A program made the translations under genes and the position numbers. From positions 1 through 64,000 of the forward strand of contig JAFZWY010000009.1 of NCBI GenBank assembly GCA_017617125.1: DNA of 64,000 nucleotides. Direction: 5' to 3'. The stretch comes from Bacteroidales bacterium. Lineage in GTDB: Bacteria > Bacteroidota > Bacteroidia > Bacteroidales > ML635J-15. Positions 1-64,000 of the stretch are shown here, one piece after another (within the stretch, counting starts at the first letter, position 1; each line of letters opens with the position of its first letter). The notes under the pieces were generated by a model, which worked only from the letters and a program-made list of their open reading frames with translations, was not told the DNA's origin and did not search any database.

Positions 1-54
1 ATTTATGCACAATCAGCGCGAAGTGAAAATGAAAACTTATAAAAAGGAAAATAA

Positions 55-86
55 AAATACACTGTCGGATATCCGACAGTGTATTT
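55..86. terminator. Perfect 16-bp palindrome, probable bidirectional terminator
   Basis: AAATACACTGTCGGAT is followed directly by its exact reverse complement, with A-rich sequence before and T-rich sequence after. It sits about 60 nt beyond the stop of the minus-strand dehydrogenase gene, so it can end that transcript and also one arriving from the left edge. Confidence 0.7.
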
Positions 87-146
87 AATTGTATCTTTGT
101 CCCGTAAAAACCTGTAACGGTTATTTAGGACTAGTCAGTTTATCTA

Positions 147-1094
147 TTACAATAATTTCTTCTTTAGGTTCAGTATCATGTCCTCTGTCATGCGGTCGAG
201 GTCGTACTGTGGTTTCCATCCCCATTCGTTGCGAGCGCAACTGTCGTCCATCTTGTTTGGCCAGCTGTCGGCAATAGCCTGCTTGATTGGTTCCGGTTCA
301 TAAACCATTTCGAAGTTAGGATAATGCTTCTTGATAGCATTGTAGATGATTTCAGGATCGAAACTCATTGCAGTAACATTGAAACTGTTGCGGTGAACGA
401 GCTTTGACGGATCTGCTTCCATGATGTCGATCATAGCCTTCTGTGCATCAGGCATATACATCATATCCATGAAAGTTCCCTTCTTCAACGGGCATACGAA
501 CTTTTCGCCCTTAACTGCTGCGTAGTAAATTTCTACTGCATAGTCGGTTGTTCCGCCGCCCGGCAAAGTCAAGTGACTGATGAGACCCGGGAAACGTACG
601 CTGCGGGTATCAACACCGAAACGTCTGAAATAGTAGTCGCTGAGCAATTCGCCGGTAACCTTGGTTACACCGTATATGGTATTAGGACGCTGGATAGTAT
701 CCTGTGGGGTGTTGTCGTGTGGAGTGCTCGGTCCGAATGCGCCAATGCTACTCGGAGTGAATACAGCACAGTTGAACAGACGGGCAACCTCGAGGCAGTT
801 GACCAACGAGCCAATGCCGACATTCCATCCCAGCATAGGGTTGAGTTCGGCAGTTGCACTCAATATTGCGGCAAGATTGTAAATCGTGTCGATGTTGTAC
901 TTCTTTACTGCTTCGGCAATCTGCATTACCTGAGTCGAGTCAATACGTTCAATAGGACCACGTTCGTAATCATGTCCCTTGAGTGGACGCAAGTCGGAGC
1001 AAATAACATGATTGTCGCCATAAATGTCGCGCAGGTTGCGGGTCAATTCGGAACCAATCTGTCCGCCTGCACCAATAATCAATATGTTTTTCAT
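147..1094 (-). CDS. SDR-type L-threonine 3-dehydrogenase / NAD-dependent epimerase family protein
   Basis: This 315-residue extended short-chain dehydrogenase has an N-terminal Rossmann motif GAGGQIG (residues about 8-14) and the catalytic YGVTK (YxxxK) near residue 142. Overall length and motifs such as PSSIGAFGP and RFPGLIS match the SDR-type threonine dehydrogenases of Bacteroidetes, which oxidise L-threonine to 2-amino-3-ketobutyrate with NAD+ in the cytoplasm. The usual partner, 2-amino-3-ketobutyrate CoA ligase (kbl), is not in the window, so the gene is not in a visible catabolic operon. The start is an ATG about 39 nt downstream of a well-formed promoter. A UDP-sugar epimerase function is the main alternative; the threonine dehydrogenase call rests on recognising the family pattern. 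Confidence 0.8.
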   Translation of the reverse strand: MKNILIIGAGGQIGSELTRNLRDIYGDNHVICSDLRPLKGHDYERGPIERIDSTQVMQIAEAVKKYNIDTIYNLAAILSATAELNPMLGWNVGIGSLVNCLEVARLFNCAVFTPSSIGAFGPSTPHDNTPQDTIQRPNTIYGVTKVTGELLSDYYFRRFGVDTRSVRFPGLISHLTLPGGGTTDYAVEIYYAAVKGEKFVCPLKKGTFMDMMYMPDAQKAMIDIMEADPSKLVHRNSFNVTAMSFDPEIIYNAIKKHYPNFEMVYEPEPIKQAIADSWPNKMDDSCARNEWGWKPQYDLDRMTEDMILNLKKKLL

Positions 1095-1132
1095 CGTTTT
1101 ATACTTTAAACTTAAGTTCTATAACTTTTGGG

Positions 1133-1163
1133 CAAAAATAAGCATTATGCAACAATGCGCAAA
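1133..1163 (-). promoter_or_regulatory. Bacteroidetes-type promoter of the SDR dehydrogenase gene
   Basis: On the minus strand a TTTG (-33 box, 1160-1163) is followed after 19 nt by TATTTTTG (-7 box, 1133-1140), the spacing and sequence expected for the Bacteroidetes primary sigma factor. The start codon lies 38 nt further on. Confidence 0.65.
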
Positions 1164-1206
1164 GATTTTTCGATTATTCTTTTTGCACCGCTTATGAACA
1201 AAAAAA

Positions 1207-1228
1207 AGCCCCACAATGTGGAGCTTTT
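1207..1228. terminator. Hairpin terminator after the small secreted protein gene
   Basis: Stem CCAC/GTGG, extended by further pairs to AGC/GCT with one mismatch, is flanked by an A-tract on one side and a T-tract on the other. On the minus strand it ends in eight T residues, about 20 nt after the stop at 1249. Confidence 0.65.
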
Positions 1229-1248
1229 ATCACGTTATACCTTTATAA

Positions 1249-1689
1249 TTATTCTTCGGTTTTGCTGCTTGTTGCAATGACTTCGTCTGTGACTGCATCC
1301 TTAATCTGCAGGCTCTTGAAATACCAGCGTTTCTTACCGTTGGTGTAATCTTCGATTTTAGTTCCAACAAGTTCGTAGGTAAGGTTGCTTATTTTTCCCA
1401 TCTGCTTCTGTCCGGGACGAACCTTTATTTTCTTGTGTCCGCTATGGCGGATTTCGCCAGACTCTTCATCTTCGATATAAAGTTCGTAGCAAACAATAAC
1501 TTCGGTAGTTCCTGTGTTCTGGAAGAACAGCGACAATTCGATTGGACTGCTTGCGTCCTTTGCTTTTGCATGTGCAAGTTTTGTCTTTATCTGAATGTCA
1601 CCAAGTGTTTCAAAATCAACGTAGCCATTTTGTCCGAAAGCGGCAAGGCTTGCTATTGCAATAGCAATTATTAAAACTAACTTCTTCAT
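1249..1689 (-). CDS. Small secreted protein of unknown function, coupled to the serpin gene
   Basis: A 146-residue protein with a clear signal peptide (MKKLVLIIAIAIASLAAFGQ, cleavage probably after residue 19 or 20). The mature part looks like one beta-rich domain: alternating hydrophobic strands around residues 50-80 (IELSLFFQNTGTTEVIVCYE) and a basic turn HKKIKVRPGQKQMGK. No family was recognised. Its ATG is one nucleotide after the stop codon of the serpin gene, which implies one transcript and translational coupling. A role beside the serpin in the envelope is an inference from this arrangement only. Confidence 0.75.
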   Translation of the reverse strand: MKKLVLIIAIAIASLAAFGQNGYVDFETLGDIQIKTKLAHAKAKDASSPIELSLFFQNTGTTEVIVCYELYIEDEESGEIRHSGHKKIKVRPGQKQMGKISNLTYELVGTKIEDYTNGKKRWYFKSLQIKDAVTDEVIATSSKTEE

Positions 1690-1690
1690 A

Positions 1691-2890
1691 TTACTTTGTA
1701 TTTTCCTTCTTGTCCGGTTTTACATACTTTCCAATGAACAATATTGCATTGTTCTTGTTTTCTCTGATAATAAATATGAACGGCCTGTTGATGTTGATAT
1801 TAGGAACTTGGCTTGCTATAGCTGATTTTTCCCTAACAATAACGGCGGTTGCAGCAGCAGCTTCGGTTCCCTTTTCCGAAACCTCGACAAATGCCTTGTG
1901 TATCACCTCGTCAATATACAAGTTGCTCTTGCCGTTCATCTTAGAGAAGTCGGCGCTCTTCGTGAATGCAGTCTTGATGCCCATTTCCATCAAAACTTTC
2001 TTCATTTCGAAACGAGATTCGATCTTGAACTTCGGCATCGAAAGGTTAACCTTCATGCCAGTGAGCGACTTTTCGAGCTTTTCGAACTTATCAAGGTTGA
2101 ATTCTGATATGTACTTGTCGATGCCGACATTTTCCTTCGGCATTATTATGTACATCGATGCTGCATCCTTGCTGTAGTCGATCTTCATCATCTGGGCTTC
2201 ATCGTTTTCGCTTAAGGCGACATTCTGCTGTCCGTTCATGAAGTCGGTTACATATTCAACAGAATTCTTGCCGTAGAATGTCATAGGTCTAGTCTTGTCG
2301 CCTTTGAACTCGGTATTCCAGCTAGCGTTGAAGTAGATGGCATTCAAGAGGATAAGTCTAGTCAACTCATTGACATCCTTTGTCGAAAGCAAGTCTTTTA
2401 TTTTGTCGTTAGTATTTTTCGACACCCATGAGTTGATGTTCTTCACAGCCTCGGCACGTTCCTCGGCCTTGAAGAAGTCGGCTTGCGATATGGTTGCGTC
2501 GAAATCCTTGAGACATTGCATGTATGTGTCAAGGAACTGGTAACTTTTCTGGGCAACAGCAGCATTGGTAATCGTGAAGACGCTGTTGTCCTTCTTGTAT
2601 TCGTTTAGCAACGATACGAATTCCTTATGCGACTCTGCCTGTTTCTTCTTAAATTTCATTACATTGCGCATTTCGGTTGCAGTTTTCTTTGCTGCACCGT
2701 CGTATGCCATGGCCAAGGCGTCGTATATGCTAAACGGACTGACAAACATATTAGTTTCAGCCGTATCTTCCGAATTGATATGCTTGAACATATCGAACGT
2801 AAAATCATTGTTGCTTTCCACAATGGAATTTTGTGAGCACATTGTGACACTTATTGCCAAAGCGATCAAAAATAAAAACCTTCTTTTCAT
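1691..2890 (-). CDS. Serpin family protease inhibitor, secreted or lipoprotein
   Basis: A 399-residue serpin, the usual length. The start is placed at the ATG that begins MKRRFLFLIALAISVTMCSQ, a signal peptide; an upstream in-frame ATG at 2926 would bury it. Cys18 could be lipidated, but Met at -1 makes the lipobox atypical. Family landmarks are NMFVSPFSIYDALAMAYDGA near the N-terminus, LLNAIYFNASWNTEF in the middle, the hinge EKGTEAAAATAV from about residue 339 and the C-terminal NRPFIFIIRENKNNAILFIG. A normal alanine-rich hinge means it should be an inhibitory serpin that traps a serine or cysteine protease. The reactive loop appears about four residues longer than in alpha-1-antitrypsin, leaving P1 uncertain (Lys by counting from the hinge, Ala by counting from the C-terminal side). 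Confidence 0.93.
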   Translation of the reverse strand: MKRRFLFLIALAISVTMCSQNSIVESNNDFTFDMFKHINSEDTAETNMFVSPFSIYDALAMAYDGAAKKTATEMRNVMKFKKKQAESHKEFVSLLNEYKKDNSVFTITNAAVAQKSYQFLDTYMQCLKDFDATISQADFFKAEERAEAVKNINSWVSKNTNDKIKDLLSTKDVNELTRLILLNAIYFNASWNTEFKGDKTRPMTFYGKNSVEYVTDFMNGQQNVALSENDEAQMMKIDYSKDAASMYIIMPKENVGIDKYISEFNLDKFEKLEKSLTGMKVNLSMPKFKIESRFEMKKVLMEMGIKTAFTKSADFSKMNGKSNLYIDEVIHKAFVEVSEKGTEAAAATAVIVREKSAIASQVPNININRPFIFIIRENKNNAILFIGKYVKPDKKENTK

Positions 2891-2926
2891 ATCATTTGTT
2901 CTTTTTTGTTTACAATTTAAATTCAT

Positions 2927-3197
2927 TTCTCATTTACAAAAATCGGGCAGAAGTCCAGTAAGTCTTGATTTTTTCGACTCAAAACGGCTTAAATCTGCCG
3001 CCTGAGACATGTAACATGCTGAAACTTCACACGTTATATGGCATTTAGCAGTATTCGTCATTTCAAAAGTTTTAGAAAACAAAGATGCTTTTGCAATTGT
3101 CGTGCCGTTAATTTGCACCTTTTTCACACCTGCAATGCAATTTTTGCAAGCAGAGAACTTTCTTAATTCCGATACCTTATAATATAATACCATATTT
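2927..3197 (-). other. Transcribed leader of the serpin gene; contains an uncertain 87-codon ORF
   Basis: Between the promoter at 3205-3234 and the serpin ATG at 2890 lie about 300 nt. An 87-codon ORF (ATG at 3193, stop at 2930) fills most of it, with five cysteines and no recognised domain or signal peptide. The same stretch can form several helices: CATG-TTA-CATG, CGGC/GCCG in 2985-3000, and GGCAG pairing with CTGCC across 2946-2999 around an inner AGTC/GACT helix. Whether this is a small protein gene, a structured leader RNA or a dispersed repeat cannot be decided from one sequence. Confidence 0.4.
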
Positions 3198-3204
3198 CAG
3201 ACGA

Positions 3205-3234
3205 CAAAAATAATACATTGTTTTTTGTGGACAA
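3205..3234 (-). promoter_or_regulatory. Promoter of the serpin leader transcript
   Basis: Minus-strand TATTTTTG (3205-3212) lies 19 nt downstream of a TTG (3232-3234), a good Bacteroidetes -33/-7 pair. The predicted start is near 3197, four nucleotides before the ATG of the uncertain leader ORF. Confidence 0.5.
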
Positions 3235-3880
3235 TAAAAGTTTTTCCTGATTTTGGAAAACTCATTTTTAGGGGTAAATAGGGGAGATTTTATTTTATGA
3301 AGAGTTTGTCCACAGCTAAACAAATAATCCCAAATTCACAATTTTTATTTTTGTAAATCGGATACTCAATTTTACAAATGTAATGCAATACAAATCCAAA
3401 ATATTGGCAATATACAAATGTAAAACACAGAATCAATCATATGAATATTACATATGTAAAAATTATTACAAATCATCACACACAAAATTTAACAATTGTT
3501 AACGATAATTAATTTACTATTAATATTAAATATAAAATACTATTATTCAGTTAATTATAAATTTAATATAAAGTATGAGTTTATTAAAAAACAGGCTTGT
3601 ATCTAATAGTTTCACCATCTAATGGCAAAACGCCCATAAATAGAAGTATAATATTAGTATTAAGTGCTTATTGTTCAGTTATATATATCTATTGTCATAA
3701 CTAAACACTTTACTTTGATCATAATAATGTTTAATATTGAATTACAGGATATTGTGTTGTTCGTTTTATTGTAGCCCTAATTTTACAATTTACAAATGTA
3801 AATACTATTAGTGTTGATAACTTTTTACATTTGTATTGAATTAATATATTACATTTGTAAACTCAAAAGAGACTAAAAAA
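3213..3880. promoter_or_regulatory. Long AT-rich control region with TTACAwwTGTAA operator array
   Basis: No gene was found in this stretch. It is extremely AT-rich and holds six full copies of a 12-bp palindrome TTACA-(A/T)2-TGTAA: near 3372-3383, 3412-3423, 3448-3459 (perfect TTACATATGTAA), 3790-3801, 3825-3836 and 3849-3860, plus half sites at 3389-3395 and 3466-3473. The last copy is 20 nt before the start of the XRE regulator. In the TTACATTTGTAA orientation each copy contains TACATTTG, itself a match to the TAnnTTTG -7 box, so binding would block promoter use. TACA-N2-TGTA also resembles BlaI/MecI operators, but no such repressor is nearby. Autoregulation by the adjacent protein is inferred. 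Confidence 0.7.
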
Positions 3881-4402
3881 ATGATAGACAGAATTAAGAA
3901 AATAATGGAAGCTGAAGGTATGTCGGCTGGTAAGTTTGCTGATGAAATTGGAATCATAGGTTCACGCCTTTCTCATTACCTATCTGGCAGAAATAATGTA
4001 TCGCTCGACTTGGTGATGAGAATTCTGGAACGTTTCCGCGGTATAAATCCCGAGTGGCTTATGTTTGGTCGTGGCGAAATGTACAAGTCGGCAGATACGA
4101 AAACAACATCTCATATTTATGAGCCAAATCTTTTCGACAGTCAGCCGCTGTCTACAAATTATCCCTTAACTGAAAATGCAGACGAAAAATCGTCACCAGT
4201 TGATGACGAACCGGATATTTTCGATTCTGAAGAACTTAACGACAAGCCGAATGATATAATACCACCAAGCCAAAGTGTTGATAATTATAACGATATAGAC
4301 TTGCATAGACCACAAAAAACACAAAAAAGCATTGATCGGATATTGGTGATGTATACCGACTCTACATTCGATTGTTATACGCCAAACGGACATAAGCAGT
4401 AA
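3881..4402 (+). CDS. XRE-family transcriptional regulator, probably autoregulated
   Basis: A 173-residue cytoplasmic DNA-binding protein. Residues 1-65 form a helix-turn-helix of the XRE/Cro type (SAGKFADEIGIIGSRLSHYL, then INPEWLMFGRGEMY, a signature of Bacteroidetes regulators of this size). Residues 70-145 are acidic and low-complexity, probably disordered. A short C-terminal module ends with RILVMYTDSTFDCYTPNGHK. There is no peptidase or ligand domain. The gene stands alone between its operator-rich upstream region and clpC, which has a separate TAnnTTTG box. The target genes are unknown; the array of palindromes in front of the gene strongly suggests it controls itself. Confidence 0.85.
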   Translation: MIDRIKKIMEAEGMSAGKFADEIGIIGSRLSHYLSGRNNVSLDLVMRILERFRGINPEWLMFGRGEMYKSADTKTTSHIYEPNLFDSQPLSTNYPLTENADEKSSPVDDEPDIFDSEELNDKPNDIIPPSQSVDNYNDIDLHRPQKTQKSIDRILVMYTDSTFDCYTPNGHKQ

Positions 4403-4440
4403 TTTATACCTATTAATTATGCTATTCCGTCGAAAAGTTT

Positions 4441-4448
4441 TATTTTTG
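4441..4448 (+). promoter_or_regulatory. -7 box upstream of clpC
   Basis: TATTTTTG lies 19 nt before the clpC ATG and fits the TAnnTTTG consensus. No convincing TTTG -33 box was seen at the expected distance. No CIRCE or CtsR-type repeat was noticed. Confidence 0.4.
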
Positions 4449-4467
4449 CATTCTTAAAAAAACAAGA

Positions 4468-6993
4468 ATGGAAAAGAACTATTCCCAGTCGCTGATAGAA
4501 ACATGGCAATACGGCAAGGAAGAAGCTGTAAGACTTGGCAGTAGCATGCTAAATCCCGAGCATTTGCTGTTGGGCATTATTCGTAATACCGAATGCGAGG
4601 CCATGCAGAAACTCAAAGAGCTTAATGTCAACACGATAGATTTGAAACGAGCCATCGAAGTCAACTATAAGTCGTCGGAACTTGCACTTACAAATCCCGA
4701 GGATGTTGTCGACAGCAAGCCGATTTCGCGGATACGCTTGTTTATGCATTCCGAAGCCATATCACTGGGTAGCAACGAAATAAATACAAACCACCTGCTT
4801 CTTGCAATTTTAAAGGTTCCCAGCAACCTGCTTCTTGTACTTGACAAGTTCAACCTCAATTACGACCTGTTCAGGATGACGATGGAAATTGGCGAATGGG
4901 AGATGGTGCAGGACGAGGATGGCAACGATAACGATATGGATGATGATCTGCCTGGCGACGGCATGGAGTTCTCGAACTTCGACAGGTATGATGAAGAGCC
5001 CCGAAGCCACAGGATGCGCAAGCGCAGCAAGTCGAAAACGCCTATGCTCGACCAGTTTGGCGTTGACCTTACTGCTGCAGCCTTGGAAGATAAGCTCGAT
5101 CCTGTGTACGGACGCGAAACCGAAATCAACCGTATAACGCAGATTTTGTCGCGTCGCCGCAAGAACAATCCTGTGCTTATTGGCGAGCCAGGTGTCGGAA
5201 AGTCGGCAATTATCGAAGCTCTTGCCACAAAGATTGTCAAGAAGGAAGTTTCGCACGTACTTTTCGACAAAAAGCTCATAATGCTCAATATGACCTCGAT
5301 GGTGGCAGGTACAATATACCGAGGCCAGTTCGAGGAGCGAATGACCGACCTGATAGATGAACTCAAGGCTTGTCCGGATGTTATCCTATTTATCGACGAG
5401 ATACACACGATAGTCGGAGCTGGTGACACTTCTGGCAATTTCGATGCAGCTAACATTTTGAAGCCGGCGCTTGCTCGTGGCGAAATACAATGCATCGGTT
5501 CCACAACTCTCGACGAATACCGTAAGATAGAACGCGACGGCGCGTTGGAACGTCGTTTCCAGAAAGTTATCGTAGAATCGCCAACTGTGGAAGACACTAT
5601 ACAAATATTGCAGAAAGTAAAGGGTAAGTACGAAGATTATCATAAGGTTGAGTATACCGACAAGGCCATTGAGGCTTGTGTTCGTCTTACCGACAGATAT
5701 ATAAGCGATCGCGCTCAGCCCGACAAGGCTATCGATGCCCTCGACGAAGCTGGAGCAAGGGTACATACGTTCAAGGTGTCGGTTCCGAACAAGATTCTTG
5801 AACTGGAATCGGAACTGCAGAAGACTCGCGATCAGAAGATGCAATCGGTAAAGGACCAGCAGTTCGAGGTTGCCGCAGCATACAGGGACAAGGAACGTGA
5901 GATAGAAATGTCGGTTGAACAGCTTAAAAAGCAGTGGATGAACGACATTAACGACGACAAGAAAGTCATAACCGAAGAGGAGGTTGCCGAGGTTGTCGCT
6001 ATGATTTCTGGTGTTCCCGTCAAGCGTGTGGCGCAGACTGAAGGCGCTCGTCTGCTCGAAATGGGCGAAGCCCTTTCTGGAAAGATTATCGGTCAGGACG
6101 AAGCTATCAGCAAAGTTGTGAATGCTATACACAGAAACCGTGCTGGACTTAAAGACCCGAACAAGCCTATCGGAACGTTTATATTCCTTGGTCCAACTGG
6201 CGTTGGAAAGACCCAGCTCGCAAAGATTCTGGCAAGATATCTGTTCGATACCGATGATGCCCTTATACGTATCGACATGAGCGAATATATGGAGAAGTTT
6301 GCAGTTTCACGTCTTGTTGGTGCGCCTCCAGGATACGTAGGCTATGAAGAAGGCGGTCAGCTTACAGAACGTGTACGCAGGAAACCGTATTCTGTAGTAT
6401 TGCTCGACGAAATCGAGAAGGCTCACCCGGATGTATTCAACATTCTGCTGCAGATTCTCGACGAAGGACGTCTCACCGACAGTTCGGGCAGAAAGATTGA
6501 CTTCAAGAATACCATCCTTATAATGACTTCCAATATCGGATCACGTCAGCTGTCGGACTTTGGCGTTGGTGTAGGTTTCGATACGAAGGCAAGAAAGGAT
6601 GCATATCTCGAAAATACAAAGTCTGTGATTGAGAATGCGTTGAAAAAGACCTTCTCGCCGGAATTCATAAACCGTATCGATGATATTGTGCAGTTCAACA
6701 CTCTTACAAAGGACGATATTTGCAAGATTATCGACATCGAGCTTGCTGGTCTGTACGAAAGGGTAAAGGATATGGGCTTCACTCTAAAGATAGAGCCGTC
6801 GGCAAAGGACTTTATTGTTGAAAAGGGATTCGATCCGAAGTTCGGTGCACGTCATCTGAAACGCGCAATACAAAGATACGTCGAAGACGTACTGGCCGAA
6901 TACATACTGAAGGCCGATGTGTCTTCGGAAAATCTGATTACCCTCGAATTCGACGAAAAAGAGGGAATGAAAGTTTCAATGTCGAAAATATAG
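4468..6993 (+). CDS. clpC: ClpC-type ATP-dependent Clp protease ATP-binding subunit
   Basis: An 841-residue Hsp100 unfoldase. Domains in order: Clp N-domain repeats (residues 1-145), an acidic linker rich in Asp (about 149-180), AAA module 1 with Walker A GEPGVGKS (239-246) and Walker B VILFIDE (about 305), a middle region with a UVR-type motif (QQFEVAAAYRDKEREIE, about 465), AAA module 2 with Walker A GPTGVGKT (from 575) and VVLLDEIEKAHPDV, then the C-terminal D2-small domain. The UVR motif and short middle domain mark ClpC rather than ClpB. It unfolds substrates for ClpP or acts in protein quality control in the cytoplasm; clpP is not in the window. The N-terminal acidic linker is longer than in Gram-positive ClpC. 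Confidence 0.93.
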   Translation: MEKNYSQSLIETWQYGKEEAVRLGSSMLNPEHLLLGIIRNTECEAMQKLKELNVNTIDLKRAIEVNYKSSELALTNPEDVVDSKPISRIRLFMHSEAISLGSNEINTNHLLLAILKVPSNLLLVLDKFNLNYDLFRMTMEIGEWEMVQDEDGNDNDMDDDLPGDGMEFSNFDRYDEEPRSHRMRKRSKSKTPMLDQFGVDLTAAALEDKLDPVYGRETEINRITQILSRRRKNNPVLIGEPGVGKSAIIEALATKIVKKEVSHVLFDKKLIMLNMTSMVAGTIYRGQFEERMTDLIDELKACPDVILFIDEIHTIVGAGDTSGNFDAANILKPALARGEIQCIGSTTLDEYRKIERDGALERRFQKVIVESPTVEDTIQILQKVKGKYEDYHKVEYTDKAIEACVRLTDRYISDRAQPDKAIDALDEAGARVHTFKVSVPNKILELESELQKTRDQKMQSVKDQQFEVAAAYRDKEREIEMSVEQLKKQWMNDINDDKKVITEEEVAEVVAMISGVPVKRVAQTEGARLLEMGEALSGKIIGQDEAISKVVNAIHRNRAGLKDPNKPIGTFIFLGPTGVGKTQLAKILARYLFDTDDALIRIDMSEYMEKFAVSRLVGAPPGYVGYEEGGQLTERVRRKPYSVVLLDEIEKAHPDVFNILLQILDEGRLTDSSGRKIDFKNTILIMTSNIGSRQLSDFGVGVGFDTKARKDAYLENTKSVIENALKKTFSPEFINRIDDIVQFNTLTKDDICKIIDIELAGLYERVKDMGFTLKIEPSAKDFIVEKGFDPKFGARHLKRAIQRYVEDVLAEYILKADVSSENLITLEFDEKEGMKVSMSKI

Positions 6994-7010
6994 TTGTGTG
7001 TGATTTATAA

Positions 7011-7036
7011 AAAAAGCGTCTTTCGAGACGCTTTTT
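7011..7036. terminator. Bidirectional terminator between clpC and rpoD
   Basis: AAGCGTCT and AGACGCTT pair around a TTCG tetraloop, with A-tract and T-tract on the two sides. It lies between two convergent genes and can serve both. Confidence 0.9.
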
Positions 7037-7042
7037 TATTTT

Positions 7043-7903
7043 TTAACCTAGATAGCTCTTCAGCAACTTGCTTCTGTTCGAGTGTTTCAGTCGCCTTATG
7101 GCTTTTTCCTTAATCTGCCTTACGCGTTCGCGGGTAAGACCGAACTGATCGCTGATTTCCTCGAGTGTTCGTTCGGGACCGCCAATGCCAAAGAACATCT
7201 TTACGATTTCTCTTTCTCTTTCGGTAAGTGCAGCAAGCACGCGCTCAATTTCCTTCGACAACGATTCCTTTATAAGTTCGGAGTCAGTATTTGGCAAGTC
7301 TGTATTTTCGAGTACATCGACAAGGCTGTTGTCTTCGCCGTTTGCGAATGGAGCATCCATCGAAACGTGACGTCCAGAAACCTTAAGAGTGTCTGAAATC
7401 TTGTCTTCAGGCATGTCAAGAACCTTTGCAAGTTCTTCGGAGGTAGGACGGCGTTCGTTTTCCTGCTCGAACCTTGAATAAGCCTTGTTGATTTTGTTGA
7501 GAGAACCAACCTGGTTCAAAGGAAGACGGACAATTCTTGCCTGTTCGGCCAAAGCCTGGAGAATCGACTGCCTAATCCACCATACTGCATACGATATAAA
7601 TTTGAAACCACGTGTTTCGTCAAATTTTTCGGCAGCTCTGATAAGTCCCAAGTTACCTTCGTTTATAAGGTCGGGGAGGCTCAAGCCTTGATTCTGATAT
7701 TGTTTTGCAACAGAAACGACGAATCTTAAGTTTGCTTTTGTGAGTTTTTCCAATGCCTGACGGTCGCCTTTCCTGATTCTCTGCGCCAATTCGACTTCTT
7801 CTTCTACCGTTATAAGCTCTTCTTTACCAATCTCCTGCAAATACTTGTCCAACGAAGCGCTCTCGCGATTGGTAATTGATTTAGTAATTTTTAACTGTCT
7901 CAT
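7043..7903 (-). CDS. rpoD: RNA polymerase primary sigma factor (sigma-70, short Bacteroidetes form)
   Basis: A 286-residue sigma factor with region 1.2 ([25 protein letters not shown]), region 2 with the -10 melting motif ([15 protein letters not shown]), region 3, and region 4 with the -33 recognition helix ([28 protein letters not shown]). Region 1.1 and the long non-conserved insert of proteobacterial sigma-70 are absent, as is typical of the Bacteroidetes primary sigma, which reads TTTG/TAnnTTTG promoters. Those are the promoter elements found through this window. Monocistronic by appearance, convergent with clpC. Confidence 0.93.
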
Positions 7904-7970
7904 TTCTTATTTAATAAACCTACTCGCTTATACGACTACATTAAAAAAAAGTTTTATTTTTTTTGAAAAA

Positions 7971-7999
7971 AATCTGCCTCAATTTTTATGAGGCAGATT
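7971..7999 (-). terminator. Terminator belonging to the decayed T9SS cargo gene
   Basis: AATCTGCCTC (7971-7980) pairs with GAGGCAGATT (7990-7999) around a nine-base loop. Read on the minus strand the hairpin is followed by a run of T. It lies 27 nt beyond the stop of the sorting-domain remnant and points the same way. Confidence 0.75.
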
Positions 8000-8026
8000 C
8001 TATCTTATAATGGTAACGACACCGAA

Positions 8027-8307
8027 TTATCTTACTATGCTAACTTTTGAAATGGAGTCGTTTATTTTAACGAAATAAGTTCCATTTGAAAGGTTGCTGA
8101 CATCTATCGAATGTTTTCCGGATACATTTTCCATCATACGACTTGGCCAAGCGTATTTATAATTTCAACATTTGCGCTTTCAGCATTATCAATGTTCATT
8201 ATATTGTTTGTCGGGTTGGGATAGATGCGGATACCGGTTTCTTCGATCGATGTTGTAGAACCGTATTGGCTGAAGTAGAAGCCATCATCTCCTGTTAAAA
8301 TAATGCA
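8027..8307 (-). pseudogene. Remnant of a T9SS cargo gene: C-terminal sorting domain with a frameshift
   Basis: Minus-strand translation from 8307 reads ILTGDDGFYFSQYG, then EETGIRIYPNPTNNIMNI and VEIINTLGQVV, where an in-frame stop appears. A one-base shift gives MENVSGKHSIDVSNLSNG, then TYFVKI and a final SIVR stop. YPNP, LGQ and LSNGTYFVKI are hallmarks of type A T9SS sorting domains (about 75 residues), here split over two frames. Upstream, an in-frame TGA at 8308-8310 closes the frame and no start or catalytic part remains. The gene's own terminator survives. This occupies most of the 534-base gap between rpoD and nnrD. Confidence 0.8.
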
Positions 8308-8412
8308 TCAAGGCGCATTTTTATCAAGATGAAAATCAGAAAGTTATTAACAATAATCTTTTCCTGTTAAAAAAATATTGCATGAACAATGCTTATTCCA
8401 CTTTCGTCTGAC

Positions 8413-8420
8413 TATTTTTG
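8413..8420 (+). promoter_or_regulatory. -7 box upstream of the NAD(P)HX repair gene
   Basis: TATTTTTG lies 17 nt before the ATG. The rest of 8311-8437 holds no gene that I can see; it contains two copies of TTTTAACAGGA on the minus strand, one at the edge of the pseudogene. Confidence 0.4.
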
Positions 8421-8437
8421 TCATAAAATAATTTGAC

Positions 8438-9955
8438 ATGAAAAAGATTCTCAATTCGTCGCAAGCACAGAAACTTGATGCAATGACTATGATCGCGCAG
8501 GGAATATCATCGTACGAACTTATGGAACGTGCTGTATGTGAACTGTATGCCCACTTGCGCTCGATATACAAGGACATTGAAGACAAAAAGTTCGTTGTAG
8601 TTTCCGGCACAGGAAACAATGGCGGCGATGGGTTAGGGCTGGCGCGAAAACTCAAGGAAGACAAGGCCGAAGTGTCGGTATGCATGTGCGACTTTTCGTC
8701 GAACATCAGTCCCGAATGCCTTATAAATTTAAATAGGGTAAAGGATATGGGCATTCGTGTATTATCGGCAAAAGATGGTGAGGTCGACTGTTTTTCGCCA
8801 ACTGGCAATATGGTTGTCGTTGATGCGATATTCGGCACAGGCTTAAGTCGCAGTGTGAAAGGCGAATACGCAAAGGTTATAGAGGCAATAAATTCAACCG
8901 ATGCCACGGTTGTGTCTATCGACATTCCTTCGGGACTTTTTGCCGACGACAATCGTGGAAACGATGGTGCAATTGTAAAGGCCGATATTACATTGTCGAT
9001 ACAGGACTACCATTTGTCGGCAATGTTTGCCGAAAATTCGACGTATTATGGCGATGTTCGAATCGTTGACATTGATCACGACAAGGAATCGTTGGCATCG
9101 TTCGATACCGAGTATGGTTATCTTGAAAAGAGCGACATCGAGAAGCTGATAAAACCAAGACACGATTTTGACCACAAAGGTACTTTCGGACATGCATTGC
9201 TGGTTGCTGGAGCTCTTGGAAAAGCTGGTGCTGCAATAATGGCTTCGCGTGCATGCATGAGGACTGGAGTCGGTTTGCTCACCGTGCACGTTCCTATGGA
9301 AATTTCCGGCATAATGCAAGTCGCAAACCCGGAAGCAATGCTTGATATAGAAGATGGTAAAAATATGCAATCCAAAGTAATAGACTACGAAAAGTATTCG
9401 TCTATTGGTATTGGTCCCGGCATTGGCGTCGATAGTCGTGCCGCAGCAAAGGTCGGCTCTTTGATTGCCTGTGGCAGACCTATGGTAATTGATGCCGATG
9501 CGCTGAATATTATCGCTGCCGACAAAAACAAGTTGGAGTCTGTTGCCAATTGCATACTTACACCGCACCCGAAGGAGTTCGAGCGACTATTTGGAAAAAT
9601 GCAGACGACAATTGAAAAGCTTAGATTTATGTCGGAATTTTCGAGTGCTCACAATACGGCAATAGTATTAAAGGGCGGTGTTACAGCAATTTCACTGACT
9701 GATGGCCATGTCGTATTTTACAACGGACGAAATCCTGGCATTGCTACGGGAGGCAGTGGCGATGTGCTAACTGGCATAGTGACGTCGTTGCTGGCACAAG
9801 GCTATAGTATCGACGAGGCCGCCATGATTGGCGTCTGGTTGCACGGCGAAGCCGGCAGACTGGCAGTCAGCAGGTTGGGATCAATATCGACAATTGCAAC
9901 CGACATTATCAACAGTCTGCCAGATGTGACAAAAAGCTTGCAAGCAAGAGACTGA
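8438..9955 (+). CDS. nnr: Bifunctional NAD(P)H-hydrate epimerase / ADP-dependent NAD(P)H-hydrate dehydratase
   Basis: A 505-residue fusion protein that repairs hydrated NADH and NADPH. The N-terminal half (residues 1-215, YjeF_N) carries GTGNNGGDGLGLARKL and DAIFGTGLSR and interconverts the R and S epimers. The C-terminal half (about 230-500, ribokinase-like) carries LTPHPKEFERL, KGGVTAI and TGGSGDVLTGIV, the ADP-binding and catalytic region of the dehydratase. This is the usual bacterial arrangement and full length. It is cytoplasmic and stands alone, with its own -7 box and a strong promoter of the next gene following. Confidence 0.95.
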   Translation: MKKILNSSQAQKLDAMTMIAQGISSYELMERAVCELYAHLRSIYKDIEDKKFVVVSGTGNNGGDGLGLARKLKEDKAEVSVCMCDFSSNISPECLINLNRVKDMGIRVLSAKDGEVDCFSPTGNMVVVDAIFGTGLSRSVKGEYAKVIEAINSTDATVVSIDIPSGLFADDNRGNDGAIVKADITLSIQDYHLSAMFAENSTYYGDVRIVDIDHDKESLASFDTEYGYLEKSDIEKLIKPRHDFDHKGTFGHALLVAGALGKAGAAIMASRACMRTGVGLLTVHVPMEISGIMQVANPEAMLDIEDGKNMQSKVIDYEKYSSIGIGPGIGVDSRAAAKVGSLIACGRPMVIDADALNIIAADKNKLESVANCILTPHPKEFERLFGKMQTTIEKLRFMSEFSSAHNTAIVLKGGVTAISLTDGHVVFYNGRNPGIATGGSGDVLTGIVTSLLAQGYSIDEAAMIGVWLHGEAGRLAVSRLGSISTIATDIINSLPDVTKSLQARD

Positions 9956-9973
9956 AGTGTATTTCATGTTTTG

Positions 9974-10007
9974 TTGACATAAAAGTCCGAAAAAAGTCTT
10001 ATCTTTG
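9974..10007 (+). promoter_or_regulatory. Promoter of the DUF4831 gene
   Basis: TATCTTTG (10000-10007) is a perfect -7 box for the Bacteroidetes sigma. A TTGACA-like stretch at 9974-9979 lies 23 nt upstream, slightly longer than the usual spacing. The ATG at 10035 follows after about 20 nt of leader. Confidence 0.6.
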
Positions 10008-10034
10008 CACTCAACGAAAAAAAACGATTTCTTT

Positions 10035-11201
10035 ATGAAAAGATTTAGTATGACAGTTGTTATTGTATTTGCTGCTATGCTGTATTGTTGCGCACAGATA
10101 CAAGTTTTCCCTCTTACTGAGCAGAATGTCAAGATAAAGAAGAACTCCTGCATATATTACTTGCCACAGACGACTCTTGAGATAAAGATGAAAGTTAGCA
10201 AGCAAACTTTGACCCCGGGTCCATATTATAAATATGCAGAAAAATATTTGAGCATAAAGAATGTTCCTGCAGTCGTTTCTTCCGACATAAGCATTGATGA
10301 CGTACAGATCAACAAGATGCAGCAACCAGACCCAAATGCCTGCTTCATGGTTGTAAGCGACCGTGAAGCCAACATTGTATATAACAACAAAGGGATAATC
10401 GTTGGGTACAACTGCGGAAATCCGAGCATGTCGTGCTCCGACATGGAAAGTCACTTCACGAAGGAGGCTGACTTCCAAACGCCTCTGTTCACCGATTATG
10501 GGGTAAAGCGCAACTTTATCGGCAATACCGACACAACCTACAAGGTGGTGGAAATCGATTCCGTATTCCAGAAGATACCTATATATAATACGGTAATTGT
10601 CAGCAAGGATGAAGAAATGAAAGCAGAGGAAGCTGCCAACTATATAATCAAGATAAGAAAACGCATGTTCAAGATACTGACAGGTCAGTTCGAAACCGAT
10701 ACGCCACCTTCGGATATTGACCTCATGATAAGCGAACTTAAGGAAATGGAAAAACGTTATCTCGAATTGTTCATAGGCAAGATAACAAAACAGACCGTGG
10801 AATATGTGTTCTATTACACGCCGCAGTCCGACCTTGTAGAAGAACGCGTTCCTATCTGCTACATAACGTCCGACGATGAAGTGGTGAGCAAAAAGACCGA
10901 AAGTTCCGAGCCTGTTTATCTTACTCTTAAAAACTCGAATGCAGCAAAGGAAGTCAGCAATTTCTATGGCAGACAGTATGATCTGAAGAAGAAAGAGAAG
11001 AAGATGGGGCTTTATTACCGCATCCCTTCCGAAGTCATGTTATCGGTTGAATTCGACGATTTTACGTACTACAATGGTATGACAACCGTTCCGCAGTGCG
11101 GTTACCTCGGACATCTGCCAGCCGAAATTTTCAAGAACAAGAACTTGAAGGTAGAATTCGACGAAAAGTACGGCTCGATAAAGGGTGTATTCACGAAATA
11201 A
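10035..11201 (+). CDS. DUF4831 family exported protein
   Basis: A 388-residue protein with a signal peptide (MKRFSMTVVIVFAAMLYCCA); the start is the ATG that opens this peptide and lies just after the promoter, not the in-frame site at 10005. The mature N-terminus, with YYLPQTTLEIKMKVSKQTLT and PGPYYKYAEKYLSI, is the pattern of DUF4831 proteins that are widespread in Bacteroidales. Function is unknown. The protein is probably periplasmic or attached to the outer membrane. It is followed after 88 nt by an Omp85-type gene in the same direction. Confidence 0.8.
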   Translation: MKRFSMTVVIVFAAMLYCCAQIQVFPLTEQNVKIKKNSCIYYLPQTTLEIKMKVSKQTLTPGPYYKYAEKYLSIKNVPAVVSSDISIDDVQINKMQQPDPNACFMVVSDREANIVYNNKGIIVGYNCGNPSMSCSDMESHFTKEADFQTPLFTDYGVKRNFIGNTDTTYKVVEIDSVFQKIPIYNTVIVSKDEEMKAEEAANYIIKIRKRMFKILTGQFETDTPPSDIDLMISELKEMEKRYLELFIGKITKQTVEYVFYYTPQSDLVEERVPICYITSDDEVVSKKTESSEPVYLTLKNSNAAKEVSNFYGRQYDLKKKEKKMGLYYRIPSEVMLSVEFDDFTYYNGMTTVPQCGYLGHLPAEIFKNKNLKVEFDEKYGSIKGVFTK

Positions 11202-11252
11202 TTTGACATTGACGATACCGAACACGCTAATATTGAACATTTTTGATAAAGG

Positions 11253-11276
11253 AAAGACACGATTTTTCGTGTCTTT
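11253..11276 (+). terminator. Hairpin between the DUF4831 and Omp85-type genes
   Basis: AAAGACACGA and TCGTGTCTTT pair perfectly around TTTT. There is no long T-tract afterwards, so it may be a weak terminator; its right arm ends in TGTCTTTG, which resembles a -7 box placed 13 nt before the next start. Confidence 0.45.
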
Positions 11277-11289
11277 GCGTTTTATTGAC

Positions 11290-12942
11290 ATGCATATTGT
11301 GTTTCGCAATATTATGCTTTGTCTTGTTTTGCTTGCATGCATACCTGCAAGCGCACAACGTGTGAGCATTTTTTCGCGCGATTCGGAAAGCGACAGTTAT
11401 GTGTTTTCGCGACAAAAGAAGTGCGACAGCGTATCTGCCAGATTGTTTCTAGATGGCTATATAGAAAAGATGCAAAGGAAGTCGTATGTAGCAGCAGGGT
11501 ACGACAGTATAACATATGGCGACAACAGTATTTCAGCATATGCAACACTTGGAAGGCCGTGCACAAACGTTTCGGTCAACACCGACGAAGTGCCATTCAG
11601 GATTAGCCGACGTAGGACTCGTAATCTTATGGAATACAACAGCCTTTGCAACCAGATTGTCGACTATTACACCGACAGGGGTTATTTGTTCGCATCTGCA
11701 AAACTCGACAGTGTCAGTTTCTGCGATACAGCATTTTCGGCAAAGATACATGTCGACAAAGGCGAACTTATCAGACTGGATAGTCTGATAATCAATGGTG
11801 ATGCAAAAATAAAAAGGTATTATATCGAGCAGGTGCTCGAACTTAAGAAAAACACAATACTTACCACAACAAAAATCGATAGGATAGACAGCAGGATCAG
11901 GAACATACCGTTTCTGGAACAGGAACAGCCGTTCCAACTTGCCTTTTCCGACACAAAATCAGACGTATTGCTGTTCCTTAAGAACAAGAAAGCCAGTTCT
12001 TTCAACGGAGTGCTGGGAGTCATGCCAAGGAGCCAGACTACCGGAAGACTTATGATTACCGGCGACATCGACCTTGCACTGGTCAACGTTTTTCATTGTG
12101 GCGAAGACTTTAAATTTTCATGGAAGAAATACGAGTCTCAGAATCAGCTTCTTAATATTGGAGGAAATTTCCCGTACATCTTTAAGTCGCCGATAGGACT
12201 TGGTGCCGACTTTAGCCTCGAGAAAAAGGATTCGTCGTACCTGAAGACAGACGTCGTCGGCAAGGTAATTGTCGGCAACTACGTAAGCAAGGGCGGGTTC
12301 GTATATTATCGCAACACCTCGTCGTTTCCCATTGGCAACGACACCACTGCAAACAGTGATTACACAAAATACAAGGCAAACCTGTGGGGCTTCGGCTTCA
12401 AGATTTGCAACCTCGATAATGTTAGGAATCCATATCGGGGCATTGTGCTTGAAATACAGGCCGATGCGGGACGTAAGCGAGAGGAGGAAAGCGATCCGAT
12501 ATTTCATTCCAACATTTACTACGACATTAGCGGATATATAGGTTTCAGTAAGAATTTCACCATTAAGCTTAGAAGCAGCTCCAAGATGATATACAGCAAA
12601 AGCATCTTCGGAAACGAACTGCTATGGGTAGGTGGTCTCAATACTGTGCGCGGTTTCGACGAACTTTCGCTGCCTGCAACATATTATACGCTGGGGAATG
12701 CCGAGTTTAGATATCTGTTCGAGCGCAACTCTGCAGTATACGTTCTTGCCGATGCCATATACTTCGGAAAGAGGCATACTGCTTCCGACGCTTCAAACTA
12801 TGCGCTTGGTCTTGGTGTAGGCATCGACCTTGGCACTTCGGCAGGGATTTTTTCGCTTATATATGCAATCGGCAAACAAAACGACAATCCGTTTAGTTTC
12901 AGCAATTCAAAAATACATTTCGGCTATAAAAGCTATTTTTAA
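11290..12942 (+). CDS. Omp85 superfamily outer-membrane protein (BamA/TamA-like)
   Basis: A 550-residue protein with signal peptide MHIVFRNIMLCLVLLACIPASAQ. Residues about 100-225 look like POTRA repeats (NLMEYNSLCNQIVDYYTDRG, GELIRLDSLIINGDAKI). The rest is a beta-barrel ending in KIHFGYKSYF with a terminal aromatic residue; LLWVGGLNTVRGFDELSLPA carries the VRGF motif of the Omp85 lid loop. It is shorter than BamA (usually above 700 residues), with only about two POTRA units, so it is more likely a TamA-like or accessory insertase than the main BamA. The start is the ATG opening the signal peptide. Confidence 0.85.
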   Translation: MHIVFRNIMLCLVLLACIPASAQRVSIFSRDSESDSYVFSRQKKCDSVSARLFLDGYIEKMQRKSYVAAGYDSITYGDNSISAYATLGRPCTNVSVNTDEVPFRISRRRTRNLMEYNSLCNQIVDYYTDRGYLFASAKLDSVSFCDTAFSAKIHVDKGELIRLDSLIINGDAKIKRYYIEQVLELKKNTILTTTKIDRIDSRIRNIPFLEQEQPFQLAFSDTKSDVLLFLKNKKASSFNGVLGVMPRSQTTGRLMITGDIDLALVNVFHCGEDFKFSWKKYESQNQLLNIGGNFPYIFKSPIGLGADFSLEKKDSSYLKTDVVGKVIVGNYVSKGGFVYYRNTSSFPIGNDTTANSDYTKYKANLWGFGFKICNLDNVRNPYRGIVLEIQADAGRKREEESDPIFHSNIYYDISGYIGFSKNFTIKLRSSSKMIYSKSIFGNELLWVGGLNTVRGFDELSLPATYYTLGNAEFRYLFERNSAVYVLADAIYFGKRHTASDASNYALGLGVGIDLGTSAGIFSLIYAIGKQNDNPFSFSNSKIHFGYKSYF

Positions 12943-12975
12943 CAAGCCGCCATAACATCGTTGCAAAAAAAATCT

Positions 12976-12983
12976 TATCTTTG
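12976..12983 (+). promoter_or_regulatory. -7 box upstream of the LytS-type kinase gene
   Basis: TATCTTTG lies 33 nt before the ATG at 13017. A TTG at 12961-12963 is too close to be a normal -33 box. Confidence 0.45.
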
Positions 12984-13016
12984 CGATGACAACATTCTAA
13001 TGTCAACCATTTGAAA

Positions 13017-14042
13017 ATGCAAAAGGAAAAACAGGATAGCAGCAGATTCTACACGAAGGAAAGGTTTGTTAACGGTGTAAAATATACTTTGGCGTACTAT
13101 GCCGCCATCGCCGTTAATATATTAATAGCAGATTGCCACCAGTATTGGAATTTTGCATGGCAACTTGCCTTGTTGGAAGTAGTTGTTGTAGTAATTGCTT
13201 GCGAATTTGTCAGGGCGTTTATTAAATTCCACAAGTTCAAAATCTGGCACTTTATATGTTTCGACATCGCAATCGTTATAGCCAACATGTTCCTTGTCGG
13301 CTGGTTGTCAGAAAGTTTAAACCTGTTTTATGTTGCAACGATAGAATTGTCTGGCGTTTATCTTGCTGCCATGATTGGCAATCCGTTTATAGTGATTAAC
13401 GAGAAGAAGCGCATCGAGGAAGTCAGGCGAATGGAGGAGGAAAAGCATCGTCTGGAACTATATTACCTCAACTTGCAGTTGAATCCGCATTTCCTTTTCA
13501 ATACGCTCAATGTTATATATGTACAGTCGAGGAAAGAGAAGGCGGCTACTACGTCCGACATGGTCATGCACCTATCCGAGATGCTTAGGTATCAGTTGTA
13601 CGAAAGCGTCGACAATAAGGTTCTGCTGAAGTCGGAAATAAAGCACATCGAAAACTATATCGAGCTACAGAAGATGCGGCAGACCGACTTGCATATTGAT
13701 TATCAAACTGAAGGGACGTTTGATGGCATTATGCTGTATCCGTTCATGTCGATATCGTTTCTCGAAAACGCATTCAAGTTTGTGGGTGTAAATAACTCTG
13801 GTGAAAAGTTTGTGAAAATTTTTGTCGGAGTTGATGAAAAATATGTTTCCTTTGTAGTCCAGAATACCAAGTGCGAAGATGCCATTGCTTCACAACCGTC
13901 AAAACCGAAGTCCAGTGGAATCGGCATCGAAAACACGAAGAAAAGATTAGATCTTTTGTATCCTGGAAAATATTCCCTTGAAATAAAGGACGATAGCAAG
14001 TATTTTATTGTTGAACTAAAAATATTGATTGAAAATGATTAA
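13017..14042 (+). CDS. LytS-type sensor histidine kinase
   Basis: A 341-residue membrane kinase. Four hydrophobic segments fill residues about 25-130, leaving no periplasmic sensor domain of any size. A coiled linker (EKKRIEEVRRMEEEKHRLEL) leads to the His_kinase motif NPHFLFNTLN (from residue 156; His158 is the expected phosphorylation site). An ATPase domain follows, with LENAFKFVG as the N-box and GIGIENTKKRLDLLYPG as the G-box. The start is the ATG after TTGAAA. The gene overlaps the response-regulator gene by eight bases, so the two are translated together. Confidence 0.92.
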   Translation: MQKEKQDSSRFYTKERFVNGVKYTLAYYAAIAVNILIADCHQYWNFAWQLALLEVVVVVIACEFVRAFIKFHKFKIWHFICFDIAIVIANMFLVGWLSESLNLFYVATIELSGVYLAAMIGNPFIVINEKKRIEEVRRMEEEKHRLELYYLNLQLNPHFLFNTLNVIYVQSRKEKAATTSDMVMHLSEMLRYQLYESVDNKVLLKSEIKHIENYIELQKMRQTDLHIDYQTEGTFDGIMLYPFMSISFLENAFKFVGVNNSGEKFVKIFVGVDEKYVSFVVQNTKCEDAIASQPSKPKSSGIGIENTKKRLDLLYPGKYSLEIKDDSKYFIVELKILIEND

Positions 14043-14748
14043 ATGTATTATCGTAGATGACGAACCTCTTGCACGCGAAGGCATGAGGATGAACGTCGAA
14101 GAGTTGGAAAACCTCGAATTAGTCGGTGAATTTGCAAACTCGGCAGATGCGAGCAAGTTCCTTTTGAAAAACAAGGTTGACTTGATGTTCCTTGATGTCG
14201 AAATGCCAGGTATGAACGGTATCGAATTCTTGAAGAACCTCGACAATCCGCCGATGGTAATCCTTACTACAGCATATTCACAGTATGCGGTTGAGGCATA
14301 CGAACTCGACGTAGTCGACTATCTTGTAAAGCCGATTAAGTTCGAACGTTTCGTAAGATCGGTTGCCAAGGCCGAAGAAATCCTTAAGATGTCGGAATCA
14401 CCTTGCATCTTTGACGCTTTCGAAGACAAGTTTATTTTCATCAAGTCTGAAAGAAAGTATATAAAGATTAATTTCGACGACCTTCTTTTCATCGAAGGCC
14501 TTAAGGACTATGTCATAATCCATGCTACACACGGAAAGTACATGACAGCTATGAATGTAAAGACCATCTTCAATAAGCTGCCCGAAAATATGTTCTTCAG
14601 GGTTAGCAAGTCGTACATCGTCAATGTAAACCACATCGACGACATCGACGGCGCATATATCAACATCAAGGGCAACCAAGTTCCTATCGGACGTTCGTAC
14701 AGGGACACCTTTGTCGATTATATAAACACTCGTTTGTTGAGAAGATAA
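14035..14748 (+). CDS. LytTR-family response regulator
   Basis: A 237-residue regulator. The receiver domain has the acidic pair VDDEP near the N-terminus, phosphoacceptor Asp54 in FLDVEMPGMNG and KP in YLVKPIKF. A LytTR DNA-binding domain follows (IKINFDDLLFIEGLKDYVII; MNVKTIFNKLP; FFRVSKSYIVNVNHI; VPIGRSYRDTF). It is the cognate partner of the upstream kinase (ATG inside the kinase's last codons). Such regulators bind paired direct repeats; no clear target site was seen in the window. Confidence 0.95.
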   Translation: MIKCIIVDDEPLAREGMRMNVEELENLELVGEFANSADASKFLLKNKVDLMFLDVEMPGMNGIEFLKNLDNPPMVILTTAYSQYAVEAYELDVVDYLVKPIKFERFVRSVAKAEEILKMSESPCIFDAFEDKFIFIKSERKYIKINFDDLLFIEGLKDYVIIHATHGKYMTAMNVKTIFNKLPENMFFRVSKSYIVNVNHIDDIDGAYINIKGNQVPIGRSYRDTFVDYINTRLLRR

Positions 14749-14773
14749 CTTAGAACTTAATAAAATCAAAAAA

Positions 14774-14809
14774 AATAATACCTTAATTTTGAGGTATTAT
14801 TTTTTTTTG
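14774..14809 (+). terminator. Terminator of the two-component operon
   Basis: AATAATACCT (14774-14783) pairs perfectly with AGGTATTATT (14792-14801) and is followed by a T-tract. The loop and right arm overlap the -33 region of the next promoter. Confidence 0.8.
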
Positions 14810-14817
14810 TACCTTTG
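14788..14817 (+). promoter_or_regulatory. Promoter of the Hpt gene
   Basis: TTTG (14788-14791) and TACCTTTG (14810-14817) are separated by 18 nt. The expected start near 14824 argues for the ATG at 14850 rather than the in-frame GTG at 14823. Confidence 0.6.
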
Positions 14818-14849
14818 ACATTGTGACTTGGATAGATGTGAAGATAGAA

Positions 14850-15170
14850 ATGGATGCTTTCAATGAGCGTACGGCTAACGATCTCGAGTTGCAGCGCAGT
14901 TTGCTTTCAAGCTTTGAGACTGAGTTTGCTAGTTTGCGCAATTCGTTGACAGCTACGGCATTGAACCATGATTACCAAATGGCATCATCTTTGCTTCACA
15001 AACTGAAAGGGTCGGTTGGTATATTCGGATTCGATAATATTACCAAACGCATATCTGAACTGGAAAATATGCTAAAGTCGAATTTTTGTGCAGATTTTTC
15101 CGAAATGCTCGCCGAACTTTTTGCGTATGTCGAAAAACATATAGAAGAATTAAAGAAGTATATTTATTAA
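14850..15170 (+). CDS. Stand-alone Hpt (histidine phosphotransfer) domain protein
   Basis: A 106-residue, all-helical cytoplasmic protein. SSLLHKLKGSVGIFGFDNI is the Hpt signature, with His50 as the predicted phosphoacceptor and the following KLKGS typical of the family. No other domain is present. It would shuttle phosphate between a hybrid kinase and a response regulator; no hybrid kinase is in the window, and LytS/LytTR pairs do not normally use an Hpt step. It lies 18 nt before the SPFH gene and probably shares its transcript. Partner unknown. Confidence 0.85.
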   Translation: MDAFNERTANDLELQRSLLSSFETEFASLRNSLTATALNHDYQMASSLLHKLKGSVGIFGFDNITKRISELENMLKSNFCADFSEMLAELFAYVEKHIEELKKYIY

Positions 15171-15189
15171 TAATTAAAAAAACAAAGAC

Positions 15190-16350
15190 ATGGGTTTGTT
15201 CAATAAACTTAAAAATGAATTTATAGACATCATCGACTGGCTTGATCCGTCGAATAACACTATTGTTTACCGTTTCCCAAGGTATCAGAACGAGATTAAG
15301 ATGGGTGCAAAGTTGACCGTACGCGAATCGCAGGTTGCTGTATTCATCAACGAAGGTCAGATTGCCGACATATACCAGCCGGGCATGTATACTCTTACAA
15401 CTGAAAACATGCCAATACTTGCAACACTCAAAGGTTGGAAGTATGGTTTCAACAGCCCGTTCAAGGCTGAAGTTTACTTTGTAAACACAAAGAAGTTCCT
15501 CGACAACAAGTGGGGTACACCGAATCCTGTAATGGTTAGGGACCCTGAATTTGGTCCTGTTCGTCTGCGTGCTTTCGGTGTTTACGAATATAGGGTCGAA
15601 GACGCTGGCAAGTTCATCAAGGACATCGTCGGAACCGATGGCGATTTTACTGTTGAAAAAATTAACAATCAATTAAGAAATATCATTATTACTCGTTTTT
15701 CTGACGCCGTTGCCGAGTCAAAAATCCCAGTTCTCGACATGGCTTCGAACTACAACGAATTTTCCGAGAAAATAGGTCAAGTAATAATTGACGAATATAA
15801 GGAGTATGGTCTGAATATGACCAAGTTCCTTGTATCGAACATCAGTCTCCCGGAAGAGGTAGAAAAGGCTATGGACAAGCGCTCGAGCATGGGTGTTTTG
15901 GGCGACCTCAACAGGTACACCCAGTTCCAGGCAGCCAACGCTATGGAAGCCGCTGCAACCAACCCTGGCGGTGGTGCTGCTGCATCAGGAATGGGAATGG
16001 GCATGGGATTTGCTATGGCAGGACAAATGATGAATGCAATGAATCCGCAGCAGAACATGTACCAGCAGCCTCAACAGCCGCAGTATCAGCAACAGCAACC
16101 TGTTGCTCCGCCACCTATGCCCGCACAATCGGCTTATTTCGTGGCAGTAAACGGTCAGCAGTCGGGACCATTCGACATGAATACACTTTCGACCATGGCT
16201 GCAAACGGACAGCTGACAAAGGATTCGTTGGTATGGAAGCAAGGTATGCCTTCGTGGGCAGCAGCAGGAACTGTTCAGGAACTTTCTGCACTATTCGGTG
16301 CAGTTCCTCCGCCAATGCCCGGAATGCCACCTATGCCTCCGCAAATGTAA
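15190..16350 (+). CDS. SPFH-domain protein with C-terminal GYF_2 module
   Basis: A 386-residue protein without signal peptide. The SPFH (band 7) domain spans about residues 35-240 (RVEDAGKFIKDIVGTDGDFT; LVSNISLPEEVEKAMDKRS). Residues 250-300 are low-complexity, Met/Gly/Ala-rich then Gln/Pro-rich. A GYF_2 (DUF4339) module follows (AYFVAVNGQQSGPFDMNTLS and VWKQGMPSWAAA), and the chain ends in PPMPGMPPMPPQM. It resembles the YdjI type, cytosolic or membrane-peripheral scaffold proteins. GYF_2 modules bind partners, and the proline-rich tail may itself be a ligand. Function not known. Confidence 0.88.
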   Translation: MGLFNKLKNEFIDIIDWLDPSNNTIVYRFPRYQNEIKMGAKLTVRESQVAVFINEGQIADIYQPGMYTLTTENMPILATLKGWKYGFNSPFKAEVYFVNTKKFLDNKWGTPNPVMVRDPEFGPVRLRAFGVYEYRVEDAGKFIKDIVGTDGDFTVEKINNQLRNIIITRFSDAVAESKIPVLDMASNYNEFSEKIGQVIIDEYKEYGLNMTKFLVSNISLPEEVEKAMDKRSSMGVLGDLNRYTQFQAANAMEAAATNPGGGAAASGMGMGMGFAMAGQMMNAMNPQQNMYQQPQQPQYQQQQPVAPPPMPAQSAYFVAVNGQQSGPFDMNTLSTMAANGQLTKDSLVWKQGMPSWAAAGTVQELSALFGAVPPPMPGMPPMPPQM

Positions 16351-16375
16351 TTGCTAACATTTAATTTTTTAGAAT

Positions 16376-16759
16376 ATGAAACTTAGATGCTTTTTATTGG
16401 TTGTATTTGCTGCGTTGGCATTTTCTGCAAACGCACAGACTCTGACAGCAAACGAAATCCCTGATGGACTCAATCCTGAAGACTATAGTTTTCCAAAGAT
16501 GGAAGAGTTCGAACAGCAGATGCCAAAAGATGCAGATTTGTGTTCTCTTTCATTCGAAAATGCTACTGGATACTATGTCGACGTATGGATCGACAAATCA
16601 TACAAGGGCAGAATAACCCCGTGGAAGCGTATGACACTTAAGGTTATATCTAAGGATAGCGAAGTGTATTTTAGGACCAGCGGCGGTACTTTCCAGTGGT
16701 ACTCTAAGGCAGAATGCGACAACGCATTTGTTTTGGAGGTAGAAGAAGAGGAAGATTAG
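16376..16759 (+). CDS. Small exported protein of unknown function
   Basis: A 127-residue protein with signal peptide MKLRCFLLVVFAALAFSANA and a mature acidic domain of about 105 residues. The segment SFENATGYYVDVWIDKSYKG resembles the beta-hairpin of small periplasmic binding folds, but no family was recognised. The acidic C-terminus VLEVEEEED is striking. The next gene, nrnA, starts two bases after its stop, so the two are probably cotranscribed. Confidence 0.75.
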   Translation: MKLRCFLLVVFAALAFSANAQTLTANEIPDGLNPEDYSFPKMEEFEQQMPKDADLCSLSFENATGYYVDVWIDKSYKGRITPWKRMTLKVISKDSEVYFRTSGGTFQWYSKAECDNAFVLEVEEEED

Positions 16760-16761
16760 GA

Positions 16762-17802
16762 ATGCCGATCATCAGTGCTTTCGAAAAAGAACTTGCTATA
16801 TTCTCAGACAGACTGAAACTGTCTGAGAATATAGTCATTATACACCATTATAATCCCGACGGCGATGCTGTTGGGTCATCACTTGGACTGTACAACGCTC
16901 TGAAGCAGACAGGCAAGAAAGTGACAGTTATCAGTCCGACAATATTTCCCGACAATCTGAAGTGGCTACCAGGAGCAAAGGATATGCGCGTACTGGGCAA
17001 GAAAACCCAAAGCGACGAAACTATCTTTGATGGCGCCGACATGATTATCTGCGTCGACCTGAACGCCCGCAAAAGGGTGGGAAACGTACAGCCGCAATTC
17101 GAAAAGGCAACCGCTTACAAGGCTTTGCTCGACCATCATCCATTTGTCGAAAAATTTACCGACATAGCCATTGCCGATACACAATATTCGTCGGCATGCG
17201 AGCTTGTGTTTGAGTTTATTGAGAACACTTTCCTGAACCAGTACTTCAATATGGATGTGGTCACTTGTCTGTACACGGGCATCCTTACCGACACAGGTTC
17301 GTTCGAATACAACTCGTCGAATCCTAACCTGTTTAGGGTGGTCGGCAAGATTATGGAATATGGCATCGAGAAAAACAAAATTTACAACCGTCTGTTCAAC
17401 GCATGGTCCGAAAACCGCATACGCTTTATGGGATATGTAACATACAACAGAATGGTTGTAATGCAAGAATACAAGACCGCATACATCTACATAACAGCCA
17501 AGGATAGGCATCAGTTTCATGAGCAGTTCGGTGACACAGAGAATTTTGTGAACATCCCAATGCAAATCGACGGCATTGTATTCACCGCAATATTCATCGA
17601 GCGCGACAACTTTATAAAAGCTAGTTTCAGGTCGAAAGGAACTTTTGATGTAAATTCATTCAGTTCCAAATATTTCAATGGCGGAGGTCATGTCAATGCT
17701 TCGGGAGGTGAAAGTTACGATTCACTAGAAACTGTATGCAAAAAATTTGAGGAATTGGTAAAGGGAGAATATGCCGAGGAATTAAAGAATTACATTTATT
17801 AA
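16762..17802 (+). CDS. nrnA: DHH-family oligoribonuclease / pAp phosphatase
   Basis: A 346-residue cytoplasmic phosphoesterase. DHH motifs are in order: IIHHYNPDGDAVGSSLG (motif I), ICVDLN (II), LLDHHP (III, the DHH signature as DHH), DTGSFEYNSSNP (IV), and the DHHA1 domain glycine loop GGGHVNASGG. It degrades short RNA oligonucleotides and dephosphorylates 3'-phosphoadenosine 5'-phosphate. The start is the ATG two bases after the preceding stop; an in-frame upstream site at 16714 would overlap that gene. It is followed closely by three FKBP genes. Confidence 0.92.
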   Translation: MPIISAFEKELAIFSDRLKLSENIVIIHHYNPDGDAVGSSLGLYNALKQTGKKVTVISPTIFPDNLKWLPGAKDMRVLGKKTQSDETIFDGADMIICVDLNARKRVGNVQPQFEKATAYKALLDHHPFVEKFTDIAIADTQYSSACELVFEFIENTFLNQYFNMDVVTCLYTGILTDTGSFEYNSSNPNLFRVVGKIMEYGIEKNKIYNRLFNAWSENRIRFMGYVTYNRMVVMQEYKTAYIYITAKDRHQFHEQFGDTENFVNIPMQIDGIVFTAIFIERDNFIKASFRSKGTFDVNSFSSKYFNGGGHVNASGGESYDSLETVCKKFEELVKGEYAEELKNYIY

Positions 17803-17813
17803 TTGTTATAAGG

Positions 17814-18386
17814 TTGATTAAAAGGCTTTTATATATTGTAATTGTTGCAATCACTATCGTGTCTTGCAGTTCTCAAAACAAGCAGGACACCGACAAAGTG
17901 CCGTATTCGCAGCTTAAAAACGAAAAGAAGGAACAGTCGATTGGTATCAATCAGGACATGATCGAAGTTAACAAGGATGTAATCGAGAAGTACATTAGCC
18001 GCCACAAATGGGACATGACAATTACTGAATCGGGGCTATACTACATGATTTACAAGCAAAACGATGATGTCAAGGTAAACAGTGGCGACGAGGTGGAATT
18101 TTCGTTTAAGACATCGCTGATGAACGGTGATGTACTTTACGATTCTGATGCGACGGGCAACCGAAAGATGAAAATCGACAATAACCAGGAAGAGTCAGGT
18201 CTTAACGAGGGTCTGAAACTCATGAGAAAAGGAGAGAAGGCATACTTTATCCTACCTCCGCATCTGGCATTTGGCGTAGCTGGCGATTCATATCGGATTC
18301 CTCCGTATTCGGTACTGGTGTACGACATCGAAGTGGTTGACGTAAAGGCAGCTGACAATGCAGATAACGATAATATTGTATTGTAA
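17814..18386 (+). CDS. FKBP-type peptidyl-prolyl isomerase lipoprotein (GldI-like), TTG start
   Basis: A 190-residue lipoprotein: signal MIKRLLYIVIVAITIVSC with lipobox IVSC, a linker, and one FKBP domain (residues about 70-180; GDEVEFSFKT, GLNEGLKLMRKGEKAYFILP, GVAGDSYRIPPYSVLVYDIEV). It would catalyse proline isomerisation of exported proteins at the membrane. The only start that keeps the signal peptide is TTG; there is no in-frame ATG between the nrnA stop and the hydrophobic segment. Resemblance to GldI, the T9SS/gliding-associated isomerase, is by family and architecture. Confidence 0.85.
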   Translation: MIKRLLYIVIVAITIVSCSSQNKQDTDKVPYSQLKNEKKEQSIGINQDMIEVNKDVIEKYISRHKWDMTITESGLYYMIYKQNDDVKVNSGDEVEFSFKTSLMNGDVLYDSDATGNRKMKIDNNQEESGLNEGLKLMRKGEKAYFILPPHLAFGVAGDSYRIPPYSVLVYDIEVVDVKAADNADNDNIVL

Positions 18387-18396
18387 TTTTAAAAGC

Positions 18397-19263
18397 ATGA
18401 AAGGTTTTGTAATATCAATAATAGTTTGTACTTTATTTGCTTTCGTTAGCTCGTGCTCAGGCGGTTATGGCGATTTTCAGACGGCAGAGTCGGGCTTGCA
18501 ATATATGTTTGTAGAGCAAAATGAAACTGGACAAAAGCCAAAAATTGGAGATGTCCTGGAACTCAACTATTCGTACGAAACCGAAAACGGCAAGGTGCTT
18601 TTCGAGTCGCGTGAAAGTGGCAGGAAATATATGAAAACACTTGAAAAGCCGGCTCATACAGGAGGAGGCATAGAGGACGGACTTGCCATGATGCACGAAG
18701 GCGATTCCGCCATGTTCAAGATAAGCGCCGAAAACTTCCTGCTTTTTTCGGAGAAATTCGGACATCTGCCAGAAGGAGTCAAGTCGCTTGATCCGATAAT
18801 AATAAAGGTTCGTCTGGTCGATATTATGGACGAAAAGGAAATGGATACCTACATGAAGCTTCGTTATCATAAGAGCGAAGAACAGGAAGCCGAAATCCTC
18901 GACCAGTATCTGAAAAACATGGGCATCGAAACCGACAGGCCAACATCAGGATTTTATTTTATCGAGAAGACTCCTGGCAGTGGCAGCAACATCAAGGATG
19001 GCGACATAATAACTGTAGACTACACACTTACATTGGTTGACGGATCGTTGGTCGAAACTACACTCGGCAATACGCCTCTTACATATAAGGTTGGCGACGA
19101 AAGTTATATCGTCGGTTGGGAAGAAGCTATCAAGATGATGCGAAAGGGTTCGTCAGCCACCGTTATAATACCGTCGGAACTTGGATATGGCGCCGAAGGT
19201 ACGGACAATATATTGCCATATAGCACGTTAATATTCGACATTGAAATTCTTAACGTACAATGA
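18397..19263 (+). CDS. FKBP-type peptidyl-prolyl isomerase lipoprotein with two FKBP domains
   Basis: A 288-residue lipoprotein. Signal MKGFVISIIVCTLFAFVSSC ends in a lipobox. The first FKBP-like domain (about 35-145) is degenerate: GDVLELNYSY is present but the active-site loop is replaced by LFSEKFGHLPEGV. The second (about 180-288) is canonical: GDIITVDYTLTLVDGS, GWEEAIKMMRKGSSATVIIP, GYGAEGTDNILPYSTLIFDI. It overlaps the next gene by four bases (ATGA), so translation is coupled. Confidence 0.85.
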   Translation: MKGFVISIIVCTLFAFVSSCSGGYGDFQTAESGLQYMFVEQNETGQKPKIGDVLELNYSYETENGKVLFESRESGRKYMKTLEKPAHTGGGIEDGLAMMHEGDSAMFKISAENFLLFSEKFGHLPEGVKSLDPIIIKVRLVDIMDEKEMDTYMKLRYHKSEEQEAEILDQYLKNMGIETDRPTSGFYFIEKTPGSGSNIKDGDIITVDYTLTLVDGSLVETTLGNTPLTYKVGDESYIVGWEEAIKMMRKGSSATVIIPSELGYGAEGTDNILPYSTLIFDIEILNVQ

Positions 19264-20306
19264 AAACAAACAGGCTCATCATATTAATTTGCACATTGTC
19301 AATCTTGCTGTTGTCGGTATCGTGCCGCGAAAAGAAGAAGACCGGCGAAGACGAGAACGGAGGAAAGAGTGCAAATGTGGTTGCAACACAGGAAGAAGCG
19401 GATTCGCTGCTGTCGCAGTGGGAGTATAGCAACGATTCGGGCCAGGTGTCGATGATTGTTTTCGGCGAAAACGGTCAGGCCGACTATGTGGTCGACCGCC
19501 CCGAGAATGTATTCCTCAAGACGGCAACCGGCATAGAATATAAGATTGTAAAAGCATCAAAGTCACGTCGTACTCCCAAAGTCGGCGATGTTCTCTATAT
19601 GTCAATGTCGTATAAGACAGAGAAAAACGACTCGCTACTATTTGCATCGTCCGACTTGAACGAGGATTTTAGGATGCGTCTTGCTGCACCGAGCGACAAA
19701 GGCTGCATCGAGGAAGCGTTGATGCTTTTGCACGAGGGCGACAGTGCCGTTGTCAAGGTTGACGCAATCAAGTTCTTTGTGAAATCGCAAGGGAAAGTCA
19801 GTATTCCTGCTTTCATAAAGAAAGGCGACAGGCTTGTGTTTAATATAAGGCTGAAGAAAATTGTATCTGGAATTGAATATGCCAATTCCAACAAACAGGT
19901 GTATCAGAAGCGAATAGACGAGGAGAACAGCCTTATCAACCGCTTCCTCATGAATATGAATTATCCTTTGCGTAAGACCGACAGCGGATTGCATATTCTA
20001 ACAATTAATAAAGGTGCAGGTAAGAAACCTTCGGTTGGCAGCACTGTGAAAATTGACTATACGGCAGCCTTCCTCGACGGATCGGTTTTCGACTCAACTC
20101 TCGAACGTTCAGAACCTTTCTCGTTTGTGATAGGTAAGAAGGAAGTAATTTTAGGTCTCGAGGAAGCTGTAATGAACATGCAGGTTGGCGACCATTGCCT
20201 TGTGATTATTCCGTTCCGTCTGGCATACGGCGACCAGAAGTATGGCAACGTGATTCCTCCGTTCAGCACACTGGTATTTGAAATAGAACTGCTCGATGCA
20301 AAATAA
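19260..20306 (+). CDS. FKBP-type peptidyl-prolyl isomerase lipoprotein, third of the cluster
   Basis: A 348-residue lipoprotein: signal MKTNRLIILICTLSILLLSVSC with a lipobox, a lysine/glutamate-rich linker, a degenerate FKBP-like domain (about 90-205) and a canonical C-terminal FKBP domain (GSTVKIDYTAAFLDGSVFDS; GLEEAVMNMQVGDHCLVIIP; YGDQKYGNVIPPFSTLVFEI). Same architecture as the upstream gene, so the two are probably duplicates. It overlaps nadD by 11 bases. Confidence 0.85.
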   Translation: MKTNRLIILICTLSILLLSVSCREKKKTGEDENGGKSANVVATQEEADSLLSQWEYSNDSGQVSMIVFGENGQADYVVDRPENVFLKTATGIEYKIVKASKSRRTPKVGDVLYMSMSYKTEKNDSLLFASSDLNEDFRMRLAAPSDKGCIEEALMLLHEGDSAVVKVDAIKFFVKSQGKVSIPAFIKKGDRLVFNIRLKKIVSGIEYANSNKQVYQKRIDEENSLINRFLMNMNYPLRKTDSGLHILTINKGAGKKPSVGSTVKIDYTAAFLDGSVFDSTLERSEPFSFVIGKKEVILGLEEAVMNMQVGDHCLVIIPFRLAYGDQKYGNVIPPFSTLVFEIELLDAK

Positions 20307-20904
20307 AAGGGAAATATTACTCTATTTCGGTTCGTTCAATCCGATTCACATCGGACATCTTGCCATTGCTAACTATCTTGCTGAATATACGAATGTTAAC
20401 GAACTTTGGTTTGTCGTAACGCCACATAATCCGCTCAAAAAATCAACTACGTTGATTGATGACCGCGTACGTCAACATATGGTTCAGCTGGCAATAGGCA
20501 ACTATCCGAAATTCAGAGTTTCAGACGTAGAATTTTATTTGCCAAAGCCAAACTACACAATCAATACACTGACATATCTTTCGGAGAAATATCCCGACTA
20601 CAATTTCAGCATACTCATTGGCGGCGACAATCTCGAAACCTTCCACAAGTGGAAAAACTACGATGTCATCTTGCGCGACTACAAGGTGTATGTTTATCGC
20701 CGTCCCGGCTGCAAAGTCGTTGAATATGATAATTCAAACATTGAAATTGTCGATGCTCCGCTGATTGAAATTTCGTCGAGCTTTATACGAGAATCGATAG
20801 GCAAGGGCAAGGATGTGCGATTCTTTATGCCCGAAAAAGTATTCGAATACGTTGACAAAATGGGCTACTGGAGAGAGAAGCCTTCAAAAGAAATCAAAGA
20901 GTAA
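20296..20904 (+). CDS. nadD: Nicotinate-nucleotide adenylyltransferase
   Basis: A 202-residue cytoplasmic enzyme that joins nicotinate mononucleotide to AMP in NAD synthesis. The nucleotidyltransferase motif FGSFNPIHIGHL is at residues 11-22, IGGDNLETFHKWKNY in the middle, and the second motif ISSSFIRE near residue 157. Full length. Its start lies inside the end of the third FKBP gene, so it is translated from the same message. Confidence 0.93.
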   Translation: MQNKREILLYFGSFNPIHIGHLAIANYLAEYTNVNELWFVVTPHNPLKKSTTLIDDRVRQHMVQLAIGNYPKFRVSDVEFYLPKPNYTINTLTYLSEKYPDYNFSILIGGDNLETFHKWKNYDVILRDYKVYVYRRPGCKVVEYDNSNIEIVDAPLIEISSSFIRESIGKGKDVRFFMPEKVFEYVDKMGYWREKPSKEIKE

Positions 20905-20909
20905 ATATC

Positions 20910-23378
20910 GTGACAATCAAACCGTTGACAAAGAAGATTATTACTCATGCAGGCATAGTGCTGCTATTCTTTGTTGTGTCTGTTGCGTATATGCATCCGA
21001 TTCTAAGCGGAAAGATTATCAGTCAGGACGATGTAATAAATTATAGGTGGTCGTCAACGGAATATGCGAAATATAAGGCCGAAACAGGAGAAGATGCATA
21101 TTGGAACAGTTCTGCTTTCAGCGGAATGCCTATGTATCAGATGCATAACATTCCATCTAAGAACATTTTCCAGCCACTGAAGTATGTGCTTACGCTTACG
21201 TTTATCGGCGATGGCCCCGAAGGACGCAACTGCGACTGGGGTATAATGTTCCTTTACCTGCTTGGATTTTATGTTGCTTTGACGGCAATGGGAGTAAAGC
21301 CTTGGTTGAGCTTACTGGGTGCATTTGCTTTTGGTTTTGGAAGTTACAATATAATAATTATTGCTGTCGGTCATATTACCAAAGCGTGGGCAATATCGAT
21401 GATTGCACCGATTCTGGCAGGTATGATTATCGCTTTCAAAAGGAAATATTTGTGGGGAATGCTGCTGTTTGCCATTGCGTTGGGACTTCAAATCCAGTGC
21501 AATCACATACAGATAACTTACTACACGCTGATAATGGCTGTGGTTGTATGTATTACTTATCTTGCGTATTCCATTAAGAATAAGGAATTTAAACATTTTG
21601 CGAAAGGAGTGGGGGGGCTTGTTATATGTGCGGTGCTAGTACTACTCTCTACATCGCGATATTTTATGGTAAATGCCGAATATGTAAAGCAGACAATGCG
21701 TGGAGGTTCGGAACTGACTATAACGCCAAATGACATATATCCCGAAGAAAATCAAACAGTTGCAAATGACGGACTAGATACCGAATATGCCTCAGAGTGG
21801 AGCTATGGCAAGGCTGAGACAATGACTCTGCTTGTCCCTGGATTCTATGGTGGCAGTTCCGACGAACCTGTGTCGAAAAGTTCGGCATACTACAAGCTGC
21901 AGAAGGATGAGATAGCCCCGTTGTATTGGGGAGATCAGCGGTTTACATATGGACCCGTCTATTTCGGAGCAATTATAATTTTCCTTTTCCTGCTCGGATT
22001 GCTTGTCGTAAAAGGACCGGAACGCTGGTGGCTACTTGCTGTGACAATAATAGGAATTGTTATGGCATGGGGTGGCAACTTGCCGTGGCTCAACGATTTC
22101 CTACGAAATTATCTGCCGATGTACAGCAAATTCAGGTCACCGTCGATGAGCCTGGTGATAGCAAGCGTTTCGGCAGTTGTTATGGCAGTGCTGGCTTTGA
22201 GACAGGTATTTTCCGAAACAGACCGAAAGAAATACAACATTTTACTATACATTTCCGCAGGTATAACTCTGATAATCTGCGCCTTGGTTGCCATAATAGG
22301 GTCATCGACAAGCAATTTTAGTGGTGCAGGAGACGCAACATTTTCAGATGAAATTAGGAAGGCTTTGATTGCTGACCGCCAGAGTCTTATGACCACTGAT
22401 GCGTGGCGTTCATTCGCCTTCGTGTTTGCCGTTGCGCTTGTGTTATGGTTGTTCATCAACGATAAGTTCAAGAACGCCAAGATTATTGTTGCGATAATAG
22501 GTGTGTTGGTGCTTGTCGACCTTATAGGTGTGGACAGCAGGTATCTGAATGAGGATAAGTATTTGAAGGAGAGTTCTCTGGACTTTAAGCCCGACGAAGG
22601 CGACAAGCAAATTTACCAGATGGCTGCCGAAAACAACGACGTCGATTATCGAGTGTTCAACATTAAGCCAAAATATGGGTCGGCATTCAACGATGCGCGA
22701 ACATCGGCATTTCATCATTCGGTTGGAGGTTATAGCGGTGTAAAACTTGCTCGTTATCAAGATATTATAGAATTTTATCTGGCACATTACAACAAAAATG
22801 TAATGAATATGCTGAATATCAGATATTTCCTGAAATTCAAGGATGGAAAATACCAGGTGCGCAGAAATGCCGATGCATACGGAAATGCCTGGTTTGTGGA
22901 TTCTGTAAAATTTGTAGAGTCTGTCAATGAAGAGATTAAAGCGCTGGATAATAACAACTTAAAGTATACCGCAATAATAAATTCGCAAGAATTTAATGCC
23001 GTAAATGAAGTTTATGAAAGGGATTCGTCTGCAACAATAAATCTTATTTCAGAAGATCCTTATAATCCGAATGTTAGGAAATATACGACAAAGTCAAGCC
23101 ATAATGCTTTGGCTGTATTTTCTGAAATTTATTACAGCGCGGATTGGCGTGCGTATATTGATGGAAATCCGGCAGAGTATGTGAGAGCTGATTATTTGCT
23201 TAGGGCAATGGAAATTCCAGCTGGTGAACATATGGTAGAATTCCGTAACGAAGCACCGACATTCCATAAATGGGAGAAAGTTGAGATAGTAGCTTCGGCA
23301 GTTCTGGTTCTGCTGATTATTTTTGCTTTTGTGTGGAATTACAGAAAGAATAAACGTCATAATCCAAGTCAAGCATAA
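20910..23378 (+). CDS. YfhO-like integral membrane protein
   Basis: An 822-residue protein with about a dozen transmembrane helices over residues 10-530 and a large C-terminal extracytoplasmic domain (about 540-790) before a last helix and basic tail (WNYRKNKRHNPSQA). The N-terminal loop SQDDVINYRWSSTEYAKYKA, a SGMPMYQMH segment and the C-terminal YVRADYLLRAMEIPAGEHMV fit the YfhO family, GT-C-like proteins linked in Firmicutes to glycosylation of teichoic acid. The substrate here is unknown. Start is GTG five bases after the nadD stop; no closer ATG keeps the first helix. Confidence 0.85.
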   Translation: MTIKPLTKKIITHAGIVLLFFVVSVAYMHPILSGKIISQDDVINYRWSSTEYAKYKAETGEDAYWNSSAFSGMPMYQMHNIPSKNIFQPLKYVLTLTFIGDGPEGRNCDWGIMFLYLLGFYVALTAMGVKPWLSLLGAFAFGFGSYNIIIIAVGHITKAWAISMIAPILAGMIIAFKRKYLWGMLLFAIALGLQIQCNHIQITYYTLIMAVVVCITYLAYSIKNKEFKHFAKGVGGLVICAVLVLLSTSRYFMVNAEYVKQTMRGGSELTITPNDIYPEENQTVANDGLDTEYASEWSYGKAETMTLLVPGFYGGSSDEPVSKSSAYYKLQKDEIAPLYWGDQRFTYGPVYFGAIIIFLFLLGLLVVKGPERWWLLAVTIIGIVMAWGGNLPWLNDFLRNYLPMYSKFRSPSMSLVIASVSAVVMAVLALRQVFSETDRKKYNILLYISAGITLIICALVAIIGSSTSNFSGAGDATFSDEIRKALIADRQSLMTTDAWRSFAFVFAVALVLWLFINDKFKNAKIIVAIIGVLVLVDLIGVDSRYLNEDKYLKESSLDFKPDEGDKQIYQMAAENNDVDYRVFNIKPKYGSAFNDARTSAFHHSVGGYSGVKLARYQDIIEFYLAHYNKNVMNMLNIRYFLKFKDGKYQVRRNADAYGNAWFVDSVKFVESVNEEIKALDNNNLKYTAIINSQEFNAVNEVYERDSSATINLISEDPYNPNVRKYTTKSSHNALAVFSEIYYSADWRAYIDGNPAEYVRADYLLRAMEIPAGEHMVEFRNEAPTFHKWEKVEIVASAVLVLLIIFAFVWNYRKNKRHNPSQA

Positions 23379-23702
23379 TTCTTTAAATTTAAGACCAAGA
23401 TAGTGGCCTTTCAAAAATACTATTTTACATAATATAAATTATAGGACAATTGAGGCAAAATGAAAATTTGCCGAAATTCGTGCTGTTATCAAGTTCAATC
23501 GCAATTTTTGAAAAATTTTGGCATTAGGATTTTTTTTTTGAAAATTTACAACGAATCTTGATCAGATATCAAATACGGCAAAATTTTGGCTTTAGAAAAT
23601 TTTGTGCAAAACCATAACCGTTGGACTTTAAACTTTGAACATTGAACCAGGAACTTTAAACTTTTTGTCCTTGGTTTCGACTACGCTCAACCTGCGGCAA
23701 TT
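23379..23702. repeat. AT-rich gap with tandem heptamers and a TTCGACTACGCTCA element
   Basis: No gene seen in this 324-base gap between two converging genes. At 23625-23666 six heptamers follow one another: ACTTTAA, ACTTTGA, ACATTGA, ACCAGGA, ACTTTAA, ACTTTTT. At 23676-23689 is TTCGACTACGCTCA, the reverse complement of the TGAGCGTAGTCGAA core found in prmC. The left part contains degenerate CAAAATTTTGGC/GAAAATTTTG stretches. No obvious terminator hairpin was found for either gene. Confidence 0.7.
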
Positions 23703-24533
23703 TTACGGTTCCACCATAATGTTCAGCGAGAAATTCGAATTCGGACTAAGCTGACGTTCGTTTATAGTTGCATTGTCGCAAAAGTTTTCGACCGAAAGAT
23801 TTGTCTTTTCGTAAATTGGAATTACAGCGTCGTATATTCGTTCGATGATTTTCACCTTGCCGTCCTTCGAATACGTTATTTTTTGCGGAATCCAGCCGGT
23901 GCCACCAACTTGGATGAAATTATCGAATGTAATCGCATATATATGCCCATCGATCTTTGTGCGCTGAACCATTCTCGGCAATAATGTCCTTGAATCAAAC
24001 CATATCTGGTTCATATTCATTGTGTTATTATTGTAATCATCAATGCCGACAATGTAATATTTCCGGTCAGCAGTGTCTGTATAACTGCAAAAATCCGATG
24101 TGTTTACTATTCCGGACTCATTTAAACGATTTTCGGCATCTTTTGCAGACATTCCGTATAAGTCCATGACTACCAGCACTAAATCGTTTATATCGGGACG
24201 CGACGAAACCATTTCTCCGCCAGCAAATGCATAAATTGTGTCGTTAATGTAGATATAGCCGTCATCATTAATCATATCTGTCTTAAGGATATGCTGCGAC
24301 GGCCTTACATATTCGGCACTGCATGTACTGCGCTTTTCTGAATTGTCGTCATCGAACCTTATGACCGAAATCATATACCTGATGTTGTTGAACCAGTTAC
24401 ACTCGTACTTTTTCTCTATTGCCGAAAGCAGTGATTTTGTGGAAGTTATGTTAGAGCATGATGTTGCCGACAAAAGGAAAAGCAATCCGATCGCCAGCAC
24501 TACAAACGTTCTATTTCTAAACATCCTACTCAT
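23703..24533 (-). CDS. Lipoprotein of unknown function
   Basis: A 276-residue protein with a lipoprotein signal (MFRNRTFVVLAIGLLFLLSATSC). The mature part is rich in beta strands with repeated aromatic/charged pairs (GYIYINDTIYAFAGGEMVSS; YYIVGIDDYNNNTMNMNQIW; GHIYAITFDNFIQVGGTGWI). This layout recalls LolA/RseB-like lipid-binding half-barrels, but no motif secures that. The start could be ATG at 24533 or at 24524, the latter with AGTAGG just upstream. It follows hutI after about 14 nt and is probably cotranscribed with it. Confidence 0.7.
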   Translation of the reverse strand: MSRMFRNRTFVVLAIGLLFLLSATSCSNITSTKSLLSAIEKKYECNWFNNIRYMISVIRFDDDNSEKRSTCSAEYVRPSQHILKTDMINDDGYIYINDTIYAFAGGEMVSSRPDINDLVLVVMDLYGMSAKDAENRLNESGIVNTSDFCSYTDTADRKYYIVGIDDYNNNTMNMNQIWFDSRTLLPRMVQRTKIDGHIYAITFDNFIQVGGTGWIPQKITYSKDGKVKIIERIYDAVIPIYEKTNLSVENFCDNATINERQLSPNSNFSLNIMVEP

Positions 24534-24547
24534 TCTCAATCAAATAT

Positions 24548-25798
24548 CTACAAAATCTGTCCGTTAAGGATTACTGTATCAATCAAATCGGTACAATATG
24601 CGTACGGCATAAATTCTATCGACGGTATTTCCTTTGTGATAAATACGTTAGCCTTCTTTCCTACAGTAATACTTCCTGCTATGTCGCTGACTCCCATTGC
24701 ATAAGCTGAATTCAATGTTGCAGCTATAATAGCCTCTTCTGGAAGCATCTTGTAGTTTACGCAGGCAAGCGACATCATGAACTTCATGTTTCCTGCCGGT
24801 GATGATCCAGGATTGTAGTCGGATGCAATTGCGACTGGCAGTCCGGCCGATATCATCTTGCGTGCTGGTGCATACGGCATATTAAGGAAGAATGCAGCTC
24901 CCGGCAGAATTGTCGGCATGGTTTCGCTGTTCTTCAGAACAGCAATTTCCTCGTCGCCAGTGTATTCGATATGGTCAACCGAAAGAGCGTTGTACTTTAC
25001 ACCCACCTGTATGCCGCCCGACTTTGCCATTTCGTTGGCGTGAATCTTGGGACGCATTCCATATTTTATTCCTGCCATAAGTATGCGTTCGGTCTGCTCG
25101 GTTGTGAAGAATCCCTTGTCGCAGAACACATCAACAAAGTCAGCCAGTTCTTCGGCTGCAACCAACGGAAGCATTTCGTTTATAATCTTATCGACGTATG
25201 CGTCAGGATCTTCCTTGTATTCCAACGGAGTTGCGTGTGCTCCAAGGAAAGTCGAACGAACAATCAGCGGAGTCGTTTCCTTGATGCGCTTGATTACGCG
25301 CAACATCTTGATCTCGCTCTCGGTGTCAAGTCCGTAGCCGCTCTTGATTTCCACAGCACCAGTACCAAACGAAATTATTTCGTTTATTCGTTCCATTGCC
25401 TGGTTGTAGAGATCCTTCTCGCTGGTTTTTCTCAGGCGCTCTGCCGAATTGAGGATTCCCCCACCCCTTTTTGCAATCTCTTCATAGCTAAGGCCTCGTA
25501 TCTTGTCACTGTATTCGATTTCGCGGCTACCTGCATAAACCAGATGTGTGTGCGAGTCGCAGAACGACGGGAAAACCATCTTGCCCTTGGCATCAATCTC
25601 AATGCTCTTTTCGTCGTCTTCGTCCCAGTTGGGATTCAGTTCCGACATCTTGCCATACGAATGAATCTTGTCACCATCTAATATAAGGTATGCATTCTTT
25701 ATGGTCTTCAGCTTCGACATTTCCTTGCCTTTTGCCAGCAGACGTCCACTTTCGTCAACGTTTACGAGTTCCTTTATGTTACTAATCAGAGTCTTCAT
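24548..25798 (-). CDS. hutI: Imidazolonepropionase
   Basis: A 416-residue amidohydrolase that opens the ring of 4-imidazolone-5-propionate in histidine degradation, cytoplasmic. Metal and substrate motifs are in order: DSHTHLVYAG (HxH), GGGILNSAERLR, EIKSGYGL, FLGAHATP, HANEMAKSGG, SVDHIEYT and ASDYNPGSSPAGN. Length is normal. Other hut genes are not in the window, so the pathway is split in this genome or located elsewhere. It follows the DUF721 gene after only a few bases. Confidence 0.95.
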   Translation of the reverse strand: MKTLISNIKELVNVDESGRLLAKGKEMSKLKTIKNAYLILDGDKIHSYGKMSELNPNWDEDDEKSIEIDAKGKMVFPSFCDSHTHLVYAGSREIEYSDKIRGLSYEEIAKRGGGILNSAERLRKTSEKDLYNQAMERINEIISFGTGAVEIKSGYGLDTESEIKMLRVIKRIKETTPLIVRSTFLGAHATPLEYKEDPDAYVDKIINEMLPLVAAEELADFVDVFCDKGFFTTEQTERILMAGIKYGMRPKIHANEMAKSGGIQVGVKYNALSVDHIEYTGDEEIAVLKNSETMPTILPGAAFFLNMPYAPARKMISAGLPVAIASDYNPGSSPAGNMKFMMSLACVNYKMLPEEAIIAATLNSAYAMGVSDIAGSITVGKKANVFITKEIPSIEFMPYAYCTDLIDTVILNGQIL

Positions 25799-25802
25799 AT
25801 AT

Positions 25803-26096
25803 TTATCTTACAATTAAATCGTCTATACAATTGCCGCCGACCATTTGGTTTATCCTATATACCAGCTGATTGCGGATTAACAATATTTCACTTCTTATTA
25901 TCGAAGATTTCACCTTTACTATCATCGTTCGTCCCGAAAAAGAAATGTCTTCAGTCGAATTTGCTACGTATTCCCCCGAGATTTCTTTCCACAAAGACTT
26001 TATCCTGTATTTGCGGTAGCTTTCTCGCAAATTCGGGTTTGCATCAAGCACATTCGACAATATTGACCCTATCGGCATTTCGCCCTGCCTGTCCAT
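25803..26096 (-). CDS. DUF721 (DciA-like) protein
   Basis: A 97-residue protein in the DUF721 family. The signature RIKSLWKEISGEYVANST, then VKVKSSIIRSEILLIRNQL and the C-terminal VGGNCIDDLIVR are visible. DciA-type proteins help load the replicative helicase in bacteria lacking DnaC; Bacteroidetes members are short versions of this kind. The ATG at 26096 gives the usual length; a longer reading to 26126 would need a TTG start. Confidence 0.8.
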   Translation of the reverse strand: MDRQGEMPIGSILSNVLDANPNLRESYRKYRIKSLWKEISGEYVANSTEDISFSGRTMIVKVKSSIIRSEILLIRNQLVYRINQMVGGNCIDDLIVR

Positions 26097-26432
26097 TTCT
26101 TTTTTTGACTTTTTAAAGGAGGACAAAGTTACAACTTTTTCGCCGAATTAAGCAAGATAAAAAAGGCATTTCGGAAAATTAAATCGGGAATATTTTTTGG
26201 CAGGTATTACAATATTAATTACCTTCGCAACTTTAAAATGAATTTGAGACAGGTTAAATAAATTGCTGTTTGACGATATGTATATAGGCTCAAAAAATAC
26301 TGATATACAAAGTGATGCCTTTGGCGTTGCATCGATTGGCATGCCTGTTCCATATATGTTGAAACATTTAACTCTTCAACCGTTTTTACGGTTGACATTA
26401 ATAAATTAATACACACTTAATTATTCTTATTT
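26097..26432 (+). promoter_or_regulatory. Intergenic region with competing hairpins before the DUF349 gene
   Basis: No gene seen. GATGC/GCATC pair at 26314-26333. TCAACCG (26376-26382) pairs with CGGTTGA (26389-26395), but part of the same left arm, TTCAAC (26375-26380), can instead pair with GTTGAA at 26358-26363. The two pairings exclude each other, which is the form of an attenuator, though no T-tract follows. Confidence 0.35.
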
Positions 26433-28397
26433 ATGGACGAATTATTAAACACCGAGAACTCTGTTGAGAACTCTATCGAGAATGAAAACATTGAAACACA
26501 AGTTGTTTCGGAAGTAGAACTAGCAGCACAAGAAGCTGAACAAAAGTATGAAGAACCGGTTGCAGAAACCGTAGCCGACGTACCACAAGAAATCGTACCG
26601 GAGCAAGAACCAGCAGTCGAAAATCAGCCAGAATCTAAGGAACCTGAAGTTACCGAAGCTGATTTCGCAGGGTTGAACAAGGAAGAAATTCTTGAAAAAA
26701 TCCGTTACTATATACACGATTCCGAAAAGGAAGACTGCAAGAAGGAAATAGACATTCTTCGCAAGCTGTATTACGACAAGCAGCGCGAAGATCATGAAAA
26801 TATCAAGCGCGAACTGCGCGAAAAGGCAGGCGAAGGCGTTGAAATAGAAATGCCGAAGGATCCGACCGAAGACTATTTCAAGGAACTTATGGAGGATTTC
26901 CGCAAACAGCGTGAAGAACGCATGCGCCGCCAGGAAGAAATCAAGGAAAAGAACTACGAGAAGAAACTCGCAATTATCGAGAAAATCAAACAGCTTGGTA
27001 GCAGTGAATCGGCATCGCAGTCGTACGAGGAGTTCCGTAACTTGCAAAAGGAATGGAGCGAAATCGGACAGGTTCCAGCCGACAAGAACAAGGAACTCTG
27101 GGAAAACTACCAGTTGCATGTTTCCAACTACTACTATCTCTTGAAGTTGAACAGGGAAGCTCGCGAACTCGACTACAAGAAGAATCTCGAACAGAAGATT
27201 GCTCTTTGCGAGAAAATGGAAGAACTTTTGCTTGAAACAAATATTCTTACTGCATACCGCAAGTCGGTGGAACTCTTCAAGGAATGGAAGGAAATCGGTC
27301 CGGTTCCGAACGACAAGCGCGAAGAAATCTGGGACAGATTCAACGACGGACGTACCAAGATTTTCAACAACTTCAAGGAATACAACGAACACCAGAAGGC
27401 TGAACGCGAGACCAACTACGAACAAAAAGTTTTGCTCTGCGAAAGAATCGAAGCCATGGTTGCCGACGATGCTCTGCCGCAGAACGGAAAGGACTGGGTT
27501 GTTGCTTCGCAGAAAGTATTGGAACTTCAGGCATTGTGGAAGACTATCGGTATGGTTCCGGCTGCAGTCAACACCGAAATCTACGAAAGATTCCGCACTT
27601 CGTGCAACAAGTTCTTCGATCTTAAGAAGGAGTACTTCGACAGAATGAACAGCGACCTCGAAGAAAATCTGCGCAAGAAGACCGAACTGTGCGTAACTGC
27701 CGAATCGTTGCAGGACAGCACCGACTGGAAAAAGACTACCGAAATGTTCTACGACCTTCAGAAGAAGTGGAAGGAAATCGGTCCCGCACCAAAGAAGCAC
27801 TCCGACCAGATATGGGGACGCTTCCGCGCAGCATGCAACAAGTTCTTCGATGCTAAGAGCCAGTTCTATTCAAACATTGAGGCCGAGCACCAGATGAACC
27901 TCGAAAAGAAGGAGAACCTTATTTCCGAAGTTAAGGCTTACGTTCCAGTTGAAGACCAGGCTCAGAACATTGAGAAAATCAAGGAATTCAGAACCCGCTG
28001 GAACGAGATCGGCTATGTTGCATCGTCAGAAAAAGACCGTCTGTACAACGAGTTCAAGGAAGCTATCAACAAGATATTCGCCACAATAAACATCAACCGC
28101 AACGACATGGAATTGTCGACATTCAATTCGCAGGTAGAACTGATGAAGGATGCTGGCGAAGTAACGGCTCTGCAGAAAGAACGCAGTGCTATTGTCCGTA
28201 AGATGCAGGATCTTACTGTCGAAATCGCACAGATTGAAAACAATCTTGGATTCTTCTCTAGCGGATCCGATTCTATTGTAAACGAATTCCACAAGAAAAT
28301 CGAAAAGATCAAAAATGAAATTTCTGTTCTGAAAGAAAAGAAGAAAGCAATAGATATCGCAGAACGTGAAATGAAAGGTGTAAACGATGAACAATAA
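26433..28397 (+). CDS. DUF349 repeat protein
   Basis: A 654-residue, highly charged and helical cytoplasmic protein. After a Glu-rich disordered N-terminus (1-75) come five DUF349 units, each centred on a W-x-x-I-G motif: EWSEIGQVP, EWKEIGPVP, LWKTIGMVP, KWKEIGPAP and RWNEIGYV. A coiled coil closes the chain (IEKIKNEISVLKEKKKAI). DUF349 proteins are common in Bacteroidetes and their role is not settled. The last 11 bases overlap the TonB-dependent receptor gene, suggesting coupling. Confidence 0.9.
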   Translation: MDELLNTENSVENSIENENIETQVVSEVELAAQEAEQKYEEPVAETVADVPQEIVPEQEPAVENQPESKEPEVTEADFAGLNKEEILEKIRYYIHDSEKEDCKKEIDILRKLYYDKQREDHENIKRELREKAGEGVEIEMPKDPTEDYFKELMEDFRKQREERMRRQEEIKEKNYEKKLAIIEKIKQLGSSESASQSYEEFRNLQKEWSEIGQVPADKNKELWENYQLHVSNYYYLLKLNREARELDYKKNLEQKIALCEKMEELLLETNILTAYRKSVELFKEWKEIGPVPNDKREEIWDRFNDGRTKIFNNFKEYNEHQKAERETNYEQKVLLCERIEAMVADDALPQNGKDWVVASQKVLELQALWKTIGMVPAAVNTEIYERFRTSCNKFFDLKKEYFDRMNSDLEENLRKKTELCVTAESLQDSTDWKKTTEMFYDLQKKWKEIGPAPKKHSDQIWGRFRAACNKFFDAKSQFYSNIEAEHQMNLEKKENLISEVKAYVPVEDQAQNIEKIKEFRTRWNEIGYVASSEKDRLYNEFKEAINKIFATININRNDMELSTFNSQVELMKDAGEVTALQKERSAIVRKMQDLTVEIAQIENNLGFFSSGSDSIVNEFHKKIEKIKNEISVLKEKKKAIDIAEREMKGVNDEQ

Positions 28398-30711
28398 TCT
28401 AAAATTGAAACTTATGCTAATAGTTGCGTTTGTAATGGGCGCAACTATGGCATTTGCACAGACAGGAACGCTGAAGGGGTTTGTCCTTGACAAGGATAAT
28501 GGTGAGCCTTGTATGTTCGCCAATATTTCTATTCCTGTAAACGGCATAAATATGGGGGCGTCGACCGATGCAAACGGATACTTTTCAATTCCGAAAATAC
28601 CAGTAGGAACGCATTCGGTTACAATTACTTACTTGGGATACACCGATCTCACAGAAGAATTTACCATAGCAAAGGAAGGCCAATTGGTTTCCAAGAACTT
28701 CATGATGTCAAAATCGGCTGTAGTACTTCAGGAAACTGTAGTCTCGGCCGAACGAGAAGAACAAATGACACAGGTAAGGGCTTCTATCATAAAGGTCTCT
28801 CCTACCCAAATCAAGCAGTTGCCATCGGTTGGCGGCGAACCCGATATTGCTCAGTTCCTGCAGGTATTGCCAGGTGTAACTTTCACTGGCGACCAGGGCG
28901 GTCAGTTGTATATTCGTGGCGGTTCAAACATTCAGAACCTTGTGCTTATCGACGGCATGACAATCTACAACCCCTTCCACTCCATAGGTCTGTTTTCGGT
29001 ATTCGATTCCGACATTATCAGGAATGCCGACGTATATACAGGTGGCTTTAATGCCGAATATGGCGGACGTGCTTCGTCGGTAATGGACATAACCATGAAG
29101 GACGGTAATGCACAACGCTTCGGCGGCAAGTTCTCGGCAAGCACATTCGGCGCAAAGCTGATGCTTGAAGGACCAATCGTAAAGTTCAAGGAAGGCAAAA
29201 CAAGTTTGTCGTACATATTGTCGGCAAAGACCTCCTACCTCGAACAAGCATCCAAATATATATATAGGTATATAAACGATGGTGCCGGTCTTCCGTTTAA
29301 TTTTACCGACGTATATGGAAAACTGTCGCTTGCAGCACCAGGCGGAAGCCGTGTAAACCTCTTCGGTTTCAACTTTAACGACAATGTCAGCTATCAGGGA
29401 CTCAGCGACTTGCACTGGCGTACATTCGGTGTAGGCGGAAATGTTTCGGTAGTACCGCCAAGCTCATCGATGATGATAAAGGCTCACCTGTCCTACTCCA
29501 ACTATGCAATTTCGATGCAGGCTCTCGAAAATTATCCTAGCGCAAGTTCCATCAACGGCTTTAACGTCGGCTTGGACTTCGTATACCACATGGGTAAGAA
29601 CGACTTTACATGGGGTCTCGAAATGCTTGGATTCGCAACCGACTACGACTATTTCAACTCGGTTGGACGAGAACTCTCACAAGAGGAATACAGCACCGAG
29701 CTTGCTGCGTTTGCAAAGTACAAATGGAACTTGGGTAGCGTCGTCATCGAACCGGGATTCCGTCTGCACTACTATGCGTCGATGAGTTCTGTATCACCAG
29801 AACCTCGCCTTGGCATAAAGTACAATGTAGTTGAAAAGTTCAGACTGAAACTCGCAGCTGGACTGTATTCGCAGAATCTTGTAGCAGCCAACAGCGACAA
29901 GGATGTTGTTAACCTGTTCTACGGTTTCCTGAGCGGTAACCTTCCGAGCATGCCCGACACATACAAGGGTGAAATCCTGAAGACAAAGCTGCAGAAGTCG
30001 GAACATATAATTTTCGGTTTCGAATGGGATATTGTCAACTCGCTGAACCTTAACGTCGAAGGCTACCTGAAGAACTTCGACCAGATAACTACCATCAACA
30101 GAAACAAGATATACGACGACAATACAACCAATGCTTCGCGTCCTGATTTCCAGAAGAAGGACTTCATGGTTGAGTCTGGATACGCATACGGCGTCGACTT
30201 CCTGCTGAAGTACGACACCGAGGACTGGTATATCTGGGCTGTATATTCTCTCGGATGGGTTCGCCGTAATGATGGTGTTGATGTTTACATGCCAAACTAC
30301 GACCGCCGCCACAATATAAATCTTGTTGTAACATACAGATTTGGCAAGAACAACTCGTGGAATGCAAGTGCAAGATGGAACTACGGTTCGGGATTCCCGT
30401 TCACGCTTACATCGGCATTATACGAAAACCCTGACTTCACAAACGGCATAAACACTCAGTACTGGACGAACAACGGTACGCTCGGCGTAGCATATTCCGA
30501 TCTTAACACAGGACGTTTGCCCAACTATCACCGTCTCGACCTTACGATAAACAAGGTATTCGCATTCGAGCACAACATGAAGCTCGAAATCAACCTTGGC
30601 GTAACCAACGTATATAATCGCGCTAATATATTTTATTTTGATAGAATTGAGCATAATCGTGTAGACCAGCTACCGATTATGCCAAGCTTTGGTATGAACT
30701 TTACATTTTAA
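28387..30711 (+). CDS. TonB-dependent receptor with carboxypeptidase-like N-domain
   Basis: A 774-residue outer-membrane transporter. Signal peptide about residues 1-25 (ending AFAQ), a CarboxypepD_reg-like beta-sandwich (26-110; GTLKGFVLDKDNGEPCMFAN, GYFSIPKIPVGTHSVTITY), the plug (about 120-235; LPSVGGEPDIAQFLQVLPGV, LYIRGGSNIQNLVLIDGM) and a 22-strand-type barrel ending in FGMNFTF with a terminal Phe. No SusD-like gene is next to it, so it is unlikely to be a glycan-utilisation pair; the substrate is unknown. It overlaps the DUF349 gene and precedes pyrG by six bases. Confidence 0.93.
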   Translation: MNNNLKLKLMLIVAFVMGATMAFAQTGTLKGFVLDKDNGEPCMFANISIPVNGINMGASTDANGYFSIPKIPVGTHSVTITYLGYTDLTEEFTIAKEGQLVSKNFMMSKSAVVLQETVVSAEREEQMTQVRASIIKVSPTQIKQLPSVGGEPDIAQFLQVLPGVTFTGDQGGQLYIRGGSNIQNLVLIDGMTIYNPFHSIGLFSVFDSDIIRNADVYTGGFNAEYGGRASSVMDITMKDGNAQRFGGKFSASTFGAKLMLEGPIVKFKEGKTSLSYILSAKTSYLEQASKYIYRYINDGAGLPFNFTDVYGKLSLAAPGGSRVNLFGFNFNDNVSYQGLSDLHWRTFGVGGNVSVVPPSSSMMIKAHLSYSNYAISMQALENYPSASSINGFNVGLDFVYHMGKNDFTWGLEMLGFATDYDYFNSVGRELSQEEYSTELAAFAKYKWNLGSVVIEPGFRLHYYASMSSVSPEPRLGIKYNVVEKFRLKLAAGLYSQNLVAANSDKDVVNLFYGFLSGNLPSMPDTYKGEILKTKLQKSEHIIFGFEWDIVNSLNLNVEGYLKNFDQITTINRNKIYDDNTTNASRPDFQKKDFMVESGYAYGVDFLLKYDTEDWYIWAVYSLGWVRRNDGVDVYMPNYDRRHNINLVVTYRFGKNNSWNASARWNYGSGFPFTLTSALYENPDFTNGINTQYWTNNGTLGVAYSDLNTGRLPNYHRLDLTINKVFAFEHNMKLEINLGVTNVYNRANIFYFDRIEHNRVDQLPIMPSFGMNFTF

Positions 30712-32328
<1,617 letters not shown>

Positions 32329-32331
32329 TAT

Positions 32332-34272
32332 ATGGATAAAAACACGATTATTGGGCTTGTAATCATAAGTGTCCTCCTTATCGGATACATGTTCCTCTCG
32401 CGTCCTAGCAAAGAGGAAATAGCCGAACGTCAGCGCGTGCAGGATTCAATCGCCCACGAGCAGATGGTAAAGGAAGAAGAAGCCAAGGTTGCCGCCGACC
32501 TGCTGAAGGCCGAAGCCGAAAAAGCAGAAAAGGAAGCAGCCGCCATGGCCGACAGCCTGAGCCCAGAACAACTGGATTCTATTAAGAACGCCAAACTGCG
32601 CAGCGATTATGGAATTTTCGCAAAGTCGGTAAATGGCGAAAACAAGTACACTGTTGTCGAGAACAACAAAATGATTGTAACCTTCCTGAACAAAGGTGGT
32701 AAAATATACTCCGTACAGCTGAAAGACTATAAGACTTTCAGCCAGGAACCGCTGATTTTGTTCGAGAATGACGAAAATTCAACCTTTGGTATCGTTTTGG
32801 CAATCAACGGCAAGCCGATGGTTACCAACAATATGTATTTCGAACCTCTGCTTGCAGGCAAGACTCCTGCCAGCGATACCATCAAGGTCGGCGAAAACGG
32901 CTTGAACCTGGCTATGCGTCTTACTGCTGATGCTGGCAAGTACATTGAATACAACTACGTAATCAAGCCCGACGACTACATGCTCGACTTCAGCTTGAAC
33001 ATCGTGGGTCTGAAGGACGAAATGAAGGACAACACCAGCACACGCATGCAATGGTACGTCGATGTGCTTGCTCTCGAAAGAGGCCGCGACTGGGAATCGA
33101 ACAACACAACAGTATTCATGCGCATGTCGGATGAGGAAATCGAAAACCTCAACGAAATGAAGGATGCCGACAGCTACGAAACCAAGGGAAGCGCCCAGTG
33201 GATTGCCTACAAGCAACAGTTCTTCTCCTCTATTCTCGTTTCTAAGGACAATTCGTTAGGCGACCCGAAGATTTCGTTGCTGAAACTTGATGAAAACGAG
33301 AATCCTAGAGCATTAAAAACTTTCAAGTCCGACTTTTTCCTCGATATTCCCGACGAGGCAAAAGTAACCAAGGATTTCAGCTTCTACTTTGGACCTAACA
33401 AGTATTCGTTGCTTAAGGACTACGACATGGCCATGGAAAAGGTCATTCCGCTTGGTTGGGGAATTTTCGGCTGGGTAAACAAGTATGCCATCATTCCGAT
33501 GTTCAACCTGCTAGGTCGCGGAATTGCAAATTATGGTATCATCATTCTGCTGATGACGATCATCATCAAGCTTGTACTTTTCCCGCTCACTTACAAGTCG
33601 TACATGTCTACTGCAAAGATGCGCGTACTGAAGCCGCAACTCGATGAAATTGCAGCCAAGTACCCCAAGGGCAAGGAAATGGAACGCCAGCAGGCACAGA
33701 TGAGCCTCTACCAGAAGGCGGGTGTAAGTCCGATGGGCGGCTGCTTGCCATTGTTGCTCCAGTTCCCGATACTTATTGCAATGTTCCGCTTCTTCCCTGC
33801 TTCTATCGAATTGCGTCAGCAGCCATTCTTGTGGGCAAGCGACCTTTCTTCGTATGATGCTATTCTGGAATGGAGCACCAATATTCCTATAATTTCATCG
33901 CTTTACGGAAACCATGTAAGCCTTTTCGCATTGCTGATGGCAATATCAATGATTGTACAGCAGAAGATGACAAGCAGCCAGAATCCTAGCAACTCAATGC
34001 CCGGCATGAAGGTCATGATGTGGATGATGCCAGTGCTGATGCTCTTGTGGTTCAACAAGTATTCGTCAGGTTTGAGCTACTACTATTTACTCGCTAACTT
34101 GTTCAGTATTTTGCAGACATGGATTATCCAGCGTTTCGTAGTGAACGAGGATAAACTTCTTGCTCAGATGGAAGCCAACAAAAACAAGCCAAAAAAGAAA
34201 TCAAAGTGGATGCAAAGACTTGAGGAAGCTTCGAAGAAACAGCAAGAGGAAATGCGTAAAAGACAGAAATAA
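32332..34272 (+). CDS. yidC: Membrane protein insertase YidC
   Basis: A 646-residue inner-membrane insertase. An N-terminal helix (NTIIGLVIISVLLIGYMFLS) is followed by an Ala/Glu/Lys-rich linker, the large periplasmic beta-domain (about 85-350) and the conserved 60KD_IMP core with five helices (IIILLMTIIIKLVLFPLTYK; AKYPKGKEMERQQAQMSLYQ; PLLLQFPILIAMF). A basic tail (KPKKKSKWMQRLEEASKKQQ) probably contacts ribosomes. Typical Bacteroidetes length. A strong terminator follows. Confidence 0.96.
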   Translation: MDKNTIIGLVIISVLLIGYMFLSRPSKEEIAERQRVQDSIAHEQMVKEEEAKVAADLLKAEAEKAEKEAAAMADSLSPEQLDSIKNAKLRSDYGIFAKSVNGENKYTVVENNKMIVTFLNKGGKIYSVQLKDYKTFSQEPLILFENDENSTFGIVLAINGKPMVTNNMYFEPLLAGKTPASDTIKVGENGLNLAMRLTADAGKYIEYNYVIKPDDYMLDFSLNIVGLKDEMKDNTSTRMQWYVDVLALERGRDWESNNTTVFMRMSDEEIENLNEMKDADSYETKGSAQWIAYKQQFFSSILVSKDNSLGDPKISLLKLDENENPRALKTFKSDFFLDIPDEAKVTKDFSFYFGPNKYSLLKDYDMAMEKVIPLGWGIFGWVNKYAIIPMFNLLGRGIANYGIIILLMTIIIKLVLFPLTYKSYMSTAKMRVLKPQLDEIAAKYPKGKEMERQQAQMSLYQKAGVSPMGGCLPLLLQFPILIAMFRFFPASIELRQQPFLWASDLSSYDAILEWSTNIPIISSLYGNHVSLFALLMAISMIVQQKMTSSQNPSNSMPGMKVMMWMMPVLMLLWFNKYSSGLSYYYLLANLFSILQTWIIQRFVVNEDKLLAQMEANKNKPKKKSKWMQRLEEASKKQQEEMRKRQK

Positions 34273-34290
34273 TGTCAGCGCACCAAAATA

Positions 34291-34320
34291 AAAAAAGCAC
34301 CGTTTTTGCGGTGCTTTTTT
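34291..34320. terminator. Bidirectional terminator after yidC
   Basis: AAAAAAGCACCG pairs with CGGTGCTTTTTT around TTTTTG. It separates yidC from a converging gene. Confidence 0.9.
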
Positions 34321-34338
34321 TATTAATTGTTATCCATA

Positions 34339-35154
34339 TTAGTCTCCGATATGGTCACTAGCATCAATGCTCCAATCGCTATGATCTTCACGGAAAATGT
34401 AATCGTACTTCTTTCCGTCTGGTGATACTATTGACAAATAATCGAATTTGGAGAAATGAATCTTTTTGTTGTCTGCTTCAAAAACTGTAGGTTTCTTTTG
34501 TCCTGCCTGTGCAGCAATACTAGCTATTTTAACCCATTCATAATTCTTTTTATCCCAACCAAAAACACCTACACTCAACGTCTGTTGCGAAGAATTGTTA
34601 ATCATTCTTATGTTTTCGCTTGCTCCTCTCGGAAGTTTCTTCGATGTGAACACGTATGCATTGGAAGCTTCGTGATAAGGCAATGGTTGTTGTGTCATAT
34701 CAGCGCCCTTGGTATAAACTAAAATTTCGATTTTAGCCATACCTTTTTCAACCTTAAAGTCATACTTACTTGCATCCTTTGTCACTACGGCAAAATAACG
34801 ATACATTCCCAAATCTGGAAATTTCTTGCCAAAGTTAGCATCTGCATCGAATCCAGGAAGTGTTTCATTGCCAAGACTCTCCCATTTCTGTGTCAACGGA
34901 GAATGTACGAAAACCTCAAATTGTGCCGATTTGTACTTTGAATAGTTTACAATCTTGACATTGAACCCGGCAACTTTCGAACCATTGCCGAACTTATCAG
35001 AAACAGTGCGAGCATCAATCATCAATGCCGAATTGTCGCTGAACGCTGGCATTTCATAATTGCAATCAATAACTGGCTTTTCTTCCTGAGCATACAGTCC
35101 GTTAAGAAAGAACATTGCCACAATGCAAAAAGCAATAATCCTTATTGTTCTCAT
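34339..35154 (-). CDS. Exported protein of unknown function
   Basis: A 271-residue protein with signal peptide MRTIRIIAFCIVAMFFLNGLYA. The mature region looks like two beta-sandwich-like halves with segments GFNVKIVNYSKYKSAQFEVF, GMAKIEILVYTKGADM and RMINNSSQQTLSVGVFGWDK. No recognised family or T9SS tail. A -7-like TATTTTTG on the minus strand at 35218-35225 could start a transcript with about a 55-nt leader. Confidence 0.75.
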   Translation of the reverse strand: MRTIRIIAFCIVAMFFLNGLYAQEEKPVIDCNYEMPAFSDNSALMIDARTVSDKFGNGSKVAGFNVKIVNYSKYKSAQFEVFVHSPLTQKWESLGNETLPGFDADANFGKKFPDLGMYRYFAVVTKDASKYDFKVEKGMAKIEILVYTKGADMTQQPLPYHEASNAYVFTSKKLPRGASENIRMINNSSQQTLSVGVFGWDKKNYEWVKIASIAAQAGQKKPTVFEADNKKIHFSKFDYLSIVSPDGKKYDYIFREDHSDWSIDASDHIGD

Positions 35155-35298
35155 TTTTCTTCCGCCAGTTATATCCCATCGGCACGTCGGTTTTAAAGTA
35201 AAAATTTAACAATCAGACAAAAATACATTGCTTATAACTACTATATTATTTCATGTCGTATTTAAAAACACAACATAATTGTAACTAAAAAGGATACA

Positions 35299-35502
35299 TT
35301 ACTCGTACAGCTTAAAGAAATTGTAATCCAAGATTTTTGAGATGCGTTGCAACATTGCTGTATTAATGTCGGGCTTGGCGAAAATCTTATACAAATGCTC
35401 ACGAGTACATGGAATTTGTTTTGCAAGCCAAACAACCGAGCGTCCTTGCTCCTTCAGTTTCGCCTGAATTATCCTGCCAATATGTATTTCACCTTCGACC
35501 AT
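35299..35502 (-). CDS. Very small XRE-type HTH protein
   Basis: A 67-residue protein that is almost only a helix-turn-helix: IHIGRIIQAKLKEQGRSVVW, LAKQIPCTREHLYKIFAK and a final helix LQRISKILDYNFFKLYE. There is no sensing or dimerisation domain, so it resembles Cro-size regulators. It is not next to a prophage, toxin gene or other cargo that I can recognise. The ATG follows a structured-looking leader of about 210 nt, which suggests control at the RNA level. Target unknown. Confidence 0.8.
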   Translation of the reverse strand: MVEGEIHIGRIIQAKLKEQGRSVVWLAKQIPCTREHLYKIFAKPDINTAMLQRISKILDYNFFKLYE

Positions 35503-35715
35503 AAAAAAGCGTGAATCGTTTTGCTTGTTCGCCTATTACACTCTGCAGGTTCGCCAAAACCCCGTACTCTAATAAGCACAAAATAATCCACGCCATAGCG
35601 TGAACATTTGCAACAAATTCCTGAGTACTTTAAATTGGCGATTTGCAGAGCCAAGAATAAGAGCAAAGCTCAGTTATATTTTATATTTCAGTTTCTACAT
35701 CATTTTATATGATAT
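35503..35715 (-). ncRNA. Candidate structured leader RNA of the small HTH gene
   Basis: Minus-strand RNA starting near 35715 can form, 5' to 3': GAGC/GCTC (35668-35671 with 35661-35664); TTGGC/GCCAA (35650-35654 with 35635-35639); an enclosing helix GTACTC/GAGTAC (35623-35628 with 35564-35569) containing two hairpins, ATTTG/CAAAT (35614-35618 with 35606-35610) and CACGC/GCGTG (35598-35602 with 35589-35593); then GGTT/AACC (35558-35561 with 35548-35551). GGCGAAC occurs twice, and a short T-tract directly precedes the ATG. A 65-codon ORF overlaps it but reads into the HTH gene in another frame. No known riboswitch class was recognised. Confidence 0.45.
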
Positions 35716-35721
35716 TTCACA

Positions 35722-35729
35722 CAAAGATA
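35722..35729 (-). promoter_or_regulatory. -7 box for the leader of the small HTH gene
   Basis: Minus-strand TATCTTTG, a perfect match to the Bacteroidetes -7 consensus. A TTG at 35740-35742 is closer than normal for a -33 box. Confidence 0.45.
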
Positions 35730-35752
35730 ATGCATTTTTCAATAGAAATACC

Positions 35753-37006
35753 CTATCCGCCAAAATCATCGAATGCTATCATCTCGGGCGGAACGCCGTA
35801 GTCGTCGAGCATCTTGGTGACGGCAGCCGTCATCATTGGTGGACCACAGAGGTAATATTCGATTTCTTCTGGCTCCTGGTGGTTCTTCAGATAGTTGTCC
35901 TCGATAACCTTATGAATGAAACCTACATAGCCATCCCAATTATCCTCGGGCTTAGGCTCCGACAAGGCAATGTTGAACGAGAAATTCGGAAACTCGGCTT
36001 CAATCTGCTTGAAGTCATTTTCGTAGAAAATTTCGCGGCGCGAGCGTGCTCCATACCAGAACGAAACCTTGCGCGTTGTCTTCAAAGTCTTGAACAAATG
36101 GAAGATATGAGAACGCATCGGAGCCATACCTGCGCCACCACCGATGAACATAATCTCGCGGTCGGTATCCTTGATGTGGAATTCGCCGTAAGGTCCCGAA
36201 ATCATAACCTTGTCACCCGGCTTGCGCGAGAAAATGAACGACGAGCATACGCCAGGATTTACATTCATGAATGTTCCTGCGCTCCTGTCCCATGGCGGAG
36301 TTGCAATACGGATGTTCAGCATAACCATATTGCTCTCGGCCGGATGATTTGCCATAGAGTAAGCACGGAAAGTCGGCTCGGGATTCGTCATCTTCAAGTT
36401 CCAGATGCCAAGCTTGTCCCAGTCTTCCTTGAATTCGTCCTCGACCTCGATGTCCTTCGAATAATCAACCGTAACCTGCGGAACGTCAATCTGTATGTAC
36501 GAACCCGACTTGAAGTTAAGGGTCTCGCCTTCGGGCAACTTGACAACAAATTCCTTAATGAATGTAGCCACATTGCGGTTCGACACAACTTCGCACTCCA
36601 TCTTCTTGATTCCCATAATATCCTCGGGAATAACAAGTTTCATGTCGTTGCGAACCTTCACCTGGCAAGCCAAACGCCAGAAGTTCTGCTGCTCCTTGCG
36701 TGTGAAGAAGCCAGTTTCGGTCGGCAGAATTCCATTTCCACCCTGCACTACACGGCACTTGCACATACCACAGCTACCACCGCCACCGCAGGCCGAAGGA
36801 AGATGGATGTTGTGCTCCTTCAAGGTTAGCATCAACGAGTTGCCAGTATCGACTTCGAGAGTATCTTTATCGTTAATCGTAATTTTCACCTTCGACTGAG
36901 GCGTAAGTTTTTTCTTGGCAAAAAGCAAAATTGCAACCAAGGCTACCATCACGACAAGGAAAACCGCAATGGCACTGATAAGAACTATAGATTGAAACAA
37001 CAGCAT
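35753..37006 (-). CDS. nqrF: Na+-translocating NADH:quinone reductase subunit F
   Basis: A 417-residue subunit that takes electrons from NADH. One N-terminal helix (about 5-30), a 2Fe-2S ferredoxin domain with Cys73, Cys79, Cys82 and Cys114 (the SACGGGGSCGMC pattern), then FAD- and NADH-binding domains (FRAYSMANHP; GEFHI; FIGGGAGMAPMRSH; YYLCGPPMM) and the conserved C-terminal AFDDFGG. Last gene of the nqrABCDEF operon, four bases after nqrE. Confidence 0.97.
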   Translation of the reverse strand: MLLFQSIVLISAIAVFLVVMVALVAILLFAKKKLTPQSKVKITINDKDTLEVDTGNSLMLTLKEHNIHLPSACGGGGSCGMCKCRVVQGGNGILPTETGFFTRKEQQNFWRLACQVKVRNDMKLVIPEDIMGIKKMECEVVSNRNVATFIKEFVVKLPEGETLNFKSGSYIQIDVPQVTVDYSKDIEVEDEFKEDWDKLGIWNLKMTNPEPTFRAYSMANHPAESNMVMLNIRIATPPWDRSAGTFMNVNPGVCSSFIFSRKPGDKVMISGPYGEFHIKDTDREIMFIGGGAGMAPMRSHIFHLFKTLKTTRKVSFWYGARSRREIFYENDFKQIEAEFPNFSFNIALSEPKPEDNWDGYVGFIHKVIEDNYLKNHQEPEEIEYYLCGPPMMTAAVTKMLDDYGVPPEMIAFDDFGG

Positions 37007-37010
37007 AATC

Positions 37011-37628
37011 CTACAATTTTATTCCCATAAATCCCATGAATGCGAGTCCCATAAGACCGACAATTATGAACGCAATGCCCAATCCGTCGAGGGCTTTAGG
37101 TATCTTCGAGTATTTAATTTTTTCGCGGATGGCGGCAAGGCTGACAATTGCAAGCAACCAGCCAATTCCCGAGCCGAAACCGAAAACGGCAGCCTCACCG
37201 ACATTGGCGTACGAGCGTTCCGCCATAAAGAGCGAACCGCCTAATATTGCGCAGTTTACAGCAATTAGTGGCAGGAAAATTCCTAACGAATTGTACAGCG
37301 ACGGCGAGAATTTCTCGATTACCATCTCGACCAGCTGAGTCATCGAAGCCACAACGGCAATAAACACTATAAATGTAAGGAACGACAGGTCAACATCGGC
37401 AAACGACGGTGAAATCCATGTCATTGCGCCCTTGCAAAGCAAATACTTTTCGATAAGGTAGTTGATCGGAACGGTAATCGTAAGCATAAACGCCACTGCA
37501 ACGCCCAATCCGAACGAAGTCTTAACAGTCTTCGACACAGCAAGATACGAGCACATTCCGAGGAAATATGCGAAAATCATATTGTCGATAAAAATCGACT
37601 TGACGAATATGTTAGCAATGTTTTCCAT
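37011..37628 (-). CDS. nqrE: Na+-translocating NADH:quinone reductase subunit E
   Basis: A 205-residue membrane subunit with six helices. [20 protein letters not shown] and [17 protein letters not shown] hold the conserved cysteines that, with those of NqrD, bind an Fe centre in the membrane. Its start overlaps the nqrD stop by one base. Confidence 0.96.
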
Positions 37629-38254
37629 TATTTACCCTCCTCCTTTTTCTGCTGGCGTGCGCGCTGTATCCACACTATCAATCCTACCGCTATCAACGCC
37701 ATAGGCGGCATAATCATAAGACCGTTGTTCATGTAGCCGGCATCGTAGAATGCCTGTGGCACAACCTGATAGTTCCAGATTGTACCGCTGCCGAGCAATT
37801 CGCGGAAGAATGCTACCACTATCAATATAAAGCCGTAGCCCAGACCGTTGGCAAGTCCGTCAATGAAACTGCGGCGTGGACTGTTCGACATTGCAAAGGC
37901 TTCCAGGCGTCCCATGACAATGCAGTTTGTAATTATAAGTCCCACGAATACAGAAAGTTGCTTGCTAATGTCGAACACGTATGCCTTTAGGAACTGGTCA
38001 ACGACAATCACAAGGAATGCCACAACGACAAGCTGAACTATTATCCTGATTCTGTTGGGGATAGTCTTTCGCAGCAGCGACACGATCACATTCGACAGTG
38101 CCACTACAAAAGTAAGGCTCAACGCCATAACCACAGCCGACTGCAACTTGACCGTCACTGCCAGCGCCGAGCAAATACCTAATATCTGTACCGTAATCGG
38201 GTTGTTCCTGACTAGCGGATCTAAAAATATTCTTTCTTTCCTATTCTTTTCCAT
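37628..38254 (-). CDS. nqrD: Na+-translocating NADH:quinone reductase subunit D
   Basis: A 208-residue membrane subunit, homologous to Nqr[21 protein letters not shown] and [18 protein letters not shown] carry the conserved cysteines. Part of the Na+ channel of the complex. The charged tail [11 protein letters not shown] is cytoplasmic. Confidence 0.96.
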
Positions 38255-38259
38255 AACAT

Positions 38260-38901
38260 TTATTTCCTTGATTTTTCGATGTATGGCAAGTATTTATTCA
38301 AGCAAGACTCTAACATTTCGCTTACCGATGTTGAAGTTATAGTTGCTCCCGAAATTGCATCTACTTCGTTTTCGTTCTGTGCGCCACGCTTGTTGGTCTT
38401 TACTGCAACAAACTGATTTTCGGAATTGAAAATCTTCTTTCCTGAAAACTGCGACTGAAAATGTTCGGTAGCAATTTCGGCACCGAGTCCCGAAGTTTCC
38501 GACTTATGGTCGAAGTATGCACCGTAGACCGTGTTAAGGTCTTCGTCCAATGAGATATAGCCCCAGATTGGACCCCAGAGGCCTTTCCCCGAAAGCGGGA
38601 AAACATATTTCAAACCCTTGTCGGTCTGAGCTTTATACAAAATCAGAGCATCTTCTTTTTCAACCTCGTTGCCGAATTCGTCAACAGCGATTTCAGTTAC
38701 GATTTTAGCATAGTTCGATTCAACCTCCTTGGTCTCGACGTTTATCTTAAGAGCCGACAGAATGTTCCTTTTCTGCTCTATCTCGTAGTTTTTAGCCTGC
38801 TTGGGCTGAAGCAACACGGCGACAAGGCTCAGAGCGCCAGCCACAACAACGACCAAAATTATCGAGTAAATAAATATGTATGAATTCTTGTTCCTGTCCA
38901 T
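38260..38901 (-). CDS. nqrC: Na+-translocating NADH:quinone reductase subunit C
   Basis: A 213-residue subunit with one N-terminal helix and a periplasmic FMN-binding domain. The motif SGATITS at residues 184-190 contains Thr187, the expected site of covalent FMN attachment through a phosphoester bond. Slightly shorter than the Vibrio protein but complete. Confidence 0.96.
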   Translation of the reverse strand: MDRNKNSYIFIYSIILVVVVAGALSLVAVLLQPKQAKNYEIEQKRNILSALKINVETKEVESNYAKIVTEIAVDEFGNEVEKEDALILYKAQTDKGLKYVFPLSGKGLWGPIWGYISLDEDLNTVYGAYFDHKSETSGLGAEIATEHFQSQFSGKKIFNSENQFVAVKTNKRGAQNENEVDAISGATITSTSVSEMLESCLNKYLPYIEKSRK

Positions 38902-38904
38902 AGC

Positions 38905-40092
38905 CTATCTGTTTTTTCTACGTCTGACACGTCTTACCTTCACGCGTCTCAACCTCTTGTTAATGTTAGCCCTTACGACGCAATAGTCGATAAGCGGTGT
39001 GAAAATATTCATCAGCAGTATAGCCAGCATCATGCCTTCGGGGAAAGCTGGGTTCAGAATTCGTATCAGCATGGCCATCACGCCGATAAGGAAACCGTAG
39101 ATGTATTTTCCCTTTTCTGTCTGGGCAGCAGTCACTGGGTCGGTAGCCATAAACACTGCACCGAATGCAAATCCGCCTAAGCAAAGATGCCAGTACCAAT
39201 CGATTGGTGTGTGTGACTGCAATGCAAACGCCATTGCTGCGCCACCTGCAAATACCGAAAACATTATCTTCCAGCTTGCTATACCTGTAAATAGAAGTAT
39301 GAATGCGCCCAAGGCTATAGCAATAATTGATGTTTCACCGATGGAACCCGGGATTAGTCCGATAGTTAAATCCAAAATCGAAGTTGTCTCGCCGAATCCA
39401 TTTGTTATCACATCACTACCCTCGCCTATCTGAGCCAATGGAGTTGCACCCGAAAAACCATCCACGGCATTTCCATCGGTCATTCCAGCTATCCAAATCT
39501 TGTCTCCAGACATTTTTGAAGGATACGAGAAGAAGAGGAATGCGCGTGCCAGCAAAGCTGGGTTTACTATGTTCATTCCTGTTCCACCAAACAATTCCTT
39601 TCCCACCAGCACAGCAAAAGCCGTTGCCAAGCCGACCATCCAAAGCGGCGTATCTACGGGCATTATCAACGGAATAAGCATTCCCGTAACTAGGAAACCT
39701 TCGTTGACCTTGTGCTTGCGCACCTGAGCGAAGGCAAATTCAATTGTAAGACCAACAAGGTACGACACCAACAACAGCCAGAATACCTTCAGGAAGCCAT
39801 ACCAGAATACTGTCCAGAAGCCAGTTTCGGCAAGCACTCCCATCGAGTTAAAATGTTGATAGCCCACATTGTACATACCAAACAATAAACAAGGAATTAA
39901 AGCAAAAACGACAATAATCATCGTTCGCTTCATGTCTATTGCATCGCGGATATGCGAACCGTTCTCGGTAACATCCTTAGGCACGAAAAGGAAAGTCTCG
40001 AACGCCTCGAAAGTCGAGGTCATAAACGGAAACTTCCCCAGCACCTTGGGTTTTATTTTGTCAATATGTTTTCGTATCGGATTCATAATCAA
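38905..40092 (-). CDS. nqrB: Na+-translocating NADH:quinone reductase subunit B
   Basis: A 395-residue membrane subunit. DGFSGATPLAQ contains Thr217, the site for the second covalent FMN; GGTGMNIVNPALLARAFLFF and the remaining helices match the family. The protein ends in a strongly basic tail (RLRRVKVRRVRRRKNR) that is longer and more arginine-rich than I would expect. The start codon is at the nqrA stop. Confidence 0.95.
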   Translation of the reverse strand: MIMNPIRKHIDKIKPKVLGKFPFMTSTFEAFETFLFVPKDVTENGSHIRDAIDMKRTMIIVVFALIPCLLFGMYNVGYQHFNSMGVLAETGFWTVFWYGFLKVFWLLLVSYLVGLTIEFAFAQVRKHKVNEGFLVTGMLIPLIMPVDTPLWMVGLATAFAVLVGKELFGGTGMNIVNPALLARAFLFFSYPSKMSGDKIWIAGMTDGNAVDGFSGATPLAQIGEGSDVITNGFGETTSILDLTIGLIPGSIGETSIIAIALGAFILLFTGIASWKIMFSVFAGGAAMAFALQSHTPIDWYWHLCLGGFAFGAVFMATDPVTAAQTEKGKYIYGFLIGVMAMLIRILNPAFPEGMMLAILLMNIFTPLIDYCVVRANINKRLRRVKVRRVRRRKNR

Positions 40093-41424
40093 CTATTCCA
40101 TTTCTTTACGTACCAAATCCAAGCCGTGGCGAATCGCCTGCTGCACATTCACTTTCGAGGTGCATACAAATTCGCACAATGCCAGATCCTCTTCTATAAC
40201 CTCGTAAATACCAAGTTCTTCCATCTTGTCAATATCGTCGGTCATTGCTGCCTTTACCAGCAGTTGCGGATAAATGTCGAGCGGACAAACCTTTTCGTAC
40301 TGACCAGTAACGACATACGCGCGTTCTTCGCCGTGCATATTGGTGTCGAGATTGAAGCGCTTCCATGGCGTGAGCATCGAGAGGAAAGTCCTTGAGTTGC
40401 TGAACTTCTTTGCTCCAGGCAACAGCCAGCCGAACATTTCGTAGTCGTCGCCTTCTGGAATTACCGAAACCTGCATTTCGTTGAAGCCAAGATACGGATT
40501 ATCGGTAACATTTATTCCGGTAAGCACATTGCCAGATATTATGCGTACGTTCTCCGACTTAAGCATACTGTCGGTACGCAACTGCGACAGGTCGGCACCA
40601 ATACGCAGCTTGTAATACTGCGGTGCGACAACCTCGGCGCCACACACTGCAATCGTCTTTTCCGGCTGATATTCGCCATGTTTCAGCAAGCGACCGATAA
40701 TTGGCAGATTCAAGGCGCTGATAGTCCACACCGTTTCGCCCTTATTTATCGGCTTCAGTTTGTTTATCTGCGTACCGACAAGTCCTGCAGGATGTTTGCC
40801 GGCAAATACATTCTTTACAATCTCGGGGTCATCGGGCATCAGCATTGCAAGGCGCGAATCTTTTCCGAACGACAGATATATGTTTCCGCTTGTGAAATGA
40901 TACAGCGAACGAATTGCAAGTTTCAGATACTCAATATCTTCTTTCAGTGCAAATTCCATATTGCATGCAAGCGGAGCCGTGTCGACGAAAGATATGAAAA
41001 TATCACGTGGTGTCGCATTGGGATTAGCGACAATTCCGTAAGGACGCTGATTTATAAGCGGATAAATGCCAGCCTTTGAAAACAGCGACTTAAGGTCTTC
41101 GTTGGTATCGAAAGTTACAGCCTCGTTGCTACCGTCGGCTTCAATTTCAACACGTAGAATCTTGCGTTTTTCTCCACGCACAATACTCTTGAGAACGCCC
41201 GAGCATGGTGATGCAAAGCAAATTTCGGGCACGTCCTTGTCGTGGAACACAATTGTTCCGCGTTTCAGACGGTCGCCTTCCTTGCAGTCCATCTTGGGTG
41301 TTATACCATGAAAATCCGTTGGCCTTATGCAGTATCGCTTGGGTGCGATTTTTGCCGACAGCAACTCTTCTGCCTCACCCTGCATCTTAATGTCCAAGCC
41401 TTTTCTAATCCTTATAGTTTTCAA
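40093..41424 (-). CDS. nqrA: Na+-translocating NADH:quinone reductase subunit A
   Basis: A 443-residue cytoplasmic subunit that contributes to quinone binding. It begins IRIRKGLDIKMQGEAEELLS and contains DFHGITPKMDCKEGDRLKRG, PCSGVLKSIVRGEKRKILRV and SLGCD-equivalent family segments through to a helical C-terminus. First gene of the operon. A minus-strand TAACTTTG lies about 27 nt upstream. Confidence 0.95.
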   Translation of the reverse strand: MKTIRIRKGLDIKMQGEAEELLSAKIAPKRYCIRPTDFHGITPKMDCKEGDRLKRGTIVFHDKDVPEICFASPCSGVLKSIVRGEKRKILRVEIEADGSNEAVTFDTNEDLKSLFSKAGIYPLINQRPYGIVANPNATPRDIFISFVDTAPLACNMEFALKEDIEYLKLAIRSLYHFTSGNIYLSFGKDSRLAMLMPDDPEIVKNVFAGKHPAGLVGTQINKLKPINKGETVWTISALNLPIIGRLLKHGEYQPEKTIAVCGAEVVAPQYYKLRIGADLSQLRTDSMLKSENVRIISGNVLTGINVTDNPYLGFNEMQVSVIPEGDDYEMFGWLLPGAKKFSNSRTFLSMLTPWKRFNLDTNMHGEERAYVVTGQYEKVCPLDIYPQLLVKAAMTDDIDKMEELGIYEVIEEDLALCEFVCTSKVNVQQAIRHGLDLVRKEME

Positions 41425-41450
41425 AATACAATGATTAAAAAATTAGATGG

Positions 41451-41458
41451 CAAAGTTA
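41451..41458 (-). promoter_or_regulatory. -7 box of the nqr operon
   Basis: Minus-strand TAACTTTG fits TAnnTTTG. The -33 region shows no clear TTTG. Confidence 0.4.
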
Positions 41459-41527
41459 AGCCTTTTTATTAATAGGTAAGTTTTCCGTAATGGTGTTTTA
41501 TAAACAAGTTTTCAAACAGACACGGCA

Positions 41528-42442
41528 CTATTTGTCGTCTGTTGACTTGCTGCTTGGATTGCTGGAGTCGGCCTTTTTCGGCTCAAGATGTATCGTGCTT
41601 TCTATACCCATTTTCTCGCGCAGAGCCTTCTCTATCCTGTCGGCAATGCCGTGACCTTCGAGAATCGTCATTTCGGGCGGCAAATTGATATGGAAAGTCA
41701 ACTCGCTGTGAGTACCATAATTGTGTATATGGAAATGGTGAACCTGAAGGTCATTGTCAACCGATTCGCTGATAATTGCCTTGACCTGGGCTATGATTTC
41801 GTCGGGGACGCTCTCGCCCATCAGCTTGTCAACCGCTTCGCGGATAATCTTATATACGGCAACCATAAGTATCAGCGACACGCAAATTCCAAGCACGGCA
41901 TCTATCCACCAGAAATAGTCCTGCAGGAAAATTCCAGCCAGCACAACAATCGACGAAAGCGCGTCGCTACGATGATGCCAGCCGTCAGCTTTTACCGAAG
42001 TGTTGCCGGTCTTGCGTGCTATGTAGAACGAGAACTGCGCCATGCCCTCCTTCACGACTATCGAGACAGCAGTGACGACAATCGCCAAAGTGCCGAAAAT
42101 AGCCTTTGTGTCAGGATTTTTCAGCTTGTCAATTGCCTGAGTGATAAACTCGTATGCTACAACAGCAAGCATGACTCCGATTAGAATAGCTATCAGATTT
42201 TCGATACGGCCGTGACCGAAAGGATGCTTTTTGTCGGCCTTGCGCGACGACATCTTAACGCCTATTAGCACAGCCACCGAACTGAGCGAATCGGACAAGG
42301 TGTGCCATGCATCGGCAAGCAGAGCCACAGAACCCGATACTATGCCTGCCCAATATTTTATAGCGAACAAGAGAGTATTGGCAATTATCGAAATGATACC
42401 TGCAAGATAGTTGAGACGAGTATTTGAGGAAGTTTGTGACAT
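41528..42442 (-). CDS. Cation diffusion facilitator family transporter
   Basis: A 304-residue membrane protein with six helices and a C-terminal cytoplasmic domain. The metal-site patterns ALLADAWHTLSDSLSSVAVL (helix 2) and SVKADGWHHRSDALSSIVVL (helix 5) provide the Asp/His ligands; KKHPFGHGRIENL is the conserved loop. The C-terminal domain VHHFHIHNYGTHSELTFHIN is His-rich, as in Zn2+/Fe2+ exporters of the CzcD/FieF type. The metal cannot be fixed from sequence alone. Confidence 0.92.
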   Translation of the reverse strand: MSQTSSNTRLNYLAGIISIIANTLLFAIKYWAGIVSGSVALLADAWHTLSDSLSSVAVLIGVKMSSRKADKKHPFGHGRIENLIAILIGVMLAVVAYEFITQAIDKLKNPDTKAIFGTLAIVVTAVSIVVKEGMAQFSFYIARKTGNTSVKADGWHHRSDALSSIVVLAGIFLQDYFWWIDAVLGICVSLILMVAVYKIIREAVDKLMGESVPDEIIAQVKAIISESVDNDLQVHHFHIHNYGTHSELTFHINLPPEMTILEGHGIADRIEKALREKMGIESTIHLEPKKADSSNPSSKSTDDK

Positions 42443-42467
42443 GGAGTGAATGTTTCTAAGTTTGATG

Positions 42468-42499
42468 GGCTTGCAGGCTCGAAGGCTAACAGGCTTAAA
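42468..42499 (+). repeat. Tandem octamer repeat, four units
   Basis: GGCTTGCA, GGCTCGAA, GGCTAACA and GGCTTAAA follow each other without gaps. The same type of repeat is at 54198-54237. Further right, AATCGTAAATC occurs twice (42553-42563 and 42567-42577). Confidence 0.7.
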
Positions 42500-42581
42500 G
42501 CTTTTTTTTGATTTCTACTTTCATTTCTGTTTGCCTTTAAGCCCAACAAATCAATCGTAAATCTAAAATCGTAAATCCTCT

Positions 42582-44765
42582 TTAGTTTCCCATTTCACAG
42601 ATAAATTTCAGCCTAACAAGGCGAATTTCCTCTTCCGAGTAATCCTCACCGAACTCACGCAAAGCCTCTTCGATTGTACCGTCTTCGGAATCCTCACGGA
42701 AGTAGGTGTAGATATCTTCGATATCGTTGCTGTCGAGGATTGTGTTGAGGTAGTAGTCGATGTTGATAGTGGTTCCAGAATCGACAAACGATTCGAGTTG
42801 CTCTATGAGTTCCATGAGAGTCATCTTCATGCCGTCGGCAATGTCGTCGAGCGACATACGGCTATCGATATTTCTGATTATCATTCGCTTGGACTCGGAA
42901 CTTGAACCGACAGACTTGATCACAAGGTCTTCGGGACGATCGATGCCATTGATCTCGATGTGCTGCTTGATGAGCTCGACAAATTCCTTTCCAAACTTCT
43001 GGGCCTTGCCCTGTCCCACCTTCTGGCAGTTTTTCAGTTCGTCGATTGTTATCGGGTACTGAATTGCCATATCCTGCAACGAAGCATCGTCGAAGATTAC
43101 GTATGGCGGCAACTTAAGTTTCTTTGCAATGTCCTTGCGCAGATTCTTGAGCATGGTGTAAAGTTCCTCGTCGGCAGCGGCAGTTCCGCCATATTCGGAT
43201 TCTCGCTCCTGGTCTTCGATTGCCTCGTAGTCGGTGTCGCGGGTAAGCATTATTGAATACGGATTCTTGTAGAATTCGTAACCCTTGTCGGTAATCTTAA
43301 GCAATCCGTAGTTGACGATGCCCTTTTCTATTAGTTTGGCAATAAGCATCTGACGGATAACACCCTTCCAGTACAATGGAGTTTCGTCGGAGCCGATTCC
43401 AAAGGTCGGCAATTTGTCGTGCTGGTATGTTGATATTTCAGATGTCTGTTTTCCGATCAATATATTAATTATATGGTCGACCTTAAAGCCGTCCTTTATT
43501 GCTATAATGGTTTCGAGTACGGTCTGTACGTCTTCCTTGCCCTCGAAACGTTCTTTCGGGTTGAGGCAGTTGTCGCAGTTTCCGCAATCCTCTTCCATTT
43601 CTTCACCGAAATAATTCAGCAGTTGGCGTACACGGCAAGTAGTTGACTCTGCGTAAGAAACAGTCTCTGCCAAAAGTTGCTTGCCGATTTCCTGTTCGTT
43701 CATCGGCTTATTCTGCATGAACTTTTCCAACTTCTGGATATCGTCGTAAGTGTAGAATGCAATACACTTTCCTTCTCCACCATCACGACCGGCGCGACCG
43801 GTTTCCTGATAGTAGCCTTCGAGGCTCTTGGGAATGTTGTAGTGGATGACAAAACGTACATCGGGTTTATCGATACCCATACCGAAAGCGATTGTTGCAA
43901 CGATTACATCAACTTCCTCGTTGAGGAACATATCCTGATTGCGGGAACGTGTTGCTGCATCCATACCTGCATGATATGGCAAAGCCTTTATTTGGTTGAC
44001 AACCAGCATTTCTGCAAGTTCTTCCACTTTCTTACGGCTTAAGCAATAGATTATGCCCGACTTTCCAGGATTGTCCTTTATGTATTTTATAATTTGCTTT
44101 GTAGCGTTAATTTTCGGACGTACTTCGTAGTATAGGTTCGGACGGCGGAACGACGACTTGAAGACATTAGCATCGAGCATATCCAAGTTTTTCTGGATAT
44201 CGTGCTGAACCTTTGGCGTTGCCGTAGCGGTTAGCGTCATCAGCGGTGCCTGACCGATTTCGTTTACTATTGAACGTATTTTCCTGTATTCGGGACGGAA
44301 ATCGTGACCCCATTCCGAAATACAGTGTGCCTCGTCGACTGCATAGAACGAAATCTTGAACTTTTTGAGGAATTCGATATTGTCCTCCTTGGTGAGCGAT
44401 TCGGGTGCGACATACAGAAGTTTTGTCTTGCCCGACATTATATCGTCCTTAACGGCAGAAATTTCGGTTTTGCTAAGAGTTGAATTAAGAAAATGAGCAA
44501 CGCCCTCCTCCATGCTGAATCCGCGCATTGCATCGACCTGGTTCTTCATCAAGGCGATAAGCGGCGAAATGATGATGGCAGTACCCTCGAGCATCAGAGC
44601 AGGCAGCTGATAGCACAACGATTTGCCGCCGCCAGTAGGCATCAGGACAAAGCTGTCGTGACCATCAAGGAGACTAAGAATAACCTCCTTCTGCTGACCC
44701 TTAAAGTCATTGAATCCGAAATATTTCTTTAAAAGTTCGTATATTTTTTCCTCTCTAGCATCCAT
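42582..44765 (-). CDS. recQ: ATP-dependent DNA helicase RecQ
   Basis: A 727-residue superfamily 2 helicase. Helicase motifs: Walker A MPTGGGKSLCYQLP, motif II VDEAHCISEWGHDF, motif III TLTATATP, motif VI QETGRAGRDG. The Zn-binding RecQ C-terminal region follows with CRVRQLLNYFGEEM and CGNCDNC, then the winged helix and an HRDC domain (about 530-605). A further C-terminal extension of about 100 acidic residues is typical of the longer Bacteroidetes form. It unwinds DNA in recombination and repair. Confidence 0.94.
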   Translation of the reverse strand: MDAREEKIYELLKKYFGFNDFKGQQKEVILSLLDGHDSFVLMPTGGGKSLCYQLPALMLEGTAIIISPLIALMKNQVDAMRGFSMEEGVAHFLNSTLSKTEISAVKDDIMSGKTKLLYVAPESLTKEDNIEFLKKFKISFYAVDEAHCISEWGHDFRPEYRKIRSIVNEIGQAPLMTLTATATPKVQHDIQKNLDMLDANVFKSSFRRPNLYYEVRPKINATKQIIKYIKDNPGKSGIIYCLSRKKVEELAEMLVVNQIKALPYHAGMDAATRSRNQDMFLNEEVDVIVATIAFGMGIDKPDVRFVIHYNIPKSLEGYYQETGRAGRDGGEGKCIAFYTYDDIQKLEKFMQNKPMNEQEIGKQLLAETVSYAESTTCRVRQLLNYFGEEMEEDCGNCDNCLNPKERFEGKEDVQTVLETIIAIKDGFKVDHIINILIGKQTSEISTYQHDKLPTFGIGSDETPLYWKGVIRQMLIAKLIEKGIVNYGLLKITDKGYEFYKNPYSIMLTRDTDYEAIEDQERESEYGGTAAADEELYTMLKNLRKDIAKKLKLPPYVIFDDASLQDMAIQYPITIDELKNCQKVGQGKAQKFGKEFVELIKQHIEINGIDRPEDLVIKSVGSSSESKRMIIRNIDSRMSLDDIADGMKMTLMELIEQLESFVDSGTTINIDYYLNTILDSNDIEDIYTYFREDSEDGTIEEALREFGEDYSEEEIRLVRLKFICEMGN

Positions 44766-44817
44766 ATGAAATTGTTTTTTGAGGCACCCTACAAAAATAT
44801 CCAGTAGGATACGAAAA

Positions 44818-44825
44818 CAAAGATA
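44818..44825 (-). promoter_or_regulatory. -7 box of recQ
   Basis: Minus-strand TATCTTTG, a perfect -7 consensus, 52 nt before the recQ start; divergent from the kdsD-side box at 44849. Confidence 0.45.
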
Positions 44826-44848
44826 AGATTTTTTTGTGATTAAAATAT

Positions 44849-44856
44849 TATTTTTG
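44849..44856 (+). promoter_or_regulatory. -7 box of the arabinose-5-phosphate isomerase gene
   Basis: TATTTTTG lies 14 nt before the ATG at 44871; a TTTG at 44833-44836 is nearer than the normal -33 distance. Confidence 0.4.
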
Positions 44857-44870
44857 CAAAAAAAATTTTC

Positions 44871-45839
44871 ATGTTAGACAACAAGGAAATAATTAGCATT
44901 GGCAAACGCACTGTAACACACGAAGCGAATGCCATACAAAAGATTGTCGACTACATTGACGACAGTTTTGCAGAAGCAGTAAAGAAAATATCGCAGTCGA
45001 AAGGCCGTGTAGTAATAACAGGTATCGGCAAAAGCGCTGCCATAGGCACAAAGATTGTCGCCAGCCTCAATTCGACAGGCACGCCGGCAATTTTCATGCA
45101 CGCCGCCGACGCAATACACGGCGACCTCGGCATTGTGCAGGACGACGACGTGGTAATATGCATTTCGAAAAGCGGAAACACACCCGAAATCAAAGTCCTC
45201 ATACCTTTAATTAAACGCAATAACAATCTGCTCATTGCAATTGTTTCCGACACAGAATCTTTTTTGGCAAAGTCTGCCGACATCGTATTGCGTTCGACCG
45301 TCGACTCCGAAGCTTCTCCTCATAATCTTGCACCTACATCTAGCACAACGGCACAACTGGTCGTCGGTGATGCCCTGATGGTTGCCCTGCTCGAAATGAA
45401 AGGCTTCACTCCTGCCGACTTCGCAAAGTTCCACCCGGGAGGATCGCTTGGCAAAAAATTATATTTAAAGGTAAACGACATTTATGTGCAGAACGAAAGA
45501 CCTCAGGTTTCCCCGGATGCAAGCATAAAGTACGTAATATCAGAAATTTCGAGCAAGCGTCTCGGTGCCGCAGCCGTGGTTGACGACAGCGGTAAGGTTC
45601 TCGGCATCATTACCGATGGTGATATCCGCCGTATGCTCAACAACTACGACAACATCAAGGACATAAAGGCTGCCGATATAATGACAAAGTCGCCCAAGTG
45701 CATACAGGAAGGCGAACTTGCCGTGAACGCACTGCAGATGATGCAGAAGAACAGCATCACACAGGTTCTCATTGTCGATGGCGACAAATATCTCGGGGTA
45801 GTTCATCTGCACGACCTTATGAGAGAAGGAATTGTATAA
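44871..45839 (+). CDS. kdsD: D-arabinose 5-phosphate isomerase (KdsD/KpsF family)
   Basis: A 322-residue sugar isomerase producing arabinose 5-phosphate for KDO and lipopolysaccharide synthesis. The SIS domain (about 30-170) has VVITGIGKSAAIGTKIVASL, the HGDLG loop, SKSGNTPEI and the family signature LAPTSSTTAQLVVGDALMVA. FHPGGSLGKKL leads to two CBS domains (about 205-322). Length and order are standard. Followed by its own terminator. Confidence 0.94.
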   Translation: MLDNKEIISIGKRTVTHEANAIQKIVDYIDDSFAEAVKKISQSKGRVVITGIGKSAAIGTKIVASLNSTGTPAIFMHAADAIHGDLGIVQDDDVVICISKSGNTPEIKVLIPLIKRNNNLLIAIVSDTESFLAKSADIVLRSTVDSEASPHNLAPTSSTTAQLVVGDALMVALLEMKGFTPADFAKFHPGGSLGKKLYLKVNDIYVQNERPQVSPDASIKYVISEISSKRLGAAAVVDDSGKVLGIITDGDIRRMLNNYDNIKDIKAADIMTKSPKCIQEGELAVNALQMMQKNSITQVLIVDGDKYLGVVHLHDLMREGIV

Positions 45840-45843
45840 TAAA

Positions 45844-45868
45844 AAAGGACGGCGTTGAACCGTCCTTT
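45844..45868. terminator. Terminator between kdsD and the C10 peptidase gene
   Basis: AAAGGACGG pairs with CCGTCCTTT around a seven-base loop, just after the kdsD stop and preceded by an A-tract, so it can serve both converging genes. Confidence 0.8.
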
Positions 45869-45885
45869 ATCGTATGTTGTATATC

Positions 45886-45916
45886 CGTAAGGGAAGGTTT
45901 CAAACCTGCCCTTACG
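45886..45916. repeat. 31-nt imperfect palindrome
   Basis: CGTAAGGG and AGGTTT on the left pair with AAACCT and CCCTTACG on the right, with a single mismatch and a one-base centre. It is separate from the terminator and has no T-tract; probably a dispersed palindromic repeat. Confidence 0.6.
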
Positions 45917-45932
45917 ACAGACCACGAACACT

Positions 45933-47357
45933 CTAATCTTTCACAAACTTCCGCTGGCTGAGCGTAGCCGACCCTTCGACTCCGCTCAGGGTACGGATGC
46001 GTACCACATAAACACCACCAGACAAATCTTCCACATTGCAAGCCACATTGTCCGCATTCACATCAATACGCTTTACAACCTGTCCCATCATATTTACTAT
46101 TTCGACTTCAGAAATTGTTTCCGAAGATGTAATGTTGAGCACGTCTGTTGCAGGATTTGGATAAAGAGTGATATTTTGTGATGTATGTTCTTCAACGGCT
46201 ATAGGCAATTCAGGACCTCTTATGCCGATAATTATAGCATGGTTGCTGTTGAATCCGTATGAGCTGCAGATCGTCAGCGTGAAATATCCGTTTTGCTGTC
46301 CACCCCAGCCCCAGTTGAAATGGAAATAATTGTCTTCGCGGTAGCCGTCACAGGTCCATACGTGACCGCCGTAGTCTCCGCTACCACCATACATAAAAGG
46401 AGCTCCTTCGTCGAGTTCGCCCTTCAAATAGCCCAGCCAAACCGAAGACGAAAGGCTTCCACGTTCAATATATTCCACAGTTGCCGGATAACGGAAATAC
46501 CTTGAGAGAGCTGTAACAATTTTGTTTGAATTCGCCACGCTTGCACTTGCTCCGTAGCGCATATCTACAGACACTCCGCAATGGTATAGCAAAGTCGCAA
46601 CGGCTTCCACACAACTATCGGGATGTTCAAAATATGTAAACCTGTCGGGCATATTTTCATAATGGTATGTAGTTGCACCAAAATTGGCAGAAAGTGTACC
46701 ATAGTTGCTACTATATGAATGGCTACCGCTTCCCGTAGTGGGAAAACGCCAGTAGTGCATTACCTGCCCCATAACTAAAGCGCCGCAACCGACAGCCGCA
46801 TGTCCATCATAAGCCGCATCGCCAGTATCATCTGCAGGACATAGGTTGTTGTAGTACTTGGTCTGGTTCCATCTGTTGTCGCCTAATAACGGACCGACAA
46901 TAACCTCAGCTTCTTTTGGCGTCATGTATGATCCCGAAAGCAACATCTCCCACTGTCGCTGCGTAGCCGCATCATTCTCTAGATTTTTGTCTGCAATATA
47001 CTGAATGCCATCGACGTATCCATCCAGAAAAAACTGGATATGCGCTGGAATATTTTCAGTAACGAATGCTCCTTCGTCGGAAAAAGCCAGGATCGGTTGC
47101 GCCCTGTCGTCGCCGGCCACAATGACAAAACCTTCAGAATCGAAATTTACGACATAGAAAGCAGGATTGTTTTCGCCACGGATTGCAGCGGCAGCATATA
47201 CAATTGCAGGATTTAATGATTCAATCTGACGGTTGTATTTATTTGCATAAAAACGGGAAGCAACCACACGTGCTTTCATTTCGTCAACAGGCGTTGCCGA
47301 TACAGAACCCAACAACAGAGTTGACAAAACGATTAGAATTACAAATTTACATTTCAT
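45933..47357 (-). CDS. C10-family (streptopain-like) cysteine peptidase, T9SS cargo
   Basis: A 474-residue exported protease. Signal peptide 1-20, an inhibitory propeptide to about 150, then the peptidase with Cys191 in AVGCGALVMGQVMHYW, His332 in GGHVWTCDGY and the Trp motif FHFNWGWGGQQNGYFTL. The C-terminal T9SS sorting domain (about 397-474) starts at YPNPATDVLNIT, continues LSGGVYVVRI and ends QRKFVKD. Just before that end the residues TLSGVEGSATLS are encoded by a palindromic DNA repeat that has entered in frame. Expected fate: secretion through T9SS and attachment to or release from the cell surface. Confidence 0.92.
   Translation of the reverse strand: MKCKFVILIVLSTLLLGSVSATPVDEMKARVVASRFYANKYNRQIESLNPAIVYAAAAIRGENNPAFYVVNFDSEGFVIVAGDDRAQPILAFSDEGAFVTENIPAHIQFFLDGYVDGIQYIADKNLENDAATQRQWEMLLSGSYMTPKEAEVIVGPLLGDNRWNQTKYYNNLCPADDTGDAAYDGHAAVGCGALVMGQVMHYWRFPTTGSGSHSYSSNYGTLSANFGATTYHYENMPDRFTYFEHPDSCVEAVATLLYHCGVSVDMRYGASASVANSNKIVTALSRYFRYPATVEYIERGSLSSSVWLGYLKGELDEGAPFMYGGSGDYGGHVWTCDGYREDNYFHFNWGWGGQQNGYFTLTICSSYGFNSNHAIIIGIRGPELPIAVEEHTSQNITLYPNPATDVLNITSSETISEVEIVNMMGQVVKRIDVNADNVACNVEDLSGGVYVVRIRTLSGVEGSATLSQRKFVKD
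45958..45989. repeat. Palindromic repeat inside the C10 peptidase sorting domain
   Basis: CTGAGCGTAGCCGA (45958-45971) is nearly the reverse complement of TCGACTCCGCTCAG (45976-45989). It is a diverged double copy of the TGAGCGTAGTCGAA core seen at 23676, 62736 and 63286. Confidence 0.75.
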
Positions 47358-47427
47358 AAAATAATATATGATATTTTACACCAACAGACACATTTATATC
47401 TTGCTATCGCAACAACTAGATTTTGGG

Positions 47428-47435
47428 CAAATATA
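47428..47435 (-). promoter_or_regulatory. -7 box of the C10 peptidase gene
   Basis: Minus-strand TATATTTG, about 70 nt before the start codon; no clear -33 box. Confidence 0.35.
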
Positions 47436-47512
47436 ATGAAAAAAACAAACAGAAAAGAAAATTATATACAAACCGCTTGCATTTACGACAACTATTATTC
47501 ATAATTATTTTA

Positions 47513-47520
47513 TATTTTTG
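47513..47520 (+). promoter_or_regulatory. -7 box of the YitT-like gene
   Basis: TATTTTTG 28 nt before the ATG at 47549. It supports that start over an upstream in-frame reading from 47423. Confidence 0.4.
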
Positions 47521-47548
47521 CGACACGAAAAAACATAGTAATCACAAT

Positions 47549-48427
47549 ATGAAAACTGACAAATTAAAGCAATTGAAAAATCCGGTGAAGAATTACTTCA
47601 TAATGCTCATCGGACTTGTGATATATACTTTTGGCTACTCTGCATTTATGTTGCCAAACAAGCTTACTGGTGGCGGAATCGCCGGTCTTTCGACAATTTT
47701 GTACTACGGCACCTCCTGTCCTGTAGGTATCAGCAACTTTGTGCTTAATGCAATACTTATTCTTATTGGTGCCAAGACGCTTGGCAAGCGATTCGCTATA
47801 AACACAATTTTCTGTACTGCAATAAGCTCCGCCTTGTTCGGCCTGTTCCAGTCGATAATAACCGAACCTTTGATTGCAAACGATTTGCTTTCAAACGCTG
47901 TGCTTGGTGCAGCTATTTCCGCAATCGGTGTAGGCCTAACCATTTCGTATGGCGGAAACACTGGCGGAACCGACATTATCATCCTTATGATCCTCAAGTA
48001 CAAGAACATACCTTACGGACGAATCTCGATGTACATAAACGTATTGATAATCGGTTCGTCGTATTTTATTGTACAAGATATACAGACACTTATCTACTGC
48101 TACATTTACATGTTCTCGTACTCGTACGTTTCCGACATGGTTATGGATGGCTACCGAAAGACATTCCAGATTGTAATTTTTACCAACAAGCCCAAGGAAA
48201 TAGCCGACCGAATAACCAACGAAGTGCATCGAGGGGTTACGGTGCTGAAAGCCTACGGCTGGTACTCCAAGGAGGACAAGGACGTGCTTATGGTTCTTGC
48301 CCATCGTACCGACAAGCAGGACATCATGCAGGTAATCAATCAGGAAGATCCGGATGCTTTCATTTCTATCGCCAAGGTTCAGGGCGTTTTCGGCAAGAAC
48401 TTCGACGAACTGAAAAGAGAAGTGTAA
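47549..48427 (+). CDS. YitT family membrane protein
   Basis: A 292-residue protein with five to six hydrophobic helices (FIMLIGLVIYTFGYSAFML; GGGIAGLSTILYY; GISNFVLNAILILIGAKTLG; ISYGGNTGGTDIIILMILKY) and a C-terminal soluble DUF2179 domain (QIVIFTNKPKEIADRITNEV; GVTVLKAYGWYSKEDKDVLM). The transport substrate of this family is not known. Translation starts at the ATG shortly after the -7 box. Confidence 0.92.
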   Translation: MKTDKLKQLKNPVKNYFIMLIGLVIYTFGYSAFMLPNKLTGGGIAGLSTILYYGTSCPVGISNFVLNAILILIGAKTLGKRFAINTIFCTAISSALFGLFQSIITEPLIANDLLSNAVLGAAISAIGVGLTISYGGNTGGTDIIILMILKYKNIPYGRISMYINVLIIGSSYFIVQDIQTLIYCYIYMFSYSYVSDMVMDGYRKTFQIVIFTNKPKEIADRITNEVHRGVTVLKAYGWYSKEDKDVLMVLAHRTDKQDIMQVINQEDPDAFISIAKVQGVFGKNFDELKREV

Positions 48428-48470
48428 AAGGGATTTACGATATAATTAAATTTGACAACGAATCACAATC

Positions 48471-48499
48471 TGTAGTCTCGCAATCATTGCGAGACTACA
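48471..48499. terminator. 13-bp perfect hairpin downstream of the YitT-like gene
   Basis: TGTAGTCTCGCAA (48471-48483) pairs with TTGCGAGACTACA (48487-48499) around TCA, followed by AATATTTTAT. It may terminate the YitT-like gene or be a dispersed palindrome; the T-tract is poor. Confidence 0.5.
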
Positions 48500-48532
48500 A
48501 TATTTTATATATCCATTGTACTTACGCAATAT

Positions 48533-48566
48533 TTTGCGTCTCAACTAGAAATATTTTTTATATTTG
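48533..48566 (+). promoter_or_regulatory. Promoter of the M14 carboxypeptidase gene
   Basis: TTTG (48533-48536) and TATATTTG (48559-48566) are 22 nt apart. The predicted start leaves only about 8 nt of leader before the ATG at 48581. Confidence 0.55.
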
Positions 48567-48580
48567 CAAAAACTTTGTGT

Positions 48581-51500
48581 ATGAGAAGTGTATTTTGCTT
48601 TTTGCTTATTCAGACAACTTTTTTGCTATCCGCCTTTGCGCAAAATGATTCCCAGATGCTACTTGAAGACTGGGAAACCGGCGATTTTTCTGCAATGCAG
48701 TGGGAACGTCTTGGAAACCAATACAAATGGGAAGTAACAAGCGAAGGCGCGTACAACGGCAAATATTGCGCCCGAAGCGGTAATTACTACATGGCAAATA
48801 CTGAATCTACACTTCAATTGTCTGTATATCTTAACGAAAGCGGTACACTCTCCTATTTTCGCAAGGTTTTCTCGTCAGAAAATAGCGGTACTTTTTACTT
48901 TTATTTAGATGGTGTTCTGAAAGAAACACTTTCGGGCTATGTAGACTGGAGCGAATACCAATGCGAAATTTCGTCAGGCTTTCACGTGCTTAAGTTCCGC
49001 TATCAAAGAAATGACAGTTCCAGCAAAGGTTCCGACTGCGTATGGATTGACGATATAAGCCTGCCCAATGGTATTCAAGTGAACACACCAGCTAATTTGT
49101 GCGATGCACCAACACAATTACAAGCCGAAACTATTGGAAACAATGTTGTGCTTACATGGAACGGTTCGCAAAATCCGCAGGAAATTGTGATTTTCGATGA
49201 TGTAGAAGGACATGAACACGGCACAATAAATTCTCAAGGAACAGTCGGATGGAACTACATTGATGGTGATAATGCTCCTACGGCCAATTTCTCTACACTT
49301 AATTTTCTTAACGAAATGGACACAATGGCTTTTATTGTGATTGATGACCAAGAAATTACAAACAATAGCAACTATTTCCATCTTGCACATTCAGGTCACA
49401 AATATTTCGGTTGTCCATATATTTACAGTACCACTAACGACGACTGGATTATAAGTCCCGAACTAAACTTTACGGAAGCTTTTAGATTTTCGTTTTATGC
49501 ACGCAGTTTTTCTTCGCAATATTCCAACGAAAAATTTGTCGCTTCCTATTCTATTACCGACGCAAACGAAAGCAGTTTTATTCCTTTGCATTGCGACACA
49601 ATTAAAACCACCTATTTATGGACCGAATATTCGTTCTATGTGCCATCTTCGGCAAAGTATGTCGCAGTGCATTGCATTTCTCACGACCAGTACATATTTT
49701 GTGTAGATGACATTTCCATACACGGACGGACTGGCCACAGTTGCAATGTGTATCGCGATGGCGTTCTAATTGCAGCCAATGTAACCGATTCTACTTACAC
49801 AGATGTTGGAGTCATGCCAGGAAACCACTGCTATACAATTACGTATAATTGCAGTAGCAACACAGAGTCGGCTCATTCATCCGAAGTTTGTGTAAATGTG
49901 GAAGGAAACGAACGCTTTTTGACGCAAATTGACAGCATTAATATGCATTGCGTTCAGCCTAAAGGCATACTTGGCAGAGATTCCAACGGTGAACACATGG
50001 CGACCACATTGGAAGAAATGTTCGACTGGAACAAATATCCGACATACGAGGTGTATACGCAGTTGTTGGGACATTTCCAAAACACATTCCCGGAACTCTG
50101 CGAGATTGACACCATTTTGGAAGACACACCCCACCCCGACCTGCATCACTCTATTTACGGCATACACATAAGCAACACATTGGGGCAAACAACTACCAAA
50201 CCAGCATTTCTGTATTCGTCAACCATGCACGGTGACGAGGAGGTCGGATTCTTTGTGATGCTGCGTCTTGTCGACTACATTTTGAATAATGCGACTACAG
50301 ATACAGTGGTGCAACAAATATTGGATAACATTGATTTGTATATATGTCCGGTTGAGAATCCCGACGGATTGTATAATGTTAGCAACGACATGATATACAA
50401 TGGATACTGCACTCGCCGAAATTACAATAATGTCGACCTTAACCGCAACTATCCGCACCTGCCTGTATTCGACACAGAAGCCGACATACAGCCCGAAACC
50501 ACAGCCATGATCGACTGGGTAACGCCGAAAAACTTTGTCATGTCGGCAAATTTCCATAGCGGAGCTGAATTGCTCAACTATCCATGGGATTCTTGGCGTA
50601 CAAGCCAGCGCACCCATGCCGATGACAACTGGTACCGCTACATTTGCCAAAATTACGCTAGCTTGTGCCAAGCCGAAGATACTGCATACCTACGAGGCGA
50701 AGACAATGGAAAGTCTGTCACCGAAGGTGGCGATTGGTATGTAATCCGCGGAAGCCGACAGGATTACATGAATTTCTACCAGCATTGCCGTGAAGTAACA
50801 GTTGAAATCAGCCCCTACCATATATACGATACGACAATATTGCCGACATACTGGACGAAAAACAAGAACGCTTTGCTGAGCTACGCAATGGAATGCGACT
50901 ATGGATTCTGGGGCGTTGTAACCGATGCTGTAACCCACGAACCCGTAGAGGCTATGATAAAAGTGCTTAACCACGACATCTTTTATTCCGAAGTTTACTC
51001 GTATCTGCCGTTGGGAGCATACCACCGACCGATAATGGCGGGCACGTACACTGTGGAGGTTTCGGCGCCATGCTATCAGACTGTCACTTTTACGGTTACG
51101 ACAAAGCCCGGCACAAAAGTACGTTGCGATGTGGAACTGCAACCACAGGTAACAACTCCTATGGCATTCGACCAGTACATACTTTCGGGAATGCAGACCA
51201 CACTCGTAACGCTCTCGCAAAACGAAGTGCTTTGGTTCGTTTCCGATACGGCAAGCCAACCCATAGCATCAGGCAACTACTATACGACACCAGTGCTTTT
51301 CGACACGACAACCTACTACATTGAAGAACGATATGTTGACGATACGCTAACATGCATCAGTCCGCGCAGTTCTGTTACTGTTTTTGTCATAGATACGACA
51401 AACATTTCTTCAATGTTGCATACAGAGATTTCAGAATCCCGCTTTGCCGTATATCCAAATCCTGCAGACAAATATCTGACCGTAGAAAACTTTGTTCCCG

Positions 51501-51673
51501 ATAATTTGACATTGACATTGTACGATTCAAACGGAAAACAGATCTTAACACAGCAGATTTCGAAATCAGCACAAATAGATGTATCGTGGCTTCACCCAGG
51601 TGCATATTTCCTGCAAGCAGTATATGGTGACGGAATAAAAGAGGTCAAGAAAATCGTAAAGAGAGGAAAATAG
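48581..51673 (+). CDS. M14-family zinc carboxypeptidase with T9SS sorting domain
   Basis: A 1030-residue secreted protein. Signal peptide 1-21 (MRSVFCFLLIQTTFLLSAFA). Two jelly-roll, cleaved-adhesin-like domains fill about 22-170 (WETGDFSAMQWERLG, WIDDISLPNG) and 185-390 (VGWNYIDGDN, WIISPELNF). The peptidase domain (about 440-760) has zinc ligands His550 and Glu553 in MHGDEEVGF and His659 in NFHSGAEL, substrate motif RRNYNNVDLNRNYPH and catalytic Glu742 in VTVEISPY. A carboxypeptidase-regulatory-like beta-sandwich follows (GVVTDAVTHEPVEAMIKV), an Ig-like segment, and a sorting domain (YPNPADKYLTVENF to KIVKRGK). The start is the ATG, not the in-frame TTG six bases upstream. Confidence 0.93.
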   Translation: MRSVFCFLLIQTTFLLSAFAQNDSQMLLEDWETGDFSAMQWERLGNQYKWEVTSEGAYNGKYCARSGNYYMANTESTLQLSVYLNESGTLSYFRKVFSSENSGTFYFYLDGVLKETLSGYVDWSEYQCEISSGFHVLKFRYQRNDSSSKGSDCVWIDDISLPNGIQVNTPANLCDAPTQLQAETIGNNVVLTWNGSQNPQEIVIFDDVEGHEHGTINSQGTVGWNYIDGDNAPTANFSTLNFLNEMDTMAFIVIDDQEITNNSNYFHLAHSGHKYFGCPYIYSTTNDDWIISPELNFTEAFRFSFYARSFSSQYSNEKFVASYSITDANESSFIPLHCDTIKTTYLWTEYSFYVPSSAKYVAVHCISHDQYIFCVDDISIHGRTGHSCNVYRDGVLIAANVTDSTYTDVGVMPGNHCYTITYNCSSNTESAHSSEVCVNVEGNERFLTQIDSINMHCVQPKGILGRDSNGEHMATTLEEMFDWNKYPTYEVYTQLLGHFQNTFPELCEIDTILEDTPHPDLHHSIYGIHISNTLGQTTTKPAFLYSSTMHGDEEVGFFVMLRLVDYILNNATTDTVVQQILDNIDLYICPVENPDGLYNVSNDMIYNGYCTRRNYNNVDLNRNYPHLPVFDTEADIQPETTAMIDWVTPKNFVMSANFHSGAELLNYPWDSWRTSQRTHADDNWYRYICQNYASLCQAEDTAYLRGEDNGKSVTEGGDWYVIRGSRQDYMNFYQHCREVTVEISPYHIYDTTILPTYWTKNKNALLSYAMECDYGFWGVVTDAVTHEPVEAMIKVLNHDIFYSEVYSYLPLGAYHRPIMAGTYTVEVSAPCYQTVTFTVTTKPGTKVRCDVELQPQVTTPMAFDQYILSGMQTTLVTLSQNEVLWFVSDTASQPIASGNYYTTPVLFDTTTYYIEERYVDDTLTCISPRSSVTVFVIDTTNISSMLHTEISESRFAVYPNPADKYLTVENFVPDNLTLTLYDSNGKQILTQQISKSAQIDVSWLHPGAYFLQAVYGDGIKEVKKIVKRGK

Positions 51674-51780
51674 CCATAAGACATATCAAAAAAAAATCTT
51701 TCAAAAAATTTCTGTCCAATATTTCATTTTTGTTCAAAAATAAAATTACCTTTGCATTTTATTCAATATGGTTTTATAAG

Positions 51781-52143
51781 ATGAAAAAGATTCCGTTGAT
51801 AATAGCAATTGCCTTAACAATGATGCTTTCTGCATGCTCCACTACCCCGGCCGACAATGCCGAAAAGGTCGTGAAGGCTGTAGCCGAATATTGCGACAAT
51901 GTAGAGAAAGCAATTGCCGACGAGCTTATTGACGACAACGACGTTGACGCGATAAAAGATTCGGAAAAATCCTACATGGACCTTATTGCAGAAATCAACG
52001 AAAGTTATGCTGGCAACGCCAACGACCGTGCCGAATTCGAACAGCAGATGTACACATCGGATGTCTGGGTAAGAATGGCCGACGTAAACGGTAAGCTGGC
52101 AAACACCGAAGGATATGCGAAATTAAGTCTAACAAATAAATAA
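51781..52143 (+). CDS. Small lipoprotein A of a tandem pair
   Basis: A 120-residue lipoprotein (MKKIPLIIAIALTMMLSAC, lipobox LSAC). The mature part is acidic and helical, with AIADELIDDNDVDAIKDSEK, then AEINESYAGNANDRAEFEQQ and a final TEGYAKLSL. The next gene encodes the same pattern. The start is the ATG opening the signal; the in-frame reading from 51730 adds residues that would destroy it. Function unknown. Confidence 0.75.
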   Translation: MKKIPLIIAIALTMMLSACSTTPADNAEKVVKAVAEYCDNVEKAIADELIDDNDVDAIKDSEKSYMDLIAEINESYAGNANDRAEFEQQMYTSDVWVRMADVNGKLANTEGYAKLSLTNK

Positions 52144-52150
52144 ATATAAT

Positions 52151-52555
52151 ATGAAGAAATTAGTTTTATTAGCAATCGTATCAGTTCTTGCAATGTGCCT
52201 TTACAGCTGCAAGCAAGACGCAAAGGAAAATAACGAAACAAAGGAAGAGTGCGCAAAAGAGATTTGTCCAGTACACGATGCAGTTACTATTTTGGAATCA
52301 AAGAATTCGATAGCAAACCTTATCAAGGAAGCAATCGCTGACAACGAAATCACCGACGAAGAAGCTACCAAGATAAACGATGCTTTCTGCGAATACCAGA
52401 GCATTGATGCTGAAATTAAGACCAAGTATCAGGACAAGAAGGATGCACAGGATGAACTTTTCGCTATCCTCAATGCTGAAAACAACTACAACAAGTCGAT
52501 GAAGCTTGCTATCGAAGCTAAAGGTTACGACAAAATTAGCTCGAAAGTTAAATAA
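52151..52555 (+). CDS. Small lipoprotein B of a tandem pair
   Basis: A 134-residue lipoprotein (MKKLVLLAIVSVLAMCLYSC). The mature part has EAIADNEITDEEATKINDAF, AEIKTKYQDKKDAQDELFAI and a final EAKGYDKISSKV. These align by eye with its upstream neighbour, so the two are probably paralogues from a local duplication. Seven bases separate the genes. An N-terminal Cys/Glu-rich stretch (ETKEECAKEICPVHD) is present only here. Confidence 0.75.
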   Translation: MKKLVLLAIVSVLAMCLYSCKQDAKENNETKEECAKEICPVHDAVTILESKNSIANLIKEAIADNEITDEEATKINDAFCEYQSIDAEIKTKYQDKKDAQDELFAILNAENNYNKSMKLAIEAKGYDKISSKVK

Positions 52556-52580
52556 TCAGAGGTTGTAAAAAAAAATAAAA

Positions 52581-52609
52581 AAAAGGCTGGAAACTCCAGC
52601 CTTTTTTTT
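52581..52609. terminator. Bidirectional terminator after the lipoprotein pair
   Basis: GGCTGGA pairs with TCCAGCC around AAC, with A-tract and T-tract on the two sides. It separates the pair from the converging protease gene. Confidence 0.9.
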
Positions 52610-52627
52610 GTTGTATATAAATGAGTC

Positions 52628-54073
52628 TTAATTGAGTTTCAACGCATAATATCCAGTCATGCCGTTAGGATAAATGCCTTCGAGGAAAATCGCGTTGCCC
52701 GACGACTTGATGGCATTCTCAAGATCCTGCACCGAATTGATATTCTTGTTGTTGGCACGGACAATTATAAAGCCGTTCTGTATTCCGCTTGCAGCAAGTT
52801 TTCCTGCCGTAAGGTCGGTAACCTGAACTCCGTTACGTATGCGCAGACGTGATTTCAGTTGGTCGCTCACAGGCTCGAAATGTGCACCTAAAGCATTTGC
52901 GCTTTCCGATTTGGCAAGTTCTGTGCCGCCATAACGATTCTGCAAAGTCATATCGACCTTGCGTGTAGAGTTGCCAGATTTTACATCAAGCGTTACATTA
53001 GCTCCAGGCCTATAAAGGCTTATTATTTCGAGTAATTCAGTTGCAGAATTTACCTTTGTATCATCTACGGCAAGGATAATGTCTCCGACAGAAATTCCCG
53101 ACTTCTCGGCGGCACCACCGCTAACGACGCGAGCAACATATACACCATCGACATCGTCTACGTTCAACTTCTTGGCAGTCTGCGAATTCAAGTCCATCAT
53201 TTCAATTCCCATGTAAGCTCGCTGGGCACTGCCAAATTCGGCAAGGTCGGCAACAATCTTGCGCACCATGTTTACCGGAATTGCGAACGAATATCCGACA
53301 TAAGAACCTGTCTGCGATGCAATCGCCGAATTTATACCGACGAGCTCGCCCTTGGCGTTTACCAAAGCGCCTCCACTGCTTCCGGGATTGACCGCAGCAT
53401 CGGTCTGTATGTACGACTCGATGACCTGGTTTCCAGAGTTTGCATCAATGTTGCGAGCCTTTGCACTTACAATACCTGCGGTTACTGTCGATGTAAGGTT
53501 GAACGGATTGCCGATAGCGAGCACCCACTCGCCTATTCTCAAGTCATCGCTATTGCCATATGTAAGGTACGGCAAGTCAGTTGCGTCAATTTTCAGCAAA
53601 GCGAGGTCTGTAGTGGCATCACGACCGATGACCTTGCCCGTGTATGATTTTTTGTTATTCATCACGACCTCAATGACTTCGGCATTTTCAATCACATGGT
53701 TGTTTGTGACAATATAGCCGTCTGACGAAACGATAACACCCGAACCCGATGCCGAAACCTGCATTGCCGACTGGGTGCCGAAAATGAAATCATATAAGGT
53801 ATATGTTGGCTGATTATAGCTTGTCTTGATATGGACAACTGCTGGCATGCACTTTTCGGCAGCATCGCAAAAATCCGTTTCCCCTAAAGCACGACTATTA
53901 CCATATCCTACTTTTGTTACCTGAACATCATCCGTATTTGAATTGACATAATTCAATTGTGAATCATTATTTTCGATAGTTTTATTTGGAGTAAAGATTA
54001 AAGTTCCTACAAAAACAATTGCACCTCCAATTATTCCAGACAAAAGACCTACAAGCCAAGTTTTTGTTTTCAT
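52628..54073 (-). CDS. HtrA/DegP-family periplasmic serine protease
   Basis: A 481-residue protease with an N-terminal signal anchor (WLVGLLSGIIGGAIVFVGTL). The catalytic triad is His126 (TNNHVIE), Asp156 (TTDLALLKI) and Ser233 (NPGSSGGAL). Two PDZ domains follow (about 285-375, YMGIEMMDLNSQTAKKL and GGAAEKSGISVGDIILAVDD; about 390-480). It degrades or refolds damaged envelope proteins. The final residues replace the usual second-PDZ end with a short aromatic stretch (GMTGYYALKLN), common in Bacteroidetes. Confidence 0.95.
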   Translation of the reverse strand: MKTKTWLVGLLSGIIGGAIVFVGTLIFTPNKTIENNDSQLNYVNSNTDDVQVTKVGYGNSRALGETDFCDAAEKCMPAVVHIKTSYNQPTYTLYDFIFGTQSAMQVSASGSGVIVSSDGYIVTNNHVIENAEVIEVVMNNKKSYTGKVIGRDATTDLALLKIDATDLPYLTYGNSDDLRIGEWVLAIGNPFNLTSTVTAGIVSAKARNIDANSGNQVIESYIQTDAAVNPGSSGGALVNAKGELVGINSAIASQTGSYVGYSFAIPVNMVRKIVADLAEFGSAQRAYMGIEMMDLNSQTAKKLNVDDVDGVYVARVVSGGAAEKSGISVGDIILAVDDTKVNSATELLEIISLYRPGANVTLDVKSGNSTRKVDMTLQNRYGGTELAKSESANALGAHFEPVSDQLKSRLRIRNGVQVTDLTAGKLAASGIQNGFIIVRANNKNINSVQDLENAIKSSGNAIFLEGIYPNGMTGYYALKLN

Positions 54074-54104
54074 TTTCAGATCCTTTCTATTTTTTCATCA
54101 ACAG

Positions 54105-54112
54105 CAAATTTA
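54105..54112 (-). promoter_or_regulatory. -7 box of the HtrA gene
   Basis: Minus-strand TAAATTTG, 31 nt before the start; AGGATC just before the ATG could be a ribosome-binding site. Confidence 0.35.
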
Positions 54113-54197
54113 ACGCATTTTCACGAAAGATATTTTTCACAAGGCAATGATTAACTTAACTTTATTATTGTTTAATGGATTGTTAATTGGGAAGAAA

Positions 54198-54237
54198 GGC
54201 TAAAAGGCTGACAGACGAACAGGCTAACGGTCTAACT
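54198..54237 (+). repeat. Tandem octamer repeat, five units
   Basis: GGCTAAAA, GGCTGACA, GACGAACA, GGCTAACG and GTCTAACT run without gaps, in the same orientation as the array at 42468-42499. TTTTAGCC directly after can pair with the first unit. Confidence 0.7.
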
Positions 54238-54306
54238 TTTAGCCTTATTATTTTCTTCCCTATTCGCAAAAAAATTGCTTACTTTGCAAAATTTTTGGCG
54301 AAGGAA

Positions 54307-57087
54307 ATGGCTGACAAGGAATGCATAACGCTGAAAGGCGTAAGGGTTAACAACCTGAAGAACATAAATCTCGAAATACCACGCAACAAGCTTGTTGTAA
54401 TCACTGGATTATCAGGTTCCGGCAAATCATCATTGGCGTTCGACACGCTGTTTGCCGAAGGGCAACGCCGCTATGTCGAGAGCCTGTCGTCGTACGCACG
54501 CCAGTTCCTCGGAAAGATGCACAAGCCCGAGGTCGATTTCATCGACGGCATTCCGCCCACAATAGCCATCCGCCAGAAGGTCAACACACGCAATCCGCGT
54601 TCCACCGTCGGCACCTCCACCGAAATATACGACTACCTGAAACTTCTGTACGCCCGCATCGGCAAGACCTACTCGCCCATTTCGGGTTGCGAAGTTAAAA
54701 GCCACAGCACCAATGATGTAATTAATGCAATTACCGCAATGCCCGAAGGCACAAAGGTGTTGATATGCTTCCCATATACCTTCAATACCAAGCAGAAAAA
54801 AGGCGAACAACTCATACTTATTTCGAAGCAAGGCTACATAAGGTTTGTTGACAACGGAAAACTTCAGCGCACAGACGAAATCGTTGAGGTAAAGTCGATT
54901 AGCGACACTATTCACATTGTCCTCGACCGTCTTACTGTGAAACCAGAAGACACTCTTGTGGGACGAATTGCAGACTCTGTCCAGACTGCTTTCTATGAAG
55001 GAAAAGGCGAATGTTTCGTGTATGAATATGGTGACGAACTGAAGTTGCATTCGTTCTCCAACCGCTTTGAGGCTGACGGAATTACCTTCGAACAGCCGTC
55101 GGTAAACCTTTTCAGTTTCAACAATCCTATAGGTGCCTGCCCAACCTGCGAAGGCTTTGGAAAAATTCTCGGCATCGATGAAGATTTAGTCATTCCGAAC
55201 AAAGGAATGAGCGTTTACGATGGTGCAGTTTTTTGCTGGCGTGGCGATGTCATGAAGCAGTGGAACCACGATTTCATGATTAAAAGTGCCAGTTTAAACT
55301 TTCCTATTCATCGTCCTTACTATCAGCTTACTGAGGCAGAAAAAGATATTCTTTGGAACGGCGACAAGAAGCACGATATTTATGGCATAAACGACTTCTT
55401 CGAATACCTTGAAACACAGAAATACAAGATACAGAACCGCGTGATGATTTCGCGCTACAGAGGCAAGACCACCTGTCCCGACTGCAAGGGCAAACGTCTA
55501 AAAAAGGAAGCCTTGTACGTGAAAATCAGCGGCAAGAGCATAGGCGACTTGATAGACATGCCGATTTCAGAACTCTGCAAGTTCTTCGACAACTTGAACC
55601 TCTCACCATTCGACGAGGAAGCTTCGGCAAGAATACGAACAGAGATTAAAGTCCGCCTTGATGCAATGATTGAAGTCGGTCTTGGTTATCTGACGCTAAA
55701 CCGCACAGCATCAACACTTTCTGGCGGCGAATCGCAACGTATGAACCTTGCCACTGTCTTTGGTTCCGGACTTGTAGGTTCGCTGTACGTACTCGACGAA
55801 CCGAGCATCGGTCTGCACGAGCGCGACACGCAAAACCTGATAACTATCCTCAAGAAACTGCGCGACAAGAAGAACACAGTGGTTGTCGTAGAGCACGACG
55901 AAGCCATAATCCGCGCTGCCGACCATGTAATCGACATTGGTCCACTTGCTGGTGAATTTGGCGGAGAAGTGGTATTCGAAGGCGACATCAAAAAACTTGA
56001 AAAAGCCGACACGCTTACCGCAAAATATCTGCGCGGCGAACTGCAGAATCCCAAGAACGACAATCCGTTGAAGTGGCGCAATTCCATCAAGATTGAAGGA
56101 GCCCGCTATAACAACCTGAAAAACATAACGGTAACTTTTCCGCTCAACGTAGCAACTGTAATTACAGGCGTTAGCGGTTCGGGAAAGACCAGTCTCGTAA
56201 AGGGAATCCTCTACCCTGCAATCCGTCGCGAATTGGGCGTATCGGCCGACAAGGCTGGCGATTTCGACAAGCTTTCGGGTGATGTAAGAATGATTAAAAA
56301 CATCGAGTTTGTAGACCAGAATCCGATTGCAAAGTCAAGCCGCTCAAATCCAGCCATCTACATTAAAGCATTCGATGAAATAAGGAAACTTTTCGCCGAG
56401 CAGAAGACTGCAAAACTCAACGGCTTGAAAGCATCGCATTTCTCGTTCAACACCGAAGGCGGCCGTTGCGAAGTTTGCCAGGGCGAAGGCGAAATAACTG
56501 TCGAAATGCAGTTTATGTCCGACATTCACCTTGTATGCGAGGCCTGCAACGGAAAACGTTTCAAAGACGAGATTCTGGAGATAAAGTACCGCGACAAGAA
56601 CATCTACGACATTCTGGAAATGAGCATCGCGGAAGCTGTGGAATTCTTCTCACAAGGCGACGGCAAGTTGGAAAAGAACATCGTTTCGCTGTTGCAAAAC
56701 TATATCAATGTAGGACTTGGCTACTTGAAGATGGGTCAGCCGTCGAGCACACTCAGCGGTGGTGAAAGCCAGAGAATTAAGCTGGCTACATTCCTGAGTT
56801 TGGAGAATTCCGAACCTACCATTTTCATCTTCGACGAACCGACCACAGGTCTGCATTTCCACGATATCAACAAGTTGTTGAAAGCTATGGCAAGCATGCG
56901 TGCAAAGGGACACACTCTCATTATTATCGAACACAATCCAGAAGTTATCAAGTTTGCCGACTGGATTATCGACCTTGGTCCCGATGGCGGCGAAAACGGT
57001 GGAAATCTTGTGTTTGAAGGCACTCCCGCCAACTTGCTAAAATGCAAGGAATCGATAACCGGAAAGTTTTTGAAGAACTTTGTGTAA
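54307..57087 (+). CDS. uvrA: Excinuclease ABC subunit A
   Basis: A 926-residue damage-recognition ATPase of nucleotide excision repair. Two ABC modules have Walker [13 protein letters not shown] and [13 protein letters not shown], and each has LSGGESQR. Four-cysteine zinc modules are CPTCEGFG...CPDCKGKR and CEVCQGEGE...CEACNGKR. The start is the ATG giving [19 protein letters not shown]; an in-frame upstream extension runs into the octamer repeat. Full length. Confidence 0.96.
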
Positions 57088-57103
57088 TTAAAATTTGAAG
57101 AAA

Positions 57104-58069
57104 ATGAATGATTCAAATATGTCGTTAGCTAAGCCATTTCTAAAATGGGCAGGAGGCAAAGGAAAACTACTAGATCAATTAGATGGTTTTCTACCCCGAC
57201 AATTAGATGGAAGACCATTCACATACATAGAACCTTTCGTTGGCGGAGGTGCTATGCTATTTCACATGTTGAAAAAGCACAAGGAAATTAAACATGCTGT
57301 TATCAATGATATTAACCCGCATCTAACTACTGCATATCGTGTAATCAAAGAAAATCCAAAGGAATTAATAGAACGACTTGCGGAACTAGAACGACAATAC
57401 TTTGCGCAAGATAGAGAAGATGCAAAAAAAACTTTTTATCTTGGTATACGTAAAATATTCAATGAACATATACTTGATGATATTGATCGCACAAAATATT
57501 TATTATTTTTAAATCGCACATGCTTCAACGGACTATACCGAGAGAATGCTAAAGGGAATTTCAATGTGCCATTTGGCAAGAATCTACACCCTACTATATG
57601 TAATACCGATACGATTTTGGCAGATAGTGAAATTTTAAATAGAGCCAATGTGACCATTCTAAATGGTGATTTTTCCAATATACTTAACTATTTGGACAAT
57701 AACGGACTTAACTTTGTGTATTTCGATCCTCCCTATCGTCCACTAAATGCAACGTCTAGTTTCAATTCATACGTAAAAGAAGAATTCAATGATAACGAGC
57801 AAATTAGACTTAGTAATTTTGCACAAGATCTTAACGATAAATTAGGTGTATATTGGATGCTTAGTAACTCTGATTGCTCATCAAAAAATCCCGATGACAC
57901 TTTCTTTGAAAACATATATGCGAATTTCTACATTAATAGAGTTTATGCGTCTCGTTCTATAAATGCTGATCCTACTAAAAGAGGAAAACTTACAGAGTTG
58001 CTTATATGTAATTATATACCAGAAGAGTATGAAACAATTGTGGCAGAAAAAATAGCACCGTATAACTAA
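57104..58069 (+). CDS. DpnM-type DNA adenine methyltransferase (D12 class)
   Basis: A 321-residue N6-adenine methyltransferase of the alpha class. AdoMet-binding motif FLKWAGGKGKLLDQL is at residues 11-25, EPFVGGGAMLFHML follows, and the catalytic motif is VYFDPPYRPL (DPPY). The C-terminal region ASRSINADPTKRGKLTELLI is typical of Dam/DpnM enzymes that methylate GATC. First gene of a three-gene restriction-modification cassette whose AT-rich composition contrasts with uvrA and dapD around it. The ATG nine bases after an in-frame TTG is taken as start. Confidence 0.93.
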   Translation: MNDSNMSLAKPFLKWAGGKGKLLDQLDGFLPRQLDGRPFTYIEPFVGGGAMLFHMLKKHKEIKHAVINDINPHLTTAYRVIKENPKELIERLAELERQYFAQDREDAKKTFYLGIRKIFNEHILDDIDRTKYLLFLNRTCFNGLYRENAKGNFNVPFGKNLHPTICNTDTILADSEILNRANVTILNGDFSNILNYLDNNGLNFVYFDPPYRPLNATSSFNSYVKEEFNDNEQIRLSNFAQDLNDKLGVYWMLSNSDCSSKNPDDTFFENIYANFYINRVYASRSINADPTKRGKLTELLICNYIPEEYETIVAEKIAPYN

Positions 58070-58075
58070 AAAGAT

Positions 58076-58906
58076 ATGAAAAAGGATTTCGATTTATTTA
58101 TGAATCAATTGGCAGAAACAAATGCCACTCTTGATTTCTATACAGATTTCTCTAAGATACGAGAGAACGTTCAAAGTATTGAGATAAAGCTAAATACACT
58201 AAATTACTTAATTGGCAAAGAAGATTTAGCTGCCGCTGTGAAAAATTTGTGGGATACAGACAAAAGTGTATTCAATGTGCTAGATATACTAATTGCAACC
58301 CGAAAAGAACAAAACAAGAAGTATTTGGACGACATGGGGAAAGCACACTTAATTCACGACCTAATGAATTCTTACGAAGGTGTGATGCTATTCTTAAATA
58401 ATACTGGACTAGCAGACTTTTTGAAAAGTAAAAACGTCAAAAATCTTGTAGACTATGTATTTGGCGTTGAAGTAGGTCTAGATACTCATGCAAGAAAAAA
58501 CAGAAGCGGAGATATAACTGAATTACTACTACATCGCATTTTATCTGCCAATGGCATTGAACATAGAAGAGAAGTCTATTCTCACGAATTCCCCAAATTA
58601 CAGGCAGCCTTGGGAGAAGATGAAAAGCGTTTCGATTTTATGATTCAGACAAAACGGTGCATATATCTTATTGAGGTGAATTTTTATAATGGTAGTGGTT
58701 CAAAACCTAATGAAACAGCACGTGCATATAGAGAATTGTCTCCTATTGTTAATGGGGTTAAAGGATTTAAATTTGTATGGATTACAGATGGTCAAGGATG
58801 GAACACTGCTAGGAATAAGATTGCAGAAGCGTATCATAATATAGAAAAAATGTACAACTTCGAAAGTCTTTCGGAGTTTATAGCCGAAATCAAATCAGAA
58901 ATGTAG
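58076..58906 (+). CDS. DpnII-type restriction endonuclease
   Basis: A 276-residue endonuclease. The segments DYVFGVEVGLDTHARKNRSG, EKRFDFMIQTKRCIYLIEVN and FYNGSGSKPNETARAYRELS are the DpnII family pattern; the Asp and the Glu-x-Asn in RFDF...LIEVNFY form a PD-(D/E)xK-like active site. DpnII enzymes cleave unmethylated GATC, matching the adenine methylase seven bases upstream. Specificity is inferred from family. Confidence 0.92.
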   Translation: MKKDFDLFMNQLAETNATLDFYTDFSKIRENVQSIEIKLNTLNYLIGKEDLAAAVKNLWDTDKSVFNVLDILIATRKEQNKKYLDDMGKAHLIHDLMNSYEGVMLFLNNTGLADFLKSKNVKNLVDYVFGVEVGLDTHARKNRSGDITELLLHRILSANGIEHRREVYSHEFPKLQAALGEDEKRFDFMIQTKRCIYLIEVNFYNGSGSKPNETARAYRELSPIVNGVKGFKFVWITDGQGWNTARNKIAEAYHNIEKMYNFESLSEFIAEIKSEM

Positions 58907-58908
58907 AG

Positions 58909-59793
58909 ATGTTAAAAGCCTATTATAAATCTCCTTGTCATGATTTCAATATGCTCTGTGGTGACACTTTTGTTTTACTGCCACAGTTTGACTTTAAGTT
59001 TGATATGATTTTTGCAGACCCTCCCTATTTTTTATCGAATGGAGGCATAAGTGTGCAAAGTGGTAAAATTGTATGCGTTAACAAAGGAGATTGGGATAAA
59101 GGCATGTCCCAAGAATACATTAATAAATTTAACCACAGTTGGATTTCTCTCTGTCGTGACAAACTCAAAGACAATGGCACAATATGGGTTAGTGGTACAT
59201 ACCATAATATTTTTTCAGTTGCTAATTCACTAACACAATTAGGATTCAAAATTCTCAACGTTATAACTTGGGCGAAAACAAATCCACCACCCAATATCTC
59301 ATGTCGTTATTTTACATATTCGACAGAATTCATTATCTGGGCAAGGAAAAACGAAAAAGTGCCTCACTATTATAATTACGAATTGATGAAACACATCAAT
59401 GATAGCAAACAGATGACTGACGTTTGGCGATTACCCGCTATTGCTATATGGGAAAAATCATGTGGTAAACATCCGACTCAAAAACCATTGAGTGTTTTGT
59501 CTCGCATCATTATGGCATCAACGAAACCAAATGCTTGGATACTTGATCCCTTTGCAGGAAGTAGTACTACTGGTATCGCAGCGAATCTTCTTGGCAGAAA
59601 ATTTCTTGGAATTGAGCGAGAAGAAAGTTATGCTGCTATTAGCAAAGCACGAAGAGAAGAACTCGAATTAGGTAATAACTTGGGAAAATTCCGCAAAAAA
59701 ATCCCCGACATTGTAAAATCTGAAAACACACAAACAAATATCTTCAAATGCAATGAACCTTATCCGATAGATGAACTTCCGTTTCTTATATAA
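58909..59793 (+). CDS. DpnA-type second DNA methyltransferase
   Basis: A 294-residue beta-class methyltransferase with FADPPYFLSNGG (catalytic DPPY) before the AdoMet motif LDPFAGSSTTGIAANLLGRK, and KHPTQKPLSVL between. In DpnII systems the second methylase (DpnA) can modify single-stranded GATC DNA and protects incoming plasmids. Gene order here is methylase, nuclease, second methylase, unlike dpnM-dpnA-dpnB. The rest of the gap to dapD (113 bases) shows nothing recognisable. Confidence 0.9.
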   Translation: MLKAYYKSPCHDFNMLCGDTFVLLPQFDFKFDMIFADPPYFLSNGGISVQSGKIVCVNKGDWDKGMSQEYINKFNHSWISLCRDKLKDNGTIWVSGTYHNIFSVANSLTQLGFKILNVITWAKTNPPPNISCRYFTYSTEFIIWARKNEKVPHYYNYELMKHINDSKQMTDVWRLPAIAIWEKSCGKHPTQKPLSVLSRIIMASTKPNAWILDPFAGSSTTGIAANLLGRKFLGIEREESYAAISKARREELELGNNLGKFRKKIPDIVKSENTQTNIFKCNEPYPIDELPFLI

Positions 59794-59906
59794 CTATAAA
59801 CTACATTTTGCACAATCACTCCCTTTCGCCTGTTAATTTCTTTTTCATACCAATACACTGCAAACCATATTTTTTATTATGTTTGTATGCTCTTAATTAG
59901 AACTAT

Positions 59907-60725
59907 ATGTATTCGACATTAAAAGAAACTATTGAACGCATCTGGGAACATCGAGAATTGCTCGAAGTGCCTGAAAACATAAAGGTTATAGAAGAAACCA
60001 TAAAACTTCTGGATAGCGGAGAAATCCGCGTAGCCGAACCCGTTGGCGACAAATGGCAAGTAAACGAATGGGTGAAAAAAGCCGTGATTTTATACTTCCC
60101 CACTCAAAAACAGCAGAAAACTGAATCAGGAATATTCGAATACCACGACAAAATTGCTCTTAAGCACGATTACGACAAGCTTGGTGTTCGCGTAGTTCCA
60201 CCCGCCACTGCCCGCTATGGCGCATACCTCGCCAAAGGCGTGATAATGATGCCGTCGTATGTGAATATCGGCGCATACGTTGACGAAGGTACAATGGTAG
60301 ACACTTGGGCTACAGTGGGTTCGTGCGCTCAGATCGGCAAGAACGTCCACCTGTCGGGTGGCGTTGGCATAGGCGGTGTGCTCGAGCCCGTTCAGGCTGC
60401 GCCGGTTATCATCGAGGATAACTGCTTCATTGGTTCGCGCTGCATTGTAGTCGAAGGCGCACATATTTGCAAAGAAGCTGTGCTAGGCGCAAATACGGTA
60501 ATCACCGCCTCGACAAAAATTATCGACGTAACTGGAAGCGAACCTGTCGAATACAAGGGCTATGTTCCAGAACGCTCGGTCGTAATCCCAGGCAGCACCG
60601 CAAAGCAATTCCCCGCAGGCACATACTACCTGCCCTGCGCACTCATAATCGGCAAACGCAAGGAATCGACCGACAAGAAAACCTCGCTCAACGAAGCCTT
60701 GAGAGATAATAATGTTGCAGTCTAA
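59907..60725 (+). CDS. dapD: 2,3,4,5-tetrahydropyridine-2,6-dicarboxylate N-succinyltransferase
   Basis: A 272-residue acyltransferase of the succinylase branch of lysine and diaminopimelate synthesis. An N-terminal helical domain precedes a left-handed beta-helix of hexapeptide repeats (about 105-240; GVIMMPSYVNIGAYVDEGTM, VDTWATVGSCAQIGKNVHLS, GGVGIGGVLEPVQAAPVIIE). Length and motifs are standard. It starts a short plus-strand run leading to prmC. Confidence 0.96.
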   Translation: MYSTLKETIERIWEHRELLEVPENIKVIEETIKLLDSGEIRVAEPVGDKWQVNEWVKKAVILYFPTQKQQKTESGIFEYHDKIALKHDYDKLGVRVVPPATARYGAYLAKGVIMMPSYVNIGAYVDEGTMVDTWATVGSCAQIGKNVHLSGGVGIGGVLEPVQAAPVIIEDNCFIGSRCIVVEGAHICKEAVLGANTVITASTKIIDVTGSEPVEYKGYVPERSVVIPGSTAKQFPAGTYYLPCALIIGKRKESTDKKTSLNEALRDNNVAV

Positions 60726-60737
60726 AAAATTAGCGCT

Positions 60738-61850
60738 ATGATAATCGGATTCGACGCAAAACGGGCATTCGTCAACAGAGCAGGACTCGGCAACTACAGC
60801 CGCGATGTCATTCGTTCGCTGCAAGACCTTTATCCCGAAAACAAATACGTGCTTTTCAGTACCGAAAATCCTTATGGACTTGTTGAAGAAAAGTATTGTA
60901 ACAACTTGATATTGGCACCAGAAGGTTCGTCAAAATTTTCGCTTGCAAAATGGCGTTCGATGCATTTGGGCGAACTGATCGAGAAAGAAGGAATAGAAAT
61001 TTTCCATGGATTGAGCAACGAACTGCCACGCGACATCAACAAGACCAAGGCGATAAAAGTTGTCACAATCCACGACCTTATCTTCTTGAAATTTCCGCAC
61101 TTGTACAAGTACTTCGACCGCAAGATATACGACTACAAATTCCGTTATGCCTGCGAAAAGTCGGACCGCATAATTGCGACAAGCAGCCAGACAAAGAAGG
61201 ACATTATGGAATTCTACGGCATCAACGACAAGAAAATCGACGTGCTGTACCAGACCTGCAATCCCAAGTTCGCACAGAAAATCAGCGACGAGGAAAAGGA
61301 ACGCATCAGGAAGGCCAACAACCTACCCGACCATTACCTGCTTTCGGTAGGCACAATAGAAAGACGCAAGAACACGCACCGAATCCTCGAAGCCGTCCAC
61401 GAGCACAATATCGACATCGACATTGTGATGGTTGGCCGCAAGACCGAATACTTTGACGAAATCAAGGCTTACGCCGACTCGCACGGACTAACTTCGCGTC
61501 TGCATGTGTACGAACGACTGGGCAACGCCGACCTGCCAGCAATCTACCAGATGGCCGACATTTTCATCTACCCGTCGATGTACGAAGGCTTTGGCATTCC
61601 AATCCTCGAAGCATTCTTCTCGGGAACACCAGTAATAACCAACAGCAACGGAAGCACTGGCGAAATTGCTGGAAATGCAGCATTTACAATCAATGCGCCA
61701 CACAAGGACAACCTTGCCGAAGCTATAAAATATCTTCTCGACAACGAGGAAGAACGCAAAAAACTCATCCAGCGCGGCTACGAGCGCAGCAAACGCTTCG
61801 ACCGGAACCTTATTACCGAAGAACTAATGACTTTTTACAATAAACTATGA
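60738..61850 (+). CDS. GT4-family glycosyltransferase
   Basis: A 370-residue GT-B glycosyltransferase. The N-terminal acceptor half starts MIIGFDAKRAFVNRAGLGNYSRD; the donor half has LLSVGTIERRKN, DIFIYPSMYEGFGIPILEAF (the E-x7-E motif) and GNAAFTINAPHKD. It resembles mannosyltransferases of cell-surface polysaccharide synthesis, but neither sugar nor acceptor can be read from sequence. Overlaps the next gene by four bases (ATGA). Confidence 0.9.
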   Translation: MIIGFDAKRAFVNRAGLGNYSRDVIRSLQDLYPENKYVLFSTENPYGLVEEKYCNNLILAPEGSSKFSLAKWRSMHLGELIEKEGIEIFHGLSNELPRDINKTKAIKVVTIHDLIFLKFPHLYKYFDRKIYDYKFRYACEKSDRIIATSSQTKKDIMEFYGINDKKIDVLYQTCNPKFAQKISDEEKERIRKANNLPDHYLLSVGTIERRKNTHRILEAVHEHNIDIDIVMVGRKTEYFDEIKAYADSHGLTSRLHVYERLGNADLPAIYQMADIFIYPSMYEGFGIPILEAFFSGTPVITNSNGSTGEIAGNAAFTINAPHKDNLAEAIKYLLDNEEERKKLIQRGYERSKRFDRNLITEELMTFYNKL

Positions 61851-62407
61851 AAAACATTGTTGACGAAACTTGTAGAGTCTTGGAGAACGGCGGGACAATC
61901 CTCTATCCTACCGATACAATATGGGGACTAGGCTGCGATGCCTGCAACGAAAGCGCAATCGCACGAATTTACGACATCAAGCACCGCGACAAGGGCAAAA
62001 GCATGCTCATACTTGTCGATTCGATGGAAATGATGAGAAAATATACCGCATCAATTCCCGAAATCGCCGAGGAACTCATCGAAGCTGCCGACCGTCCGCT
62101 TACAATAATCTACCCTAAAGCACATAATTTGCCACAAAACCTTGTCGCCGAAGACGGTTCCATAGGTATAAGAATTGTAAACGACGATTTCTGCCGCGAA
62201 GTAATTGGCGTTTTCGGCAGACCAATAGTTTCGACTTCCGCCAACCTCTCGGGATGCAATCCTCCGCTCGGTTTCTGCGACATTGCCAACGAAATAAAGA
62301 CGGCTGTCGATTACGTCGTTCCGCTTCGTCAGGACGAACTTAGCAAGAACAGGAATTCCGACATTGTAAAGGTTGACGAATCGGGTGACATCCAGGTAAT
62401 CAGATAA
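61847..62407 (+). CDS. L-threonylcarbamoyladenylate synthase
   Basis: A 186-residue YrdC/Sua5-family enzyme that makes threonylcarbamoyl-AMP for the t6A37 modification of tRNAs. ILYPTDTIWGLGCDA, IYDIKHRDKGKSMLILV and the C-terminal PIVSTSANLSG are the family motifs. There is no C-terminal Sua5 domain, so it is the short TsaC-like form. The stop codon directly precedes the prmC ATG. Confidence 0.93.
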   Translation: MKNIVDETCRVLENGGTILYPTDTIWGLGCDACNESAIARIYDIKHRDKGKSMLILVDSMEMMRKYTASIPEIAEELIEAADRPLTIIYPKAHNLPQNLVAEDGSIGIRIVNDDFCREVIGVFGRPIVSTSANLSGCNPPLGFCDIANEIKTAVDYVVPLRQDELSKNRNSDIVKVDESGDIQVIR

Positions 62408-63442
62408 ATGACTGTCTCTCAATTTATCCGCGACCTTTCGACGCAACTCGAACGTCTCTACGACAGCAACGAGGCTCGCTCGATTGCTACCATATTCGTC
62501 TGCGACGAACTGAAACTTTCGCATACACAACTGCTTATGCGCAAGGACGAGGAACTTGCCGCAGCAGACCTCAACCGACTTAACAGCAAAACGAACCGAC
62601 TGGCAAACGGAGAACCCGTGCAATATGTCACTGGCATAGCATCTTTCTGCGGTATGGATTTCAAGGTTGACAGCAACGTGCTGATACCAAGGCAGGAAAC
62701 GGAGATGCTGGTGGAAACGATATGCGACAGCTCGCTGAGCGTAGTCGAAGTGGCTGGTAATATCCTCGACATTGGCACTGGCAGCGGATGTATTCCAGTT
62801 GCAATAAAGAAAACTCATCCCGAAGCAAATGTCTTTGCAGTTGACATTTCCGAAAAGGCATTGGAAATCGCCAGGCAAAATGCTAATGACAACCATGCGG
62901 AAGTCAAATTTGCACAATACGACATCCTTTCCGACGGCAAATTTCCATTCGACGAGAAATTTGACATTGTGGTAAGCAATCCGCCATACGTCACAAATAG
63001 CGAGAAATCGCTTATGCACAAGAATGTAACGGATTTTGAACCATCGTTGGCATTATATGTCGACGACAGCGATCCACTACTATTCTACCGCAGCATACTG
63101 ATGTTCATCGAAAGGCATCAACCAGAACACAAGCCTTTGGTTTTCTTTGAGATAAATGAACATCTAGGCAACGAAATGCTTGAACTTTGCCAGTCGTTTG
63201 GCTACGATGCCGAAATCATCAAGGACCTAAATGGAAAAGATAGAATTATACGCTCACTGAGCCTGTCGCTCAAAGAGACGCCCCCTGAGCGTAGTCGAAG
63301 GGGAAGTCGAAGTAACGATGAGCGGCAAACAATCGTAGCAGATACAGAATCTTTAAGTCATCATGAAATTATTTCAGCATTTGGTCATCCTGAACTTGTT
63401 TCAGGATCTATAGCAACAGATGCTGAAATAAATTCAGCATGA
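62408..63442 (+). CDS. prmC: Release factor glutamine methyltransferase with repeat-derived insert and tail
   Basis: A 344-residue enzyme that methylates the GGQ glutamine of release factors. Motifs: PVQYVTG, PRQETEMLVETI, DIGTGSGCIPVAIKK (AdoMet) and the catalytic VVSNPPYV. Two oddities: residues around SSLSVVEVAG between ETICD and NILDIGTGSG are encoded by a TGAGCGTAGTCGAAG repeat; and after the normal end (GKDRIIRSL, near 63258) about 60 extra residues (ETPPERSRRGSRS; FGHPELVSGS; TDAEINSA) come from palindromic repeats, the last of which supplies the stop codon. Confidence 0.92.
   Translation: MTVSQFIRDLSTQLERLYDSNEARSIATIFVCDELKLSHTQLLMRKDEELAAADLNRLNSKTNRLANGEPVQYVTGIASFCGMDFKVDSNVLIPRQETEMLVETICDSSLSVVEVAGNILDIGTGSGCIPVAIKKTHPEANVFAVDISEKALEIARQNANDNHAEVKFAQYDILSDGKFPFDEKFDIVVSNPPYVTNSEKSLMHKNVTDFEPSLALYVDDSDPLLFYRSILMFIERHQPEHKPLVFFEINEHLGNEMLELCQSFGYDAEIIKDLNGKDRIIRSLSLSLKETPPERSRRGSRSNDERQTIVADTESLSHHEIISAFGHPELVSGSIATDAEINSA
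62736..62750 (+). repeat. TGAGCGTAGTCGAAG repeat within prmC
   Basis: A 15-base copy of the dispersed core, translated in frame as part of SSLSVVEVAG. The core is repeated at 63286-63300 and as the reverse complement at 23676-23689. Confidence 0.75.
63282..63303 (+). repeat. Hairpin repeat CCCC-TGAGCGTAGTCGAA-GGGG at the prmC 3' end
   Basis: The core is flanked by CCCC and GGGG, so the element forms a short hairpin. A related TGAGCCTGTCG variant precedes it at 63258-63268. Confidence 0.75.
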
Positions 63443-63443
63443 C
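63384..63443 (+). repeat. 60-nt double-hairpin repeat ending prmC
   Basis: Two hairpins, ATCCTGAAC...GTTTCAGGAT-type (63387-63407) and ATGCTGAAAT...ATTCAGCAT (63420-63440), are enclosed by GTCAT and ATGAC. The prmC stop codon TGA (63440-63442) lies in the right end. A partial copy of the same pattern is at 63361-63380. Confidence 0.75.
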
Positions 63444-63475
63444 TGCATTATTATAATTGTTAATTATCAATTGTT

Positions 63476-64000
63476 ATGAAACAAGGAAAAGACAACAAAC
63501 CGCACATAGGAATCTACGGCAGACGCAATGCCGGAAAATCATCGCTGATAAACTGCCTGTCAGGACAGAACATCTCCATAGTCTCCGACCTTAAAGGCAC
63601 AACGACCGACCCGGTGAAGCGTTCGTACGAAATACTTGGCTACGCTCCCGTCATATTCATCGACACTGCAGGAATCGACGACGAAGGCGAAACCGGTCAG
63701 CTAAGAATACAACGTTCGCTCGAAACGCTCAACATTATCGATATTGCCATCATTGTGATTTCCGACAACGAATTCGGTGACTACGAGCGCAAAATCATCG
63801 AGCGGCTGAAGGAACTCAAGACCGTTTTCTTCATCATTCACAACAAGTCGGACATTGCCCCGCTCGACAGCAAACTGAAGCAAAGTCTCGAGGCAGAATA
63901 CAAGGTTCCCGTAATTGACTTCACGACCACCAACCGCGACATGGTGCCGCTGGTATTCGACACCATAAAGCAGATTGCCCCCGAAAGCACATGGACATTC
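63476..64000 (+). CDS. hydF: [FeFe]-hydrogenase H-cluster maturation GTPase HydF, 5' part
   Basis: The first 175 codons of a gene cut by the window edge. The GTPase domain has P-loop GIYGRRNAGKSSLIN, switch region SDLKGTTTDPVKRSYEI, IDTAGIDDEGE (G3) and HNKSD (G4). The motif GRRNAGKSS with DPVK is characteristic of HydF, the scaffold on which the di-iron subcluster of [FeFe]-hydrogenase is assembled. The Fe-S-binding C-terminal part is outside the window. It indicates an anaerobic, hydrogen-evolving or -consuming organism. Confidence 0.92.
   Translation, partial: MKQGKDNKPHIGIYGRRNAGKSSLINCLSGQNISIVSDLKGTTTDPVKRSYEILGYAPVIFIDTAGIDDEGETGQLRIQRSLETLNIIDIAIIVISDNEFGDYERKIIERLKELKTVFFIIHNKSDIAPLDSKLKQSLEAEYKVPVIDFTTTNRDMVPLVFDTIKQIAPESTWTF

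Follow-up and report, generated by a model that had tools for sequence, protein, structure and literature searches.

The window, i.e. the whole stretch of 64,000 nucleotides that was analysed, contains two groups of short palindromes in front of an XRE-type regulator gene, which raises the question which protein recognizes them and what is controlled from there. The palindromes lie in an AT-rich stretch of 687 bp (3194-3880, 22.7% G+C) between a conserved small reverse-strand ORF and the XRE gene. The distal cluster is formed by the putative operators D1 (3372-3383, TTACAAATGTAA, exact), D2 (3412-3423, ATACAAATGTAA, one mismatch) and D3 (3448-3459, TTACATATGTAA, exact), the proximal cluster by P3 (3790-3801, again TTACAAATGTAA, exact), P2 (3825-3836, TTACATTTGTAT, one mismatch) and P1 (3849-3860, TTACATTTGTAA, exact). 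Between them lies a spacer of 330 bp with about 21% G+C (3460-3789). The initial annotation of this DNA had described two clusters of three, 330 bp apart, and this layout as well as the positions are right. Its number of six full palindromes has to be lowered to four: exact TTACAwwTGTAA is found only at 3372, 3448, 3790 and 3849, and the sites at 3412 and 3825 carry one outer mismatch each.

The array is not due to base composition, since 2000 dinucleotide shuffles of the AT-rich stretch gave on average 0.0075 exact sites (maximum 1) against the four observed. The same shuffles gave a mean of 0.24 near sites (maximum 3) against six. A scan of the whole genome for TTACAwwTGTAA, which had been proposed earlier, returned eight exact sites, half of them (four) upstream of the XRE gene, while the reversed control pattern also occurs four times genome-wide.

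The XRE gene (3881-4402, plus strand) encodes a protein of 173 amino acids, which consists of an HTH_3/CI-type domain, a linker and a C-terminal hairpin according to Pfam, alignments and an AlphaFold2 model. The scores for HTH_3 (PF01381, 29.7 bits) and Phage_CI_repr (PF07022, 26.1 bits) lie above the respective cut-offs of 23 and 22 bits. In the model residues 1-70 form a five-helix CI-type HTH, residues 71-150 are disordered and residues 154-166 form a confident beta-hairpin, so that beyond the HTH the model contains just the disordered linker and the hairpin and no dedicated globular oligomerisation domain. The hairpin consensus KIxxFYSDxTFxxYxP is kept phylum-wide in the alignments, and the hairpin is likely the contact between dimers. 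In a clade in which ClpC is 78-94% identical the XRE proteins share 53-63% identity, and the operators stayed fixed meanwhile. Foldseek against the PDB returned generic HTH matches only (HigA, P2 C and 434 Cro; best E 0.007). An assignment as HigA antitoxin was rejected, as TIGR02607 scores 19.9 bits compared to a cut-off of 47.7 bits and no conserved small partner gene lies beside the XRE gene. Most members also share an LF dipeptide within the linker, which the alignments show to be conserved across the phylum as well. The linker residues 81-85, EPNLF in this protein and QLDLF, QGNLF or QTDLF elsewhere, resemble sliding-clamp binding peptides, and in a rather improbable, speculative reading such an E/Q-x-x-LF motif could tether the regulator to another machine, e.g. 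the sliding clamp.

XRE orthologues were found in 34 of 41 relatives, nearly always as a single hit. Throughout the genus the arrays occupy matching positions: the counterparts of P1, P2 and P3 lie at about -32, which is fixed, -56 and -91, those of D3, D2 and D1 at about -433, -470 and -509. Named genomes (of Bacteroidales, Marinifilum, Aquimarina, Pontibacter and others) provided 80 loci, the upstream sequences of which, 60 kb in all, contain 142 perfect sites compared to a single one for the reversed control. In 126 non-redundant upstream regions 565 sites have one mismatch or none, and the best shuffled palindrome reached 39. A proximal together with a distal site is present in 43 of the 56 protein clusters formed at 50% identity. 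In the named-genome scan good sites are wanting upstream of some orthologues (Parabacteroides, some Dysgonomonas). The initial annotation had suggested such a comparison of orthologues and had named missing upstream conservation as an outcome that would speak against it. With 565 sites to 39 and 142 to 1 this objection is answered for the array, the palindromes of which are kept across the Bacteroidota.

The same linkage is seen from the DNA side. A protein-blind search, which asked only for two sites separated by 8-38 bp, matched 54 of 393 Bacteroidales genomes, compared to one for the reversed pattern as control. At 26 of the 30 loci read from this search a member of this particular XRE family adjoins the array; among the others, L212 and L224 lie at contig ends and L216 has a masked stretch. 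This XRE family is also found beside the array in three of the four genomes with a pattern match in the phylum sample. One genome seemingly without the XRE gene (G001) keeps the array right at a contig end, which truncates the locus before the gene. Because array and gene stay linked even if searched for without knowledge of the protein, there is strong evidence, which is not proof, that the XRE protein is the binder of the array. The earlier proposal of autoregulation by the adjoining XRE protein thus gains strong comparative support from an array-gene linkage that extends through the phylum.

We therefore read the locus, with a probability of roughly three in four, as that of an autoregulated, CI-like and host-encoded regulator, for which the palindromes would be the operators of its own promoter, bound cooperatively and probably connected by looping. 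A predicted -7 promoter box TACATTTG (3850-3857, plus strand), which agrees with the Bacteroidota consensus TAnnTTTG (PMC7366714), is contained in P1 and precedes the start codon by 23 nt, and P2 is located where a -33 element would be. It had been claimed that every site contains TACATTTG in one orientation and that operator and sigma contact are therefore the same. The first part was loose, as the site at 3448 (TTACATATGTAA) has no such sequence; the second is supported for the gene-proximal site, which alone is consistently oriented across species as a -7 box pointing to the gene, and not for the remaining five. The nearest site has a TT centre (TTACATTTGTAA-type) at 77 of 96 loci, and the other proximal sites favour the opposite orientation with 65 AA versus 26 TT (TT 26/137). 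Operator and -7 box hence coincide at the nearest site only, where alone the TT-centre orientation is enriched. Since the nearest site covers the -7 box and the next one the -33 region, a filled proximal cluster would block RNA polymerase, and repression by promoter occlusion, i.e. autorepression, is the simplest reading.

The upstream sites might instead serve for activation, because no -33 box is conserved: among the orthologue loci no conserved TTTG at canonical spacing was found, and the second site sits about there. The XRE protein might activate its own promoter and the operon that follows, or act on them in a dual manner, the upstream sites and the one at -33 replacing the -33 box and P1 acting as a shut-off when the protein is abundant. 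CI-type proteins can activate as well as repress, and the XRE gene heads a dihydroorotate dehydrogenase operon at about 40 of 111 loci, which would suit such a role. However, the position of P1 over the -7 box favours repression, and weak -33 elements are reported to be general among Bacteroidota promoters, as is a missing -33 motif for another member of the phylum (PMC7366714). An activating or dual function is for us an unlikely alternative to autorepression.

The arrangement of the sites bears on how the autorepressor might work. The spacings within the clusters concentrate at 12-13, 23-25, 34-35, 46-47 and 58-59 bp and follow a period of 10.85 bp (R=0.47, whereas a jittered null reaches 0.16 at its 99% level). 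This phasing of about 10.9 bp brings the sites onto one helix face, as cooperative binding would lead one to expect. XRE dimers would bind TTACAnnTGTAA via the CI-type helix-turn-helix, and dimers on neighbouring sites of the same face (12-13, 24, 35, 46-47, 58 bp) would bind cooperatively within each cluster. The distance between the clusters is kept as well. In ten congeners the spacer measures 329-332 bp, and the median pairwise identity of its sequence is 0.51 compared to 0.50 for shuffled sequences. A length that is kept without the sequence suggests a geometric role, for which a loop is the simplest explanation. In other clades the spacer lengths differ, each clade keeping its own (e.g. 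294-298 or 221-238 bp). As the between-cluster distances range from 137 to 480 bp among clades and a helical phasing of these distances was looked for across clades and not found, a rigid loop is unproven. The looping considered in the initial annotation is consequently favoured within clades, by fixed spacer length and free sequence, and not across them; a DNA loop joining the two operator clusters appears probable from this comparison. Protein-protein contacts, probably of the C-terminal hairpins, would connect distal and proximal cluster in a loop of about 340 bp, which would sharpen or strengthen the control of the promoter. A second transcript, which had been offered as the other explanation for two clusters, finds no support, as the spacer gave no Rfam hit for a structured RNA and contains no tRNA, and no divergent gene lies consistently upstream.

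A repressor of the BlaI/MecI/CopY family encoded elsewhere might bind the palindromes in place of the XRE protein, given that their core is identical to the classical TACAnnTGTA of the CopY/BlaI operator TACANNTGTA (PMC7253601) and that a BlaI-family gene is present in 10 of 10 congeners tested. However, the arrays follow the XRE gene and not BlaI, and the BlaI genes of the congeners are preceded by another conserved palindrome, AACTA...TAGTT, instead of TACAnnTGTA. Since BlaI has its own operator in these genomes, we reject it as a likely binder and regard this explanation as very improbable; the resemblance to BlaI/MecI operators that had been pointed out is true for the core and is otherwise superficial. 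The palindrome AACTA...TAGTT before the BlaI-family genes (L249-L257, e.g. L252 at G000:C1:16363-16704) is probably the BlaI operator of the genus. Hardly credible is an array that is bound by the XRE protein as a structural or chromosomal site, i.e. as an element of the replication terminus, of partition or of the origin. In its favour, parC-type centromeres likewise consist of an array in front of the gene for the binding protein, and a GC-skew switch is located about 20-30 kb from the locus in G000, G015 and G022. However, the congener G011 carries the same array without a skew switch near the locus, for which reason a terminus role was dropped, and the neighbours differ between lineages; the terminus link is synteny within a single clade.

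The genes that accompany array and regulator vary. Members of the window clade carry a serpin gene upstream of the array, and the gene of a ClpC/ClpA-type AAA+ ATPase (4468-6993, plus strand), a neighbour in this clade only, begins 65 bp downstream of the XRE gene. At about 42 of 111 loci pyrK and/or pyrD come after the XRE gene on the same strand in an operon-like order, and at 17 loci a convergent ndk gene does. The pyrD partners include enzymes of class 1B as well as of the quinone-dependent type. Several lineages of Bacteroidales have the XRE gene as the first gene of a pyrK-pyrD operon (L055, L056, L061, L062, L105, L121, L128), and a quinone-dependent pyrD follows it elsewhere, e.g. at L073. 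For the window clade pyrKD was rejected as a retained target, as pyrK is located elsewhere in the genome without a site. Because array and regulator both persist there nonetheless, the conserved unit is the array together with the regulator. A wider regulon was rejected too. In a survey of G000 and five congeners, which left out six further G005 sites and by its exact matching would miss degenerate ones, the other perfect sites lie mostly in ORFs and no intergenic target is held in common, and hence strong sites do not reveal a wider regulon. The frequent partnership with pyrK-pyrD in other lineages might point to nucleotide status as the signal, and we treat the link to pyrimidines as a lead and not as a result. 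A far-reaching version would be a near-core, single-copy regulator of the Bacteroidota, whose looped complex at its own promoter, the only conserved target, sets the expression of the following operon, ancestrally pyrK-pyrD, and which would be a hitherto undescribed sensor that responds to nucleotide or growth status; this we put forward as a rather improbable speculation.

Further elements were noticed around the locus. A small ORF (87 aa) or leader is located upstream of the serpin gene (2930-3193, minus strand, start codon at 3193). Its frame is partly kept in congeners, it contains an element conserved at the DNA level, CGGCACGACAATTGCAA, and on the minus strand it is preceded by what looks like a canonical promoter, TTG-N19-TAnnTTTG (3234 to 3205). 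Upstream of the distal cluster lies the G-rich element AGGGGTAAATAGGGGAGATTT (3270-3290) with the core AATAGGGGAGAT, which is present with at most one mismatch in 11 of 11 members of the window clade. A clade-specific palindrome TTAACAATTGTTAA (3489-3502), located immediately inward of the distal cluster, is present in exact form at nine loci, every one of them in the window clade. The GC skew changes its sign at about 24000-34000, at a place that matches in G015 and G022 and is probably the replication terminus region of the clade.

The XRE protein and its array are absent from the literature searched, in which motif queries matched papers on CopY-type proteins only. To our knowledge, few Bacteroidota transcription factors of the XRE type have defined operators. 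Here regulator, operator, promoter layout and two-cluster geometry are fixed comparatively throughout a phylum to which major gut bacteria belong. The locus offers a compact, testable case of probable promoter DNA looping outside of phages and lac-like systems, the overlap of the operator with the unusual -7 box of the phylum is open to base-by-base testing, and the association with dihydroorotate dehydrogenase is a lead on pyrimidine control in Bacteroidota.

Among known systems CopY, BlaI and MecI share the operator core TACAnnTGTA, but are winged-helix proteins; the array does not lie beside a Penicillinase_R (PF03965) gene, and the BlaI genes are located elsewhere with another operator. 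The non-canonical LexA of Bacteroidetes belongs to the same phylum and has in common the HTH_3 (CI-type) domain and the autoregulation presumed here, and a diverged member binds TTAC-AAATT-GTAA (PMC8565304). However, non-canonical LexA carries an S24 peptidase and binds CTAA-N5-TTAG or GGA-N5-TCC (PMC8565304), whereas the Pfam search detected no S24 peptidase domain (PF00717) in the XRE protein, and a LexA-like membership was rejected for this reason.

The closest parallels are CI proteins of phages. Phage 186 CI binds the pR sites and the flanking sites FL and FR, and loops and wraps DNA (PMC8053113). Alike are the combination of an HTH with a separate oligomerisation part and that of a proximal cluster with distal sites; in contrast, the C-terminal part is here only a beta-hairpin after a disordered linker, the operators are different and the gene is not a phage gene. 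With lambda CI and its operators OR1-3 and OL1-3 the XRE system shares the CI-type HTH, the palindromic operators in two groups of three, a regulator promoter that is located among them and presumably the looping between the clusters. In contrast to lambda it is chromosomal and not part of a prophage, both clusters, about 340 bp apart, lie upstream of the gene, and it comprises neither an S24 peptidase domain nor a cro-like divergent gene. The operator clusters are helically phased (10.85 bp) as in CI-type looping repressors, with binding being predicted, and the locus has no prophage context, its neighbours being the serpin and ClpC genes and elsewhere pyrKD and ndk. In its working the XRE protein would thus be a CI-type looping repressor that stands outside of the known ones, as it is host-encoded, does without known oligomerisation domains and would use an operator of the CopY/BlaI type.
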